Assembly (NCBI GenBank): GCA_030386875.1
Contig: CM059568.1
Span: forward strand, 27,646,120-27,710,119
Origin: Morinoia aosen
Taxonomy: Eukaryota; Arthropoda; Malacostraca; Amphipoda; Talitridae
Direction: 5' to 3'
Length of the DNA stretch: 64,000 nucleotides
The notes beneath the pieces are model-generated. The model was not told the origin of the DNA. It saw nothing but the letters and a program-made list of their open reading frames with translations, and did not search any database. The position numbers and the translations under genes are program-made. Below are positions 1 to 64,000 of the stretch, piece after piece (within the stretch, counting starts at the first letter, position 1; every line of letters starts with the position of its first letter).

Positions 1-529
1 CTAAATTAATAAATGAGAGAGCTAGCAATCAGCGTTGGTTCTAGTTTCGGTTCAATGGGATAGCTGCGAAAGAGAGTTTGACACTGTGTGTGAAGAGACA
101 AGTTGGGGGCAAAACTGAAATGAGAACGGGATGTTTGAAAGATAGGAGATGGGTAAGGAAACGATGGGAGAATTCATTATACAATTTTTTATGCATGTGA
201 TGCAAATGTGGAAGGGAAGTGGACTGTGTTCGTAAACGTCTTGTTAGCTTGTGTCGCCTTCAAGGCTGTAGATCAACGAAATTTTTGCTACATGCAGTTT
301 CTAACGGGTGAAAACTTAGGGCATCAGTGCATGGAGTGCAAAATTTCAAAGTTCATGAAGACATGTTTTTTGGCGCTCTTTTTCTGTGGAATTTAATACA
401 GGTTGATAATTCACGAACAAGTTTAGTGGGGCGGCGTCGTGCCTACCTAAAGTTAACAGACTGAATCTTGATGAATATCAATGTTGAGACTGAAATATGT
501 TGCCTCAACTCAGTATATTAGCTAAGGAA
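1..529. other. Unassigned AT-rich sequence
   Basis: No homology to any coding or repeat family could be recognised by reading. The longest open frame (62 codons) has no coding signature. The degenerate repeat that follows may begin slightly inside this stretch. Confidence 0.4.
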
Positions 530-830
530 ATAGAGCAAAACTGAGAGCTCAAGCGTACAATTGAGACAACGAGTGTAAAATTGATTTCAGGGTATTAAAA
601 TTTAAAACAAAAGACATTATCGAGATAAAAGTATAAACCTGAGAACGCTAGTGGAAAATTGAGGGTGCGAGTGTACAAATGAGAGCGGAGTGTAAAATAG
701 ATGGAGTGTAATTGAACTCAGGAGTGTAAAATTAAAGTCAAAAGTTAGAAATTGAGGGTACGAATGTAAACTTCAAGGTGCGCTTGTGAAATTGAAAACA
801 GGACTGCCAGATCGAGACAGGCTTGCAAGC
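530..830. repeat. Degenerate tandem repeat, about 20-25 bp
   Basis: The stretch consists of diverged units resembling GCGAGTGTAAAATTGAG, for example around 565, 655, 690, 725, 750 and 780. Unit length and sequence drift strongly, so this is an old, decayed minisatellite. It has no coding potential. Confidence 0.6.
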
Positions 831-3500
831 CATCACTCAGAAAAGTGAGCATAATTTGACGCTAGAGCTTAATTAAGTTAACATAGGGAGGCTCGCAGAG
901 CAAGAGCCTGGAATTCCTAATAAGCCGGCTACAGCTTACGAAACACGCTTCTGGTAAAATGTATAACTTCTTTAGTTTGAAATTTTGACCTTGTAGACTT
1001 ACGCTTTACAACCAACAAACCTTGAAATTCCGATGATAGAAGCTCGAAAAGTTCGCAGTAGTAATAGTGAAAGTTACTCAAAAGTCAACCCTCAATTATA
1101 CCATTAGGAATTCGACTGTGAACCTGCAATGAATATTCAAGAGGCCTTTGGTATAATATTTGCTCGTTAGAAAAAAAATCGTCGCCGAGTGCTCAATTAT
1201 GGCTCTATTTCCAGCATTTCAATCTATCCTTCAACGAAAGTGGTGCCGAGCTGCACGTCTACGCTGTAGTGTTGGTAATTACCGCGTGGGACAAAATTGT
1301 GGAATTATTCGTCTCCGCCTCAGGGAACAGTGATCAAAGTCGCGCGCAATATGCCGACTAGAAACAACTCACTTTATTAGAGTTGCAATAAATAGACGCT
1401 CCTGAAAAGATTTTAATAACCGCGTACGCGTGCCTTGCATTCCTAAAACGCCATGAGGCTCCAACTTTCTGGCGTTAATCTTTTAAAATGCAAAGGCTCT
1501 AATCAATTTTTTTTACTTTAATTTTTTCATACAAAGCTTTACAGTAGAGCATGCATTCCAGTGTTTCATACTTCTGAAATTGAGTTCATTGCAACTCATA
1601 TTCGCAATAGAAATGTAAAATATCTTAAAGTACTTCAAGTATAACTTCAGGTCAATGTTTGTTCAACTTTAAGTCTGCCCAACAAAAGGTAAGCTACCAG
1701 AACAACCTCACGACAGCTCTTGGCTTTCGTACAGACCAAGCTATTTATTACGCAGTTGGAAATATATTCCCGCTTTGTACTCGGGGTCTGAGTATCATGA
1801 TCTCCTAAAGTCAATCTATGCAGATTCTTTTAACTATTTTCCTGCGAGGGTCTAGCTGTTTACATTGGTTGGCGTGCGATGGTTGTAGCTACGCAAGCCG
1901 AGCGGCCGTACTGAGCTGCGCTGGCGAAGCCGCGTGCGCTGGGGCGGCGGTTCACACCTTCGTGTCAGCAAATACGCCTAAAAACAAGTATATTAGCAGT
2001 CATTATAAGAAATCATATTCATTACTTCGTGATGCCAAATTCATTTCAAGCGTATTCAATAACTACATTTCAATAGTGATGACTGCTGCAAGTTACTAGG
2101 GTGGCTGAAAATCCGCGAAGTGATTTTACAACGAGTAAATGTTTTCAGAAGCAATGAAAAAAGTATACAGAAGGTTGCGTGCACTATAATTAATGATTGC
2201 TTTGTTTGAAAGTTGCATTCGATCATCGTTCTATCGTTTGTACCACTGCAGTATATGATCATCGTAATGCCGTTTGTACCATCGTAAACGATCTTTATTT
2301 TAAATATATCTGCAATTTGTAACAACAGCTGCTCACACTACACTGCGCTAATTCGGCTGAAAAGTGCCTAAAAATCCTCCATACCTTACAGCCTTAATTT
2401 CTTAGTAAGGAATTATAGCAATTAGAATTCGCGCTATTACAAATTTCTGAGTATCTCACATGCGAGTGTAAGTTACAAACGTGAGACCAGTGAAGTGCTG
2501 ATCACGTCGGCACTTTCCTGTCAGGCAACGCCACAGGAAAAGCAATCACGAAGCCGCATCTCAGCGCGTAATTATTCTGATTGAGCGGTTATTTCTGACT
2601 ACGAACTCCTCCTTTCAGCTACTGTTTTTCCAATCTAGTTACCAGTAATCACACAGAAAGAATGCTTGTACTTTTCTGCAAGAGCACTTAAGTTCCGTTG
2701 TTTAGCTAGTTTCTTTTCATCTGTCAAAGAAAATACAATTTCTCTTCGAATTTATTCTTGGTGTCTAGATGTTCACATTTTGTCACGGTATAATTAAAGT
2801 GCAACATACGAATTGATTGACGTTAACTGAAGTGTGTTTTTCTAGATAAAATTGATGAAGTTTTTGATATTTTTCCATTAGAGCGCGGCGTGCACTGGCA
2901 ACGTTTTAATCGTTATTCGATTACGGGATGTGCCGAGATAAAATCAATGTTCTGAACGTGAGTTTGACAGCAGCTGCCTAGAGATACGTGCATAGCTGGA
3001 GCAAACGGTGTATGTATATTTGTATATGTATATTTATTCACAGGAAGTTACCAGTTAATTAAAAGACTGATAATAAGAAATAAATTTCACCCTTCTTCGA
3101 CGTAGATCTTCAACGAGTGTTCTTTTAAATAAATTCACTCTCTATTATCTAATACTAGATTTGCTGTAGTGCACTTGCCCTCAGAACACATGATGGTTAA
3201 TCTAACATTTTAATAGTATGTAATAATCATAATATGTAAGGCATAATACAAGTTCAAATTTCAAGCTAGCACGTCATCCCGTGCAACAAATTCTCCTGTG
3301 CCTCCGAGTCCGTGCATTATAACTTTTTCTACTAATTTTAAACAGAATTCACGCAACCCCTCTAAATGAAAACCTACATTTCCATTAATTTCATCAATGG
3401 TGATAGTTAACCGAATAGGAGAAATACAATTAATTCCCCACGCCACAGCCCGTGAAACACACGGACCTGCGAACCAGACTTCTCTGCACACTCCTACAGC
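831..3500. other. Unassigned sequence
   Basis: Nothing in this stretch is recognisable as a gene or a known mobile element. A GC-rich island around 1850-1960 carries a 93-codon open frame (1818-2099) without a recognisable domain. Poly-T/AT-rich tracts occur near 1505 and TATA/TGTA-rich simple sequence near 3005-3040. Around 2215-2295 there is a short internal duplication of the ATCATCGT/CGTTTGTACCA type. Confidence 0.4.
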
Positions 3501-3521
3501 GCACACACACACACACACACA
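3501..3521. repeat. (CA)n microsatellite
   Basis: About ten CA dinucleotides occur in a row. The short open frames crossing it in both directions (rich in His/Thr or Cys/Val) are products of the repeat and not genes. Confidence 0.95.
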
Positions 3522-6500
3522 AGGTTCTTAGGGGAGCTTTTGCAGAACATTTTTGTCAGGTTTTTAATGAATTTGAAAGAAGCTCGAATACATTTCTTAA
3601 ATCTAAGAAAATCTTTAAAAAATACTTTGAATTTATAAAACCGGTTCTTTATTGACTATCGTTTACAAGGAACGGTATACTCCAGGATGTGCTACTCGAC
3701 CCTGTAACCAACATCGTGGTATTTGTTTATTGGGGCATGTCTTCGGTTCCCTGATGAATTGTGCTCACTCTGGCCGAGGTGCCAATGATACTGCCTTTTG
3801 CAACTCATCGTGGAGATATTTTTGGGGTTGTAACTCCATCTCTGTTCGAAGCTTCAAACGCGTTCAGTATTTTTTTATCTCAAGTGTGTTTTTCATTTCT
3901 CTTTCAAACAGTTTTTCTTATAATTTCTATCTTTGAGCGTGACAGCTAGCATTTGTTAGTTCCACTTCTGATAAAAAATAGCTTATAAAATGCACTCACA
4001 TTAAGTGCCGCATTTTCTTCAAAATCTTAGTTCGCTTAGATTTCTGTACACTCATTTCTCTAAATCGAAACAAGGAGACAAGCTCAAGTTCATTAAGTGC
4101 ACGCTGAGCCAGAAGCAGCTAACATTCCAGGAGTGCAGTCGGTTGCCAAGGGTTATTTTTGAAAGCTGGTTGCTGTAAAAAAGACGTTGGCCTTGGAGCG
4201 CCGCTTCTGCTGCAGATTCTCGTATGTCCTAACCACGCCCTGCGCACCCGTGCCATGTTCGCTCATCAGGCCCTAACTTGGTAAGCTGTTTCGGGAATTT
4301 TCCCTGCACTCTGGCCAACTTTCACTTGCACGCTCATTTTTCTTCTCCGCAGTATTTCGTTTAAACGTCCTTGAGATTCACTGGAATAAACTGTTGGCAT
4401 GTAAGTTGACTTTCGCTGCGAGTATTTATCATTTCTACAAAAAAAAAAAAAAACACAATTTGTTTTTTTGTCTGGGAGAAAGATTTTGGTGTTTGTTTTT
4501 TTTTTTGTTGCAGTACAATAATGCATAAGTGGAAAAACAACTTTCCAGATAGATCAAAGTACACCTGATTTGATTAAAATAGGATCACATAGGATCGTGC
4601 CATCAACTAGCACCATGTGATGGCTGTCATTAATTGACTTGTTTCTGAATTAGAGATTCATTATTTTAAAATAACATCTTTTTAAAAAACACTGTTCAAA
4701 GAATGGTTATTTGAAACTGATATCAAGTGAGACGGATTCATCGCTCGTTACGATTAAAAATTGACAACCTGGTCACGCAGGCAACAAATTCGCATGCAAA
4801 TAGAATCCTGAACAGAGAAATTAGCTCGCTCGTGCCACGTATTGCATACTGGGATGAGTTGATGCAAAATGAGCTGTGCTGACCTTGTACGTGGAGTTCA
4901 AACTCAAGGTGAGAAACTCGTCAAGTGCTTCCATGAGAACTTCTGCAGAACACTAATAAATTAATTATTTACCAAGTGAACATAAGTGTGGGAGGGATCT
5001 CCCCTAAAAGCATTAACAAAAGAATACAATCTCAGCCGGATGAAACCGCCGTTGCCTCCTGCACTTTGCCTGCACGAATATTTGTTCTATACCCGATAAA
5101 TTTTTACTTATTTTTAATCTACTTATTTTGAACATTATTTCTGCAGTAAATCTCCCGAACAAGAATTTATTAAAATGGTTTCTTATATATTCGTAAGTAA
5201 TTTACAATTTTTAGCTATCAAAATAAACTGCTAGCCAGAACTAGAACTGATCGAATAACAAAGCAGAACTACATATAAAGCTAAGAATCAAAACTAGCTC
5301 AAGTTCATCACTAATAAATATGTAAGGCTAACCTAGTAAATATTTAAAAGCATCTGTGTTTTCCGTTGCCTTTGAAAGCCTTGCGCAGTTTGGAATGCTC
5401 TCATCTACTTCTCCAGTGTCGAAAAAAGAGCGCTTACAAACTTCGCGCTGTTCAACGATGAGAATTTTTACTCGCATTCTACATTATTTTCACAAATCAT
5501 AGCATAGAAACCAGTCCATATCAATTATGTTTGGCTGAGAACAACTGTTATGTGCCTGATTGAGTAATCTCAAAATACTCTAGAAAAATTTTGATCCACG
5601 ATCAAAAATGAAACTTTTTCTTCAAAATTATAGATTACATTCTTGTCCTATCCTTGCATGGCATTTATTCTTTTTGAATCTAAGATACGTCGGGTCGCTG
5701 GAGAGATAAGCAGCTATATACCGACGGCGATGTTCTCTATGGAGCATGTACGTGTAAGCTGAGACCTGTAGTTCGATGCCTGCCCGTAGTGAACGACAGA
5801 TACCAAGCCGACGCCTTGAGTTGAGTTGGGTCTGTGCCTCACATCCCCTCAGCCACTTGAATACTGTACGGAAGAACTTGGTCCAGATTGCGTCTGATCT
5901 CGCACCACAACTTCTCACGTGGCTGTGAAATAAAGTCACGCTAGTGTGGCAAGGGTATTAGTTTCCAAGCTTTCCGGACCTATAGAAAAGACCACAGTGC
6001 TAAGGGAAGTCAGTGAAATATTAGTGAAATTCTTCATTGATTAAGTATATATTGTTGCTGATGATCGGTTACACGTGAAAATAGAAGGAAGTGCGAAGGT
6101 ACATAGAGATTTTACCTCATGCAGTGGTTGACATCAGTATTTTGCCTCGTGCATATCCATAGGCAGACATGTTATCTATGCACAAGCGCCCGCATGACCA
6201 AAAGAACCATAAACTGACGTTCTCCGTCACCCCGTTCTCGCTGCGCCGCTCAACTTCTTAAGTACCAAAATTATTCATAATAAATTTTAACGATAATGTG
6301 AAGACAGTTTCAACTTGTGTTATTAAAGGCTCTTCCTCAAACACAAGATCGTATAAATCAATAAGCTATTATTTTTGAGGATACATTCATAGCGCATAAA
6401 AAGTGGCGGTGCACCGAACAGTTTCGTTCATTGCCGTGGAACATAAGGGCCTAACGATCCCGTTTCAAACATCCCAGATATCGTGGACATACTGCTGCAC

Positions 6501-6569
6501 GTTATACAGTATGTTATGTACCTCACTGCCTGCACATCTTGGCTGCTCGCAACTACAGCTCTGATGATC
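3522..6569. other. Unassigned sequence with homopolymer tracts
   Basis: Nothing here was assigned. There is an A tract at about 4439-4453 and a T tract at about 4494-4507. The segment around 5690-5930 is GC-richer, has a weak RNA polymerase III B-box-like string near 5770, and ends in AATAAAG near 5931. It might be an old SINE, but the evidence is too thin for a call. Confidence 0.35.
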
Positions 6570-6785
6570 CCAACCCCTGCTAACCCTCCCTCTGGCAACC
6601 CCAGCACATGGTAATCTCATTACCTAGCAACTGCATCACCAGTTAGTCTAAAGACCTGGCAACGTCAATACCCAGCAACTGCATCAACAGTCGACCTGAA
6701 CACCTGGCAACGCTAGCACCTAGCAACTGCATCAGCAGTCGACTTGAACACTTGACAACGCTAGCGCCCGGCAACCGCAGCCCCT
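6570..6785. repeat. 48-bp tandem repeat, about 3.3 units
   Basis: Units beginning CTAGCAACTGCATCA start at 6624, 6672, 6720 and (partial) 6768, an exact 48-bp spacing. Weaker GCAACC-type units lie upstream from about 6570. Because 48 is a multiple of three, a minus-strand open frame (6643-6963, 106 codons) reads the array as a 16-residue peptide repeat containing RLLMQLLGA. I see no other sign that this frame is a gene. Confidence 0.85.
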
Positions 6786-7409
6786 CACTGGACTCTGTGG
6801 AAAAGGCGGCCGCTAAAGCAGCAGACCCGGTAATGACCAAACTTGCACCGATAAGCCTCCTCGCCTCGCAGTGAGCAGCACCGTCACCTGCTAGAGGGCG
6901 CACAACTTCGTCGCGCCTAAATCGTTCAATTAAATACCTGAAAGGACGCTCATGGAGCTTCAACTTCTGATAACTTCTGCCTTTGATGGAAGTGTTAGAT
7001 CTAGAAAGCGCTGTGATGCAGAGAGAATCTGTTCGTTGTCAGCGTAATCTTGAAGCGCATGCTATGTAATGCACTTGAATTTCTTGCAATTGTAATTATT
7101 GTGAGAAATCAGAATAGTAATGCACATGTGCGTTTTTCAGCTGCTTGAAGCCGACGGAGCATAATAATATCAAGCCAAAAATTCTTATATAGCGTGTAAT
7201 TTATTCCCTCTAACATGCCAAACAATTTAACGCATCAAATTTCAGGAATCAGGTCACGTTTTGCTATAACTATCAACACAACCACCAAAGCCCTAGCAAT
7301 CTACGTGTCATGTGCATGTAGTTATATTATGGCACACTGAAATTATTACTTTTTCCTGACTCATTCCTCACCCGAACTGTACACTCCATCGAGTATAGGT
7401 ACAGTGCGC
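6786..7409. other. Unassigned sequence with one CTCF-like motif
   Basis: No gene could be recognised. At about 6889-6902 the string GCTAGAGGGCGC resembles the core of the animal CTCF binding motif. A single match in this much DNA is weak evidence. Confidence 0.3.
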
Positions 7410-7457
7410 GAATTCTTTTGATACAGAATACATTATTCTGTATTAAGAGAAAATTCT
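7410..7457. repeat. Imperfect inverted repeat (hairpin)
   Basis: Arms of about 20 bp beginning GAATTCTTTTGATACAGAATA are followed, after a few bases, by their imperfect reverse complement. Just downstream (about 7540-7592) a 20-bp segment containing AACAGCCATC and GTATTCT is directly duplicated. Confidence 0.6.
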
Positions 7458-10400
7458 TATTTGCTTTTTTCTGCATTTTGTATAAACTTGCGCTGTTCGT
7501 TGTTGGCATCAGTAGCTTTGATGGGTATTCTGGAGTTCTAAAACAGCCATCAGTATTCTCTGTTAAAACAGCCATCGGTATTCTTTTCCTAAAGAGTGCA
7601 AAATTCTTATCACCCTTAATTTTCAAACAGAGGATTTTTGAATCTCCGCAAAATCGTCTCAGAATCAGCCGTACGGTTACGTCTCTGTTGTATGTCGAGT
7701 CCCTCCCTTCGTCTCGTATTTCATTCCAAATACAGGGACATCTTCACAGTCTCGAGGAGGATGTACGAGCCGACGCGCCATGAAAGTCTCGCGCATCTCG
7801 GGTCTATATGGATCGGGCCCCGCCCATGCGTGGGGACCTTCGCTGCTGCCTGGCTGGCACTCGTTATTTAGGTGTGGGCAAAAAATGATCCTTGATTTGA
7901 ACTTGGCCTCTGATGTCCTTACAAACCCGCTAACCTTGACGTCCTCTAGACCTTGGCCTTTCGGAGATCTCACATGCGTCAAAATCCTAGCTATATGGAA
8001 AATCCAGGCATGTATTGTAATTGCTTGCTCTGTACTGGAGATGGGCTTGCTGTAAAGCATGAGGGAAAACAGATTTGCTCTCGAACAAAAATAACCTAAA
8101 TTGTGCAGAAGTTTTGGCCATTAAGGGCAGCAGAACTTCTGTGAAGCACGCACAGTTATAAAGTTTAAAGAAAAATGTTAGCAGCATAGTGGTACTTTGC
8201 TCTCCTTCAGTTATATATTCATAACTGCACCAACACAAGAACATTATAGTTGTTGTCATATATACTTGTTCTCTTTTAACCCGTCAAAACAGAATAAGTA
8301 ATTCAACCTATTCAGCGTTAACCCGCTTTTCTTTTGAGAGTATGTTTCCCACCTACACAAATTTTTCCTTCAAACGATGGCGACATTTTTACAAATCGGC
8401 AATCCTACAGACCGAAAAAAAAGTCCCCTTGGAACTAGTGCGTGCATTACACGCACTGGCGTCGCATCTTCAGTCGGCATGTAACTGCAAAAAAATTTTC
8501 ACACTTGCGACAATAGGGTATGAATAATTTCTATACACCGCGCTCCAAACAAGTTACGGCTCGCTCTCACGAATCTCAAGGATGTTCTTAATACTTTTTT
8601 CAATGCTTGGAGGCTCTTGCTTCATTAGCTGACTGTCGTTCTCAGCATACAGAAGAAGTGTCAAGTATATCCCAAGAGATGATTAGGTCCCTTATTAACA
8701 GTTGAGTGCAGGCATTCAGGAGTTTAGGAGTTTAAAATGAACATGATTTGACCATGCAACTAAACATTAATAGCACTATTACTCATGCTCATGCAACCTC
8801 TAACTCAACGGGCTGCCAGTAGTGGCTCAGAAAGTTCTCAGATAAAAACAGTGTCACAGAGGAAAACAATTTTATTTTTAGCAGCGATTAACTAAAAATT
8901 GTCGGATGAGATCTGAAGTGAGCATAATAAATAAACATAAATATACTATAAATAAATATAAATATATGAACAGTGCATATAAACTATTGTTTGCATGTAC
9001 ATTGATACAGCAAATATGCGTACTTGTGCGACACAAAATGTTAACGATCTGAATTAAATTTTGTTTTCAGTTTAGTAATAAATAAAAAATATTGTATGAA
9101 ATAACTTAACTTGTATAAAATTAAGATTATTCGTGACTTTCCCTGCCGATAGGCGTAGCACTGGAGCCTCAGCTGCATGTCAATTAATGCTACATTTGCA
9201 CAAAATAGTCTGCTTCTCGGGATTTTTTCGTAGCCCAGCCGAGTTCAGACACCGCTTCTGATAGCAGACAGGTTCTGGAGGTGACAGAGCGAAGGCTAAG
9301 TTCTGTTCAGTGGAGGCTTTTCGTCTTTGTACGGGGTGGCTGTACTACAGTTTCTGTGTTTCTGTACGAGGAATATTGAACGGCAGTCACGATCGTTCTT
9401 TTAAGCAACTTCTATGAGAACTTAAACATGATGAGCAAGCCTATGCAGTCCAGGCTGCGGGGGTTCTCTGCTAGGCACCCAGGAGGGACTTGCAGCCATG
9501 CACTTCCAAGGACGGCCTCCAGCGGAGGTTGGCTGATGGGGCAGTGGACGCTGATGGGTTTGGCCGTTCGTTGGGGCCACGTCACTAATTACTAAGACTC
9601 TGCCTAAAATTCGGCAAACTGGTTTTAGCTCTAACTTTCTCTTATATCGTACTTTCGAATAGCTTTAAATTTGTTATTACGTTGAAGGACGGTAAAAAAG
9701 AAGTTAATAGTTACCCATATTTCGATGCCGGAGCCGTAAGACACGGTACTCATACGAGAGGATCACCACCCTAATATGTACTGTTCTAAGTGCTTAACTT
9801 TTCCTTTTTACAGGTAGCCGTTCACTTGTGCAACTACGGAGTGCTGGGTATATAGGAAGTCGCTCCTACCTTGAATTTTCGGGAGTGACCCTCTGACGTT
9901 AGGGCTGACGATCGGGAACCAGCCAATTTATTTCCCTTATAAAATATAATCGTTCATTTACTGATTATATACTGACCGTTCTTAAACCACACGTAAGTTG
10001 TTTGATGAATGTTTCTAAAATTTGAAAAGTGAAACCCCCGTCATCGATCGGGAAATACATACAGTACATGTAAGACGAAAGAGTACGCTAATGGAACTGG
10101 AGCATATTTAAAGCAAGAACCAAATCTGTATACAAACATTCACTTCTCTACCAAGAACCTACGCTATATTTGTTTATTAACTCATTTCCTAGCAGGAACC
10201 CTAAGGTTGTCACTGAGGGGATTTTCATAATGCTGTTAACCGACCTGCAGTCACTAACTCAATTTTTATAAATACTCATTGAAAGCTGAATGAAGGCCCG
10301 AGCTAGTTAATATTTGCTATTTTAAAAATTGCTAACTACAATTGACTGTAAATTTGAATTGAAGATTGAACTTCAATTTAATTCATCGCATTAAACGTGT

Positions 10401-10927
10401 TGAGTGAGGTCCAAATTAACACAGATGCTATGTTTACATTTCTCCCCTGGTCTGGCACAAGGCTCTTCAATGACCAATGTGAAAAATTTGGAATCCGTCC
10501 CAAGCGGTTGATTTCTCATTACTCGAGTTGTGGTGACCTCGCAAATGTTTGAGAGATGCGCATTTATGAAGAATAAACCACACGGCAATGCAATGTCTTT
10601 TGATAGTGTTGGACTACCGATGATGCCCCGCTTGTATTCAGTTCGTTCATGACTTCATAAAATATCGTAAAATATTCGAGTCATTTAAGACCCCGATAGC
10701 GAAAAAGTATGACAAAGCTGACACATACATAATCAAGTAGAGCATCATTAAAAACACTCATGAATGTGCGCTTTACACTATTTATTAAATTTTAATAACA
10801 AATGTGAATTCATAACGCATATATTACTTAAACAAAAGTTTTGGTGAAAAAAGATGGTGTTTGTAATGAACATGTTGATCACAAACTGGTATTTTACAAG
10901 TAGTTTTCAACAGGAAACGTATATCTC
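7458..10927. other. Unassigned sequence
   Basis: This long stretch has no recognisable gene. It includes GC-richer patches at about 7690-7970 and 9440-9570 with overlapping short open frames on both strands, none with a recognisable domain. It also holds an AT-rich block of ATAAATA-type simple sequence at about 8920-9120. Confidence 0.35.
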
Positions 10928-10940
10928 ATGAACTACAAAA
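10928..10940. repeat. Left 13-bp target-site duplication of the composite Penelope-like element
   Basis: ATGAACTACAAAA here is identical to the 13 bases at 14691-14703. It is positioned exactly outside the two outward-facing element 3' ends. Penelope-like elements typically produce target duplications of about this length. Confidence 0.75.
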
Positions 10941-11039
10941 TAGTACTTATTGATTTTCGTTTCGGGAAACGTAATCTACATAAAAACAAAATAATCAAGG
11001 AGGGTAAAAACATCATTCATGAAGTCTTCTTTATAGAGC

Positions 11040-11068
11040 TTTCGAGTAAAAACTATACTCATCTTCAG
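11040..11068 (-). ncRNA. Hammerhead-ribozyme-like motif, left arm
   Basis: On the minus strand CTGAAGA is followed by T, a GAGT...ACTC stem with an A/T-rich loop, then GAAA. This matches the conserved CUGANGA / stem II / GAAA order of the hammerhead core, with one extra U before stem II. Hammerhead ribozymes are established components of Penelope-like element termini. Stem III is short (AAG/CTT) and I could not draw a convincing stem I, so catalytic competence is uncertain. Confidence 0.45.
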
Positions 11069-11139
11069 TATCTGGAACATAAATAAACATTCACAAATTA
11101 TAGCAGCAGAGTATATAAACATAGAAAAAGTGATACAAG

Positions 11140-11518
11140 ATTAGATGGGAGTCCTAATTTCAGAGGTGCAGACGAATCTGCTTCATTTAACGTAGGCCTA
11201 GTGTGGTGAATAAGTGTACTTTCTAACAAACGAATATCTAGTTTATTGCTATGGCCTATAATTTCGAAACAATTTTCAGTGATTGGGTGGTCAGCTGCAT
11301 GCGAGTGGTCTCTTATATACTGCTGTGCATAGTGTTGGTGGTAGCTCGCCCAGTACGTATACTGACACCCCCCTATGCTCTGCTATGCGCGTCACCAAGT
11401 GGCGAGTCGTCTCTCCACAATATGTAGCATTACACTGGCCACACTTATATTTATAGACGACGCAGCTTTGCAGGAACTCAGGCATCCTATCAGTAAATCG
11501 GAAAAAACTAACCATCAC
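11140..11518 (-). pseudogene. GIY-YIG-type endonuclease domain of Penelope-like element, left arm
   Basis: The minus-strand reading shows VVYKYKCGQCNATYCGETTR followed by HLVTRIAEH, the GIY-YIG-like core with upstream Cys-x2-Cys typical of Penelope elements. This endonuclease nicks target DNA for target-primed reverse transcription. The frame breaks after a run of six G residues (C on the plus strand, about 11373-11378); the C-terminal part continues in another frame to about 11140. The same G-run break is present in the right arm. Confidence 0.75.
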
Positions 11519-11548
11519 TGAACCTATTGCGAAAAATTATTCTAGGAT

Positions 11549-12240
11549 TTATTTGTGGGTAATATTTAGTGATAAGTGTTTTATTTCGTTTTTTACATAG
11601 CGATTGGTAAACATAGACATGTATGGTAAAGACACGTACAAATTTTTTTTCGGCACATCAAAATTAGCCATCTTTCGCACACGGTGAGAGTCAATTGCCC
11701 TACGAAAAAATTTTTCAATTAAAAACAGGGAAAATGAATTTTTGCAAAAATATGAACGTAAAAATTCTAGCTGTGTTAAAAAAGAGTCATACGTCGAACA
11801 AATTTTAAAGGCTCTATCTACTAGGCAAGAAATAAGATTGCACTTGAAGCTGAAATTAATTGCACTATAATATTTCATTCCTAAGCCAGTGTTCGTTAAT
11901 TTATGAAATACGGTAGTTTTGAACGAGTTAGCAGTTTTTTCTATGCAGACGTCTAAGAAATTGAGTTTATTAAGGTTTTCGTTCTCTTGCGTGAATTTTA
12001 TTGAGGGATGTTTACAATTCAGGTAGTCTAAGAATAAAGCAATGTGACTAGCATCCCTAAATAAAACAAAAGTATCGTCAACATATCTCCGATAGAACAC
12101 AGGCTTAAACAAACTTGGACACTCGTTCAACCAAAGCTGTTCATGATGAGACAGAAATATATTAGCCAAAGTGGGTGAAACGCAACCCCCCATCGGGGCA
12201 CCATCCCTTTGCGAATATAAGTTGCCGTCAAACAAAAATA
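11549..12240 (-). pseudogene. 5'-truncated Penelope-like reverse transcriptase, left arm
   Basis: The minus-strand frame begins inside the reverse transcriptase at LFDGNLYSQRDGAPMGGCV and contains the catalytic YVDD box (RRYVDDTFVLF). It then continues through the thumb-like region to ITHK and a stop. N-terminal domains and the first catalytic Asp motif are missing because the copy is truncated at 12240/12241. It is almost identical to the matching part of the right arm. The frame change to the endonuclease lies near the A-rich run encoding KNEIK, as in the right arm. Confidence 0.85.
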
Positions 12241-12284
12241 CCGAGACCGTGACCTTCAAAGAGGGCGGAGCTACCTCACCACCA
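12241..12284. other. Junction of the two Penelope-like arms
   Basis: Here the minus-strand copy ends (shared string TATTTTTGTTTGACGGC reading leftward) and the plus-strand copy begins. The sequence immediately right of the junction (CCGAGACCGTGACCTTC) is absent from the shared part. A one-step template switch or twin-priming-like event could create such a junction. Confidence 0.6.
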
Positions 12285-12953
12285 AAAGAGACTTCTCAAC
12301 GAGGAAATAGACAAGAAATTCAAACTACGGGCATCGTTGTTCTCATTTCAGTACGGCACGAGAAGAGTTTAAGGCAGCAAACCTCCTGGTTGGACTTCAA
12401 TCTTTTTACAACTTACGTTAAGTCTGGTATGGAAAAGAAAAATGGCATGTACGTTAGAACTTTAAATAGGAAATTGTTTAATTTAGGATTCACCTGGCAG
12501 TACGATTCTCTCAAGCCTGATCAAATCATTTTCAACAAATTAAATAGAATATTAACTGAAAATGAAAAGGATGTACTGAGTCTTGGCTTGAAATTTTGCT
12601 TCGCACCATTAGAGTTGAGTTATTCGCAGCATTTCCTGGCATTTGAAAAGTTTTATGGTTTGCTGAGGGAGAATTCAATTTTTAACGTATATCAGGATTC
12701 TGTAAACTACATTCGATCAACTATAAAAATGTCGCTTTCACATCGTATTACTCATTTCGCAGTAGTTTATCAGCTCGCCACCGGTCAATGATCAACACTC
12801 TAAAAACTCTGCGGAGAGATAGAACCATCATTGTTACGAGACCGGATAAGGGAAATGGTGCAGTCATTTTAGCGCGTAACTCCTATTTATCAAAAATGAA
12901 AACTCTATTGGCCGATTCATCAAAATTTATTCTTTGTTCTGGTGACTTAAGAT
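12285..12953 (+). pseudogene. N-terminal region of Penelope-like polyprotein, right arm
   Basis: Penelope-type N-terminal sequence can be read only by changing frames. LNEEIDKKFKLRASLFSF occurs near 12294; a second frame carries YVRTLNRKLFNLGFTWQYDS and further coding-like sequence to about 12724. After an A run at 12725-12729 the reading shifts by one base into FRSSLSARHRSMINTLKTLR and IIVTRPDKGNGAVIL. The last motif is the conserved segment just upstream of the Penelope reverse transcriptase. The frame then meets a TAG at 12954-12956. These breaks show the copy is dead. Confidence 0.75.
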
Positions 12954-12956
12954 AGG

Positions 12957-14116
12957 CTTTGTTCAAAATAGAAGATAAAGTAAATAGATTTATTGACAAT
13001 ATTTACTCGAAGGGCATTATTTCAGAAGATTTGAGAGAAATGCTGAAAACATCTGGTAGTAAATTGGGAATCATGTACGGTTTGCCTAAAATCCACAAGA
13101 GGGACTTCTCTCTAATACCGATTTTATCAACCATTGGCACATCTAACTACAAATTATCGAAATTTTTAGTATCTCTTTTGACTCCGATTTCAAATAACTG
13201 CTATACTATTAAAGACTTTTTTTCATTTGTACGTGAAATTTGCTCAATGCCAAATAATAACTATGTCATGGCAAGTTTTGACGTTGTATCCCTTTTTACA
13301 AATATTCCTGTGAATGAGACAATTGAAATAGTGTTGTCGAAACTATTTACCAACAAGGACAGATTCAGTGGTTTTGACAGGCAGAGTTTCAAGAAACTGT
13401 TGGAATTATGCACGAAAGATAATCTATTTTTGTTTGACGGCAACTTATATTCGCAAAGGGATGGTGCCCCAATGGGGGGTTGCGTTTCACCCACTTTGGC
13501 TAATATATTTCTGTCTCATCATGAACAGCTTTGGTTGAACGAGTGTCCAAGTTTGTTTAAGCCTGTGTTCTATCGGAGATATGTTGACGATACTTTTGTT
13601 TTATTTAGGGATGCTAGTCACATTGCTTTATTCTTAGACTACCTGAATTGTAAACATCCCTCAATAAAATTCACGCAAGAGAACGAAAACCTTAATAAAC
13701 TCAATTTCTTAGACGTCTGCATAGAAAAAACTGCTAACTCGTTCAAAACTACCGTATTTCATAAATTAACGAACACTGGCTTAGGAATGAAATATTATAG
13801 TGCAATTAATTTCAGCTTCAAGTGCAATCTTATTTCTTGCCTAGTAGATAGAGCCTTTAAAATTTGTTCGACGTATGACTCTTTTTTAACACAGCTAGAA
13901 TTTTTACGTTCATATTTTTGCAAAAATTCATTTCCCCTGTTTTTAATTGAAAAATTTTTTCGTAGGACAATTGACTCTCACCGTGTGCGAAAGATGGCTA
14001 ATTTTGATGTGCCGAAAAAAAATTTGTACGTGTCTTTACCATACATGTCTATGTTTACCAATCGCTATGTAAAAAACGAAATAAAACACTTATCACTAAA
14101 TATTACCCACAAATAA
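12957..14116 (+). pseudogene. Penelope-like reverse transcriptase, right arm
   Basis: A 385-codon uninterrupted frame encodes the reverse transcriptase core that copies element RNA at the nicked target. Counting from the first Phe-containing residue pair (MFKIEDK), visible motifs are GLPKIHK at 41-47, ASFDVVSLF with the first catalytic Asp at 105-113, GAPMGGCVSP at 169-178, and YVDD with the other catalytic Asp pair at 208-211. The sequence is continuous upstream in frame except for TAG at 12954-12956, so the apparent TTG-type start is not a real start. The frame ends at TAA 14114-14116, while the expected continuation YYPQINPRIIF lies in another frame, showing a frameshift near the A-rich run at about 14075-14090. 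Confidence 0.9.
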
Positions 14117-14516
14117 ATCCTAGAATAATTTTTCGCAATAGGTTCAGTGATGGTAGTTTTTTCCGATTTACTGATAGGATGCCTGAGTTCCTGCAAAGCT
14201 GCGTCGTCTATAAATATAAGTGTGGCCAGTGTAATGCTACATATTGTGGAGAGACGACTCGCCACTTGGTGACGCGCATAGCAGAGCATAGGGGGGTGTC
14301 AGTATACGTACTGGGCGAGCTACCACAAACACTTTGCACAGCAGTATAAGGGACCACTCGCATGCAGCTGACCACCCAATCACTGAAAATTGTTTCGGAA
14401 TTATAGGCCATAGCAATAAACTAGATATTCGTTTGTTAGAAAGTACACTTATTCACCATACTAGGCCTACGTTAAATGAAGCAGATTCGTCTGCACCTGT
14501 GTATATTTTAAATTAG
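14117..14516 (+). pseudogene. GIY-YIG-type endonuclease and C-terminus of Penelope-like element, right arm
   Basis: The frame after the reverse transcriptase reads NPRIIFRNRFSDGSFFRF, then VVYKYKCGQCNATYCGETTR (about 14205-14264) and the AEH segment. After a run of six G residues near 14289-14296 the coding sequence continues in a different frame as HSSIRDHSHAADHPITENCF. It ends at a TAG near 14516 after APVYILN. The domain order (reverse transcriptase then GIY-YIG) is diagnostic of EN-positive Penelope-like elements. The G-run frameshift is shared with the left arm. Confidence 0.8.
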
Positions 14517-14601
14517 GACTCCCATCTAATCTTGTATCACTTTTTCTATGTTTATATACTCTGCTGCTATAATTTGTGAATATTTATTTTTGTTCCAGAT
14601 A

Positions 14602-14632
14602 CTGAAGATGAGTGTTGTTTTTTTACTCGAAA
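14602..14632 (+). ncRNA. Hammerhead-ribozyme-like motif, right arm
   Basis: CTGAAGA (14602-14608), then T, stem GAGT...ACTC with a T-rich loop, then GAAA (14629-14632). Bases AAGTT and AACTT downstream can form a short stem III. This is the same motif as in the left arm; the stem is conserved while the loop differs (12 against 9 bases). It lies about 60 bp before the element's 3' end. Cleavage competence is not shown. Confidence 0.45.
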
Positions 14633-14690
14633 GTTCTATAAAGAAAACTTCATGAATGATGTTTTTACCCTCCTTGATTATCATGTTTTT

Positions 14691-14703
14691 ATGAACTACA
14701 AAA
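14691..14703. repeat. Right 13-bp target-site duplication of the composite Penelope-like element
   Basis: This is identical to 10928-10940 and directly follows the plus-strand arm's 3' end. Confidence 0.75.
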
Positions 14704-14942
14704 CTTTTACAATATCTGAAATTGAAGCAAAAATTAGTCTTGTAAATACAATGCATCGTTAGAAGGATATCACTTTATAGTCCCCAGCACTACTTTCTTT
14801 GGAGTCCAGCCGTTTTTGACGAAATTTGCCGTACATATACTTTTTCGCTGCCGAAGGTCTTAAGGTACTCTCGAAATCCTTCATTACCGAGTGTGTCAAC
14901 TACCTATATAAGTTTGGAAAACAGGAGAGCAGCAATGACCAG

Positions 14943-15993
14943 CAGGGTCGGACAAATACATGAAAACACCTGAAAAAGGTAATACCATGCTTAATACGAG
15001 ATAGGAAAACAGATGAATTTAAAACCTCTCGTAGTGTTTTCAGGATGGGTAAATGCAGGTCTTGTATGGTTTCCAAGGCAATCTTATACCAATCTCTCTA
15101 CAAACTAGTGGCCAGTTCAGGTAATGATGATGGAGGTGTATAACGATCACGCAGGTTTCTCTCCAAAATAGATCATGACGGCTAATAATATCGAAATCTA
15201 GTGACTGTGGCCGCCAAAAAGATGCAGGAAATAAATCTCATGTTCACAAAATCAGTTCTGGAAGAACCGAGATAAGTGAGCAGAGGAGTTATCGTCCTGA
15301 AACGCAGCATCACTATTTTGGAAAAAAATATTGCATTATGATATCAAAATAATCGGCTACAATGGTCACATAATTTTTATCAGTAATGCGACTTTTCAGA
15401 GTAATTATGGGGTGCATGGAATACCAAGATAGAACTGCACAATTCATGACTTAACCCTCGTCATGGCTTGTTATACTCTTGGTAAAAAATTGTATGCATC
15501 GTAGACATGAGACGAAGTTTGTCAGACGTAAACTCGGTCAGAAGTTGGGAACACAGCGTGAAACAAGACTCATCCTTCCAAATAACTCTCTTTCATTGCT
15601 CCATAGTCCAGGTTTTATAGCTCCGGCTCCACGTTTCCTCCTTACATTCACGGGCTTCACCAATGAGTGATTTTGAAATTGTAGGTGGCTCTGAAAATCT
15701 CTGCTTATGGACCTAAAATCTTATTGTTTCGGCGTCTACAAGCATTGAAAGCCTAATACTGTATTTTGGTCAGCAGTGACTATTGCTTTTTCGCCACAAT
15801 CCTCTCCAATAATCATCTATTATGATCATCCAACACACACTTTAGACCGCGTTTCGACTTAGCAAATGATTTTTCCCCTTTCCAATGCGATATAATTTTG
15901 GATTCGATGCCCTTTGACATTAAACAGTTCGGCTACCTTGGTTACATAGGTATCCACCATACGAGCAGCAACAATTTCGCCGTCCAAATTCAT
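14943..15993 (-). pseudogene. Decayed Tc1/mariner-type (Tc1-like) transposase
   Basis: Read leftward from the Met codon at 15991-15993, the minus strand shows MNLDGEIVAARMVDTYVTKV and AELFNVKG, matching the N-terminal helix-turn-helix of Tc1-like transposases. Further on are VIWKDESCFTL (around the second catalytic Asp/Glu region), SWYSMHPIITL, AAFQDDNSSAHLSRFFQN (the catalytic FQxDN motif), EHEIYFL, and RDRYTPPSSLPELATSL near 15130. The order and spacing fit a full Tc1-like enzyme of about 340 residues. Many stops and frameshifts interrupt it. The left end, CAGGGTCGGACAAATACATG at 14943, looks like the terminal inverted repeat. I could not find a clear right terminal repeat or flanking TA duplication. 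Confidence 0.8.
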
Positions 15994-16829
15994 TTATTTA
16001 CTGAACTGAATAGGTGAGAGCATTGCAAGTATCAAGATGGAATTCCCGAATTTAGTGTATTGGTCCAGTTTTGAATTTTTGCCCAAGTTCATTTTTAGTT
16101 CACTCACAACTACAGATACGCTGCTATACCAACGATTGAGACTTGAACGTATTGTCTACAGTGAACCTGCGGCGTTAGTGCACATGGTTAAATCCAACAA
16201 CGTTAAGTACAGTACAGGTTTGGCTAGATTTAACATTATTTGTTCTAATAGACCTAGAACATTGAATAGAAAATCGGTATAGTGGTAAGACAGTTTCAGA
16301 ATTTTGAGAGTCGTATTGGAATCATTAGTGTGAGCGTTGTACTGTAAGTTGGAGATAGCCCTAACTGATTTTTGTGACGTAAATACTGTAAGTTTATTTT
16401 ACTCTATGCCATATCAGGCTTCGATTCTATATTAAAAATACAGATTCTTCTCCGTCCTTCCTTGTTCATTTTCTACTCCCCTATTCTTTATGAGGCCCTG
16501 GAAAAAATCATTTTGGATGAACTTGGTTAGCTTATACGTTATAGGTTCCATGAACTAAGTTGAACACTTCAAGTCATATATTAAAGGCTTTAGGTTGTGT
16601 ATTACAGAAATTTTTACGCTTCAGAAAAGCCTGTTAATTCTAACTCCTCCTTAAATAGTATGATACAACGCCCTAGCTAACGATTCCTAGATGCACCTAC
16701 TTAGTCTTATTCACATAGACACAAATTTTATCTGATACAAGAACAATACACTTTCCAACTCCTGATTTGGTTGCGATAATTAAGTTGTTTTCGGGAAGCA
16801 ACTAGATGACAACGTCCTCTCATCCAACG
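15994..16829. other. Flank of the Tc1-like relic, otherwise unassigned
   Basis: The 5' non-coding part of the Tc1-like element probably extends some way into this stretch on the minus strand. No matching right terminal repeat is visible. An 81-codon plus-strand frame at 16037-16282 has no recognisable domain. Confidence 0.35.
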
Positions 16830-17345
16830 ATGTCATTAGTGGGGAAAAATATGTTCATCTTGCTTATCGTTCATAAAAATGAGAAAACGAAGAGGTCGTT
16901 AAACAAGTCCTTGAGGGTATTCACGGGTCATATTTTATAAATTAGAAACTAAATTACCAATTATTGTATATTGCTTAGAGTTTAAGAGGTTGCATTTGAA
17001 GCATTCGTGGGGAAGACCTCTTGTGCTACGGTGGTTTAACTTTGATAAAAGCACGTTGTGATCTACGCAATCAAATACTTCTTTAAAGTCGAAGAAAATG
17101 AATAGTTCTGGGTTTCCCACATCGACATCGACATACTGCAGATGAGATTCTGATTTCTGCAATCGAAAACTGAAATGTGAACATTGATTTGAAACTTGCT
17201 TCAGGTTAGAGTGTACTTTATTATAAATTATTTTTTTGAAATCTTACTAAAGATGGATGGGTAGAAAGTGTCGTTTCTGTAATTATTGACGCATGTTTTG
17301 TCCTCGGCCTTCAAGATAGGAATTACTCATGCAATATTTAATTAA
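16830..17345 (-). pseudogene. Decayed non-LTR retrotransposon reverse transcriptase
   Basis: The minus strand reads VIPILKAEDKTCVNNYRN (the IPKFKxGDxxxxxNYRPIS block), SIFSKISKK, then after a one-base loss in an A run FRLQKSESHLQY. Next come LFIFFDFKEVFDCVDHNVLL (motif A, with the catalytic Asp in FFDFKEVFD), GLPHECFKC, and finally YPQGLV-stop-RPLRFLIFMND (the GVPQGSVLGPLLFLIYIND block). Two TAA codons interrupt the last part and the YADD box is not found. It resembles Jockey/CR1-type LINEs and is unrelated in detail to the LINE at 30.5-35.7 kb. Confidence 0.8.
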
Positions 17346-17379
17346 CTAGATATAGGGAAGAAAAAAAAGAAAGATTTGC

Positions 17380-17530
17380 CATTATGAGTGAGAAATGATG
17401 AAATTAGAATAAATATTCCCAAGCACTCGTAAACAAAATGCTTTTCCGGTTGAGTGGTTTATTAGGGCTTTATGAAGTTGATAGAATCAAAAGCGTTTAC
17501 CAGAGCAAGACAGACAGAAAGAGCGGTTTG
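17380..17530 (-). pseudogene. Possible second LINE reverse transcriptase fragment
   Basis: On the minus strand, IQTALSVCLALVNAFDSINF resembles reverse transcriptase motif A (the AFD-x-IN core). FVYECLGIF and SSFLTHNGKSF follow at a plausible distance after two stops. Since it precedes the N-terminal motif of the neighbouring relic, it would be a separate insertion. The match is short and could be chance. Confidence 0.35.
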
Positions 17531-19769
17531 AATTTAGCTACATCAAACTTAGCGCAACTGTAAATTTTGCAACATCTGGTCACCAAATTAATTATTGAAG
17601 CCGTTACAGGAATCATGAAACCGACTGAAATGTCTAAAACAAATCTCTTTCTGACATTTTTTTCATCAGTGGAAACTCTGATGCTTCACTCTATTTTGTC
17701 CGTAGTCCTTTTCATCATAACGCTATTCCAAACATTGATGTAGTTTTCTGAGAATGGCATTTGGAAAAACTATACGTGAAAAGGTAATTTCATTTAAAAT
17801 TCACGAAGGCTTGCCCAGCAAGGAAGGCTTACTTCCACGCAAACTTTGTTCAGATTTCTATTGAAATCGGAGGAGTTCTGCGATGCTGCAGGTTGATCTG
17901 GTACGAACATATTGCTAGATCTTCTCTTCAACCTCTACTGTACTTCTCATCCGAGTTAGCTATTGCCCCTAATACTTTTCCTTACATTCTATATTGGTTC
18001 AGCTTTGCTCATGATAAGCGTTACAGTCACCTGAAAAAAATCCCTTTCGAATGATTTCATGTATGCAATAACTTCAACAGCATTCGATATTGAAATTGTC
18101 AATATTGAGGGTAATCTGTCATAAATAGACGTAAATTATTAATTCCCGATACAGAAAAATATATGCACCAAAAGATATTACAATACTCGAAACATAAGAA
18201 TAAGAAACATAAACAACTCGTAACGTAAGAATTTGCTGCAAGGTTGAAGATGATTCATTTTTAGTATAGAACGTGGTGCTATTTCAATATTTTTCGGTAC
18301 TTTTTGACTTTATGGTATTGGGAGACGTTACGACATTTTATTGGGAGACGTTACGTCAAATTTCGTGATTTTTTGCCATTTCCTCGTCACTACCTCCTAG
18401 AGTTGTGCATCGGAAGTGGAATGCAATCGTTTGGATTGAAACGCTTTACAGTCAAACCTGGACGCAGTTCACCGCGCTGGTGTACGGAGCGGGTTACATA
18501 ACTGCACCGTTCCGTCTCCTCGAGAACCGTCTCTTGACCTACCCATTTTTCTTAAACTTTCTAGTCGGAATTTACTTGAAGTTCGTCTCCTCAGTTTCAA
18601 GAACGGGTTCCTCCAGGCTTCCAGGCAGTGGTTCGCACTCTCATCACGTGCCGCCATCTCGCAGATCGACACTAGCTTTTTTCCTCTTCTCTTCATTTCT
18701 TCCTGGTTTTTATTTTGAACTCTATGAACACCATCAAATTTGACCCTTCAAACAGAGAGTTCAAATACTCCTGTTTTTAACGGTTTGAAATGTTTAGTGC
18801 GAAACAAAATGCTCAACCTTTCTCACTTTACACTAGAACTCTTGATCGGTACAATTGTTATTTCAGGTTTAATGCCCGTAACCTGTGACAGCACAATAGC
18901 GTTGTTTCAATCCAGATCACAAGATACCAAGTTTCTCGGTGGGTATTGTCTTTCAGTCTCTCATTACGTGCCGTCGATGCACGATCTATGTGGACTGCAG
19001 GCAATTTCCAATCCCAAGTAACTTCCAACACACACACTGTCTGATGGGACTCTCGGTGTCCCCCCACAGAAAACTTGGACTATCATTTCAAAGTTATGCC
19101 TGCTTTTTTGCTGAAAATATCAGCTGAGATTTTATCATAGAGGTGATATAAATATCGCCGAGAAATGGCCTGAACCAGAGAGAAAATTCTCGTTCTAGCA
19201 AAGTCGTAAAGTTTCTCTACATCATCATGCAGCTACCCATTCTTGTGAGGTTTATACCCGTGCGTAAAACTGCGTTTGGAATTAGGATCGAAGACCGGCA
19301 GCAGCCCTTGATCAAAATACGATTTGTTTAGCGTACTTTTATAGCAACATGAGTTGAAATATGTCCCCAATATTACTTTATTTATTTAGTTTAGGAAAAT
19401 CGTGTTAAGTTAGTAACTATAATGTGCTTAGCACAAGATCGACTTTATTTCACATCTCTTGCCTGTTGGGTACTACTGCATTAAGTTTTACGGTAGCTAT
19501 AGCAGTCCAAGCATCAAATTATTTTGATCTCCTAACAGCGTCACGACAAAAATCACGCTGGACGTTTGTGCTAATAACGGACAGGAAGCTCTATCATATA
19601 AACATACAAGAGACACAATCCAGCCGCTTGTGATCAATTTGTTCGTTAGATAAGCATTATAAATGGGAAAAAATCTCTTCCCATTTAGTGCCTGAGAAAT
19701 TTCTGCTAAATGAGAATAAATTCGACAGGCGTGGAGGTGAGTCCCACCTCTGAGTTTTGGTACTTCCCC
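17531..19769. other. Unassigned sequence with a short direct repeat
   Basis: No gene could be recognised. The string TATTGGGAGACGTTACG occurs twice 26 bp apart (about 18315 and 18340). A GC-richer patch at 18470-18700 gives overlapping open frames on both strands, up to 112 codons, with no recognisable domain. Confidence 0.35.
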
Positions 19770-20079
19770 CATATCAGTCAGGCAGTCACTTTCTCATATC
19801 AGTAAGGCAGTCACTTTCTCATATCAGTAAGGCAGTCAATTCCTCATATCAGTAAGGCAGTCACTTCCGCATATCAGTAAGGCAGTCACTTTCTCATATC
19901 AGTAAGGCAGTCACTTCCTCATATCAGTATGGCAGTCACTTTCTCATATCAGTAAGGCAGTCAATTCCTCATATCAGTAAGGCAGTCACTTCCCCCATAT
20001 CAGTAAGGCAGTCACTTCCTCATATCAGTAAGGCAGTCACTTCCTCATATCAGTAAGGCAGTCACTTCCCCCATATCAC
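19770..20079. repeat. 25-bp tandem array, about 12 units
   Basis: Twelve head-to-tail units follow CATATCAGTAAGGCAGTCAC plus a variable TTYCT tail. Most differ by one or two bases (CACTTTCT, AATTCCT, CACTTCCT, CACTTCCCC). Two units carry an extra C and are 26 bp. The array ends in a diverged half unit (CATATCACAAGG). Low divergence suggests it is young. Confidence 0.95.
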
Positions 20080-20639
20080 AAGGTGGTCAGAAACTTCGCT
20101 CACTGAGAGGAGCTAAGCGCTTCCCCGCGTCTGGACCGAGTCCGACCGACCGTACCTCAGGTCTGCTACACTGAGGGGATAATTACATCGCACCCTCGCT
20201 CAAGTGCATCTGAGACAAAGACTCAGATGCACACTTTTGCTGACTCACCAGAACTGTGTCAGCAGTGTTACAGCTGCACTCATTCTCTACTTTTAGAAGT
20301 GTCCGACGAACGTGTTTGCATTTGTACGACACATTTAGTTTTCACTTCGCATAAGAAGTACAAATTGAATCCTAACACATTTACGTATTTCGTTATAATT
20401 AAGAAAGCGATATCTCTTTCCAGTGGATAAAGATCTTAGATTGAAGATAATTCACGAATTTTGGTAATTTGTTATTCACATGTATAAACATTGAGGCTAA
20501 AAATAGGTGATGCAATGCACTCGTAGTTCTTGTAGTACATAACTTGAACCATCAAGAAACTTCGCTACGCTGGAATAAAGAGCTTCACTAAATCTACGTC
20601 AAATCTCAGCACCATATTAGGGGAACTTCAAGATTTCAG
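20080..20639. other. Unassigned sequence
   Basis: A short GC-rich segment follows the tandem array. There is a 67-codon open frame at 20227-20430 without a recognisable domain. Confidence 0.35.
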
Positions 20640-21545
20640 TTTTTTTCATCGGATTCGTCTGAAATTTGGCCAGTATACGTATTTGTTAAAAGTAAACTTT
20701 TTTTACTCATGTAACTTTTTCGATTTAGGCCATATTTTTTTGAAAAATACGAAAAATTAATTTTTTGGTACATATATAAGGATATTTTAAAAGAATATAA
20801 GTCATTGAGTTTTTATGCTAGAATAAAACCAAAGACAGTTTTAGAATCATTGGAGCATTTCTAACAAAAGTACGGTAGCAAATTATCCATTTGTAACTTT
20901 TCGTTTTTTTTATATGCGATATTTGATCATTAACTAGCATATACACTAATTTTGGGTTTTGAGCTTGATAAAAAAGTATTTGTGTACGATTTGGAAGTTT
21001 GCCACCGTACTTTTGTTAAAAATGTTCCAAGGATTCTAAAACTGTCTCTGGTTTTGTTCTAACATAAAAATCACTGACTTCCATTCTTTCGAATGTTGAA
21101 AATAAGGGTTGTTAGTGAATAAGGAATAAATAAATTTTTATCTGAACTGTAATATAATGGACAATTTATGTAATTGAATGCTGTTTTTATTTTGATTTCG
21201 ATAATCTCCATTTATAAGTTCATTTTCACCCTGTGAACTGTAATTTACAAGAAAAAAACCTTTTTATAAAAATTATGAACTTTCATATATGTAGTCTGAT
21301 TCTTATGAAATTTGACTGTAATCTGTAATTTTTGAAAAGAAACACAATTTCTTCTATTCATTTTTTCGATTCAGGCCTTAGTATTTTAGAAAAATTGGAC
21401 ATATATATTGGTTTTTTAGTTCATTTTTATTGATATTTCAAAAGAATAGAAGTCAATGAGTTTTTATGCTAGAAAAAACCATAGACAGTTTTAGAATCCT
21501 AGGAACATTTTTAACAAAAGTACGGTAGTAAATTTTCAATTTCCG
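20640..21545. repeat. Three-copy interspersed repeat (two direct, one inverted)
   Basis: A segment with GAGTTTTTATGCTAGAA, GACAGTTTTAGAATC and AACAAAAGTACGGTAG occurs at 20781-20890 and again in the same orientation at 21432-21545. It occurs inverted at 20998-21105. The direct copies extend upstream (TTTTTCGATTYAGGCC) to about 20640 and 21285. The inverted neighbour gives a potential foldback between 20781 and 21105. No coding capacity is visible, so a non-autonomous element is likely. Confidence 0.75.
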
Positions 21546-24500
21546 CTATTTTTAGATTTTTGGTCCCTTACACCCCCTGGAAGGGTGAGTTCTAGTGTCC
21601 GTAGCTCCATGAAATTTTAGGACCGAATAGTCCACTACCTAAGGGTCCTTTTTCAACAAAAACATAAAAAATGCTCATCGGACCGACAAATGAATGAAGT
21701 GCCTTCCTTAAGGTAGAAGGTCCATTCCACTGCATTAAAATAAACTGTCTTCAATGGTTTCATTAGTCATCCCTACTAGCGAGTAGTTCATAAATGAATC
21801 AATCGGTGCTCTACGCGATTCGCCGTGAAGTTATTTCATAATGGTTAAAAAGTTCCAGTAATAAGGTATTATTCCTCAACAGATCGGTCAAGCAGAGCTG
21901 ATCGAGCACACGTGCATTTCATCAAGGACTTGCTTTTCAAAGTTTACGCAGGATGCATGCAATGCACTCGACAACCAATGCTCACAACTCAACAATTTAT
22001 ACCCGCTCATAAACCTCTAAGCTCCATAGGTTTCTATTTTTATAGCAAATTTCTCATTCATTATGCACCCTTTACATGGATATGAAAACTCGAGTTGAGT
22101 TCATCCGACGACTTCATTATAGCGCACTGGGAAAGTTCATTATTGCTAATGGAAGAAGCAAGTTCTGGTTAACTGAGTTTAGAAAGGTAAATTGCTGAAG
22201 ATTATTGCTGCTGCCTGCAACAAATTGACGTAGAGAGCACGAGGAGCATATGTAACGAAGGCCTTTAAGTGAGGCCTCCATTAAGACACTTCAGAAAGTT
22301 GTCAATTCTGATTCCAGAAGGCCTTATTACGCTGTCAAAAGTTATGATTTCGTTTTGCTGAAAATAATATAAAACTAGATCGGACTCTCGGTCATTTCAA
22401 GGAACGGCCATGGAAGTTGCTTCTCGGGTTTGAGAACGTTCATCCTGTTAGATGTAGAAAAGTTGAAACTTATATTTTCAGATGAGCTTTGACACGCTTA
22501 TCATCAGTTTAAATATGTACTTAAGGAAATCCTCGACATCTGTGGACTAAAGGACGTTAAGATTCAAAATCATTGATGGAAATAGTATTCTTGAGAAAAA
22601 TGCTTTTGGCTGAGTTGCATCTTCGGTTCGGCAGCAGCTCCCAGCACCCACTCGTTCTCAAGAACAGTACAATGTCTTTTTCTGTCGCAAAAACATATCT
22701 TTGGATTGAATAAAGACGAGAATAGATTTCAAAGTGATAAAAAAGCCCAAAAGGCATGGGTTGCACGGAAGAGATACAGGAAGACATGAACGTATAAATC
22801 TGTAAGAAATAATTTATTCCTCCAAGCTGTGACGAGTTGTGCGCCATCTGAGAGCGACTCAGTATCCAAAGTTCAATCATCGCATCTGAAAGACAACGCT
22901 GCAAATTAGTGAAGAAAACGGTTTCAAACTAAATCCATCGTTAGAAAATCTGTAAGTTAAAAGCAGTTCCCTCTACTGCAGAAGATAAAAGAATCCCACG
23001 AGTTGAGTAGTTCCGTGTTACTGATAGGTTCTAACATCTAAATCCGAAGGGTTCAGATATTAGCGCAAAAGAATGGGCCTCATTTCACAGCTGAAATTTA
23101 AGTTCTAACATTTAACTTTGCAAAATGGAAATAGTCTACATTTTACAATACATTGCCATAGTTTATCCAACAACAGTGTTTAAAAACAATACCATAAAAC
23201 GTTCAATTCATTGAAATATTTTTTGTCATCCCCTCGCTCGTTGAGGACACAGCGTTCCTCCATAGTAACGTTGAATGGTCCCCTAGCTGAGCTTCTCTCA
23301 AAGGATTTCACTAATAACGAATTTCGTCGTGGCGACCACCTGCTCGGAATCTGGCGCTCCTCGAGGCGAGCGGCGCTGCCTACAATATTAACAACATACT
23401 ATAATATGTCCCAGTTTCATTTCATGGTGAGGTGGGCCTGAATCCCTTCATTTTCTCCGCGCATCGGATTTTCCAATGTGTAATTAGAATTGGACATGGC
23501 AACAGATACGAGGCAAGTGGCCCATTCTTGAATTGTCCCAAGTTTTCTCTGTGCGGATGACTGGTTTCCTGCGCATGAATTTGTTTTGTTGTCCAATAAT
23601 TGTTAATTCTCAATTGTTTAACAGTAAAATCGTTTGCTCAAACACTACTTTTGACGCAGAAAGTTATGGCTCTAAAATGGAGTAAAATTATTCTTTTTCG
23701 TGTTATTTATTATTGAGTGTGCTATTTTAACCGTTTGAATGAATATTTTGGTAAGTTAACGTAATTTTCTCTCTTATTATTGTTCAGAAAATTGGAAAAG
23801 AACCAGGGTGGCCACGTAACCATTTGTATTGATCCTGAGCCCTTCTACAAGTTGGGTGTTTCGTATGTTAATTTTCAAGTTGATTGTTTTTTCCAGAATA
23901 TAAGATGTTTTTTGAAATTTTATTTAACTTTATAATTTTACGCCGACACTTCTATAGAAGTCAAAAAGCGCTTCGTGTGTCTACACTTCAAGAACCCGGC
24001 GCTCAATGCTTCAGAATGGATCAAACGATCGAGCAAAGCAAGGGCAAATTTACTCATTTCACGTTATGGAGCCGCGCACCAAGCATGACCGGCTTCTCGC
24101 AGGGCTAACTGGGGATGTGGCGGATATTTCGGAGCATCGGTCGCCTCTGCAGTCGGATTATAGGATGCTTTGTACTGAAGGGAAAAACCTCTTTTCAGCT
24201 CAAGTCATGTTTTAAATATTCATTTGCTTTGTCAAAAAATCAGTAACGTATTTAGAACCTCACTTTCATGAGTACTAGTTTAGGCCGCGCACATTTCTGC
24301 GAAATAGCGACTTCAAATTTGCTGAATTGTGTGTTACTTTAACGATTCGATACAGCTGTTTTAATACCCTTTTTCAAATGCATGCTATATTTTTTCATTG
24401 GTCCGGGAATATATTCATGAAATTATTTTCACGTCAGTTCTATATCGCTAACATTACCTGTAATGTAATGCTACTGAAAGAAAAATTATATGCTGTTACC

Positions 24501-25429
24501 ATTTCTGGACTCCTTTTTGACAATATTTATCTACTCATTTACTACTTGATGACGAATTCTTACTCTGAAGAGAAGTGAAGGGTGAGACATAATTTGACAA
24601 CAACCTTTCCTTGAACTCCCTGCGCAAGTTATCTAGAACTTCTCCTCGCTACAAGTCATCTAGGTTACTGTAATGAAGCATGGACTGAAGCCTCAGTCGC
24701 GTCGTGGAAGAGATGGCGTCCAAGATCAAAATCTTTTTCGTGTGAGTCCGACGGTATAATAAAGAGTCTTGAAAATAATACGGAGAACGAAGTTTTCTCA
24801 AGGTACGTGCTTCAATCAAGAAAGTGCTTTGGAGAAAGATGTTTACTACATCTGACAATCCACTTTCCTTGTACCCTAAAATTGCAAGCACTTAAGAATT
24901 TTTTTAATTAGCGTTGGATGCAGATATACATTCATTTCAATCGCATCACACACATTAATGTCAACAGTCTAATCCATAAACTTTGCTGAAGAGCTAATGG
25001 AGCTACCATCTGTGAGGTTTTTGGGGATGCTCTTACTTTTTTGCTCCATTGATTTGATGATACGACTGTATTACTGCCCACGCAAAACTGAGACGCGATT
25101 TTTTTTCGAGAAAAATTTCTAAATGCGACTCCTTAATTCTATTTGCTTTGATCTGCACACTGCAGCGCTTGCCTCCTGGTGTTCCGCTCACAAAATAAGT
25201 CAAGTGCGGTGATTAATAACTTCATGCGTAATCAGGCTCTGCTCCCGAGTACCTTCTGAAGAACTCAGTGTAACAGCCGCAGTTGTAAACTGCAAAATCC
25301 CCACCATAAGACTCATCTCTAAGGGAGCAATAAAGGTTAGGTTAACATCGGCATCTTTGGGATGCTTTATTTCCAATCAAGCCTGATACATATGATCTTA
25401 GCATTGGTTTTTCAAATGTCTTATAACTA
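21546..25429. other. Unassigned sequence
   Basis: Nothing could be assigned with support. Open frames up to 115 codons (22557-22904, minus) lack recognisable domains. A GC-richer patch lies at 23210-23450. A perfect 5-bp-stem hairpin (GCATC TTTGG GATGC) at about 25350-25364 lies beyond the SINE and could belong to its tail. Confidence 0.35.
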
Positions 25430-25622
25430 ACCCTATATATAGGACACCATGACGGTTCCCCCGTAAAGCCGGTACCCATTTCCGACACCTGGGTTGAGTG
25501 GGGTATTGTGCTTGAGCTTTCCCTTATACCCAACGGGGAAAATCTCCGCGCCAGCGCTGGGAACGAACCCGCGACTTCCAGCATACAAGTCCGACCCCTT
25601 AACCGCTGTGCCACGGAGAGCA
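25430..25622 (-). mobile_element. tRNA-derived SINE
   Basis: Read on the minus strand from about 25622, the head begins CTCTCCGTGGCACAGCGG. It contains an RNA polymerase III A box (TGGCACAGCGG, 25603-25613) and a B box (GGTTCGTTCCC, about 25559-25569) at tRNA-like spacing. TCTCCG at the 5' end pairs with CGGAGA after the B box, a residual acceptor stem. The B box is followed by an unrelated body ending in TATATATAGG near 25433. It is a SINE and not a tRNA gene: the anticodon arm is degraded (9-base loop) and the non-tRNA body follows directly. The 3' end is uncertain. Confidence 0.75.
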
Positions 25623-25689
25623 CGGAAAGCACGTTCAGCAACAACCACCTGAAGCATTTAAAACTTTCTTGTATACTAAGCCGCCTGCA

Positions 25690-25840
25690 TAGTGTTCTGG
25701 ATCCTCTTGTTTTGAATTCTCGTGCTCTCAATTATTCTAGTGTTCTGAATGCTCGTGTTCGGGGTCCTCGTGAAATGAAACTTCGCGTCCTGGATTCTCA
25801 TTTTCTATATCCTCCTATTATGAATCCTCATGTTCTGTAT
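25690..25840. repeat. Diverged 15-bp monomers flanking the minisatellite
   Basis: About ten diverged units of about 15 bp can be read in succession, for example TGTTCTGGATCCTCT, TGTTTTGAATTCTCG, TGTTCTGAATGCTCG and TGTTCGGGGTCCTCG. They share the pattern TGTTCTGRATYCTCG with each half of the adjacent 29-bp unit. This looks like the ancestral state of the array. Confidence 0.7.
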
Positions 25841-26990
25841 CGGGATCCTCGTGTCTCGATACTCGTGTTCGGAAGCCTCGTGTCTCGATACTCGTGTTCT
25901 GGATCTTCGTGTCTCAATACTCGTGTTTTGGAGCCTCGTGTCTCGATACTCGTGTTCGGAAGCCTCGTGTCTCGATACTCGTGTTCTGGATCTTCGTGTC
26001 TCGATACTCGTGTTCGGAAGCCTCGTGTCTCGATACTCGTGTTCTGGATCCTCGTGTCTCGATACTCGTGTTCGGAAGCCTCATGTCTCGATACTCGTGT
26101 TCTGGATCCTCGTGTCTCGATACTCGTGTTCTGGATCCTCGTGTCCCGATACTCGTGTTCGGAAGCCTCGTGTCTCGATACACGTGTTCTGGATCCTCGT
26201 GTCTCGATACTCGTGTTCTGGATCCTCGTGTCTCGATACTTGTGTTCGAAAGCCTCGTGTCCCGATACTCGTGTTCTGAATCCTCGTGTCTCGATACTCG
26301 TGTTCTGGATCCTCGTGTCTCGATACTCGTGTTCGGAAGCCTCGTGTCTCGATACTTGTGTTCTGGATCCTCGTGTCTCGATACTCGTGTTCTGGATCCT
26401 CGTGTCTCGATACTTGTGTTCGAAAGCCTCGTGTCTCGATACTCGTGTTCTGGATCTTCGTGTCTCGATACTCGTGTTTTGGAGCCTCGTGTCTCGATAC
26501 TCGTGTTCGGAAGCCTCGTGTCTCGATACTCGTGTTCTGGATCTTCGTGTCTCGATACTCGATCGTGTTCGGAAGCCTCGTGTCTCGATACTCGTGTTCT
26601 GGATCCTCGTGTCTCGATACTCGTGTTCGGAAGCCTCGTGTCTCGATACACGTGTTCTGGATCCTCGTGTCTCGATACTCGTGTTCTGGATCCTCGTGTC
26701 TCAATACTTGTGTTCGGAAGCCTCGTGTCCCGATACTCGTGTTCTGAATCCTCGTGTCTCGATACTCGTGTTCGGAAGCCTCGTGTCTCGATACTCGTGT
26801 TCGGAATCCCCGTGTCTCGATACTCGTGTTCTGGATCCTCGTGTCTCGATACTCGTGTTCTGGATCCTCGTGTCTCGATACTCGTGTTCGGAAGCCTCGT
26901 GTCTCGATACTCGTGTTCTGGATCCTCGTGTCTCGATACTCGTGTTCGGAAGCCTCGTGTCTCGATACTCGTGTTCGGGAGCCTCGTGAC
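25841..26990. repeat. 29-bp minisatellite, about 40 units
   Basis: Roughly forty 29-bp units have the form CTGGATCCTCG or CGGAAGCCTCG followed by TGTCTCGATACTCGTGTT. Each unit is a dimer of related 15-bp and 14-bp halves (TGTTCTGGATCCTCG and TGTCTCGATACTCG). The two variants of the first half are interspersed. The unit contains no stop codon in several frames, so long artificial frames span the array on both strands (493 codons on plus, 364 on minus). Because 29 is not a multiple of three, the predicted protein repeats every 29 residues. One unit near 26560 has a 4-base GATC-type insertion. Confidence 0.97.
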
Positions 26991-29409
26991 TTTACGTGGC
27001 TGATTCACGTGCGCCGATCACTCAATGTTGAGAGTCTCGCTGCAGGACCGCAGGCTGCTTTCAGTATTTCAACTGCAGTCGAGACTCGCATTCCAGTGCC
27101 ATGCTTGCATAAACTGTTTCAATTGAGTTATTGAAGCATTACTGAAAAGATATGATGCCCTAAAATTGTAAGAATTGCTCCTCAAAGGTCTTTATTCAAG
27201 ATATTGACATGTTATATGAATTAGCTTCAGTTTTTCTCCAGCTAGTTATTCTTATTATTTTGCATTACAAATGCTTCACTCTCTGCTTGTCGTTAAAAAG
27301 TCTCGTTAATTGCAATTCAAACATTATCTGGCGCCATTATAGTGAATTCTCCTGACCAATGGAGCACATCGGGATCTCAGAACAAACATTAAACATCATG
27401 ATCAGTTTGATTCGAGCATTAGAGATGTTCTCAGAAAATATGCTTGATAGATACGTTTCTCCAGATGCTGTAATCATATTTTCTTGCCCATTGCGCATCC
27501 TTGCCGGCCGAACACTGGCCGCAACGCTGCGTGGGCCTAAAAGCGCTCACAAGCTCCCGCCGATTTGCATTTCCCTCACCTGGGCCCCGGAGCTCTAATA
27601 CAGTCTCGTGAGCAAACAATAAGCACTGAGTATTTCCAGCCTCTCTGGTCACTGACATCGGACGTCATGTGGACAGCGGATTGCACTGCACATTTGCTGG
27701 GAGTAAGTCTGGCAACTTAGGTTTCCGCATAAGGAGTTTTCTCCCTTTTTTAGTGGATTATACCCCTGTAAATATTTTTAGTAAATTTAATAGTGATGGA
27801 AAAGCATCTTATTGTAGTTTTCACCTCTGTTACCGTTCCATCGAGAAAATGGTTTCCTGAGAAAGAAAATATGTCACCGTGAACTGTTTCTACTTCGTTT
27901 GCTTCTGAAAACTTGCGACATAAAAGCACGATTACTCTCATACCTTAATTTTACGGATGAACCACAAACCAGGCACGACAAAACGAACTCTTGACAAGGT
28001 AGTTCGGCTATAAGGGCTCACGCATCCTCTCCACCTTACGAGACAAGCACAAAGCTCGCATTCTCGTTATGCTCGCACACCATTGCCGCGAGGAACACAC
28101 GATGTCAATGCGGAGAAGTAAATACCGAGAGGTGTGCCGAGTGGCAGGTCCGGTGCAAGCTCTGGCCCGATTACTGCGTTGTCTGTGCTCCCGGTTATCG
28201 CAAAAATGCCGTCCTGCGCTTGCTTAAATTTGCCTCTGGCTGCATGGTGGACTTGTGTGAAGCCCACACACTTACTGTTTTTTGGGGGATTTTAATTACC
28301 TTGGGAAGCAGCACATTTCTTACAGCAGGGGATTAACAAATCTGGGAATAATAACAGCATTCAATGTATGCCGTCACAGTCTTTGTAAACCTTTGCAGTT
28401 CAAGTGGATAATAACTGTTCCAGTTAGTGATGAATATTGCAGTAAGCCTTGGCACTTTCCGTCAGGCGAATCAGTTCCAGTAAGCAGAAATAGTTGCATT
28501 AGCCCAAAGCAGTCCAGTAAGCTGCAGTCGTCACTATAAGTCACTTCAGTCAGAATCAGTCAAATTTTGACCGGAAATTCAGCGGATGAGCGAGAACCAG
28601 TCTGCTGTACATATTTTTGCATGGTAGACAGAAACGCAACCAGGCAGGCACGAAAAATTATCTACTGCATTGTTTAAAAAATGTGCGTATTTCAGAACAT
28701 TAAAGAACGATATAGTTGGCCTCATAAAGATAACAAATCTTGAGAAAATGTTGTTGGAAAACTGAAAGTATGCTTCAAAACGAAGAAATACAGCCAAGTA
28801 AGTCTTCAAGATGGTGAAGGAATCCAACACCTCGACGCGACTCCCAGCAATTCCGCCATAAATTTGCGTGCTCCAGCGAGCTGTACAAAGTGTTCGTCCT
28901 CGAGGCTCTCATTATCTTTCTTAATGAGCAGCATAAATTCTTGCCCTCCTGTCTCTCATTAAAAGTGCTCTCTTTCTCTTCTTGTCTCTCATTCAGCTCC
29001 TAATTTACTTGACAAAAAATGAAGAGACGGCCACTGACGTCTAACAACTTGAAGGCTTCAAGTCCGACGATTTTGAAGTCGTAATGAAATCAGGCGTGAG
29101 TTCGTTAGCAGCGGCGAGGCCTGGATGTGCCCGACTGGAGGCATAAGTTGCTGCATAGACCTACCAAATATACTCGAAGCGAGGCACCTTGAACGAAAAA
29201 TGAAGGGATGCATTATCTAGAGAAATCTGAATAAGAAGAAATAAATGACAGAGCCTGGAAGAATTTCCAAGAAAACGAAGTGGAACATTCGAACTAATTC
29301 AATACAACAGTGACTTAACACAGTCTGAACCTAATTTTAAGAAGTTCAAATCAGTTTTGCATTGTCTAATTTGCTTGTCACCGAAAAACTACTGCCACTT
29401 CACCGCGTC
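26991..29409. other. Unassigned sequence
   Basis: No recognisable gene. A GC-richer patch (27480-27600) and a minus-strand open frame at 28067-28267 have no identifiable domain. Diverged CCAGTAAGC-like repeats occur around 28430-28560. Confidence 0.35.
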
Positions 29410-29640
29410 GAGGTGAACACCACACGCAACATACTACATCCAGCACCTCACACCCAGTTCACTACACTCTACACACCCCATTCAGCACCTTACCTCCAAT
29501 TCGCAACACATTCCACACCACTTCCAGCACATTATACCTAGCACACCACACCCAGTCTACCTTTCACACCGCGATACGCAACACATTCAACTCATCACAC
29601 CCGACACAAGACACACATAACCCACCACACACAAAACTTC
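29410..29640. repeat. Degenerate CA-rich tandem repeat
   Basis: This strand-biased stretch is rich in CACACC, CCAGCAC and ACACATTC strings with irregular spacing. It looks like a decayed cryptic minisatellite. A similar composition recurs at 36.05-36.24 kb. Confidence 0.55.
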
Positions 29641-30479
29641 GGTTGTGTTTCTCTCACAACTTCCTATGACGCATCCGATGACCGCAACGCTACGAGGGAG
29701 GATTGCATCTGTCCAACAAATTTCCTTACGATATCTCAAAAAAAAAATTGCCATCTCCTGAGAGATCTGTTCTCGTTCAAGACACCAGCATAAGCAATTA
29801 CACGATCTTCTACCCAGTATCACCAACAACCGCGCCCAGGCTCCAGCTTACGCCAGTGCTACGCCAGAAGGCGCCGTTTGAAAGCTACCCTCGGTCCCAC
29901 GCCCTCATCACGTCCACGCTGCGGGAGCTCCACGTCATCAGGGTTCCCAACTACCCTTTTGCTTCCAAGAGTATATTTTTGTCTTCATAATTTTAACCAC
30001 GTAGGATGTTGTTCATTTTATGGGGGATAAATGCAGGATTCAGTTTCTTAATGACTAATTGAAATTGTTGGCTTTTGTACGAATTCACTGTTAACAATTG
30101 CAATAACGCTTTCGTACATAACGACGCGTTTTGAGGGCTAGACACTCCCAGGCAAGGAAGAACGAGGAAAACTGCCTTTACGCAAGGACATTCGTTGTTG
30201 CTTCTTAGGATTCATCGCCTATGGCGATGAATCCGCCTTATTCCGAAGTGGTTTATAATAGTGAATACGAAAATAAAAGTGTGACTCATTGTAAAAGATT
30301 AGAAGGCCCATCTTGCCTCGATTATACCTATTAACTTTGATTCAATATGGGATCATCCCGCCCCGCACGAGCATTACCAAACCACGCCCAAATTAATGCT
30401 GTCATGTCCAATCATATTCTCTCTTAAAAACTTTGTGAAAGGTAGTTAGAGTGTAGAGTGGAAATCATGAAATGAAATC
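29641..30479. other. Unassigned sequence containing a perfect hairpin
   Basis: No gene could be recognised. An open frame at 29703-29990 (95 codons) has no identifiable domain. A perfect 12-bp-stem hairpin lies at 30208-30234 and is listed separately. Confidence 0.35.
30208..30234. repeat. Perfect 12-bp inverted repeat with 3-base loop
   Basis: GGATTCATCGCC, TAT, GGCGATGAATCC: a perfect stem. No T tract or associated gene indicates a function. Confidence 0.85.
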
Positions 30480-30734
30480 TATATATGAACTTGAACTTGA
30501 AATTGAGGGCCGACAGCGTCGGGGCCTTTGTAACGGCCTACAATTCCCTCCACAATTTTCACACAAAGAGTTCAACGCCTGGTACCAGACTTGTCCACTA
30601 AACTACTCAGGATCTACCAATCCTTGTCACAAGCTGCCATTGGATGGCATCACTGGGATAGCCAGTGTGTCAAAACACCATCCCAAGGCATATTGGGTCA
30701 TTACTGACCATTCTACCTGACTGGCTCATTCCAG
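30480..30734 (-). other. LINE 3' UTR with short terminal repeat
   Basis: After the ORF2 stop the minus strand runs through a GC-balanced UTR and ends in AATTTCAAGTTCAAGTTCA. These two to three 6-bp direct repeats resemble the microsatellite-like 3' termini of CR1-type elements. There is no poly(A) tail. Confidence 0.6.
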
Positions 30735-33700
30735 TCACTGTCTCTTACTCCAGACTCGCGCAAGAAACATTTTCATAGCTTCAATGATACTCAAATTACA
30801 CTCCTGATCCAATCCAGCAAGACAGCTCATACCGCAATCATCTTCAGCACATCTGGCATACCACTCATTCTCTCCATACTGCTCAATCACCACATTCATA
30901 AAACTTTCTCTCTCTTGCTCATACTTACTACATTCCAGCACAAAATGCTCAATTGTTTCCTCCACTCCACTAATACACTGCCGACATAATCTGTTATTAT
31001 TCTCATTCCACCTCCATGTACGTCTGTTCACACTCAATGACTTACGTCTCACAGCAAACAAGAGTTGACTTCCAAAGCTACCATCATAGAACATCTCAAA
31101 CTTAGGTGCTTCTTTTTTCATATACCAGTCAAGTGTAGGCTTCCGCACCATGCTAAGCCTCCACTTATTCAATCCATACTCTTTTGTTTGCCTCTCAATC
31201 TCTTTCTTCTACCTCTTGCAGTCCCACTCAGGCCCTACACCTCCAGGATTTATTAAACTCCAGTCATCCACAGGTCTCCCAATTCTAACATGAATAATCT
31301 TTTGCATACTAAGCTTCCTTGCATGCCCCCAACACACTTTCTCCCAATAGCTTACACTCAGATTCCATTCAAAAATTCGCTTTACCCATCTGCTATTCTG
31401 CATTCTTTCAATTCTCACCTTATAATTCAGCACCGCTTTCATCATTCTTTCTGAAAATAGGCTCCACCCAAGGTCACCTCTAATGGCTTCTGTAGCTGTC
31501 CATTTTGGAGCACCCAATGCTAACCGTCCTACCTTATTTTGTATTACATCCAGCTTTTCAAGATCACTTCCATTCCAGGCAAGAGCACTCATACCATACA
31601 TGACACTAGGTACAGCAACATACTTCCACATTCCTCTCACACATTCATACTTGTTTGCTCTGTATCTGGCCACGCTACTTAATCGTCCACTCCACTGCAT
31701 AGCTTTTGCCACTTTCTCACCCTTAGTTCTAGTGCATCCATCTTCACTTATCATACAACCTAGATATTTGTATTCTTTTGTTCTACCTATTCTGATTTCT
31801 CCAATATTCCACAGTCTGTCTCTATCAGTCTCATTACTATTTATAACCATAACCTTGCTTTTGTCGGCACCGAAGTTCATCTTGAAATCTGTACTATATC
31901 CGTTCACAATGTCAAGCATCCTTTGCAGTTCATGTCCACATCCACTAACCACAACCACATCATCAGCATACAACAAACAGCTCAGTCTCTCATTACCAAT
32001 TTTCAGTCCTAAGCCACTCCTTCTCAGTCGAACTGCTAATTCTTCTGTGTACAATCCAAACAACAGGGGAGACAGAGTACAGCCCTGTCTCACTCCTCTA
32101 ACACTCCTCACTTGCCCTGTTTCCAAATTTCCTAACCTGTATATAGCGCTTGTGTTCTCATACAGACTTTGTACAATTTTCACTATTTTTCTGCTAAACC
32201 CAACTTTTCTCAAAACTTCAAAGAGCCTAACCCGGTCCACTCTGTCATACGCTTTTTCAATATCCAGGAATGCTAAATACACCTTCTTATCATCCTTCCT
32301 CATTCGCTCAATTATTTCACCCACTACAAACAGATTATCTTCCCCACGTCTATCTTGCCTAAAACCATTCTGTTCTTCACCTAGGACTCCTAATTCCTCA
32401 ACTAAATTTTTCATTCTCTCATTAAAAATACCACAAAATATCTTACATACAGTGTCACCCAGTGCAATTGGTCTGTAATTTTTAAGTTCTTTCATACTCT
32501 TATGTCCACCCTTATGCAACAGAACTACATTACACATGTTCCAGTCATCCGGTACTCTTTCACTCTTCCATATCTCATCAAATAAACATTTCAACATACT
32601 GACTACACTCTCTCCTCCACATTTATAGAACTCATATGGGATCTTATCAGGGCCACATGCCTTTTCATTTTTCACTTTCTTCAAAAAACTTACAATCTCT
32701 TCACAAGTGATTTCGTCTTCCATTTGCAGTTCACGTTCGTCAATCAGAAAATTTATGGGTGCATCATCTGTAACCTGCTCATTCATTCCACCAATGTCCT
32801 CCCAGTATTCAACTGCTTTCACCATTTACATCCTATCTTGCACACTGCAACCATTAACTACTAATTCATCAACTTGAACTTCACTACTTCTATCATTACC
32901 TTGTATAAACTTATACCAATCTTTTATTCCATCCAGACCTTTCTTTCTTAGATTTTCAACTTGGTGTCTCTCCTCTTTAACTCTAGCCTCATTAATCATT
33001 CTCCTTACTTTCTTCTGCTGGTCCTTGTACTCATTCCATGCACTCTGTCATTCATCCTCAGTAATTCTGTTTCTTTCATACATTTTCCTCATACTGCGTT
33101 GTTTCTTATTCAAAGTCTTTCTTCTCATTCGTTCTTCCTTTATCTTACTTGTAAACCACCTGGCATTCCCTGTCCCTTTCCTACATTTTATTCTACCAAT
33201 CTTTTGCTCTGCCACATCATACCAGGTTCTTGCAATCTCACCATTTAGGTCATTTACATTTCCACACCTGTTCCAGTTATACCTACTCAATTCATTCTTA
33301 AATTCTTCCCAGTTTGCCTTTTTTATCTGCCAACTTTCTTTCACACTACTGACCTTCTGCATTGACTCCTTTCTACCCCAGTTATATTCAAGCACAAGCA
33401 TTTTATGGTCACTATCAATATCAAAATCATCTTCATCTACAAACATTTCATTGACACACTCTCTTGCTCTACTATTCATAATCATATAGTCAATTGCAGT
33501 TTTCCATTCCCTGCTTTGCCATGTATGCAAGCCATTTCCTATTGTGACATTCAGGTTTTCAAGTTCATTCTCATCACAAAAATCTATCAATTTTTGTCCA
33601 TTTGCATTCACTGGCTCACCAAGTATACCAACATGGCCATTCATGTCACCCATCACAATCAGAGGGCACCTGCCGTGTTCTCGTACAATCCTTGTTAATA

Positions 33701-34148
33701 TTTCATACTTTTTTACATTCTCTTCATGAGCTAAAATCCCATCAGTTGTCATATAACATACAATCACAACAATACATTCTCTGGCATGCATTCTTTCACA
33801 CTTAATTGCTAACAAATCTTCACTTTCAGGTTCATTTCCAACAGGAAGTTCCTCTAATTTCCAATTTAGAGCATTCTTTACAATCAAACCAACTCCACCA
33901 CCTCTTTTTTGCCAATTTACACGCCCTTTTCCTATCATATGATACTTATTCTCCTTACATGTTAAACTGACTCTATCACGCATTTGGGTCTCTACTACAC
34001 CAACACAATCCAATTTTCCATTCTCAAATTCTACTACGAGGTCATCTAACTTTCCTGCATTCCATCCACGCACATTTATACTTCCAAACCTTACAACACA
34101 ATTGGACAATTCCAGACGTTCCTCACTTTTGCTCTGACGGATTTTCAT
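30735..34148 (-). pseudogene. LINE ORF2: APE endonuclease and reverse transcriptase, three nonsense codons
   Basis: The frame spans about 1138 codons. The endonuclease (codons 1-250) shows INVRGW, VVETQ, GDMNGHVG, TAIDYMI and DSDHKMLVLEY, the metal-binding and catalytic blocks of APE-type LINE endonucleases. The reverse transcriptase (about 490-780) shows NYRPIALGD at 557, FLDIEKAYD with the first catalytic Asp near 630, RQGCTLSPLL, and YADD at 727-730. The C-terminus (about 1054-1080) has CRQC...H...C, a Cys/His knuckle common in arthropod LINEs. Stops lie in the same frame at 33048-33050 (TGA), 32826-32828 (TAA) and 31209-31211 (TAG). All three could arise from Arg/Gln codons by single C-to-T changes. 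The stops separate the enzyme into four pieces, so it is not expected to work. Confidence 0.9.
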
Positions 34149-35294
34149 TCATCCAGTTCCACCTTCCATTGTGACATGAGTAGCCCTGATCCACCGGATA
34201 TATTTCTTGGAGAGTTTCATCTCACCTTCTTTTGTAAGATGGACTCCATCTCCAAGAAAACACCCATCCTGAATCACGCTATCCATGTCAAGGAAGCTGG
34301 AACCCAGCTCACGCTTTCTCACACTCTCAGCTCTCATACTCATAATCCTTTCATGCAACTCTCTATTCACCTCCTTTCGCACCCTTTCATACTCCTCATC
34401 ACCCGCAGGCCTTCTTAGGAGGCTAGTCACCGCCACTCTAACATTCTTCTTCCGCGCCCTATCAACAACTTTCATAATTGCATTCACCGTACGTTCTCTC
34501 CCACATTCAAGCAACCCATTGCCACCTCCTTGCAGTACAACCATTCCTTCATCCATTCCATCTATCACTCTCTCAGCATGCCTACAAATCTCATCCACTC
34601 CTTTCCCTCTCATGCTCGTACATCCACTACTGTCACTCATACACACGAACCTATCAACATTCTTCACCATGCTATCTCCACATATTCTAATCATAGGTCT
34701 TACTCTCCCTTTCATGCTACTCTTTCGCTCACTTCTTTCACTCAGATCATTCTTTCCATTCATCTTCCTTTCATTCGCTTCCACTACAGGCTCCTGCACC
34801 TCATGTGGCACCTCAACAGGTGGCTCATTCACTCTCTTTCCATTTGTACTTCTTTCATCATGCTCATTCATCCTTCTACTCTCATCTGTCACATTTGCAC
34901 CATCATTTGCTTCATTCACACTCCTCGCACCATCATTTGCCTTATCATCCACTTCATTTGCACTCCTTGCACCACCATTTACCTCTTCGTTCACTGCATT
35001 TGCACCATTCTCATTCTTTCCTTCGTTCAGCTTCCTTTCATCCTTCAAGTCAGCCTCTAAAGCAACCATCAAAATTGTCAATCTCTCAACCTCCTCTTTC
35101 AACTTCTTACTCTCATCATTCAAACATTTCCAGCACGTAAACACAAGATCACTCAACTTTCTCCGACTCATTTCTCTCAAACCTTTGCATGCATCTATAT
35201 CTATCCACTCTTTACAAGTCATGCACTCAATCTCCTCATCCATTCCACTTGCACCTCCCTTCCTACGACCAGTCCTATTTCTTGCCATCCTCAA
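34149..35294 (-). CDS. LINE ORF1 protein: Cys-rich finger, coiled coil and SGNH esterase
   Basis: Intact 381-codon frame. Residues 24-57 carry C-x2-C-x8-C and a C-x2-C pair (ECMTCKEW ... FTCWKC), a PHD/zinc-finger-like module. Residues about 58-95 form a likely coiled coil (LKKLKEEVERLTILMVAL-like heptads), followed by a low-complexity Asn/Glu/Ala-rich linker to about 180. The C-terminal half is an SGNH-hydrolase fold: RICGDSMVKN (block I Ser), VLQGGGNGL (Gly/Asn block), and FLGDGVHLTKEGE (block V Asp-x2-His). Esterase-bearing ORF1 is characteristic of CR1-type LINEs; the protein is thought to bind element RNA. Its TGA stop (34149-34151) is followed immediately and in frame by the ATG of ORF2. 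Confidence 0.85.
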   Translation of the reverse strand: MRMARNRTGRRKGGASGMDEEIECMTCKEWIDIDACKGLREMSRRKLSDLVFTCWKCLNDESKKLKEEVERLTILMVALEADLKDERKLNEGKNENGANAVNEEVNGGARSANEVDDKANDGARSVNEANDGANVTDESRRMNEHDERSTNGKRVNEPPVEVPHEVQEPVVEANERKMNGKNDLSERSERKSSMKGRVRPMIRICGDSMVKNVDRFVCMSDSSGCTSMRGKGVDEICRHAERVIDGMDEGMVVLQGGGNGLLECGRERTVNAIMKVVDRARKKNVRVAVTSLLRRPAGDEEYERVRKEVNRELHERIMSMRAESVRKRELGSSFLDMDSVIQDGCFLGDGVHLTKEGEMKLSKKYIRWIRATHVTMEGGTG

Positions 35295-35725
35295 ACACAG
35301 ACTTCTCTCTCAGTACAAATTTCACAGGCAGAAGAAGTCTTCACTCACCAAATCTACTGAAAATCAAGTTATCAAACCAAAAGAAACAAAAACGTTTCCT
35401 ACTACTCTCACAGTCACTCTCTACAATGTCACACACTATACTCTTTATATGCAAAGAAAGCTTACCAGTCAAAACACCTCAGTCAAAAATTGCAAGTCAC
35501 CACACCTAAGTCCAGTGCTCAGTCTCAACTCTCACGCAATCAAAAAAAAAACTACTCTCACGAGCACTCCATACAAAGTCACACACTGTACTCACGTGAA
35601 TATACAAACTATACCAGTTTTTCAGCAACTTCACTTTAATTCACCACAATTTTCGTCGGAGAATCAGAAGCACGTCCAAACCGTATCGTATCCACCGTAT
35701 CGTATGAAACTGACGATACTGAACA
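35295..35725 (-). promoter_or_regulatory. LINE 5' UTR with duplicated segment
   Basis: A 43-bp segment (plus-strand ACTACTCTCAC...CACACACTRTACTC) at 35401-35443 recurs imperfectly at 35551-35593, exactly 150 bp away. Weaker similarity continues for about another 60 bp. Repeated 5' UTR units act as internal promoter monomers in some LINEs; that role is inferred here. Near the 5' end ACCGTATCGTAT is directly repeated (about 35680 and 35694). Confidence 0.55.
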
Positions 35726-36029
35726 TGCACTTTTAAATGATAGCCTTGAAAATACGGCTTTACTGATGCCCTCGGTACGTGCTTACCGAAGATAATCACT
35801 TGATCATAATGACCGAAGCGAATCCTTCAATCGTATTATTTAATAAATGAATTATATATTTATATGAATATCGTTTGTCAAATTAAAGGCTAGTAGCAGC
35901 AGATTCCAAATATCCTTTTGAAATAATTCCTTAAAGAACATAATTTCGGTCGTACAAATATCAACTCCAAAATACGATACTGCAGCAGTGGGATTGAAAA
36001 ACTACTTAAATAGATGCCTTGCACTTCAT
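35726..36029. other. Unassigned AT-rich sequence
   Basis: Nothing recognisable. It may contain the true 5' junction of the LINE. Confidence 0.35.
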
Positions 36030-36240
36030 GCGCAACACTTTGAGCTCACCACATAACGTGCCACGCACAATACGTCCCACACAGCACACTAGATTCAACA
36101 CATGCACAACACGCCAATCACAAATCCCATAAAACACGCCACACAAACCACAACACACCACCTGCAACACACCACGCACAAAACACCACACACAGTACAC
36201 CAGGCTCTACACTTCACACTCAACATAACACTCAACACAC
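36030..36240. repeat. Degenerate CA-rich repeat
   Basis: Irregular CACAACACACC and CCACGCAC strings occur throughout, similar in composition to 29.41-29.64 kb. Open frames across it are low-complexity (Cys/Val-rich on the minus strand). Confidence 0.55.
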
Positions 36241-36289
36241 TACGTACAGCGCAGTGTGCTGCGTGAGTCTCATGCATCCTGAGCGTATC

Positions 36290-36415
36290 TCAAGCGTTAC
36301 ATGTCTCTCACGCGTACTGCACGTATTCCACGCGTGTCGCACGTATCCTACACGAGCTGCACGTATCACACACGCGCTGCACGTACCCCACACGCGCTGC
36401 AGCACCACACGGCTC
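36290..36415. repeat. Degenerate 20-22-bp CpG-rich tandem repeat
   Basis: Five or six units of the form CACGCGCTGCACGTATCC, with CACGCG or CACGAG starts about every 20-22 bp. It is rich in CpG compared with the surroundings. Confidence 0.7.
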
Positions 36416-36664
36416 AGCCACCCCAGCAAACCACGCCGCTGCGGGACGCCTCTCTGGCTGCAGGTCGCCTAGTTCGCAGCACCTGCGGCCTCCCGCACAA
36501 ATTAAACCGCCACAAAAAACTAACAAATGCCGGCCAAAAATGTAAGTGAACGAGCGTCGGACTAATGAAGCCCAAAGCACCGCAATAAACCCCTGGTGCT
36601 TGCCGGGGACTGTGCAATTAATCGACCTAATAAATCAAGCTCGCGTGACCCTCACAGGGGTGAG

Positions 36665-36790
36665 CTCATTGGCTGCTGACCGGCGCTGGGGCTTCGCTCA
36701 CGTGTCAACCTCACGCGTAATTAAATTAAAAGTTTGAGTATAAAAGCAGTTTCGGTCTGTGAGGACTTCCTTCTTATGTCAGTTGTAGAT
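36665..36790 (+). promoter_or_regulatory. Promoter-like patch with TATA box
   Basis: ATTGG (inverted CCAAT, about 36669), CACGTG (about 36700) and TATAAAAG (36739-36746) are followed by TCAGTT (36779-36784), which matches the arthropod initiator. The TATA-to-initiator distance (about 42) is longer than the usual 30. No gene was recognised downstream, so this is a candidate only. Confidence 0.3.
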
Positions 36791-38011
36791 CAATTTTAAT
36801 TAAACCATACTTTTAAAAATATATTCCATTTATCCAAGTTCTAGAGATTATTTTACCCTCGCCGTAAGCACAGAAAGAAATGAAGGTATTTCAGCTGACT
36901 TACTCCAAAGAAACGAAGTAACCTGAGAGGTCTGTCCTCTACAACTTAAAGCCACTAGATTGAGGTATTCTGAAGCAGTTGCAGTAGCGTAACGTTTTTT
37001 GAGCATTCGGCCACCGTGGTACTGAAATCCCTTGGTAGTATTTATTTTATTAAAACTTTGAGTAAAACTTCTAAGCCAAAATACTAATGAAAGTAATACC
37101 TTGACTCGTAATACTCGCAAAATGAATTAATTTTTGCAACCCTCCGAGCATAGGAAATGCTAATGTTGCACAAGAAAAGCACATTATGAACACAGCTATC
37201 ACATCAAAGGGTCACTCAGTTCCCCAGCCCAAACACAAGATCCTCGATACCAAGTCCAGCTCTTCCAGCCGCCTCGGCTATGGTGCGGAAATTCTTCGCG
37301 GAATTCAATCAACGGTACGATCGTTGTGCAATTTCAAGCGTTTGTTCGCTTTTTGTCCGCAATTTGAAGCATTGATTTCATTTCAGAACATATAACAACG
37401 GATTTCAGTCGAATTTCAGTACTGAATACCCTTGAAGCAGGAACTGGAAAGCAATTTAGCTATAGAACATTAAGGAAGCCTTATAATTCAATTTATATCA
37501 TAGGGAACGGTCGTCAGAGCTAATTGAAGCCGGAATTATATGTTGAAGGTTTGCAGTGCAGCGCGACAACTTTATCCAAGCCAGGAAAACTGATGAAATT
37601 CTAAATACTCTATTGTTTCTGGGCATTTAATGTAATAAATTATTTGGGCTTCCTATTCAAGATTTACTCGCCTGCGGGCTATTTTAAGCAGTGAATAGTT
37701 CATTGACCGCTTGAAAATGTGTTAATCCCCGTGCTATGAAAATCGCACCTCTGAGTGAGATTAGACTTGAATTTTTGGTGACAAGATATTTCTATCTTAA
37801 AGATAGTTTCAACACATTCGTAACACAGTAGAAGATGAGCATGGTACTCATGCTAAAGAAACTATTTTTGTTGCGAATGTTGGTTGAGGTTTCATTTTTG
37901 TAGAACTAATGTTTTCTCATAACTACGTTATCGAAAAAACAATACAGGTAAAAAATGCAATAATAATCTATTTTGTCTGTCGATATGTCAACATAATTGT
38001 GAGCCTTGATT
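36791..38011. other. Unassigned sequence
   Basis: No gene recognised. Open frames at 36848-37120 (minus) and 37186-37395 (plus) have no recognisable domain. The last three bases (ATT, 38009-38011) are the left target duplication proposed for the following element. Confidence 0.35.
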
Positions 38012-38039
38012 CACTGTAAAAAAAAACTGCAAAAATACA

Positions 38040-38400
38040 GACAAAAACAGACGAATTATCTGTTAAAATGACACAAATTGCTACTTCTAGTCCGTTTTCT
38101 GAATATTATCTGTTAAATCAACAAATTCATCCGTAATTCAGTTCGATACCGGACAATTTTGCTAATTTCCGTTGTTTTTACAGGTCAATTAAAAATTACG
38201 GGAGTAAATTGAATTCTTCGTTGTCGTAACGGAATCTTGGAAGTTGTCCGTTGATCCAACGGCTTATCTTTACATTTAGGAGTAGTTTTAACAGACAAAC
38301 TGAATATTACAGATTCGACTGACTCTTCAGGGGATTATACAGAATCCGATTAAATTTCCATTGTTTCAATGGTCCGTAACAGTAAAAACATGATCATATA
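38040..38400. repeat. Left subterminal repeat region
   Basis: There are several copies of a palindrome-like motif of the form TCYGTT-N5-AACRGA, for example TCTGTTAAATCAAC at 38109, TCCGTTGTTTTTACAG at 38168, and TCCGTTGATCCAACGGC at 38248. Single half sites also occur (TCTGTTAAA at 38059, GTAACGGA at 38225, TCCGTAACAG near 38380). The same motif fills the right end at 47.1-47.4 kb. Confidence 0.6.
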
Positions 38401-40040
38401 TTTGTCACAATTGCTGTTAATGTGGCAGTATGTCTTGTATCACTCTGTCGTCGTTTTACTTTTTGTTCAACCAACACATTACCGATTTGCGATTGCCAAG
38501 TATGAGATAAAAAATTAATAATTCTTGCGGAACAGCTTAATTTAAAAAATTAATAATACTCTCAGAATAGAATTTACAATATTAGCACTGCGTAAAAAGT
38601 TTCAAGTTGCAAATTCATCAATTTGCCAACTAGAAATATATGATGGCCATGGCAGAAAGAGAAACGTTAATAAAAAGCCTGTGCAAATTGATTCAGAAAA
38701 TTCCATTCCCTCTCATTTACGATGCAGACAACGCAGCGTAAAGATGGTATACAATTTGACGTATTCTGCCCCAGAATTGGATAGCCCGTATATAAGTTGG
38801 CAAATTACCGTACCTAAACGTGTATATTTTCATTCTCTGTGCATGTGAGGAACGTAATGCAACTAAGGGGCTTGTGCGTTTATACGTACATACATATATT
38901 GTCCATTCACTTGTGTGTGTATATATACGTAAGTACATACGCGTAAACATACATACGAATAAGTGAAAAATACTATAAAAGTGTTCATTGAGATCTGTAT
39001 GAATTTGCTAATAAGCCTGTGTCAGGGAGGAAGTTCATTTTTTTATTCATACATGAACTGTGCTCCGTTAAAAGAAAAACAGGAAAACATGCAGCATTTT
39101 TATTCCCATTTTTGAACTTATTTAAACATTACACAGTCTACTAGTGCATGGCATACAGTAATGGAATCATATACTGTATTACCCAACAAGTTAATGCGGT
39201 ATTTAAATTTACGCAAATAAAAATTACAATGTTGAAAAAGTGAAATGAAGCACGAGCCGTTTTCATAGCCTTATATATACATAAAGAAGTTATGTTAATC
39301 ATTTCTAAATGATCAACGGACAAATTCGATCACACGACTTTATTTACACTCAACGCAAATATACCTTATAAGAGCAGGGGTTCTCAAACTTTTCTGCTGT
39401 GACTGAAACTGGAACAGGTAGTGACTGGAACTACCCTAACCCATACTTGATTAGTTCATTTGGTGCTTCACTAAAATAATATTTTCTTTGAGAAACTTTG
39501 GTTTCCCGTGAACAATATACCAAATAATATAGAGCTGTGTTATATAGCTTTAATATAGAGCACACTTGTTGAGCTCATTTATTTCAAATTTTTAAATTTC
39601 TCTACTTCTTCGGAAAAGAATAAAAGGATAAAGAAAAATGAAGCTGTTTATTGAATGAAAGACACTCTGTCGTTACCGTATTGAATTTATTAGTGGTAAT
39701 AAATTCCACTATAAACTAAGTGTTTTAGATGCAAGAATGAATGTTAGAAAATGTTTATCAACCTTAATTGAGTCGTTTATGCTCTCTAAAAAGCTAGAAA
39801 TGTTTTCAATTCATGTCCAGTCATGCGTCGAGTAGAATATATTTTCAACAATAGAAAGGACTCGTTACTCGTGTCCACTTTCGAACGTCTGTCGCAAACT
39901 AGTCCCTGTTCCTGGGCCCGGAGTGGAATTCATCGTAGTGGAATTCAGCGCAGTGGAGGGCATGTAATGCATAACCTAAGTGTATTTTACATTTTTATAT
40001 CATTGATACTAAATTTCAAAGGAATTGAACGTCCAGCTGG
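38401..40040. other. Unassigned AT-rich interior of the candidate transposon
   Basis: No coding sequence recognised. It contains TATA/TACATAC simple sequence at about 38880-38960 and a 15-bp tandem repeat of AGTGGAATTCATCGT type at about 39932-39965. Confidence 0.35.
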
Positions 40041-40074
40041 TTAAAGACCATTTAATAGATGATCGTGAGCGATG

Positions 40075-40165
40075 CCAATTGGCCAATGACGGAACGCAAA
40101 AAACGTCACGTGACGAAAAATCGTCACGTGACTTTGTTTACAACTGGTTATGGCGGCCGTAAGTG
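40075..40165 (+). promoter_or_regulatory. Promoter-like cluster: two CCAAT boxes and two CACGTG palindromes
   Basis: CCAAT occurs at 40075-40079 and 40083-40087, followed by two identical copies of CGTCACGTGAC (40104-40114 and 40122-40132). These have bHLH-ZIP E-box and CRE-like character. ATGGCGGCC follows at 40150-40158, directly abutting a consensus 5' splice site GTAAGT (40159-40164). This looks like the core promoter and first exon of a polymerase II gene. I could not assemble a gene from the downstream frames. Confidence 0.45.
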
Positions 40166-41193
40166 ATGCGAAGTAGATTACGGGAGTTAAAATGGCTCCT
40201 TGCGTACGCTTAAGAAAAAGTTTTTCGATAATTATTGATGAAACTGAAATATGTTGAATGCAACATGCATTTGAAGATGCATTATATATCCAAAATGCCG
40301 AAGAAGTCTTGTGTGGAGTGAAGTGTAAGCACTTCTGTCCTTCGAACTTCAAATCCAGTTCCAGAAAGGGCTGTGCCAAACCAAGGTAATGTAAAACTTA
40401 ACTTGAGTTACATCATTTATCCCAATTAACTCACTGAATCAAAGCTTCATAAATTAATAATGAGTTTCTTATTACCCATTGTTTGAAAAAAGAGTAGATT
40501 TTTTATTGACCCTTAATAGCATGAGTTTATGAAGAGAAAAATTTGTATGTGCTTTAACTTATGTTGTCATTGATGGAGGCCGAGCAAAATTAAATATTTT
40601 TTGTGGAAACTAAAATAAAAAACATTAGACATCCCCAAAATTTAATTGACATTAAGATTAGTATATTGTTGCCTTTTTATACAAAATTTAATAACAAATG
40701 CTATTCTAAAAGTTATTTTTTAAATAATTATTCATAATTGAAATGTCTTGAATTGGCTGTATTGCCTGTTATGTTATTTATTTTGTATCTGAGTAACTGT
40801 CTTGTATTAAACTACAATCAAAATCTCTCGTTAAAAGTTTTATTTTTGAATGAGTGACTTACTTTGTATGTGCATCCATTGTTTATTACACGGTTCAATT
40901 AACTACGTTTCGGCACTGAAAACTCAAAAATCGATTACTGACCAACGCTACACATTTACCGTTACAACCTAACCAAACTCACCGTTAACAACTGTAGAAA
41001 TGCAGTGAACATGTTAAATTATAGTTGTTTTTCCTTTACTCATGGCTTGAATTTTAATTGAAAATATAATATCATGCAGGCTTCTGCATTTATGTAGCCT
41101 TGTAGAGAAATATAGTGTACCTACTCTTGCTTTACTTAGTTGTAAAATAAATGATTAGGCTTTGAGTATGCCAGCTTCCTATACTATATCTGG
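40166..41193. other. Possible first-exon region, otherwise unassigned
   Basis: A plus-strand frame from ATG 40191 (MAPCVRLRKSFSIIIDETE) meets TGA at 40254 and restarts with ATG. It runs to a splice-donor-like AG-GTAATG at 40384-40391. No domain could be recognised. The remainder is AT-rich and non-coding. Confidence 0.25.
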
Positions 41194-41728
41194 TCTCTGG
41201 TAAATGTTAAGGAGAGGACCATAATTGATTTTCCACTTTTCGGTGCCTTAACATAGTTAATTAGATCTAAATAAAAAAATTTTATTCTATGCAATTTCCG
41301 TTGCAAATGAGTATTTAACAAGTCATAGCGGTAAATTACTGACCGCAACTCTTGTGTTTGAAGCAGAAAGAAATTGGGCGGAGGGGAAGACTATAATGGA
41401 CTCTCCCTTCCGACGCGCTGGAATGATGAGCGCAAAGACGAAAGACATACCGCTATAGCTCGTTATTTTATGGGTGATAACCTTTATTGTGTTATTAACT
41501 AAAAGATCTTAGAAGTCGATTTAGGCTCTGCGGGGTCAACTAATAATAAATTACAAAGTACCCAAACGTACGCTACCCAAACCAAACCTACTGCTATAAC
41601 TCGGTTTAATTCTAATTTTCGACGGAATTTGCATAGATGAAAAGTTGTTTATTTTGATCTAATTAACTATATTTAGGCAGCAAAAATTAGAAAATTGATT
41701 ATGATCCTCTCCTTTACAAATACCCTGG
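41194..41728. mobile_element. MITE-like element with about 100-bp inverted repeats
   Basis: The left arm (AAGGAGAGGACCATAATTGA ... GTTAATTAGATCTAAATAAA ... CTATGCAATTTCCGT) is matched in reverse complement at about 41625-41725. Matching strings there are AAGGAGAGGATCATAATCAA, GTTAATTAGATCAAAATAAA and CTATGCAAATTCCGT. About 320 bp of non-coding sequence lies between. No transposase and no clear target duplication are visible. It is nested within the 38-47 kb candidate element. Confidence 0.7.
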
Positions 41729-41976
41729 TCACTTTCAAAAGTGGCCTTTAATGCAATGAAAAGTGATCAAAGTTGTTCACATTAGGCAGCCATACAGAGT
41801 TGGCCACCAAAGGTGACCATGCAAAGTGTACATAGAATTTGTTTTAGTTACTTGAAGGTAAACATAATCATGGGATCTGTCTGCAAAGTTTTGTTCAGGG
41901 TGAATGGAATTTGCATTTTCATGAACTTGAGTCCCAAATTGAAATTTTTTTGACTATAATTGAATGAATTGAAATC

Positions 41977-42425
41977 CACAGGCTGAAAAGACTAAAAGAA
42001 AACTGGTCACTCCATAGAAATGAAACAATCATACAGGCAAAAACAAAGACCATTAATAAAATTAATACAAAAAAAACACATGAATGTAATTGTAATTGTA
42101 ATTTACAATTGTAATTGTAAATGTAACACACATTATAGAAGCCTTACATATCCATAAACTCAAACCTTCCCTCAATGAAAATATGAACGATTTTTTTGCT
42201 CTGAAATTGTTTAAAAGAACCGTGCCGTAAATTGTTGGAACAATCGTTGCAGTCCACCATTTCGCTTTATTCTTCGGCCAAGTGAACATGTGTTGAGAAA
42301 GTTGGTCTTGGTATTTTACATCCATGTGTGTTTTTCTGTATTAATTTTATTAATGGTCTTTGTTTTTGCCTGTATGATTGTTTCATTTCTATTGAGTGAC
42401 CAGTTTTCTTTTCGTCTTTTCAGCC
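41977..42425. mobile_element. Inverted pair of possible Penelope-like 3'-end fragments
   Basis: About 105 bp at 41977-42085 (minus) and 42320-42425 (plus) are near-identical inverted copies. Both read TATTAATTTTATTAATGGTC, TTTTTGCCTGTATGATTGTT and GACCAGTTTTCTTTT. The right copy runs directly into a hammerhead-like motif; in the left copy that motif is broken off after CAGCCTG. This resembles a head-to-head pair of Penelope-type termini, parallel to the composite at 11-14.7 kb but from a different family. The family assignment is an inference from the terminal motif. Confidence 0.55.
42085..42125. repeat. GTAATT-type simple repeat, palindromic
   Basis: Several GTAATT/GTAAATT units followed by their complement (TTACAATTGTAATT) make a self-complementary AT-rich tract between the two inverted arms. 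Confidence 0.8.
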
Positions 42426-42451
42426 TGAGGATGATGCCAGTGGCATTGAAA
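42425..42451 (+). ncRNA. Hammerhead-ribozyme-like motif
   Basis: CTGAGGA (42425-42431), T, a 6-bp stem GATGCC/GGCATT with loop AGT, then GAAA (42448-42451). The layout is the same as in the 11-14.7 kb element (core, one U, stem II, GAAA) but the stem sequence is unrelated. This supports a structural rather than chance origin. Stems I and III were not resolved. Confidence 0.45.
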
Positions 42452-42489
42452 CGTTGCGTTTTACCTATTGACTATAGTGTGATTTAGTA

Positions 42490-43320
42490 AAATGATAAGC
42501 AATTTGCTGAGAATTTTAACACGTAATGAACTTCAAATATATCGTGATGCTGAAAAATTAGTAAAGAATTGAAATCCAGTTAGAATGAAAAAAGATTATT
42601 CAGATAAGAATGTTCTCACTGAGAATGTTAATTGATATATTGAAAAAGTGAAATGAATTTTAAAATCAGATCATGTTAAAATTGAAAATCACATTAATTT
42701 ATCATGCACCACTCTACATAATTAAGAAATGTCACATTTTTGTTTTCTGCGTAATTAAATTGTTGATGTTTTCAAATGTCAGCTGTGAAAAATTCATTAG
42801 GATCTGTACAATGGTTCTCAAGATACAGAGGTTAGCAGCTGGGTAATAGGGTGGTTTACTTGAATTATTAGGTATCTAATGTGATTAATTTGCATGTGAA
42901 GTCATAAAAATAACTTGTTTCTGGTATCTCAAAGGAATGTGTTTTAAAATGGTGTGGGCACTAATGAGGAGCTAACACACCCTGAGCCATACATTTTGTA
43001 TGCATTCATTGAATAATTCACAAGCATTGCAAGATTATTTTTGAAATTATCCAATAACCCTTCTCTGCTATTGTAAGTTATTGACAATAAGATCAACAAA
43101 AGCTCTGCCCCTCTTTGTAGGAACTTGATTCTACTCTCATTTGATGCGGAAATGATCTGTTTACAAAAATAGAGAAAAATTTAAAGTTCTACTCTAAACT
43201 TGAATGTTGCCAGAAATTTGTGTTCTTTAAAAAATTTCGATTTCGAATATGTACCTTTTTCCAATTCAATATTAATATTTTTGTTTCCATTTGTTATATA
43301 TTGTTTATTTTTGGGTTTAG
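42490..43320. other. Unassigned AT-rich interior sequence
   Basis: No coding sequence recognised. It ends in a pyrimidine-rich tract and TTTAG (43316-43320), a good 3' splice-site match for the following candidate exon. Confidence 0.35.
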
Positions 43321-43439
43321 GCAAACCTGGATCAAGTTTCTGCGTTGAAAAGTGATGGAGCTTTTGTTGCTGTAATAAATACAAAAATGGCGCATTTATC
43401 TGTTGAAATTTTTTTAGTTGCAAAAACAAATAACATAAG
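43321..43439 (+). CDS. Candidate internal exon
   Basis: A 119-base open segment is bracketed by TTTTTGGGTTTAG at its left and AAG-GTAAAAG at its right, good splice acceptor and donor matches. The 39-residue reading includes ANLDQVSALKSDGAFVAVIN, which looks protein-like. No family is recognised. I could not join it in frame to candidate exons near 40.3 kb or 44.1 kb, and a competing 82-codon frame exists on the minus strand. Confidence 0.2.
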
Positions 43440-44799
43440 GTAAAAGACTCATATCCTTACCAGTAAAAGTATTCTATATTAGACTGGTGTTTTAAATTTG
43501 CTGTTTACCCTTTGCACCAAGAAATCCAAAAAAGACAGCTTGTTATTCGTTTAATATTAGGATGTTTACTATTGTAAATGTAATATTTGGATGTATGCGA
43601 CAAGCGCTGCTGCAACATTCTCACTGTGATGTCATTTAAGTTTTTTTTCTCTTATGCAGGAAAGGAACTTGAGCATCAAGAAGGGAGAAACTAATTTACA
43701 GATGTTAAATTAATGAACAACGCTTGTTCTTAGTAGAATATCAATGGTTTCAAATATGATCATTTTTCAAAATGATTTTCATAAAAACATCATGTTGGGA
43801 GAATGTCGACAAATTAATTTAGTGCTGTAGCATTTTCAAATGGTTAAAACTAACTGAATCAAGACTAATAATCTCACAAATTTGTATAGATGTTTATATG
43901 TATGTGTCTACATGAATGTGTATAATAACTGTATATGCATACATATATATACATATTGGTACATAACAGTTTAAGTTCAGAGAGGTACATACTTGCATGT
44001 TCCTGCGCATTCCTTTGCCGAACATTTACTTGAGGTCAAGCTGAGAGTTTCACATATTTAATTTCTGTTGGCTCGTACATTTTCAGTAGTATGAATATGA
44101 CTTCACTAACTTACAAACGCTAATGTATTTTTAACAATTCCAGATAACTACTGAAAGTCAACCCCCAACGAAGCTTCAAAATAAGTTCCGCGAATGGAAG
44201 AAAACGCCACTGCGGGACGCATCCGAATGTCCTGTCGTTGGTCGCGTGCCTCAGCAGCACGGAAGAGTCTCTTGGCCTCAACCCTGCCACCTTGCTTGCT
44301 GATCTATTCCACAAGTGTGATTGATGTCTTCATTTTTTAATGACACAATTGAATGTTATGTTAGGTTTAAGTGACAGCTAATTCAATTTTCTGACAAGTT
44401 TGTACATTCTGAACATTATATAGGTCTTTTCAAGTAAGATTGCTGACAACCAAGGTTCCCATGCAGTTCATTCATAAATTAATAGTAAAAAATTGAACAA
44501 CTCATTATCACAATATAATTTAATACCTAAAAGGAGAGGGGTTTTATATGTCACGACTGGAATGTGGGCTATGTGAAGCAGGTGATTCATTTTAATCTTG
44601 TTTTTTCATCACAGCCCCCCTCCCCCTCACACAAATGGGTAATCCTCATGTGTGCTTTGCACTTAGAGATACTAATAGGCTGTGTAGGCCCTGACCTAAG
44701 GACAAGTTGGCCTTCCTTTCTCGTTACAGTGGGTTGAGGACTTCTGGACCGTATTGCCCTTTTCACCACCTCAACTTCAATCTTGATGCTTTTCATTTC
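43440..44799. other. Unassigned interior sequence
   Basis: A possible acceptor (TATGCAG, 43660-43666) precedes a short open segment. Another (CAATTCCAG, ending about 44142) precedes a plus-strand segment reading QNKFREWKKTPLRDASECPV. TATA/CATA simple sequence lies at about 43895-43970. None could be assembled into a gene. Confidence 0.25.
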
Positions 44800-45033
44800 C
44801 TACTCTTGTTTTTTCTTTTTACTATGCTTAAGACAATACTTCGCTAGAAAACACATAGTGCATTTTAGATTCGTAGTTCCCACATGACCAGTGCGCCTTC
44901 TGCAACATACTTGTCTTGAACTTATGAAAGTATTATGAAACGTACCCCTGAAATTTTGTGTTTTTTGTGTGTTCCTGCGTTTTAGTTTTGTTTTGCATGC
45001 TTGTAGGAATTTCACTTCCATTCTGGTTTTCAA
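44800..45033 (-). CDS. Small ORF with Cys/His cluster, possibly a piggyBac-type C-terminus
   Basis: A 77-codon minus-strand frame ends with KCTMCFLAKYCLKH preceded by VCC and followed by a Lys-rich tail. C-x2-C-x5-C-x2-H after an upstream Cys pair resembles the Cys-rich domain that closes piggyBac-type transposases (C-x2-C-x4-C-x2-H). No catalytic domain was found upstream, so this would be a fragment or an end exon. The similarity is by motif only. Confidence 0.25.
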   Translation of the reverse strand: MKTRMEVKFLQACKTKLKRRNTQKTQNFRGTFHNTFISSRQVCCRRRTGHVGTTNLKCTMCFLAKYCLKHSKKKKQE

Positions 45034-45343
45034 GCTAAGGTTCTTCAGATAATAAAAGATGGTTCAACTTTCTGACGAAAGGTTAAGTAAGTGTTATTGG
45101 ACTCGTGTTAGCTGCTAAATTGTTTGGATGACGATTTTTTTAAATCGGGGTGCGATTTTCAAATAGTTTCTCAATTCTATTTTAAACGCGTCTGATAGGC
45201 TTGCATAGATCTGCGGTATGTTCGAGTCTTAAAGTTGTACGTGAACATTCTGTGTATCAGGTCTCCATGCTTTCTCATTGTCTAGGCGTTAAATTATTTT
45301 TGCCAAATAAGACAAAATTGACTACCTTACGCCTTACTCATAT

Positions 45344-45605
45344 CTCCATACTAAATGGTGCCTTCCTCCTTCCTCTCTTCGATACGCTCTTTTTTGTAGC
45401 GGTTAGGGAGGCTTAAACTAACTTATAATCTACAATCTACAATCTTTGATTTTGTTTCATGAACTTATGTTTTACCTTACTGTTTCTATGCCTTTTCTGC
45501 ATAGATTCCGCGTTCCCTTAACTCCATACTAAATGGTGCCGTCTTCCTTCCTCTCTTTGGATAGCCTTAGTTGCGGATAGGGAGGCTTAAACTAACTGAT
45601 AATCT
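45344..45605. repeat. Direct duplication, about 90 bp, 178 bp apart
   Basis: CTCCATACTAAATGGTGCC ... GGGAGGCTTAAACTAACT-ATAATCTA occurs from 45344 and again from 45522 with roughly 85-90% identity. The spacer (GTTTCTATGCC region) is unique. Confidence 0.8.
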
Positions 45606-46600
45606 AATCTTCGAGATTCAATAGTACTGACGTCAGAAAATGTTTATTCTGAACCATATACTTTAATTATTGAGTTCATCGCTTTGTTGAACTTATTTTA
45701 TTGTTCAGTACAGATTCATCATAGAGTGAACCGATGATATTTATTAGAAAGTTTGTACACTACGCGTAATATATGTATAACGTTATTCATGTATAGCAAT
45801 GAGTTGATTTTTCTGTAATTTCGTACTTCTGTGTGGGTTTTGCTTTTGTATTGTCTGTAAGAACTGTTGACTAAATTTCGTAAGGATTACGTACCAAGAC
45901 AATGTTTTCAGTTATACTTAAATACATTTTTCTTTGAACTCTGAAATGTTTGGCTAGTATTTTGATGAAGCAGGTCGCATCACCATTGACAGCAGCAGTT
46001 AATATTTTTTCTGTTTGCAGAGTATCTCTATAGCTCAGAATAATACTACTGGGGATACTCAGTTTCAAGTACTATATTAATTTTAACTCGGTGTCGTTTT
46101 TCGTTCTTAGCAACAGACGAGGTATGGAAACATCGATAGATTTTTCAGTATGGTTCATTAATATTGCTTGTGTATTATAAGTTCTTTGGTTATATAGTTT
46201 TTTGTTTTTTCGATTGAAAAATAATTTCATACTTGATAGAGGTGCCCAACGGTGAAGCATATTTCATTCAAAATGCTCCTGCGAGGATAGAAGTGAGCTG
46301 CGCTATGGGTAAGACTTTTTCGCAGAAAACAGTTTTCAGCTCTCGATGCTTTCCGGTTTCTTTCGGCATTCCTTATCTTGTTATACATGTCTTTCATCCG
46401 TTCCTAGGTGTGTCATACGGTGTGTGAAAACCCTTTGTATACCAAATTGTTTTTCAGTACACTTTTCAAGCAAGAAATTCGTTTTTGACAAACCCAAGAA
46501 GTATCCATGTGATTCTTATTAAATATACGAAGTGTACGAAAAATTTTCATCAAGCAGTCTGAATCGTCAGCGGTTATGAGGTTTATAAAAATGAAGACTT
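45606..46600. other. Unassigned AT-rich interior sequence
   Basis: No gene or repeat recognised. Confidence 0.35.
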
Positions 46601-47121
46601 GAGCTTCTGTTGAATCAACCGAAACATAAAGAAGCTTCTGGGTAAGTGGCAGTTTCAAGAGATTCTGCTACTACGACAGAGGAACCGGAAATTGTACGGT
46701 CCTCTGATGCATCTGCCACGTGCAGATACATTATGGTGCCCAGTATATATTACATGCGATGTACTTTTGTTACATAGAAGTATAGCTGCAAGGCTATATT
46801 TACGAACCGCAGTGAACGATGCAATAAAAGAACTTTACGAAACTTCCTATTAACGCGGGAAGTCTTCCGCGTTAATAGGAAGTTACTAGTTCTTTTATTG
46901 CACATTTCACTGCGGTCCGTACACATAGCCTTGCAGCTATACTTCAATGTGACAAAAGTACATCGCATGTAATATATACTGGGCACCATAATGTATCTGC
47001 ACGTGGCAGATGCATCAGAGGGCCGTCCAATTTCCGGTTCCTTTGTCGTAGTAACAGAATTTCTTGAAACTGTCACTAACCCAGAGGCTTCTTTATGTTT
47101 CTGTAAATTCAACAGAAGCTC
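46601..47121. repeat. 520-bp foldback (near-perfect inverted repeat)
   Basis: The left arm 46601-46859 and right arm 46866-47121 are reverse complements with few mismatches. They meet at a near-perfect centre (TATTAACGCGGGAAGTCTTC followed by CGCGTTAATA). Both arms carry GCTTCTGTTGAATC/CAACAGAAGC-type copies of the subterminal motif. Short loops of this kind are hard to replicate or clone, which makes the region a likely spot for assembly artefacts or instability. Confidence 0.9.
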
Positions 47122-47424
47122 GTATAGTTTCTAGAGAAATGACGGAAACCTATATTTCGTCCGGCACAATGCCGGCCTCACCCGTTCTAACAACGGACAT
47201 CTAGACGTTCCCTGTGCGAAATACAGAACGTTCACAATATTTCTGTAAATTGAACAGAGATGAAACAATAGTTCCGTTAGACTAACGGTGCGTCTATAGC
47301 AGTCCGTTAACTCAACAGATGTCTGTAACGACAACGGAAGCAAATGATGCATCTGGCGGACTAACAGAGAGAAAAAAACTCTCTGGCGAAAAAGCTGCCA
47401 GACAATTTTCCGTTGTTTTAACAC
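47122..47424. repeat. Right subterminal repeat region
   Basis: Dense copies of the palindromic motif occur: TCTGTAAATTGAACAGA (about 47244), TCCGTTAGACTAACGGT (47272), TCCGTTAACTCAACAGA (47304), TCTGTAACGACAACGGA (47323), and TCCGTTGTTTTAACAC (47409). A separate hairpin CTCTGGCG...CTGCCAG lies near 47380-47403. Such motif-rich ends are where CACTA-type transposases bind. Confidence 0.6.
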
Positions 47425-47442
47425 TTTTTTTTTACAGTGATT

Positions 47443-49828
47443 TGATGCAAAAAATTTTCAAATATCTTCGACTCTTTATTAGGTTGTTTCCTTCCTTTTT
47501 TTCGAAATTAACATAGAAATTGGGTTAGCTTAGAATATAGATCTTGAGAATTAGTTTCAAAACATTGAATGTTAGCAATTGCAGAAGCTCGAAGACAGAC
47601 CCCATGGGAATCCTGCCGTATATGTCATGTTATGTTAGCCAAGAGCTGCAACATATTGCCGGCCTCCCGTCTGAGGTGATTTGGACTACTCGTTAGCACC
47701 CGAGCCCGCTGCAGCGGTGCGCGTACGGTGGCAATGTTCTCTCCTCTGAATGACTGAAGGTAAACCAAATCAGAAAATGTTGTCCTCGCACCAAATTTGG
47801 ACGAAGATGTTGATGGTGACTCAAAACAGCCTGGGTAGCTAATTTTTTGAAATAAAAGCCCGATTCAATCATGAATGAATGTTATGTTACTATACATAAT
47901 TCTTGAAAGAAAGAAACAATAATTGTTTTAATTTTTTGTATTTAATTATTCTTTGTAAATTGAGGTAATGATAATCTATAAGAATAATTTTGAAAGTCTT
48001 TAGATCAAGAATTTCTCAATAATGGCGGAAGGATCAAGAGTAACATTTGGACAATTTTCTCATAAGTTCTACCGCCAAATATTTTTTCAATTTCAATATC
48101 ATACGAGTAAGACGCTGTCATTGATTGTTTTGCACACCTCAGAATTAGAAATTGGCGAGTGAAATATAACTTTACGTTATATGAGGTCTGCAGACTAGAT
48201 ATGATCGTTCAGAAAAAGGTAAATCAACTACTATGAACAGTGGTGCTCAATAGCTCGTAGTTTGCGACTGGCTGTGGTACATTATATCCGACTTCTCTTT
48301 CAGCTCAAATTTTTTTATCTTAACATAGGCGCATTTAAAGTTTTCACTTTCTTGCGGTTTTCTAGCCTAGTAAAGCTTAGCATACTTGTTTATCGACAGC
48401 TTTTTTGCCATATCTTCGACTTTATTGAGCAGCGAGATCCAGTGATGGAATTAGTGATTACGAAATGAAAAAAGTGAAAAGAGAAAGATTACACACACGC
48501 GCGCACGAATGAGGACTCGGTATGAGTGAATGAACTTACCACGAGTCCGTCCTGACGTGACCTCAGAGCATGAATGAACTCATCGTACGCTCGGTGCGGG
48601 GCATGAATGGAGCACCCATCCTTTGTCCGGATCTCTGCCCCCGTCTGAGAATTTGCCCTCGGGACTCAGGTCAATCGTCCGACAGACCGGTTCTGCAGTC
48701 GCGTTATCCACCTCGTATTCTCATACGAATAACACTAGCTGCTCAGTGGTCAGTCAAGTTTCGCATCACAGAACATCGTGCAGAGAAAATAGTGAAACTA
48801 GTTTGAAAATTAGCGCTTTGAGCCAAAGTTATTTCTATCAGTTGTTTTTTGGTACACAGACCTCAATACGGATATGATTAGAGTATACTCGAATAAGTGA
48901 CGCTTTTTCCGTTTTATATTCACGCTTCTCGCTCTATGCTGGCAAACGTTGAACAATAATATCATCAGAGTTCGTAATTGTTTTATTGAAACCATGAAAT
49001 TTAGACCATATATTCTCAACGGCCAACACTTCTTAGGTTTCGCGTTATTGAATCAATCTCTATTTGATCAATTCTGTGGCACAGGAATTTCCAGTAAAGC
49101 TCAAATTTGTCATATTTCTATCAGCGACCGCAGCTCACGAACGACGAAGAGCTAAGCGATGCGATCGCGGCACTGAATTACGTGCTTGTGCACTTCAGCG
49201 AAATATTTTAATTTAAATTATAGTATCGCTTGTCAAATCAAGAGAAATGTTTGAGCTTCGTATACTGGGACACTAGCTGGGAAAATTAGCGCGTATTTTG
49301 AGAGCGGAGTGCCTACTTCCGTCATCACTCTGGCTGACTGGCGCGAGGCCACCCTGGCTCGCTCATCTCCTTAATTGCTGGGCCTATTTGTCCTCACACG
49401 GCAGCGCGCGCACTCATTTTGATGGCAATTATTGCTCGAGGGAACTTAACTCAGTTTATAACTAATTATTGCGCTAGTGCTCAGGGCAGTTGCAGCGCAT
49501 TCATATTCAGTGCTCCCTCCTGATCACGTAATGGGAAAATGCTGAGCGCTCATTTTAAAGCAAAATCTTGTCTAGCCAGATCAAACATTCAAAATTTAGA
49601 CCACCTTTATTAACATAGAGGAGCTCGATGTTTGAATTTAATCGTGTTCGTAACGCGTGCTTCAACTGAATATAAACCACTTTAATATCATATGTTTAAT
49701 TAATTATTAGTGTTGAACTAAACACGACCCAGAAAATATCGAGTATGAGAACAAAATTAAAAGTAAGAATTTTTGATGAAACACAATTGCTGCGTAACTG
49801 CAGTCTGTCAAACGAAGACTTTGGAGCT
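47443..49828. other. Unassigned sequence
   Basis: No gene recognised. GC-richer patches at 47640-47760, 48540-48720 and 49310-49420 show no identifiable domain. A short CACACGCGCG run is at about 48492-48505. Confidence 0.35.
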
Positions 49829-50040
49829 TGTTCTGCCGACAGCTGAATTGTCCGCTCTACCAGCTGCTAAAGAGTCTGCTCTACCAACAGCTCAAGTGTC
49901 TGCTCTACCAGCTGCTAAAGAGTCTGCTCTACCAACAGCTGAAGTGTCTGCTCTACCAGCTGCTAAAGAGTCTGCTCTACCAACAGCTGAAGTGTCTGCT
50001 CTACCAGCTCTTGAAGCGTCCGTCCCTCCAACGGCTCTGC
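49829..50040. repeat. 24/48-bp tandem repeat, about 8 half units
   Basis: TCTGCTCTACCAGCTGCTAA and TCTGCTCTACCAACAGCTGA half units (24 bp each) alternate to make a 48-bp unit. Because 24 is a multiple of three, a plus-strand frame (49773-50204, 143 codons) reads SALPAAKE/SALPTAEV repeats. A second frame reads QLLKSLLY repeats. I saw no splice or domain support for a gene, but the in-frame period keeps it possible. Confidence 0.9.
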
Positions 50041-50946
50041 GCTCGTTCTACCGACAGCAGGAGTGTGCGAGTCGCAGCTCGTACGTCGTGAAATTACAAC
50101 CACGGAACGCTAGTCACAATATTTATCTTAGACGTTCGGAGAAAATAACAAATACTGAGAAATGTAATTATACGACAGACCATGCCTTATACTTTTCATT
50201 CTAATTTGCTCGGAATAGTTCGTAATCTGGATCGTCAACTAAGGAAAAATAATCCGCTTTGAGTTTCAATACGATATTTCAGTGACCTCAATAGCGATAA
50301 TTTCGTTGTCGCTGTAACTTGCTCAGACCTATAAAATTCGTTGGTCAACAAAACACTTAGGTCGCTACAACCTCGTTTTGCATCGTTCTCGAGTACAATT
50401 TTTAAAAGAACATGCTTAAACAAAGATTCCCCAATTTAACCTTTTCACTTCCAGTTCTTCAATTTAGATGAAGCACCACTTGATGCGGACTAAATTCACT
50501 TCTTCAGTTGTCATAATCTTTCGGTCACGTCCTCAGGGTTAGTTAACTTTTATGGACCCAAATCTGAACTCCATAAACAATTTTGATGTCGCTTTTTCGT
50601 TGCGAGCGTCCTTACCCGATTACTTTTTTGCGGGCGACCGTTATTGAATCTGCCACTTTTATTCCGTCTGCCATTTTTATCAGAGCGGACTTTTTGTCTC
50701 GCGAAAATTCAAGCGCCCTGCCCTAACCTTCGTCGCTTTTTTGTCAATTTTCGGAAACTTTCGCCACAGGCAATTTGAGTCGGAATTTCAAATTCGCTCC
50801 CTGTACCGCAAAGTTGGCCATTTGAATGGAAACACACGCCAGCCGGTTTGATACCATGCAAGACTTGCGCTCTCTGCTCTGATAACGTCAATTGGAGCAA
50901 TTATCTATGAATACCTTCTCTATTGCCGAACTTCATTCTCTGTCTT
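50041..50946. other. Unassigned sequence
   Basis: No gene or element recognised. Confidence 0.35.
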
Positions 50947-51205
50947 GATATTTAAACTAGAGGCAATATCTCCGTCTTGATATTGGTTCCGAGACACTAT
51001 CTCCGCCTTGGTATTAGCTGTCGAGGCGATACATTCATGATGTTTAACTTCGACGCACTGTCTTCGTCTTGATGCTTAGTCTCGAAACACTATTTTCGCC
51101 TCGATGTTTAGTTTCAAGGAGCTATTCTTGCTTTGATGTTTTGTCTCACGGCAATATATTTCCTCCTTGATGTTCTGTCTCGAGCAGCCGTTTCAGCCTT
51201 AATAC
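50947..51205. repeat. Degenerate 32-bp tandem repeat, about 8 units
   Basis: Units of the form GATGTTTAGTCTCGAAACAC plus TATCTTCGCCTT follow one another with 29-34-bp spacing and heavy divergence. The array may continue weakly to about 51235. Confidence 0.75.
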
Positions 51206-53149
51206 GTTTCCAGCCGCAATCTCTTCCGTATCAAAGGCTGGAGCCGATGTGTCCGCCTTCCTAGCGCCATAACACTATCTCTTCCTTCCACCGCAGTCCA
51301 GGCCCTATGTGTTTCGTTTCTGTGCCAGAGCCGACCGCACAACGGACAACAAATGCAACTCGAGCAACAGGACTACGAATGCATTGGATGTATCGTAATA
51401 GGAAAAAATGACCTGAATTTCAAGTTATGCTTTGCAGCATCCTTTATATATTAAAACAGTTTCTCTGTGGCTAGTATGTATACGATTTTAGTTGAGTTCA
51501 TCAGTTTTTGTATATTTTGCTTTTCGATTCTAAACTGGTTTTGTTTCTTCTACAGTGCGTCACATAAGGTTGCCTAGCTGTCGTGATAGAGATGGGGAGG
51601 AGCGTAGAAACGAAGTGAGTTCTGACACGCGACTGCCGGAGGCTAGTTTCCAGTTAGGTTTCTTAATCGACGTTGCAAAAACTCTTAAAAATTTATGAAC
51701 GTTGAAGCGCTAAAACTTCATAGAGAAATTGTCCAGTTTTTGTAGTCAAATCATTTTATCATTTTAATAAAAACCTCCGGCAGAGGTAATTAAATGATTA
51801 ATTGATCGTTGCATACCTAAAAGGCTCTTGAAACAGAGGTCACTTAGTGGTTAAAGTTCTTCGCATGCACACCTTTGACGGAGAGGAAATGAGAAAACTC
51901 TTAGAAAAAATCCAATAAGGGTCTTAAAAAATATATTACACCAATGCATATTTCTTCTTGAAAATTTATGCTCACTTGCCTATACACATTGATAGTAAAC
52001 ATCAGATGAAATTTAACCATAAATCATACGTTTCATTTCGTAACGTTTTAAAGTAGATATCAGTTAATTCAAATAAACCAGACGGTACAAGCTGTCGCTA
52101 TGAATAGTACGAAAAAGCGCAAAGTTCAACTCGAAAAATTTCATTAGTCGCTAATCCACGTCGGTGCAGCGCCCTCTGGCGGGGCAACGCTACTGCGTAA
52201 TTTATACGTGAACAAAATGCTTCAGGCCGAATGCTCAACAAGTACAAATACAAACACTAATAATCAACCTAGTTTCAGAAAATGAGGATTTGAAGGTAAA
52301 ATGAAATTCTTGCAAAAACTGATAAACTTTTTACAACATGAATTCAAGCTCATTAAACATTTGATGGTGTTCGGGTTAGAATAATACCGCAAATCCGGCT
52401 GCGACCAGCCATCCGGTTGGATTGTCTTTTAGGGTACAAGAATCATAATTATTCTTCTAAAATTATAGAGCATAGCCTCGAAAAACTCTCTGCGTGTCTT
52501 TTCCAATGGGACTATTTCAGATGTAAGTTCAAGTGGAATTTCCAGCACAATGAAGTTGCAATATCCTTTCGTATCCTCATGCCACAGATGAACTTTGATT
52601 CAGTAAGTTCTATATAAATATCATTATTATTGAGATATCACTCCTCGAAACATAAAACACATAGATAAAAGCTTATTGCGGCTGACTTCCATTATGGTAT
52701 TTCAGTTATCCTCATCATGAACCGGATTTCTAAAGAGTTTTGTTAGCGGTTTAATTAGAGAATCCAATTCAGAGTTCCAGTCATCTCACTTGGCTGTGAC
52801 TGAACAATAATAAAGTCCTGGCTTGCTCACTCTACTGCCACGGCCCGCCACCCTCTCGCCAAGTGTTCCATTACAGTCCGCCACCAGCGCCGGACTGCCA
52901 CTCGGCGGCCCGCGTCTCACCTCGGGTGAAGAGGCAGGGAGTGGAGTGGAGAGCATGCAGCGCGCTGAGTGGTTCGGTGTTCTCTGAACTATTCCTCCCA
53001 TCAGCAATTTAGAGAGAATGAGGCTCATTAACTTGTGAAGAAATTGCGAAGGATTTTCATTGCCTCAAATACCGCACGTTGATGACATACTTAGTTTCTT
53101 CTCATCACATTGTTACGGAATTACCTCTTACGTAAACAGTATACTAAAG
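51206..53149. other. Unassigned sequence
   Basis: No gene recognised. CAGCGCCCTCTGGCGG at about 52169-52184 resembles a CTCF motif on the minus strand. A GC-rich patch at 52820-52960 yields an 80-codon minus frame without a recognisable domain. Confidence 0.35.
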
Positions 53150-53430
53150 CCCTCTTCGTTTGCTGTTTGGTATTACCTCCTGCATCAGTAGTAAGGTAAT
53201 TAGAACTGTATCATATGTGTAGTGCAGTCTGGTGTTTCAGATGTGTAGTAATACCTCCTACATCAGTTGTGTTCTATGTATTACTTACTGTATCACTCCT
53301 GACCTTTCACCTTCCGCATCAATTTTGCGATGTTACCTGCCATGTCAGTTTTCAGGCATTGTATAGTGTTACTTCCGCTATCTGTTGTATGGTATTATTC
53401 TACCACACAGTCCGAGGAAGCGGAGGGAAT
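53150..53430. repeat. Degenerate 26-30-bp tandem repeat, family member 1
   Basis: Diverged units like GGTATTACCTCCTGCATCAG followed by TTGTG recur roughly every 26-30 bp, for example near 53170, 53250, 53330 and 53390. The same unit type appears at 56.75-57.07 kb. Confidence 0.7.
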
Positions 53431-54174
53431 GAAGTGACATGTCTTGAAATACACGTTCTATTATACAAAATAATCGACATAATATTATGCTCTCCAATAC
53501 ATAAATAAACACGAATATGACATACATTTTCAGGGAAATGTTCTGCTTTGGTTGCTTTAAAAACGCATTTTTTCGACTCAATCGTTCGGAAGAGATAGCA
53601 GTGGCGCGTTATAGAGGTGGCGGCTGAGCGAGCGTGTAGTGCGTGTATTCTTTCGCGCGTGGCCTGACTGAATGAGAAGGTATCAAGGTTGTCTCAGGTG
53701 AAATGTCGTATTTAGAGTAGTTTTCATTGTCAAATATGTATTAGCCTGAATATTTGTACGCAAATAATAAATCTTAAGTCTGCTTCATTTCAGACTTTTT
53801 GTAAATCTCTACTCTTATTCTTACGGATATGTTGACAACCAAACAATGACGACTTATTTTCATAGTACGAATACGAGCAGGGTCACTCGGCCGCCGAAGC
53901 CTTACCAAACATCGAGCGAGCCTATGGTAGCAAATTGATGTTATTACTACTACTACTATACTACTATGGTAGCGATGTTATTGATACCAAAACTGTTCCG
54001 AGATGGTTTCAAAGATTTCATATTGGTACCCCCATGCCTCTTTTTTTTAGCTACGGTGGACAAGCTGTAAAGTCCGAATTATAAAAATTTGCCCCATCTT
54101 TCGTATTCTTCTGATATTTTTAAAATTCTTATTATCCTTTGTTCAAGTTTTTTTAACTTTATATTCGCGATAAA
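53431..54174. other. Unassigned sequence with (TAC)n tract
   Basis: There is a short (ACT)n run at about 53946-53966. Otherwise nothing recognisable. Confidence 0.4.
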
Positions 54175-54548
54175 ATGTTCTTAAATAATGAAAGTGTAAA
54201 GCAAGCACTTGAGCAGTTCACTCGTGAAAAATATGGCAAGTTCTTTGCAGATGGAATATATGCTTTAGAAAAATATAATGCGAAGGTCATAGAGAAAGAA
54301 GGATCATACTTGGTTAAAATAAACACTTCACGACAATCATTTTCTTTAATTTTCCAATGCGACATTTCATGCGAGACAACCAAACATATAAGGATTTCAT
54401 CGAAAGACGGGCATTCGAGTCGAGACTCGGACTCGACTGTTTGTTGTTGTGCGATAAATCCAAGCCTTTGCGTAAACATTGTCCAGACCAACATTGCGAG
54501 GAAGGTGAGCGTGTGAAGGCGCATAAATTAACTGATGTTTTTTTCTGA
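54175..54548 (+). CDS. Unidentified small coding candidate
   Basis: The frame from ATG 54175 reads SVKQALEQFTREKYGKFFAD and ALEKYNAKVIEKEGSYLVKI, which looks protein-like. From about 54357 a second frame (RDNQTYKDFIERRAFESRLG, then CLLLCDKSKPLRKHCPDQHC) also looks protein-like. A single frameshift near 54350-54360 could therefore join them into one product with a C-terminal Cys/His cluster. No family is recognised. A decayed transposon or retrogene fragment is as likely as a host gene. Confidence 0.25.
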
Positions 54549-56749
54549 AACATTAGGCTCTTTAGTAGGCGCTTAGATTCATGCTTTAAAATGATGCAGG
54601 TGCTCATGAGCATCACAAGCTGGCGGGCGTTCCTCAAGCTTGCGATGCACGACACCATGCAGTGAGCAGAGCATGTGCAAACTAAAACAGAACAATGGAA
54701 AAGAGCCTGGGTTTTTCAGTAATTGATGATTTAATGCACCTTTAGATGTACACTTGTAGAGTGATGCTTTGGAAATCATAATTCCGTAAAAATATTTGCG
54801 GTTTCGGCCGACCTAGAGGAGGTGACGCTTCACGTCGCAGCCATCGCTCGCGAGTAAAGATAGCGCGTATATCTTTGTATTTATGCTTGTAAGCCTCGGC
54901 ATTTTTTTTCAAACAATTACAAGAAGTAATGATTTTATATTCATAATGCAGTGTAGGCGTATTTTCACCAGTGCAATATATTAAAATGATATGGGTTACC
55001 ATTCAAATCATGTTTTGATTTAAAAGAGAAATAAAGTGTTGGGACTGCTCGTTGTGAGGCCGTTTACAAGAAGAATATGGTAAGATCTTTGATTGTTGTA
55101 TATACTGTGTGGGAGCGTCACATTCAAAGACTTATATGACATGCGCTCATTTGATTGCACTGCTCAGCTCGCTCCCAGTGAACGAAAACAAAATTCTTAT
55201 AAATTATTTTTTTCTTATTTCCATTATCGGGTGCATCTCCAATTATTCACGAAGACAGGGTTGTAAGATATCTTATTTTAGTGAGTGGTATTTAAAACAG
55301 GAATTTTGTTCACAAGATGGGAACAGGCGAAGACAAACCGAACGGGAGCTCAATCGTTGTCCAGGAGAATGTCTGCGCCAACAGAATTGGAACTTGAGGC
55401 TTGCAACCTGTCTTCAAGCCGCTAGCCATTTGCATCGTCAGGAATTTACCATGGTCTTGCAGTTTGAATTGATCCAGCCATTTATGCTGCCAGAAACCTG
55501 CAGCTTGCATGCAACCCTACAAACTACAACCGGGCAGAATACAGTCATCTTATTGTGCCATTTGAGTAACAAACGGAGTCGTTGTTCTGAATCTTTTCCA
55601 TTACGATCGAAATTTTGAACCTCAGGGGAACGATTTGCACTCATATGTCATTCGTAATGTCAGTGAATTGCCTCGGGCTTGCAGCCTGCATGCAAACAAG
55701 ATATCAAACGCCAGCATAATTGTAACCCATTTGTTAGGGAAGCAAGCGTACCACTTTCGGCATACAGAAATAATGCAACAACTTTTGGCAAGCAGCAAAG
55801 GGTTAGTCATTGGTTTGGAAGTAATGTAACCACCTGCGGCAGTCATCGGTGCTGCTCACTCATCCGGTTGTCATAAGGAAAATGTGAAGGGCGTTGATAA
55901 AACCAACGTCAAAGCAAGGATACGAGTCTTTTACTGCGCCATAAGGAAAAGGTCGTGGTACTTCCCCAATGAGTGCGAGTCAAAAAGCTTGAATTGGAAA
56001 ATATGATCAAAACTATATTACAATAAGGTCATGGTGGAAACAATGTCAATTGTTCTTCTTGATGCAAATGATTCATTGTGTTTCCCGCAAAAAGGGGTAC
56101 GATATATAGACCAAATAGTAAGAGGTTGATTTAAAAAACACATAGAGCAATATTTTCATTGACGATTCTACAGTGATAAAACCAGTGATCATTGTAATGA
56201 AATTTGTATTACTATTATATTGGATTGGAATGCAAATTAGGTCAGTACCCCCGTTTGGACAGCAAAAGAAGATTGCTGACGTTCAACTTGAGTGCGTGTA
56301 ATTCTGGTCACTGAGCTTTGTTCGGTCTTGATTGAAAGAACGTTCAACGTAAACGGGCTGAGCGTGCGGCTGATGCTATCATTTTATCTAAACTGTTACA
56401 TGTAGTAAGCGCCTCGTGCCGTAATTCTTTCGCTGTATTTCATTACAGTAATGGCCACACATCTAACACTGTTTTGCATGGAGTTTTGAAATATTGCGAA
56501 TGGCGCGTTTCATACGTGATGTCAGTCATTCCCTCTACGAGCATCCTGTCGAATAAAGTGATGTAATATTCTAGTGTTGTTTTCTCCGCATGAAAGTCTG
56601 CCCGTCGAATAATTAATTCACTACTTCTTAGTCTTTCCTTTGCCATTTGTGTGAGCATTTTATCTCTATCTTTCTCTCAATGGTTTTTTATTCCTTTCAG
56701 TGAGATCATATGAACAATTTCTCGGTAACGCCAAATATTATCTTCCCTA
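54549..56749. other. Unassigned sequence
   Basis: An open frame of 169 codons at 55109-55618 (plus) has no recognisable domain and is overlapped by minus-strand frames. No repeats beyond a few GCTTGCAxCCTG-like strings (about 55400, 55500, 55678). Confidence 0.35.
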
Positions 56750-57070
56750 TAAGCTGAATGATATTGCCTATTTACCACATGTGTGACATTACCGAACAAT
56801 AGACCGACTGGTATTACTGCACGCGTCAGATATGCCATATTGCCTTGATCAGTTGTGAGATATTATCTTTCATGCGAACTGAACGTATTACTCCTTCTAC
56901 CTGTAATACCTCAAATGCTAGTTGTATGGTAATACTTTCTGTAGCAGTTGTGGAGTAATGCCTTCTGTATCAGTAGTGTGATATAACCTCTTTTGTATTC
57001 TGGCGAGTATCGTATCTTGCATACGTAGTGTCACATTACCTCCATTGAAAACCATTTGGTAAAACTTTCT
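56750..57070. repeat. Degenerate 26-30-bp tandem repeat, family member 2
   Basis: Units such as GGTAATACTTTCTGTAGCAG followed by TTGTG, and GAGTAATGCCTTCTGTATCAG followed by TAGTG, repeat through this stretch. They match the array at 53.15-53.43 kb in unit, phase and orientation. Confidence 0.7.
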
Positions 57071-58489
57071 TTTGTCGCATTCGATTGCTCAGGAACAAAT
57101 TGGCAACATTCATCAAATGTTTTACTTTGAACGTACAAAAAAAATTGAAATGTTACAATCGTCGGGTAAATTTTAGGTCACAGCATCTTATATTGAGGAA
57201 TCCACAGCGGCACTCTCGGCTGGTAGGAGCTCAACTATTTCAGAGAGTGTGATCTCGAAATGTTCACCTTAAAATTTTCATGACGTATTGCTGAGTGTAC
57301 AGTTTTGGAGTAACGAATAAGAAACTGTTGAAAAATTATGCTCTGTGATCGTTATGATTAAAAAATACGCTCATCCCATTTGACATTGCATTTTCGTCAT
57401 GCTAACATGAATGAATCTTATCTAAAAAGTTGGCCAATTATTTTAGCTATTTGTACGATAGAGATTTACCAAACTTCACAAAACTTAAAACTACCTAAAA
57501 TTTAGTAAAATCATTAACTATGACCTTACTTCTACTCTAAGTGGAACTTTTATGTAACCGTGAAAACTAAATTGATTTTCGTTAATGCGATCAAAAATGA
57601 TTCAACAAACTTAATCTACTTTGCATACATAACCTGACTCAACCTCTCCAAATCTGGCCTGTTTTGACCTCCAGAAACCTCAAACAAAAAATAAATTCAG
57701 CAAAAAGGCCCGCGTACTTTACGACGCTTAACTTTTGGCATCGAATTTTAGGTCGCCTGCCACCAAAAACGGGCAGAGTGCGAGCCTGTAATCTGAAATT
57801 GGAAAATTGAGCGTAACGAATATCCTGGAAGTGTAAACGAGGCATAGGATAGTTTTACCAACTTAATATTGGAAGTTAAGGTAAATTACCGATTACACAA
57901 AAGGGGGCTCGAATGCGGGAGACAAGCCTAGGGCCCCGATTCTGTTGGCGCAAACATCATCTCGTACAAGGTTTGAGTAATACTCATAATAATATTAATA
58001 ATAATGGTAATAATAGCAAGACCGACCACTAAGAAGGGGATAATGACACGAGATGAGCGGCGGCCACACACCACACCACAGCTCTGGCCCCAGTCGTGCG
58101 TCACAGACCTCACAGTTCGGATAAGAGCCGTACCTTTCTTGACAGAAGTTGGCAGAATTTTATGCTAACGCGAAGGCAGACTTTGAAAACATCGTGTCCG
58201 GAGTTAGTGCTGCAACTTCGTTTCAAATCAAAAGAGAGTAAATAATATACATACAGAGAAAGCAAGCGTAGAAAAATTAGGCGCAGGCTTGGACTCTGTC
58301 ACCGAATTCTCCCCGGTTCTCGGTTTTTTCGACTGCAGAGTAATTGAATTTAATATTCATGGGCAATAACGAGTTTTAAAATCATCGGTGTATATTTTTT
58401 CGATCGCGAACCACTCGGTGTGATGATAAAACGCCCTTGAAAATTTGCATGGCTTTGGTCGCTCTCCTGACGGAAGCGCTGGGCGCTAC
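57071..58489. other. Unassigned sequence with (TAA)n-like tract
   Basis: AATAATATTAATAATAATGG-type trinucleotide sequence lies at about 57985-58015. A 61-codon minus frame over it has a hydrophobic Ile-rich run produced by the microsatellite. No gene recognised. Confidence 0.4.
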
Positions 58490-58905
58490 ATGTAACCGGC
58501 ATATACGGACGCCTGAAATGCCCTTCTCAATTCAGCACCGATTTCAACGCCAAGCTTGTTCCAGCTCCACGCTCTTATTTCATCGATAAGATTTTGTTTC
58601 AGCCTCAAGGTCTTCTGCCAGCGTCAAATAATTTTTCAGTGTCATAATCTTTAGTGCTAAGGTGTTGTTTTCGGTAGTATGAGCCTGTATTTCAGCGCCA
58701 GGCTCGCATTTTAGCATTAAGCTGTTATTCCAAGCCCAAGCTGTTAATTTCAGCGCCGAGTTGCTATTTCAGCCGCAAGCTCATATTACAGTCTTAAGCT
58801 CTCATATCAGCGTTAAGCTCTTATTCCAACATCGAGCTCTTGTTTCAGCATTAAGCTCTTACTTCAGGGCCAAACTGTTATTTCAGCGCCACGCTCCTTC
58901 ACTGC
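58490..58905. repeat. Degenerate 24-bp tandem repeat
   Basis: Diverged units of the type TTTCAGCGCTAAGCTCTTAT recur about every 24 bp, clearest at 58690-58890. A plus-strand frame (58761-59045) reads part of it. Confidence 0.75.
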
Positions 58906-59189
58906 CTCCCGCAGGAAAAGAGCAAGGGAACACACACAGACACGAGTGCCAGCCACTCATGCTCATGGCCTGCACTTTCCTACTGCGCCTACTTTTCTGT
59001 GAGAAGAGGATTGTCTCGCTGTTTAGTAGAATTCCGAAACGCTGATTAATAATTCATCACTGGCATATCTACAGAATTCAACTGAACTATGAGAAAGACA
59101 GACAATAGCACATCAATGAATTTAATGCGGACAACGTTTTTTGAGTTTAAGCATATCTTGAAAATTCTTAAAATCATTTTTTTACCGAG
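58906..59189. other. Unassigned sequence
   Basis: Nothing recognisable. Confidence 0.35.
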
Positions 59190-59295
59190 TCGACGGAGTG
59201 GTCAACGCGTGCCTTGGCGGCTAAGAGCGTTGGCCAGTAGTTTGGAAGATCGCAAGACTGGGCTCACATTCTCGCTAGAAGAGTGCACTCGCAAG
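59190..59295 (+). mobile_element. Possible decayed tRNA-derived SINE head
   Basis: CGACGGAGTGGTCAACGCG resembles an A-box region. About 55 bp later GATCGCAAGACTGGGCTCAC followed by ATTCTCGC resembles a T-arm/B-box region (GGTTCGAATCC type) with several mismatches. The head is not similar to the SINE at 25.4 kb. The match is weak. Confidence 0.3.
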
Positions 59296-59971
59296 TGGCG
59301 TCGTATATACAGAAGAGAAACTTTTCACTATCGAGTTGAAATTCACGAGCTATGTAGAATGGTTGAGACATGGTTAAGTATCCTGCTGACATAAGACTCT
59401 CATTCATCAAAGTCCAAAAACCTGTTTCGGTTTATCATTCACAATTGTGAAAATCCCTTCCCATTTTCCTTCGGAGAAGGATGCTTTTATTCCAACGAAG
59501 TTGTTACATCACTTATCATACATCAGTTTCTCCAATGCCTTGTAATTATTGTCAGGACGAGATGATAGTTACGTCCGGCTAAGCCAGTACAAATGTTAAG
59601 CACTAGTGCCGAGGAGGATATTAGAACTTACTTCACCTTTTATTAAAGAGGAGAAACATCGGGCACGCACAGAGCGGTCCCGAGCGTTCGTGTTTTTCAC
59701 GTTCGAAGCAAGAGCTCTAAAACATCAGGACAAAGTGCGGAAGTGCTCACAAATTCGCACATCGAACAAATTTTTAATCATTTGCTTAAAGAAGTTCATT
59801 TTTTCAAAAACTATGGCTAATCACTGTCCAACAGAACAGCGCATCCTCTTCCGCGTCAAACAGGAAACAACAGTGAATTTCTATGGTTTTTGGAGAAAGG
59901 AAATATGCCCTCAGTCAGTAGCTAATTTAAAGATATTTTTTTATATGCTGTTTAATTAAATGCCTGTGCCT
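59296..59971. other. Unassigned sequence
   Basis: A 117-codon plus frame at 59606-59959 has no recognisable domain. Confidence 0.35.
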
Positions 59972-59991
59972 CCCCCCCCCCCCCCCCCCCC
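59972..59991. repeat. Poly(C) tract, 20 bases
   Basis: Twenty consecutive C residues, capable of forming a G-quadruplex on the minus strand and an i-motif on the plus strand. The length may be uncertain because such runs are error-prone in sequencing. Confidence 0.95.
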
Positions 59992-62900
59992 ACTCAATAA
60001 CTCTGTGACGCATGACCTATTAACGACTTGAAAGACAGTTCTCCTACACCAATATACTCCGTAGAGCGGTAAAGATTTCTCCAAACAAATGTGTGAATCA
60101 TGCTTCAGGGGGCATATTGAGTAGTAATTAGTCATAAATTAGGTAAATATAACAAAATGCTTTAGTAGATATATTGTTCTTCGTTACCGATTTGAAGACC
60201 TAATGTATAACTTATTTTGTTTGTCCTAAGACTCTGTCCACACCCTGATATTGCACTGTACGGGAATGCGAACAATTCCAAAACATGAAATACTGCGCAA
60301 GGTTTCGAATTTCACATCTATGAGAAAGTCATATCTCATTACATCACTTCCTAATATGCGGCAGTAATGACTAAATACCTCACGTTGGTGAAGTTCTTCT
60401 GATAATGGAAGCTGCAAGTTTGGAGATGAATGAATCCCAACGTACAACTTCGGGCCAAATTACCCAGCTCGCACCCAACACGCGCAACAGTGGCGGGCAC
60501 GCATCAACAAGGCTGGACCATATGACCCTCGCCCTGCAGCAAGATCGCTACATCGGACCGCGCTCAGTCGAGCTTGATGGGAGGTCTTTACGTTACCAAA
60601 ATTTCAAAGACCTCCTTTTTCTCCCACATTATCCAATTAAAAGTTAATCGTTCAGGAAGACTTTGATCTGTGAATTTGCGCCGAAAAGAAAGGTCTTCTT
60701 ACGAAGACAATGTAACCAAAGCTTCGAGCTTGCGGCAGCGGCGCTCCCTTCTTATCGCGCTCGGGATCACGGGCTTTGTTCTCCAAAGCTGACTCATCAT
60801 CTCGCTTCGATCGGATCCGCGGCAGCCGCTACGTCTTCAATTCTAGGAAACTTCTATGATTTGCCCCTCCTTATTTCAGCCGGAGCTTTACATCGTGGTG
60901 AGACCGGCACCATTCCAGGCCGAGCTTCCAAGCGTGTCCGAGTCGACCGTGCATTTCCGCCGTCTAAGGCCTAAGCCGAGAGTGCGAGAATTATTGCTTC
61001 GGTAGCAAAGGATGAGAATTATTACCATCCCAAAAAAGGTGTGGAGGTGAAAGATTGCCATCTCTTGAGCACAAAGTGGGGACGATTGTCTAAGTTAGGG
61101 TGATCAGATGACGCAGTTTCAGGGTCCGTCTTTAGTAATTACTGGCATTTCCGCTCAAAGTCTTTTAATTGGGCCGAGGGGATGAGTTAAGTGCAAATTA
61201 TTGGGATAGCCTTGTATAAACATAGTCTTGAAAGCTTCTGTCCACGTACAGTAGGAGAGAAAGTTACCTACCCGCCTCAAATTTTACGACGAGGCTAAAT
61301 TGAGGAGTTCGTCTAGTTGGTTTACTAATTAAAAATTATTTTTGCTCTTACAGCGGAGCTTTGATGCTCCAAAAATGATAAGTTCCAATAATGGGAAGAA
61401 TTGCAGTTCCAATAATGAAGGAAAAAACTATCAGCGCAACAATATTGCCTATTAAACGGAGATGGCGACAGGAAACTCGAAATTCCAGATATCAGAAAAT
61501 AAATGGGGTAGTGTTCAGTGATGCCTAACTCCATTCAGGCATTATGTTTCTTGCTTGTAAATAATATTAAAGTTTTTCTTTTCTTCAGTTCAATCTAAGT
61601 TTATTAAAAAACTTTTCTTACAGAAGCTTTAGCTCGTAGATTTGATTGTTTATATCATTCATTGGTTTCATAACGAACGGAGGCTCTCTGTCTCCCGGCG
61701 AGGAGATTGCTGGTCGGCTTGCTTCGTCTCGTGCACCTATAAACTCGTCTCGTGCACCTATAAACTGGTCACAAGTTTTACCAGACTAACGATCGAATGC
61801 GTAACCTCTGCTAGACTCCAGTGAATTTGTGTAACTCTAATTCCCTTGTTATAAAAAGTTTTTAGTAAATAAGAATCGCTCTAATAAAACAAACAAAGTT
61901 TGTACATTTGATATACTGTTTAAATCTCTATTGCTTTTACGAACAAGAATCGTTTAATTCTTACAAAGGAGAATAAACCTTACTTATAAATGAGCTAATT
62001 TCGTAAAAATGCTTCCCATGTAATGACGGCGGGTTCTTGTAGTCCATAGCTTGAATACATTTATCGCGACTTGCTCCAAAATTTTAAATCCTGAAATTTC
62101 TTCCACCTCCGGAACGCACCTTAGATGAACGCGAATTTGAAACTCCTATCGTGGAATACAATTGCTGCAGTTTATCTTTTTGAGTCCCTAAGATTTTAGA
62201 GTTATGCAAATTATTTTTTTGCATTAATTATGATGTACGAATTTATTACCCGTGCTTAGAGAAACGCTTTCGGGCCGAGCACAAAGAGCTCAAATTGCAT
62301 CAACTCGAAAAGAAAGCTTGTGTTTTTGCATCGATAACGGTGTTAACCATCCCTAGGGAAATCTGGAAAGAACCTTACAGGACCACCCCGTGTTGAGAAA
62401 CCTGTTCTATTGCGCAAGACACGGGCTAGTAATTAGTGATGCCCTCTGGTGCACGAGGCCAAATTACCTGAACATTCCTGTCGCTGTGACGCGGTGTGGG
62501 TGCAACTCTCGTACCACTCCTCAAAATTTCTCCGTAATGTCGGTCGTAAAAATTTCGTTGCTGATATTTTTAGCTGGAGTCGCATTGCGTGGAACAATTT
62601 TTGCATGCTTAATGTAAATTCGTAGCTTTTGTAGCTTATGTTGTTAATGTAAAAACAGGGGAATAAGAAGGCTACTTTTAGATTTATCACAGCGTTTTAT
62701 CAAAATTTTGCTCTAAAAAGAACTTTGCGATCATGTTGGACTGTTTTACCTTCTTCAAAACTACGAAAGAACATGAGACGAATCGATCATAAATGAAAAG
62801 CCATACAATAAACAATTAAAAAAATGAAATAAAATTGGTATTGAAGATCTACAAATAGAAGCATAATTGACTACAAACTTTTTACTCATCACGAGGGGAT

Positions 62901-64000
62901 GACTGCATAAGCGTAATTTAAGCCAGAATTGTCCTTCAATATGAATAAGGAATCAAAGATACGGTAAGAACGCTTCTCAACTTACGGCAGAGTGAGTTGG
63001 TGTAAAGGAGCGAATGTTCGGTAGGAAACATCAGTCAGTGTGCTCAACTACACAAAAACTGAGAGATAACGTGAGCTGCCCTTACGGACCATAAGCTACG
63101 AGTTGTTTTTCGAGCTCCAATTATTTACTTCGTTCATCAATCGGTGTGCGAAGCTCTTTCCGAATATTAAGTTTTATGCGAGTAATGAATAGGCATCAGT
63201 CGTTATTCAGAGCTGGTAAGGCATTGCCTTATTTCTTAGTAGATCCACCACAATGTGACGAAAACAAGCAAAGCGTCTCCAAATGGCAAAGCGTCTCCGA
63301 ATAGCAAAAAAGCGCAAGTGCATTCGGCCGGACCAAGATACACCTAGTGAACGAAGTAGCGAAATAAGATGATGCTTCATTCTGCATGCACTGTAGTGCA
63401 GGCTTATTGAAAATGGAAACAAATCTCCTGAGACTGCAATTAGGGCGAAATTGTCGCCGGAAGGAAATTCTAAGCTATGTGGCTGTGTCCCGAATTGTTG
63501 ATCGGAATGGTTTTGCGTCAAGGGTAGAACTACTGCGACAGCGCCCTCCTTAAGCTGTTTCTGAACGAATTCAATGTAGGGACCTCCACGCATGAATATA
63601 TGGAGCAGAGTGACACGTTGGCGGCCTATGTTATCTCCTGCCCACTAGACCACTCGCTTAAACTGGGCTGAAGCCCACACACACATTGCAGAGTGTACAT
63701 GAGTGGAGAAATATTATGAAGTACGATTCTGTCTCGATGACAATGATACCCGCTGTCACGTTCTTATAACACCTCATGAAGTTTTCAACGAAGCCTGTGG
63801 GGAAGGGGCGATGCAAGGAAGGGGAGAGTCTGTCACGACCTGGGCTGTTTCAAATTCACAGAAGTGGATCCTTTGGTTGAGGTATCCGTCAAATTGAACC
63901 AGCATGAATACATTCAGCAGCTACGTTGCGAAGTTTCATTCTAACCTCAATATCTGAATGAAAGAGTGCATGTGGCTTCGTCTATCTTTCAAGATGATTA
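59992..64000. other. Unassigned sequence
   Basis: No gene or known element recognised. A GC-rich island at 60700-60980 carries a 103-codon plus frame (60663-60974, Ala/Arg-rich) without a recognisable domain. GTCTCGTGCACCTATAAACT is directly duplicated at about 61725-61765. AAGCGTCTCC is repeated near 63271 and 63289. CAGCGCCCTCC near 63539 is a third, weaker CTCF-like string. Confidence 0.35.

What the first reader, a model, noticed from the sequence alone, without database searches (positions are those of the whole stretch)
10928..14703. Head-to-head Penelope-like dimer inserted as a single unit
Seen directly: a 5'-truncated minus-strand copy (10941-12240) abuts a longer plus-strand copy (12241-14690), and the pair is bracketed by a perfect 13-bp repeat, ATGAACTACAAAA. 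Known: Penelope elements show partial tandem and inverted duplications and target duplications of about this length. Inference: the duplication bracketing both arms means the inverted arrangement existed at, or arose during, integration. This would be one reverse-transcription event with a template switch or twin priming, not two insertions.
Basis: partly seen in the sequence, partly recalled or inferred. Interest (0 to 1): 0.75.

Follow-up and report, generated by a model that had tools for sequence, protein, structure and literature searches.

The report
Two-sided Penelope-like retrotransposon insertion
This looks like a jumping gene of the Penelope type that was copied into the chromosome from both sides of one staggered cut, leaving two head-to-head copies; many relatives in the same genome look alike, which bears on how this poorly understood class of element inserts itself.

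Summary
Confirmed: a minus-strand Penelope-like (PLE) arm (10941-12240), a 5-bp filler and a plus-strand arm (12246-14690) lie between perfect 13-bp repeats. Four paralogous empty sites that were read carry the 13-mer once (one to three mismatches). So one integration event is right. Twin priming is not: both arms carry the element's 3' end and overlap by about 1.25 kb.

Best reading: both 3' ends of one staggered break primed reverse transcription, and the two cDNA ends were then joined. By coordinates 19 of 29 listed sites of this family and 18 of 24 of a sister family are head-to-head, none tail-to-tail (capped lists). No two of 21 junctions share coordinates. In 20 of 20 dimers with a terminal repeat, 11 of 11 more and 2 of 2 of the sister family, exactly one arm carries the 3' 'tail'. 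Head-to-head PLEs with a tail on one end are already described (PMC3846280), and a PLE protein that cuts and extends both strands from two RNA sites is known in vitro (PMC11167929). The strict one-tail rule, joining these, is the interesting part.

The parts
10928..10940 (+). left copy of the 13-bp target site duplication ATGAACTACAAAA
   Evidence: exact repeat, only two in the window, 0 in shuffles; single copy in four paralogous empty sites
10941..10981 (-). 41-nt 3' 'tail' of the minus arm (element unit 2488-2528), absent from the plus arm
   Evidence: one tailed arm in 33 of 33 dimers with both ends readable
10941..12240 (-). minus-strand PLE arm, 5'-truncated (unit 1183 to 2528), 3' end outwards
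11040..11068 (-). hammerhead-ribozyme-like core in the minus arm (CTGAAGA ... GAAA)
   Evidence: pattern; no Rfam match
12241..12245 (.). 5-bp filler CCGAG at the head-to-head junction
   Evidence: matches neither arm
12246..14690 (+). plus-strand PLE arm, untailed (unit 1 to 2487), 3' end outwards; reading frame broken
12956..14113 (+). open frame with reverse transcriptase domain (YVDD)
   Evidence: Pfam RVT_1 35.9 bits, E 8.3e-9
14008..14346 (+). frame with the GIY-YIG endonuclease-like end of the protein
   Evidence: Pfam PF01541 13.4 bits, below its cut-off of 22.6; motif by eye
14602..14632 (+). hammerhead-ribozyme-like core in the plus arm
   Evidence: pattern; no Rfam match
14691..14703 (+). 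right copy of the 13-bp target site duplication
10678..14879 (.). older interspersed repeat (about 420-440 bp without the dimer) that was the target
   Evidence: joined flanks match 38 other places across the join at 75-79%

Best explanation
The pair is a single integration of a Penelope-like element by two-sided target-primed reverse transcription. A staggered break duplicated 13 bp (shown by the repeat and the paralogous empty sites); its geometry implies 13-nt 3' overhangs (inferred). Each of the two 3'-OH ends primed reverse transcription of element RNA (inferred from the element's 3' end abutting both copies of the duplication). The two primings started at two RNA places, 41 nt apart here, so one arm has the tail and the other lacks it (shown as sequence). 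The two cDNAs stopped at unrelated points and their free ends were joined head to head with microhomology or a short filler (shown as sequence; joining by host alternative end joining is inferred). Each cDNA could then serve as second-strand template for the other (inferred).
For: Duplication and chance level. Empty sites: 38 of 38 other listed matches (40 of 552 candidates scored) run across the join, 4 of these read base by base, each with one copy of the 13-mer (one mismatch in L065-L067, three in L068). Census by coordinates: family 1, 19 of 29 listed sites (-)(+), 0 (+)(-); sister family 18 of 24 and 0 (40 of 1162 and 40 of 771 candidates scored); two more family-1 sites prove head-to-head by mapping. 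Terminal repeats: 20 of 21 dimers, lengths 7, 11, 12 (eight), 13 (seven), 14 (three). Tail rule: 20 of 20 dimers with a repeat, found with a query that lacks the tail; 11 of 11 more with both ends readable; 2 of 2 of the sister family. 3' ends fall in two zones: tailed 2513-2540; untailed 2479-2496 in 18 of 20, outliers 2438 and 2139. Sister arms of the window differ at 16 of 1245 sites, from the nearest other copy at 50 or more of 1237. Junctions: 9 of 21 with 2-11 bp microhomology, 4 of 21 with 5 or more against 0.7% per random junction; 11 of 21 with 2-31 bp filler, one blunt. Both-strand cutting and extension and two RNA start sites in vitro: PMC11167929.
Against: Not every copy is a dimer: C5, C11:60453401, L046, L058 and L042 (=L047) are single-armed with a terminal repeat (8 bp in L042; in L046 and L058 7 and 22 bp of other sequence lie between repeat and arm), and C9:19987470, C17:2848337 (=C17:4122815) and L053 are single-armed with none found. 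L044 and L059 end in 41-42 bp fold-backs, so snap-back also happens. The in vitro work saw no apparent difference in start site between strands, which does not by itself predict one of each per insertion. The untailed arm of C14 starts at 2139, that of C17:30123831 at 2438. Of 12 dimers with 900 or more comparable sites, two (C9:2878950, C9:59500328) do not have the sister arm as nearest and one is tied. C9:4715257 has no terminal repeat, C17:14790260 only 7 bp, and that of C15 lies in an (AT)n run; four of the 11 further dimers (L040, L041, L048, L054) have no exact repeat of 8 bp or more.
Confidence: 0.82

Rival explanations
1. L1-like twin priming: two primers anneal to one RNA and copy different stretches, giving an inverted 5' part next to a sense 3' part (recalled mechanism).
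For: Inverted junction inside one target duplication; small junction filler.
Against: The arms overlap over 1245 aligned sites and both reach the 3' end of the element; twin priming would give one 3' end only.
Confidence: 0.03
2. Self-priming (fold-back) of cDNA or of antisense RNA, as proposed for PLEs in Adineta vaga (PMC3846280).
For: Head-to-head is the orientation expected from an antisense template in that proposal; L044 and L059 look like true fold-backs.
Against: A fold-back should make both arms begin at nearly the same element coordinate; in 19 of 21 junctions they do not (the two close ones are 225/231 and 893/864; window 1183/1). It does not predict a different 3' start on each arm.
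Confidence: 0.07
3. Two successive insertions of single copies at one place.
For: Single-armed copies with their own terminal repeats exist.
Against: In the window one repeat brackets both arms; 37 of 53 listed sites are (-)(+) and none (+)(-); sister arms are alike in most informative pairs.
Confidence: 0.02
4. A pre-existing dimer (master copy or dimer RNA) is copied as a unit.
For: Arms of one dimer are near identical.
Against: No two of 21 junctions have the same coordinates, so no master junction was seen.
Confidence: 0.02
5. Assembly or sequencing artefact (palindromic read).
For: Inverted copies are a known artefact type (recalled).
Against: The arms differ at 16 of 1245 sites plus indels, end at different element positions and share an exact target repeat.
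Confidence: 0.02

Closest known systems
Penelope elements of Adineta vaga, e.g. Pen2a_Av (PMC3846280, passages read)
   Different: duplications of 8-10 bp in the passages read; the inverted part in Pen2a is a short pLTR; explained there by self-priming, on an antisense template
Poseidon PLE of Anolis carolinensis, PAc (PMC11167929, parts 1-3 of 4 of the text read)
   Same: two RNA start sites that define the tail; protein cuts and extends both strands; hammerhead motif; tandem repeats; AT-rich targets
   Different: in vitro, later steps of integration not tested; no apparent strand difference in start site reported
LINE-1 twin priming (recalled)
   Same: inverted junction inside one target duplication
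   Different: arms do not overlap and only one carries the 3' end

Membership tests
Penelope-like element | reverse transcriptase domain | tested here: met
   RVT_1 35.9 bits in the window, 38.6 bits in the sister family's 833-aa open frame, cut-off 29.6
Penelope-like element | C-terminal GIY-YIG endonuclease | tested here: inconclusive
   right place and order, but 13.4-13.6 and 15.5 bits against a cut-off of 22.6; no PDB relative of the sister-family protein by sequence at E <= 1
Penelope-like element | tandem or partial tandem copies giving pseudo-LTRs | tested here: met
   relatives C6:6801888, C8:38501336 mapped, others by coordinates; the window copy itself is not tandem
Penelope-like element | 30-40 nt 3' tail, optional, on one end | tested here: met
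   41 nt on the minus arm; 22-50 nt difference between arms in 18 dimers
Penelope-like element | hammerhead ribozyme motif near the ORF start | tested here: inconclusive
   core pattern in 52 of 62 loci, stem II mostly 5 bp or more but stem I only 0-1 bp as my script counted it, without a skipped base; the two folds show three stems but are no stronger than shuffles; no Rfam match
Penelope-like element | target site duplication | tested here: met
   13 bp, with paralogous empty sites
LINE-1 twin-priming product | arms are non-overlapping parts of one RNA (recalled) | tested here: not met
   1245 aligned overlapping sites

The most novel reading that the evidence does not exclude
PLE integration is asymmetric and two-sided by design: a protein dimer places its two active sites at two RNA positions, so each integration starts one cDNA at each position, one on each target strand, and the two cDNAs then act as second strand for each other. 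Head-to-head dimers would be the normal product, and single-armed copies the cases where one cDNA failed or joined the target directly.
Probability: 0.5. Interest if true: 0.72.

Novelty: new member of a known kind. Interest (0 to 1): 0.5.

Why it matters
How PLEs complete integration, second strand included, was left for later work in the one biochemical study read here. A genome with dozens of readable events, each with one tailed and one untailed arm, turns the two in vitro start sites into a testable rule: one per strand per event. It would also explain the inverted-repeat structures of PLEs as products of one mechanism.

Tried and rejected
Twin priming, fold-back, two insertions, master dimer and artefact were weighed and set aside (see rivals). 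A rule that the tailed or the untailed arm is always the longer: false, both occur. Unit-by-unit sharing between arms of tandem insertions: none seen; all 21 variable columns of the C6 array and all 9 of the C8:38501336 array are single-unit differences, which fits one homogeneous template (a circular RNA or a fresh multimer) but does not tell which. A hairpin between the two RNA start sites: folds in the window's arm and in the sister family, not in the two younger variants tried, so left open. Microhomology between target end and RNA at priming: mean 1.8 nt against 0.56 in shuffles, 0 of 5000 as high; taking the longest repeat as the duplication inflates the observed value, by my estimate about twofold, so I count it only as weak. 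Arm 5' ends near the hammerhead-like cleavage site: C5, the left arm of C24:41730998 and the left arm of L062 lie at unit 2425-2428; post hoc, suggestive only. The host species was not identified.

Papers: PMC11167929 parts 1-3 of 4 read; PMC3846280, PMC12910113 and PMC8969392 passages only; PMC8557442 not held. Six library searches; for all other papers I saw only the listing and the start of the abstract. In what I read nobody states that each insertion has exactly one tailed arm; PMC3846280 says the tail is optionally present on one of the inverted pLTRs. This is no proof that it is not in print: the 2005 and 2006 PLE reviews named and the 2021 paper were not read.
Full report
What is there. 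The window holds two reverse-complementary arms of a Penelope-like element. Left arm, minus strand, 10941-12240; 5-bp filler 12241-12245; right arm, plus strand, 12246-14690; a perfect 13-bp repeat outside both. The 13-mer occurs twice in the window and in none of 100 shuffles. The plus arm's frame is broken into several open stretches; one carries a reverse transcriptase domain (RVT_1, 35.9 bits), the next the end of a GIY-YIG-like endonuclease below Pfam's cut-off. In element coordinates (a 2684-bp unit taken unchanged from a tandem array on contig C6) the minus arm runs from 1183 to 2528 and the plus arm from 1 to 2487. The minus arm therefore has 41 extra nucleotides at its 3' end, the 'tail'.

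Empty sites. The flanks, joined with one 13-mer, match 38 other listed places in the same genome, all across the join, at 75-79% identity (40 of 552 candidates scored). Four of the 38 were read; in each the target runs straight through with a single copy of the 13-mer, with one mismatch in three and three mismatches in the fourth. So the dimer entered an older interspersed repeat and duplicated 13 bp around both arms. These are paralogous sites, not the same locus without the insertion.

Census. By coordinates alone (hits less than 3 kb apart joined), 19 of 29 listed sites of this family have a (-)(+) step and none has (+)(-); for a sister family (72-74% DNA identity, 76% protein identity over the RT stretch) it is 18 of 24 and none. 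The sites include segmental duplicates or what look like them (C17:2848337 and C17:4122815; the two C27 sites, which share a left flank; two on C12 with the same layout, letters not read). Mapping adds two family-1 sites whose right arm is short (C27:39790037, C8:42137589), making 21 of 29. The other eight: C5, the two C17 copies, C9:19987470, C11:60453401 and C6:27003307 (L053) are single-armed; C27:39516011 was read only in pieces (L050-L052); C7:75975231 was not fetched. The listings score 40 of 1162 and 40 of 771 candidates, so they are not complete.

Terminal repeats. The 22 loci entered hold 21 head-to-head dimers and the single-armed C5. An exact direct repeat at both outer borders was found in 20 of the 21 dimers: one of 7 bp, one of 11, eight of 12, seven of 13 and three of 14. 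That of C15 lies in an (AT)n run. C9:4715257 gave none. The repeats are 77% A+T.

The tail rule. In all 20 dimers with a repeat, one arm ends at unit 2513-2540 (tailed) and the other before 2500: 18 between 2479 and 2496, one at 2438, one at 2139. This set was found with a query that lacks the tail. A second set: 10 loci from a search with a tailed query (L042 and L047 are one insertion with its flanks duplicated) and seven more from tailed queries (L054-L060), four of these seven picked because paired hits were visible. Eleven of these are dimers with both ends readable by BLAST, and all 11 have one tailed and one untailed arm; by choice they hold at least one tail. Six of the 11 have an exact repeat found by script, L057 one of 12 bp by eye, and L040, L041, L048 and L054 none of 8 bp or more. 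The two dimers read in the sister family, picked for paired hits, agree and have repeats of 14 and 13 bp. That is 33 of 33. Not counted: L044 and L059 (right end not determined) and C9:4715257 (left arm tailed, right arm ending at 2170, no repeat). If tails fell independently on half of the ends, 20 of 20 in the first set would have a chance of about one in a million (my arithmetic).

Junctions. Of 21 head-to-head junctions no two share coordinates; 9 show 2-11 bp of shared sequence, 1 is blunt, 11 have 2-31 bp of filler, some of it a repeat of letters next to the break; four overlaps of 5 bp or more compare with 0.7% expected per random junction. The filler at C17:30123831 is probably arm sequence of another subfamily rather than true filler. 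The C6 junction also holds a 48-bp piece of element. This looks like alternative end joining (inference). In two of 21 the arms begin within 30 bp of the same coordinate (225/231, 893/864), so a fold-back does not explain the rest.

Sister arms. The two arms of the window differ at 16 of 1245 aligned positions (indels left out); the nearest other copy differs at 50 or more of 1237. Of 12 dimers with 900 or more comparable sites, 9 have the sister arm as the nearest copy, C7:26742534 is tied on one side, and C9:2878950 and C9:59500328 do not. Eight pairs have under 400 sites and say little; in several of these another copy is as near or nearer. So the two arms mostly come from the same source. 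Tandem insertions (C6: left arm of about 17.4 kb, six full or nearly full units and a part; C8:38501336: several units in both arms) show only single-unit differences.

Mechanism. PMC11167929 reports that a purified PLE protein from a lizard cuts and extends both strands of its target and starts reverse transcription at two adjacent internal RNA sites that match the genomic tail, with no apparent difference between strands. PMC3846280 describes head-to-head PLEs with a target duplication and a tail optionally on one of the inverted ends, and proposes self-priming, with an antisense template. The data here fit the first finding and extend it: one integration uses both sites, one on each side of the staggered break, and the cDNAs are joined head to head. 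Shown: duplication, empty sites, two start zones, one tail per dimer, a new junction each time. Inferred: protein dimer with fixed RNA positions, host end joining, each cDNA as second strand for the other.

Single arms. C5, C11:60453401, L046, L058 and L042/L047 are single-armed with a terminal repeat (that of C5 in a (TAT)n run) and all are tailed; three of these five were chosen by the tail, so I draw little from it. C9:19987470, C17:2848337 and L053 are single-armed, untailed, with no repeat found.

Verdict. The single-event inference is right; twin priming is not. The structure is a known habit of Penelope-like elements; the strict one-tail rule across dozens of insertions is the part that I have not seen stated and that can be tested.

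Noticed in passing
window 31212-34148, minus strand: Another retrotransposon, LINE-like: frames with RVT_1 (108 bits) and an endonuclease-reverse transcriptase domain (Exo_endo_phos_2, 42 bits).
   Followed up: partly
window 25843-26988: 29-bp minisatellite, about 39 copies, open in several frames on both strands.
   Followed up: no
window 46601-47121: Inverted repeat with 234-nt arms, 92% complementary, 53 nt apart.
   Followed up: no
window 19762-20078 and 49832-50036: Short tandem arrays, periods 25 and 24/48 bp.
   Followed up: no
G000:C23:39957954-39989098: Sister-family site with one minus and nine plus hits in the listing, perhaps a head-to-head insertion with a long tandem arm; letters not read.
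   Followed up: no
G000:C6:6800388-6821150: Left arm of about 17.4 kb made of six full or nearly full tandem units and a part, right arm 1.5 kb; single-unit differences only, as if copied from a circle or a fresh multimer.
   Followed up: partly
L023:362-392: A hammerhead-like motif of a different sequence, with an 8-bp stem II, perhaps of a third PLE family.
   Followed up: no
element unit 205-231: Four arm 5' ends and one junction insert begin in this 27-bp stretch, more than even spacing would give; possibly a stop or switch point; seen post hoc.
   Followed up: no
G000:C14:0.47-14.6 Mb: A cluster of more than ten hits of the tailed 3' end; the two that were read (L042, L047) are one single-armed insertion with its flanks duplicated.
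   Followed up: partly
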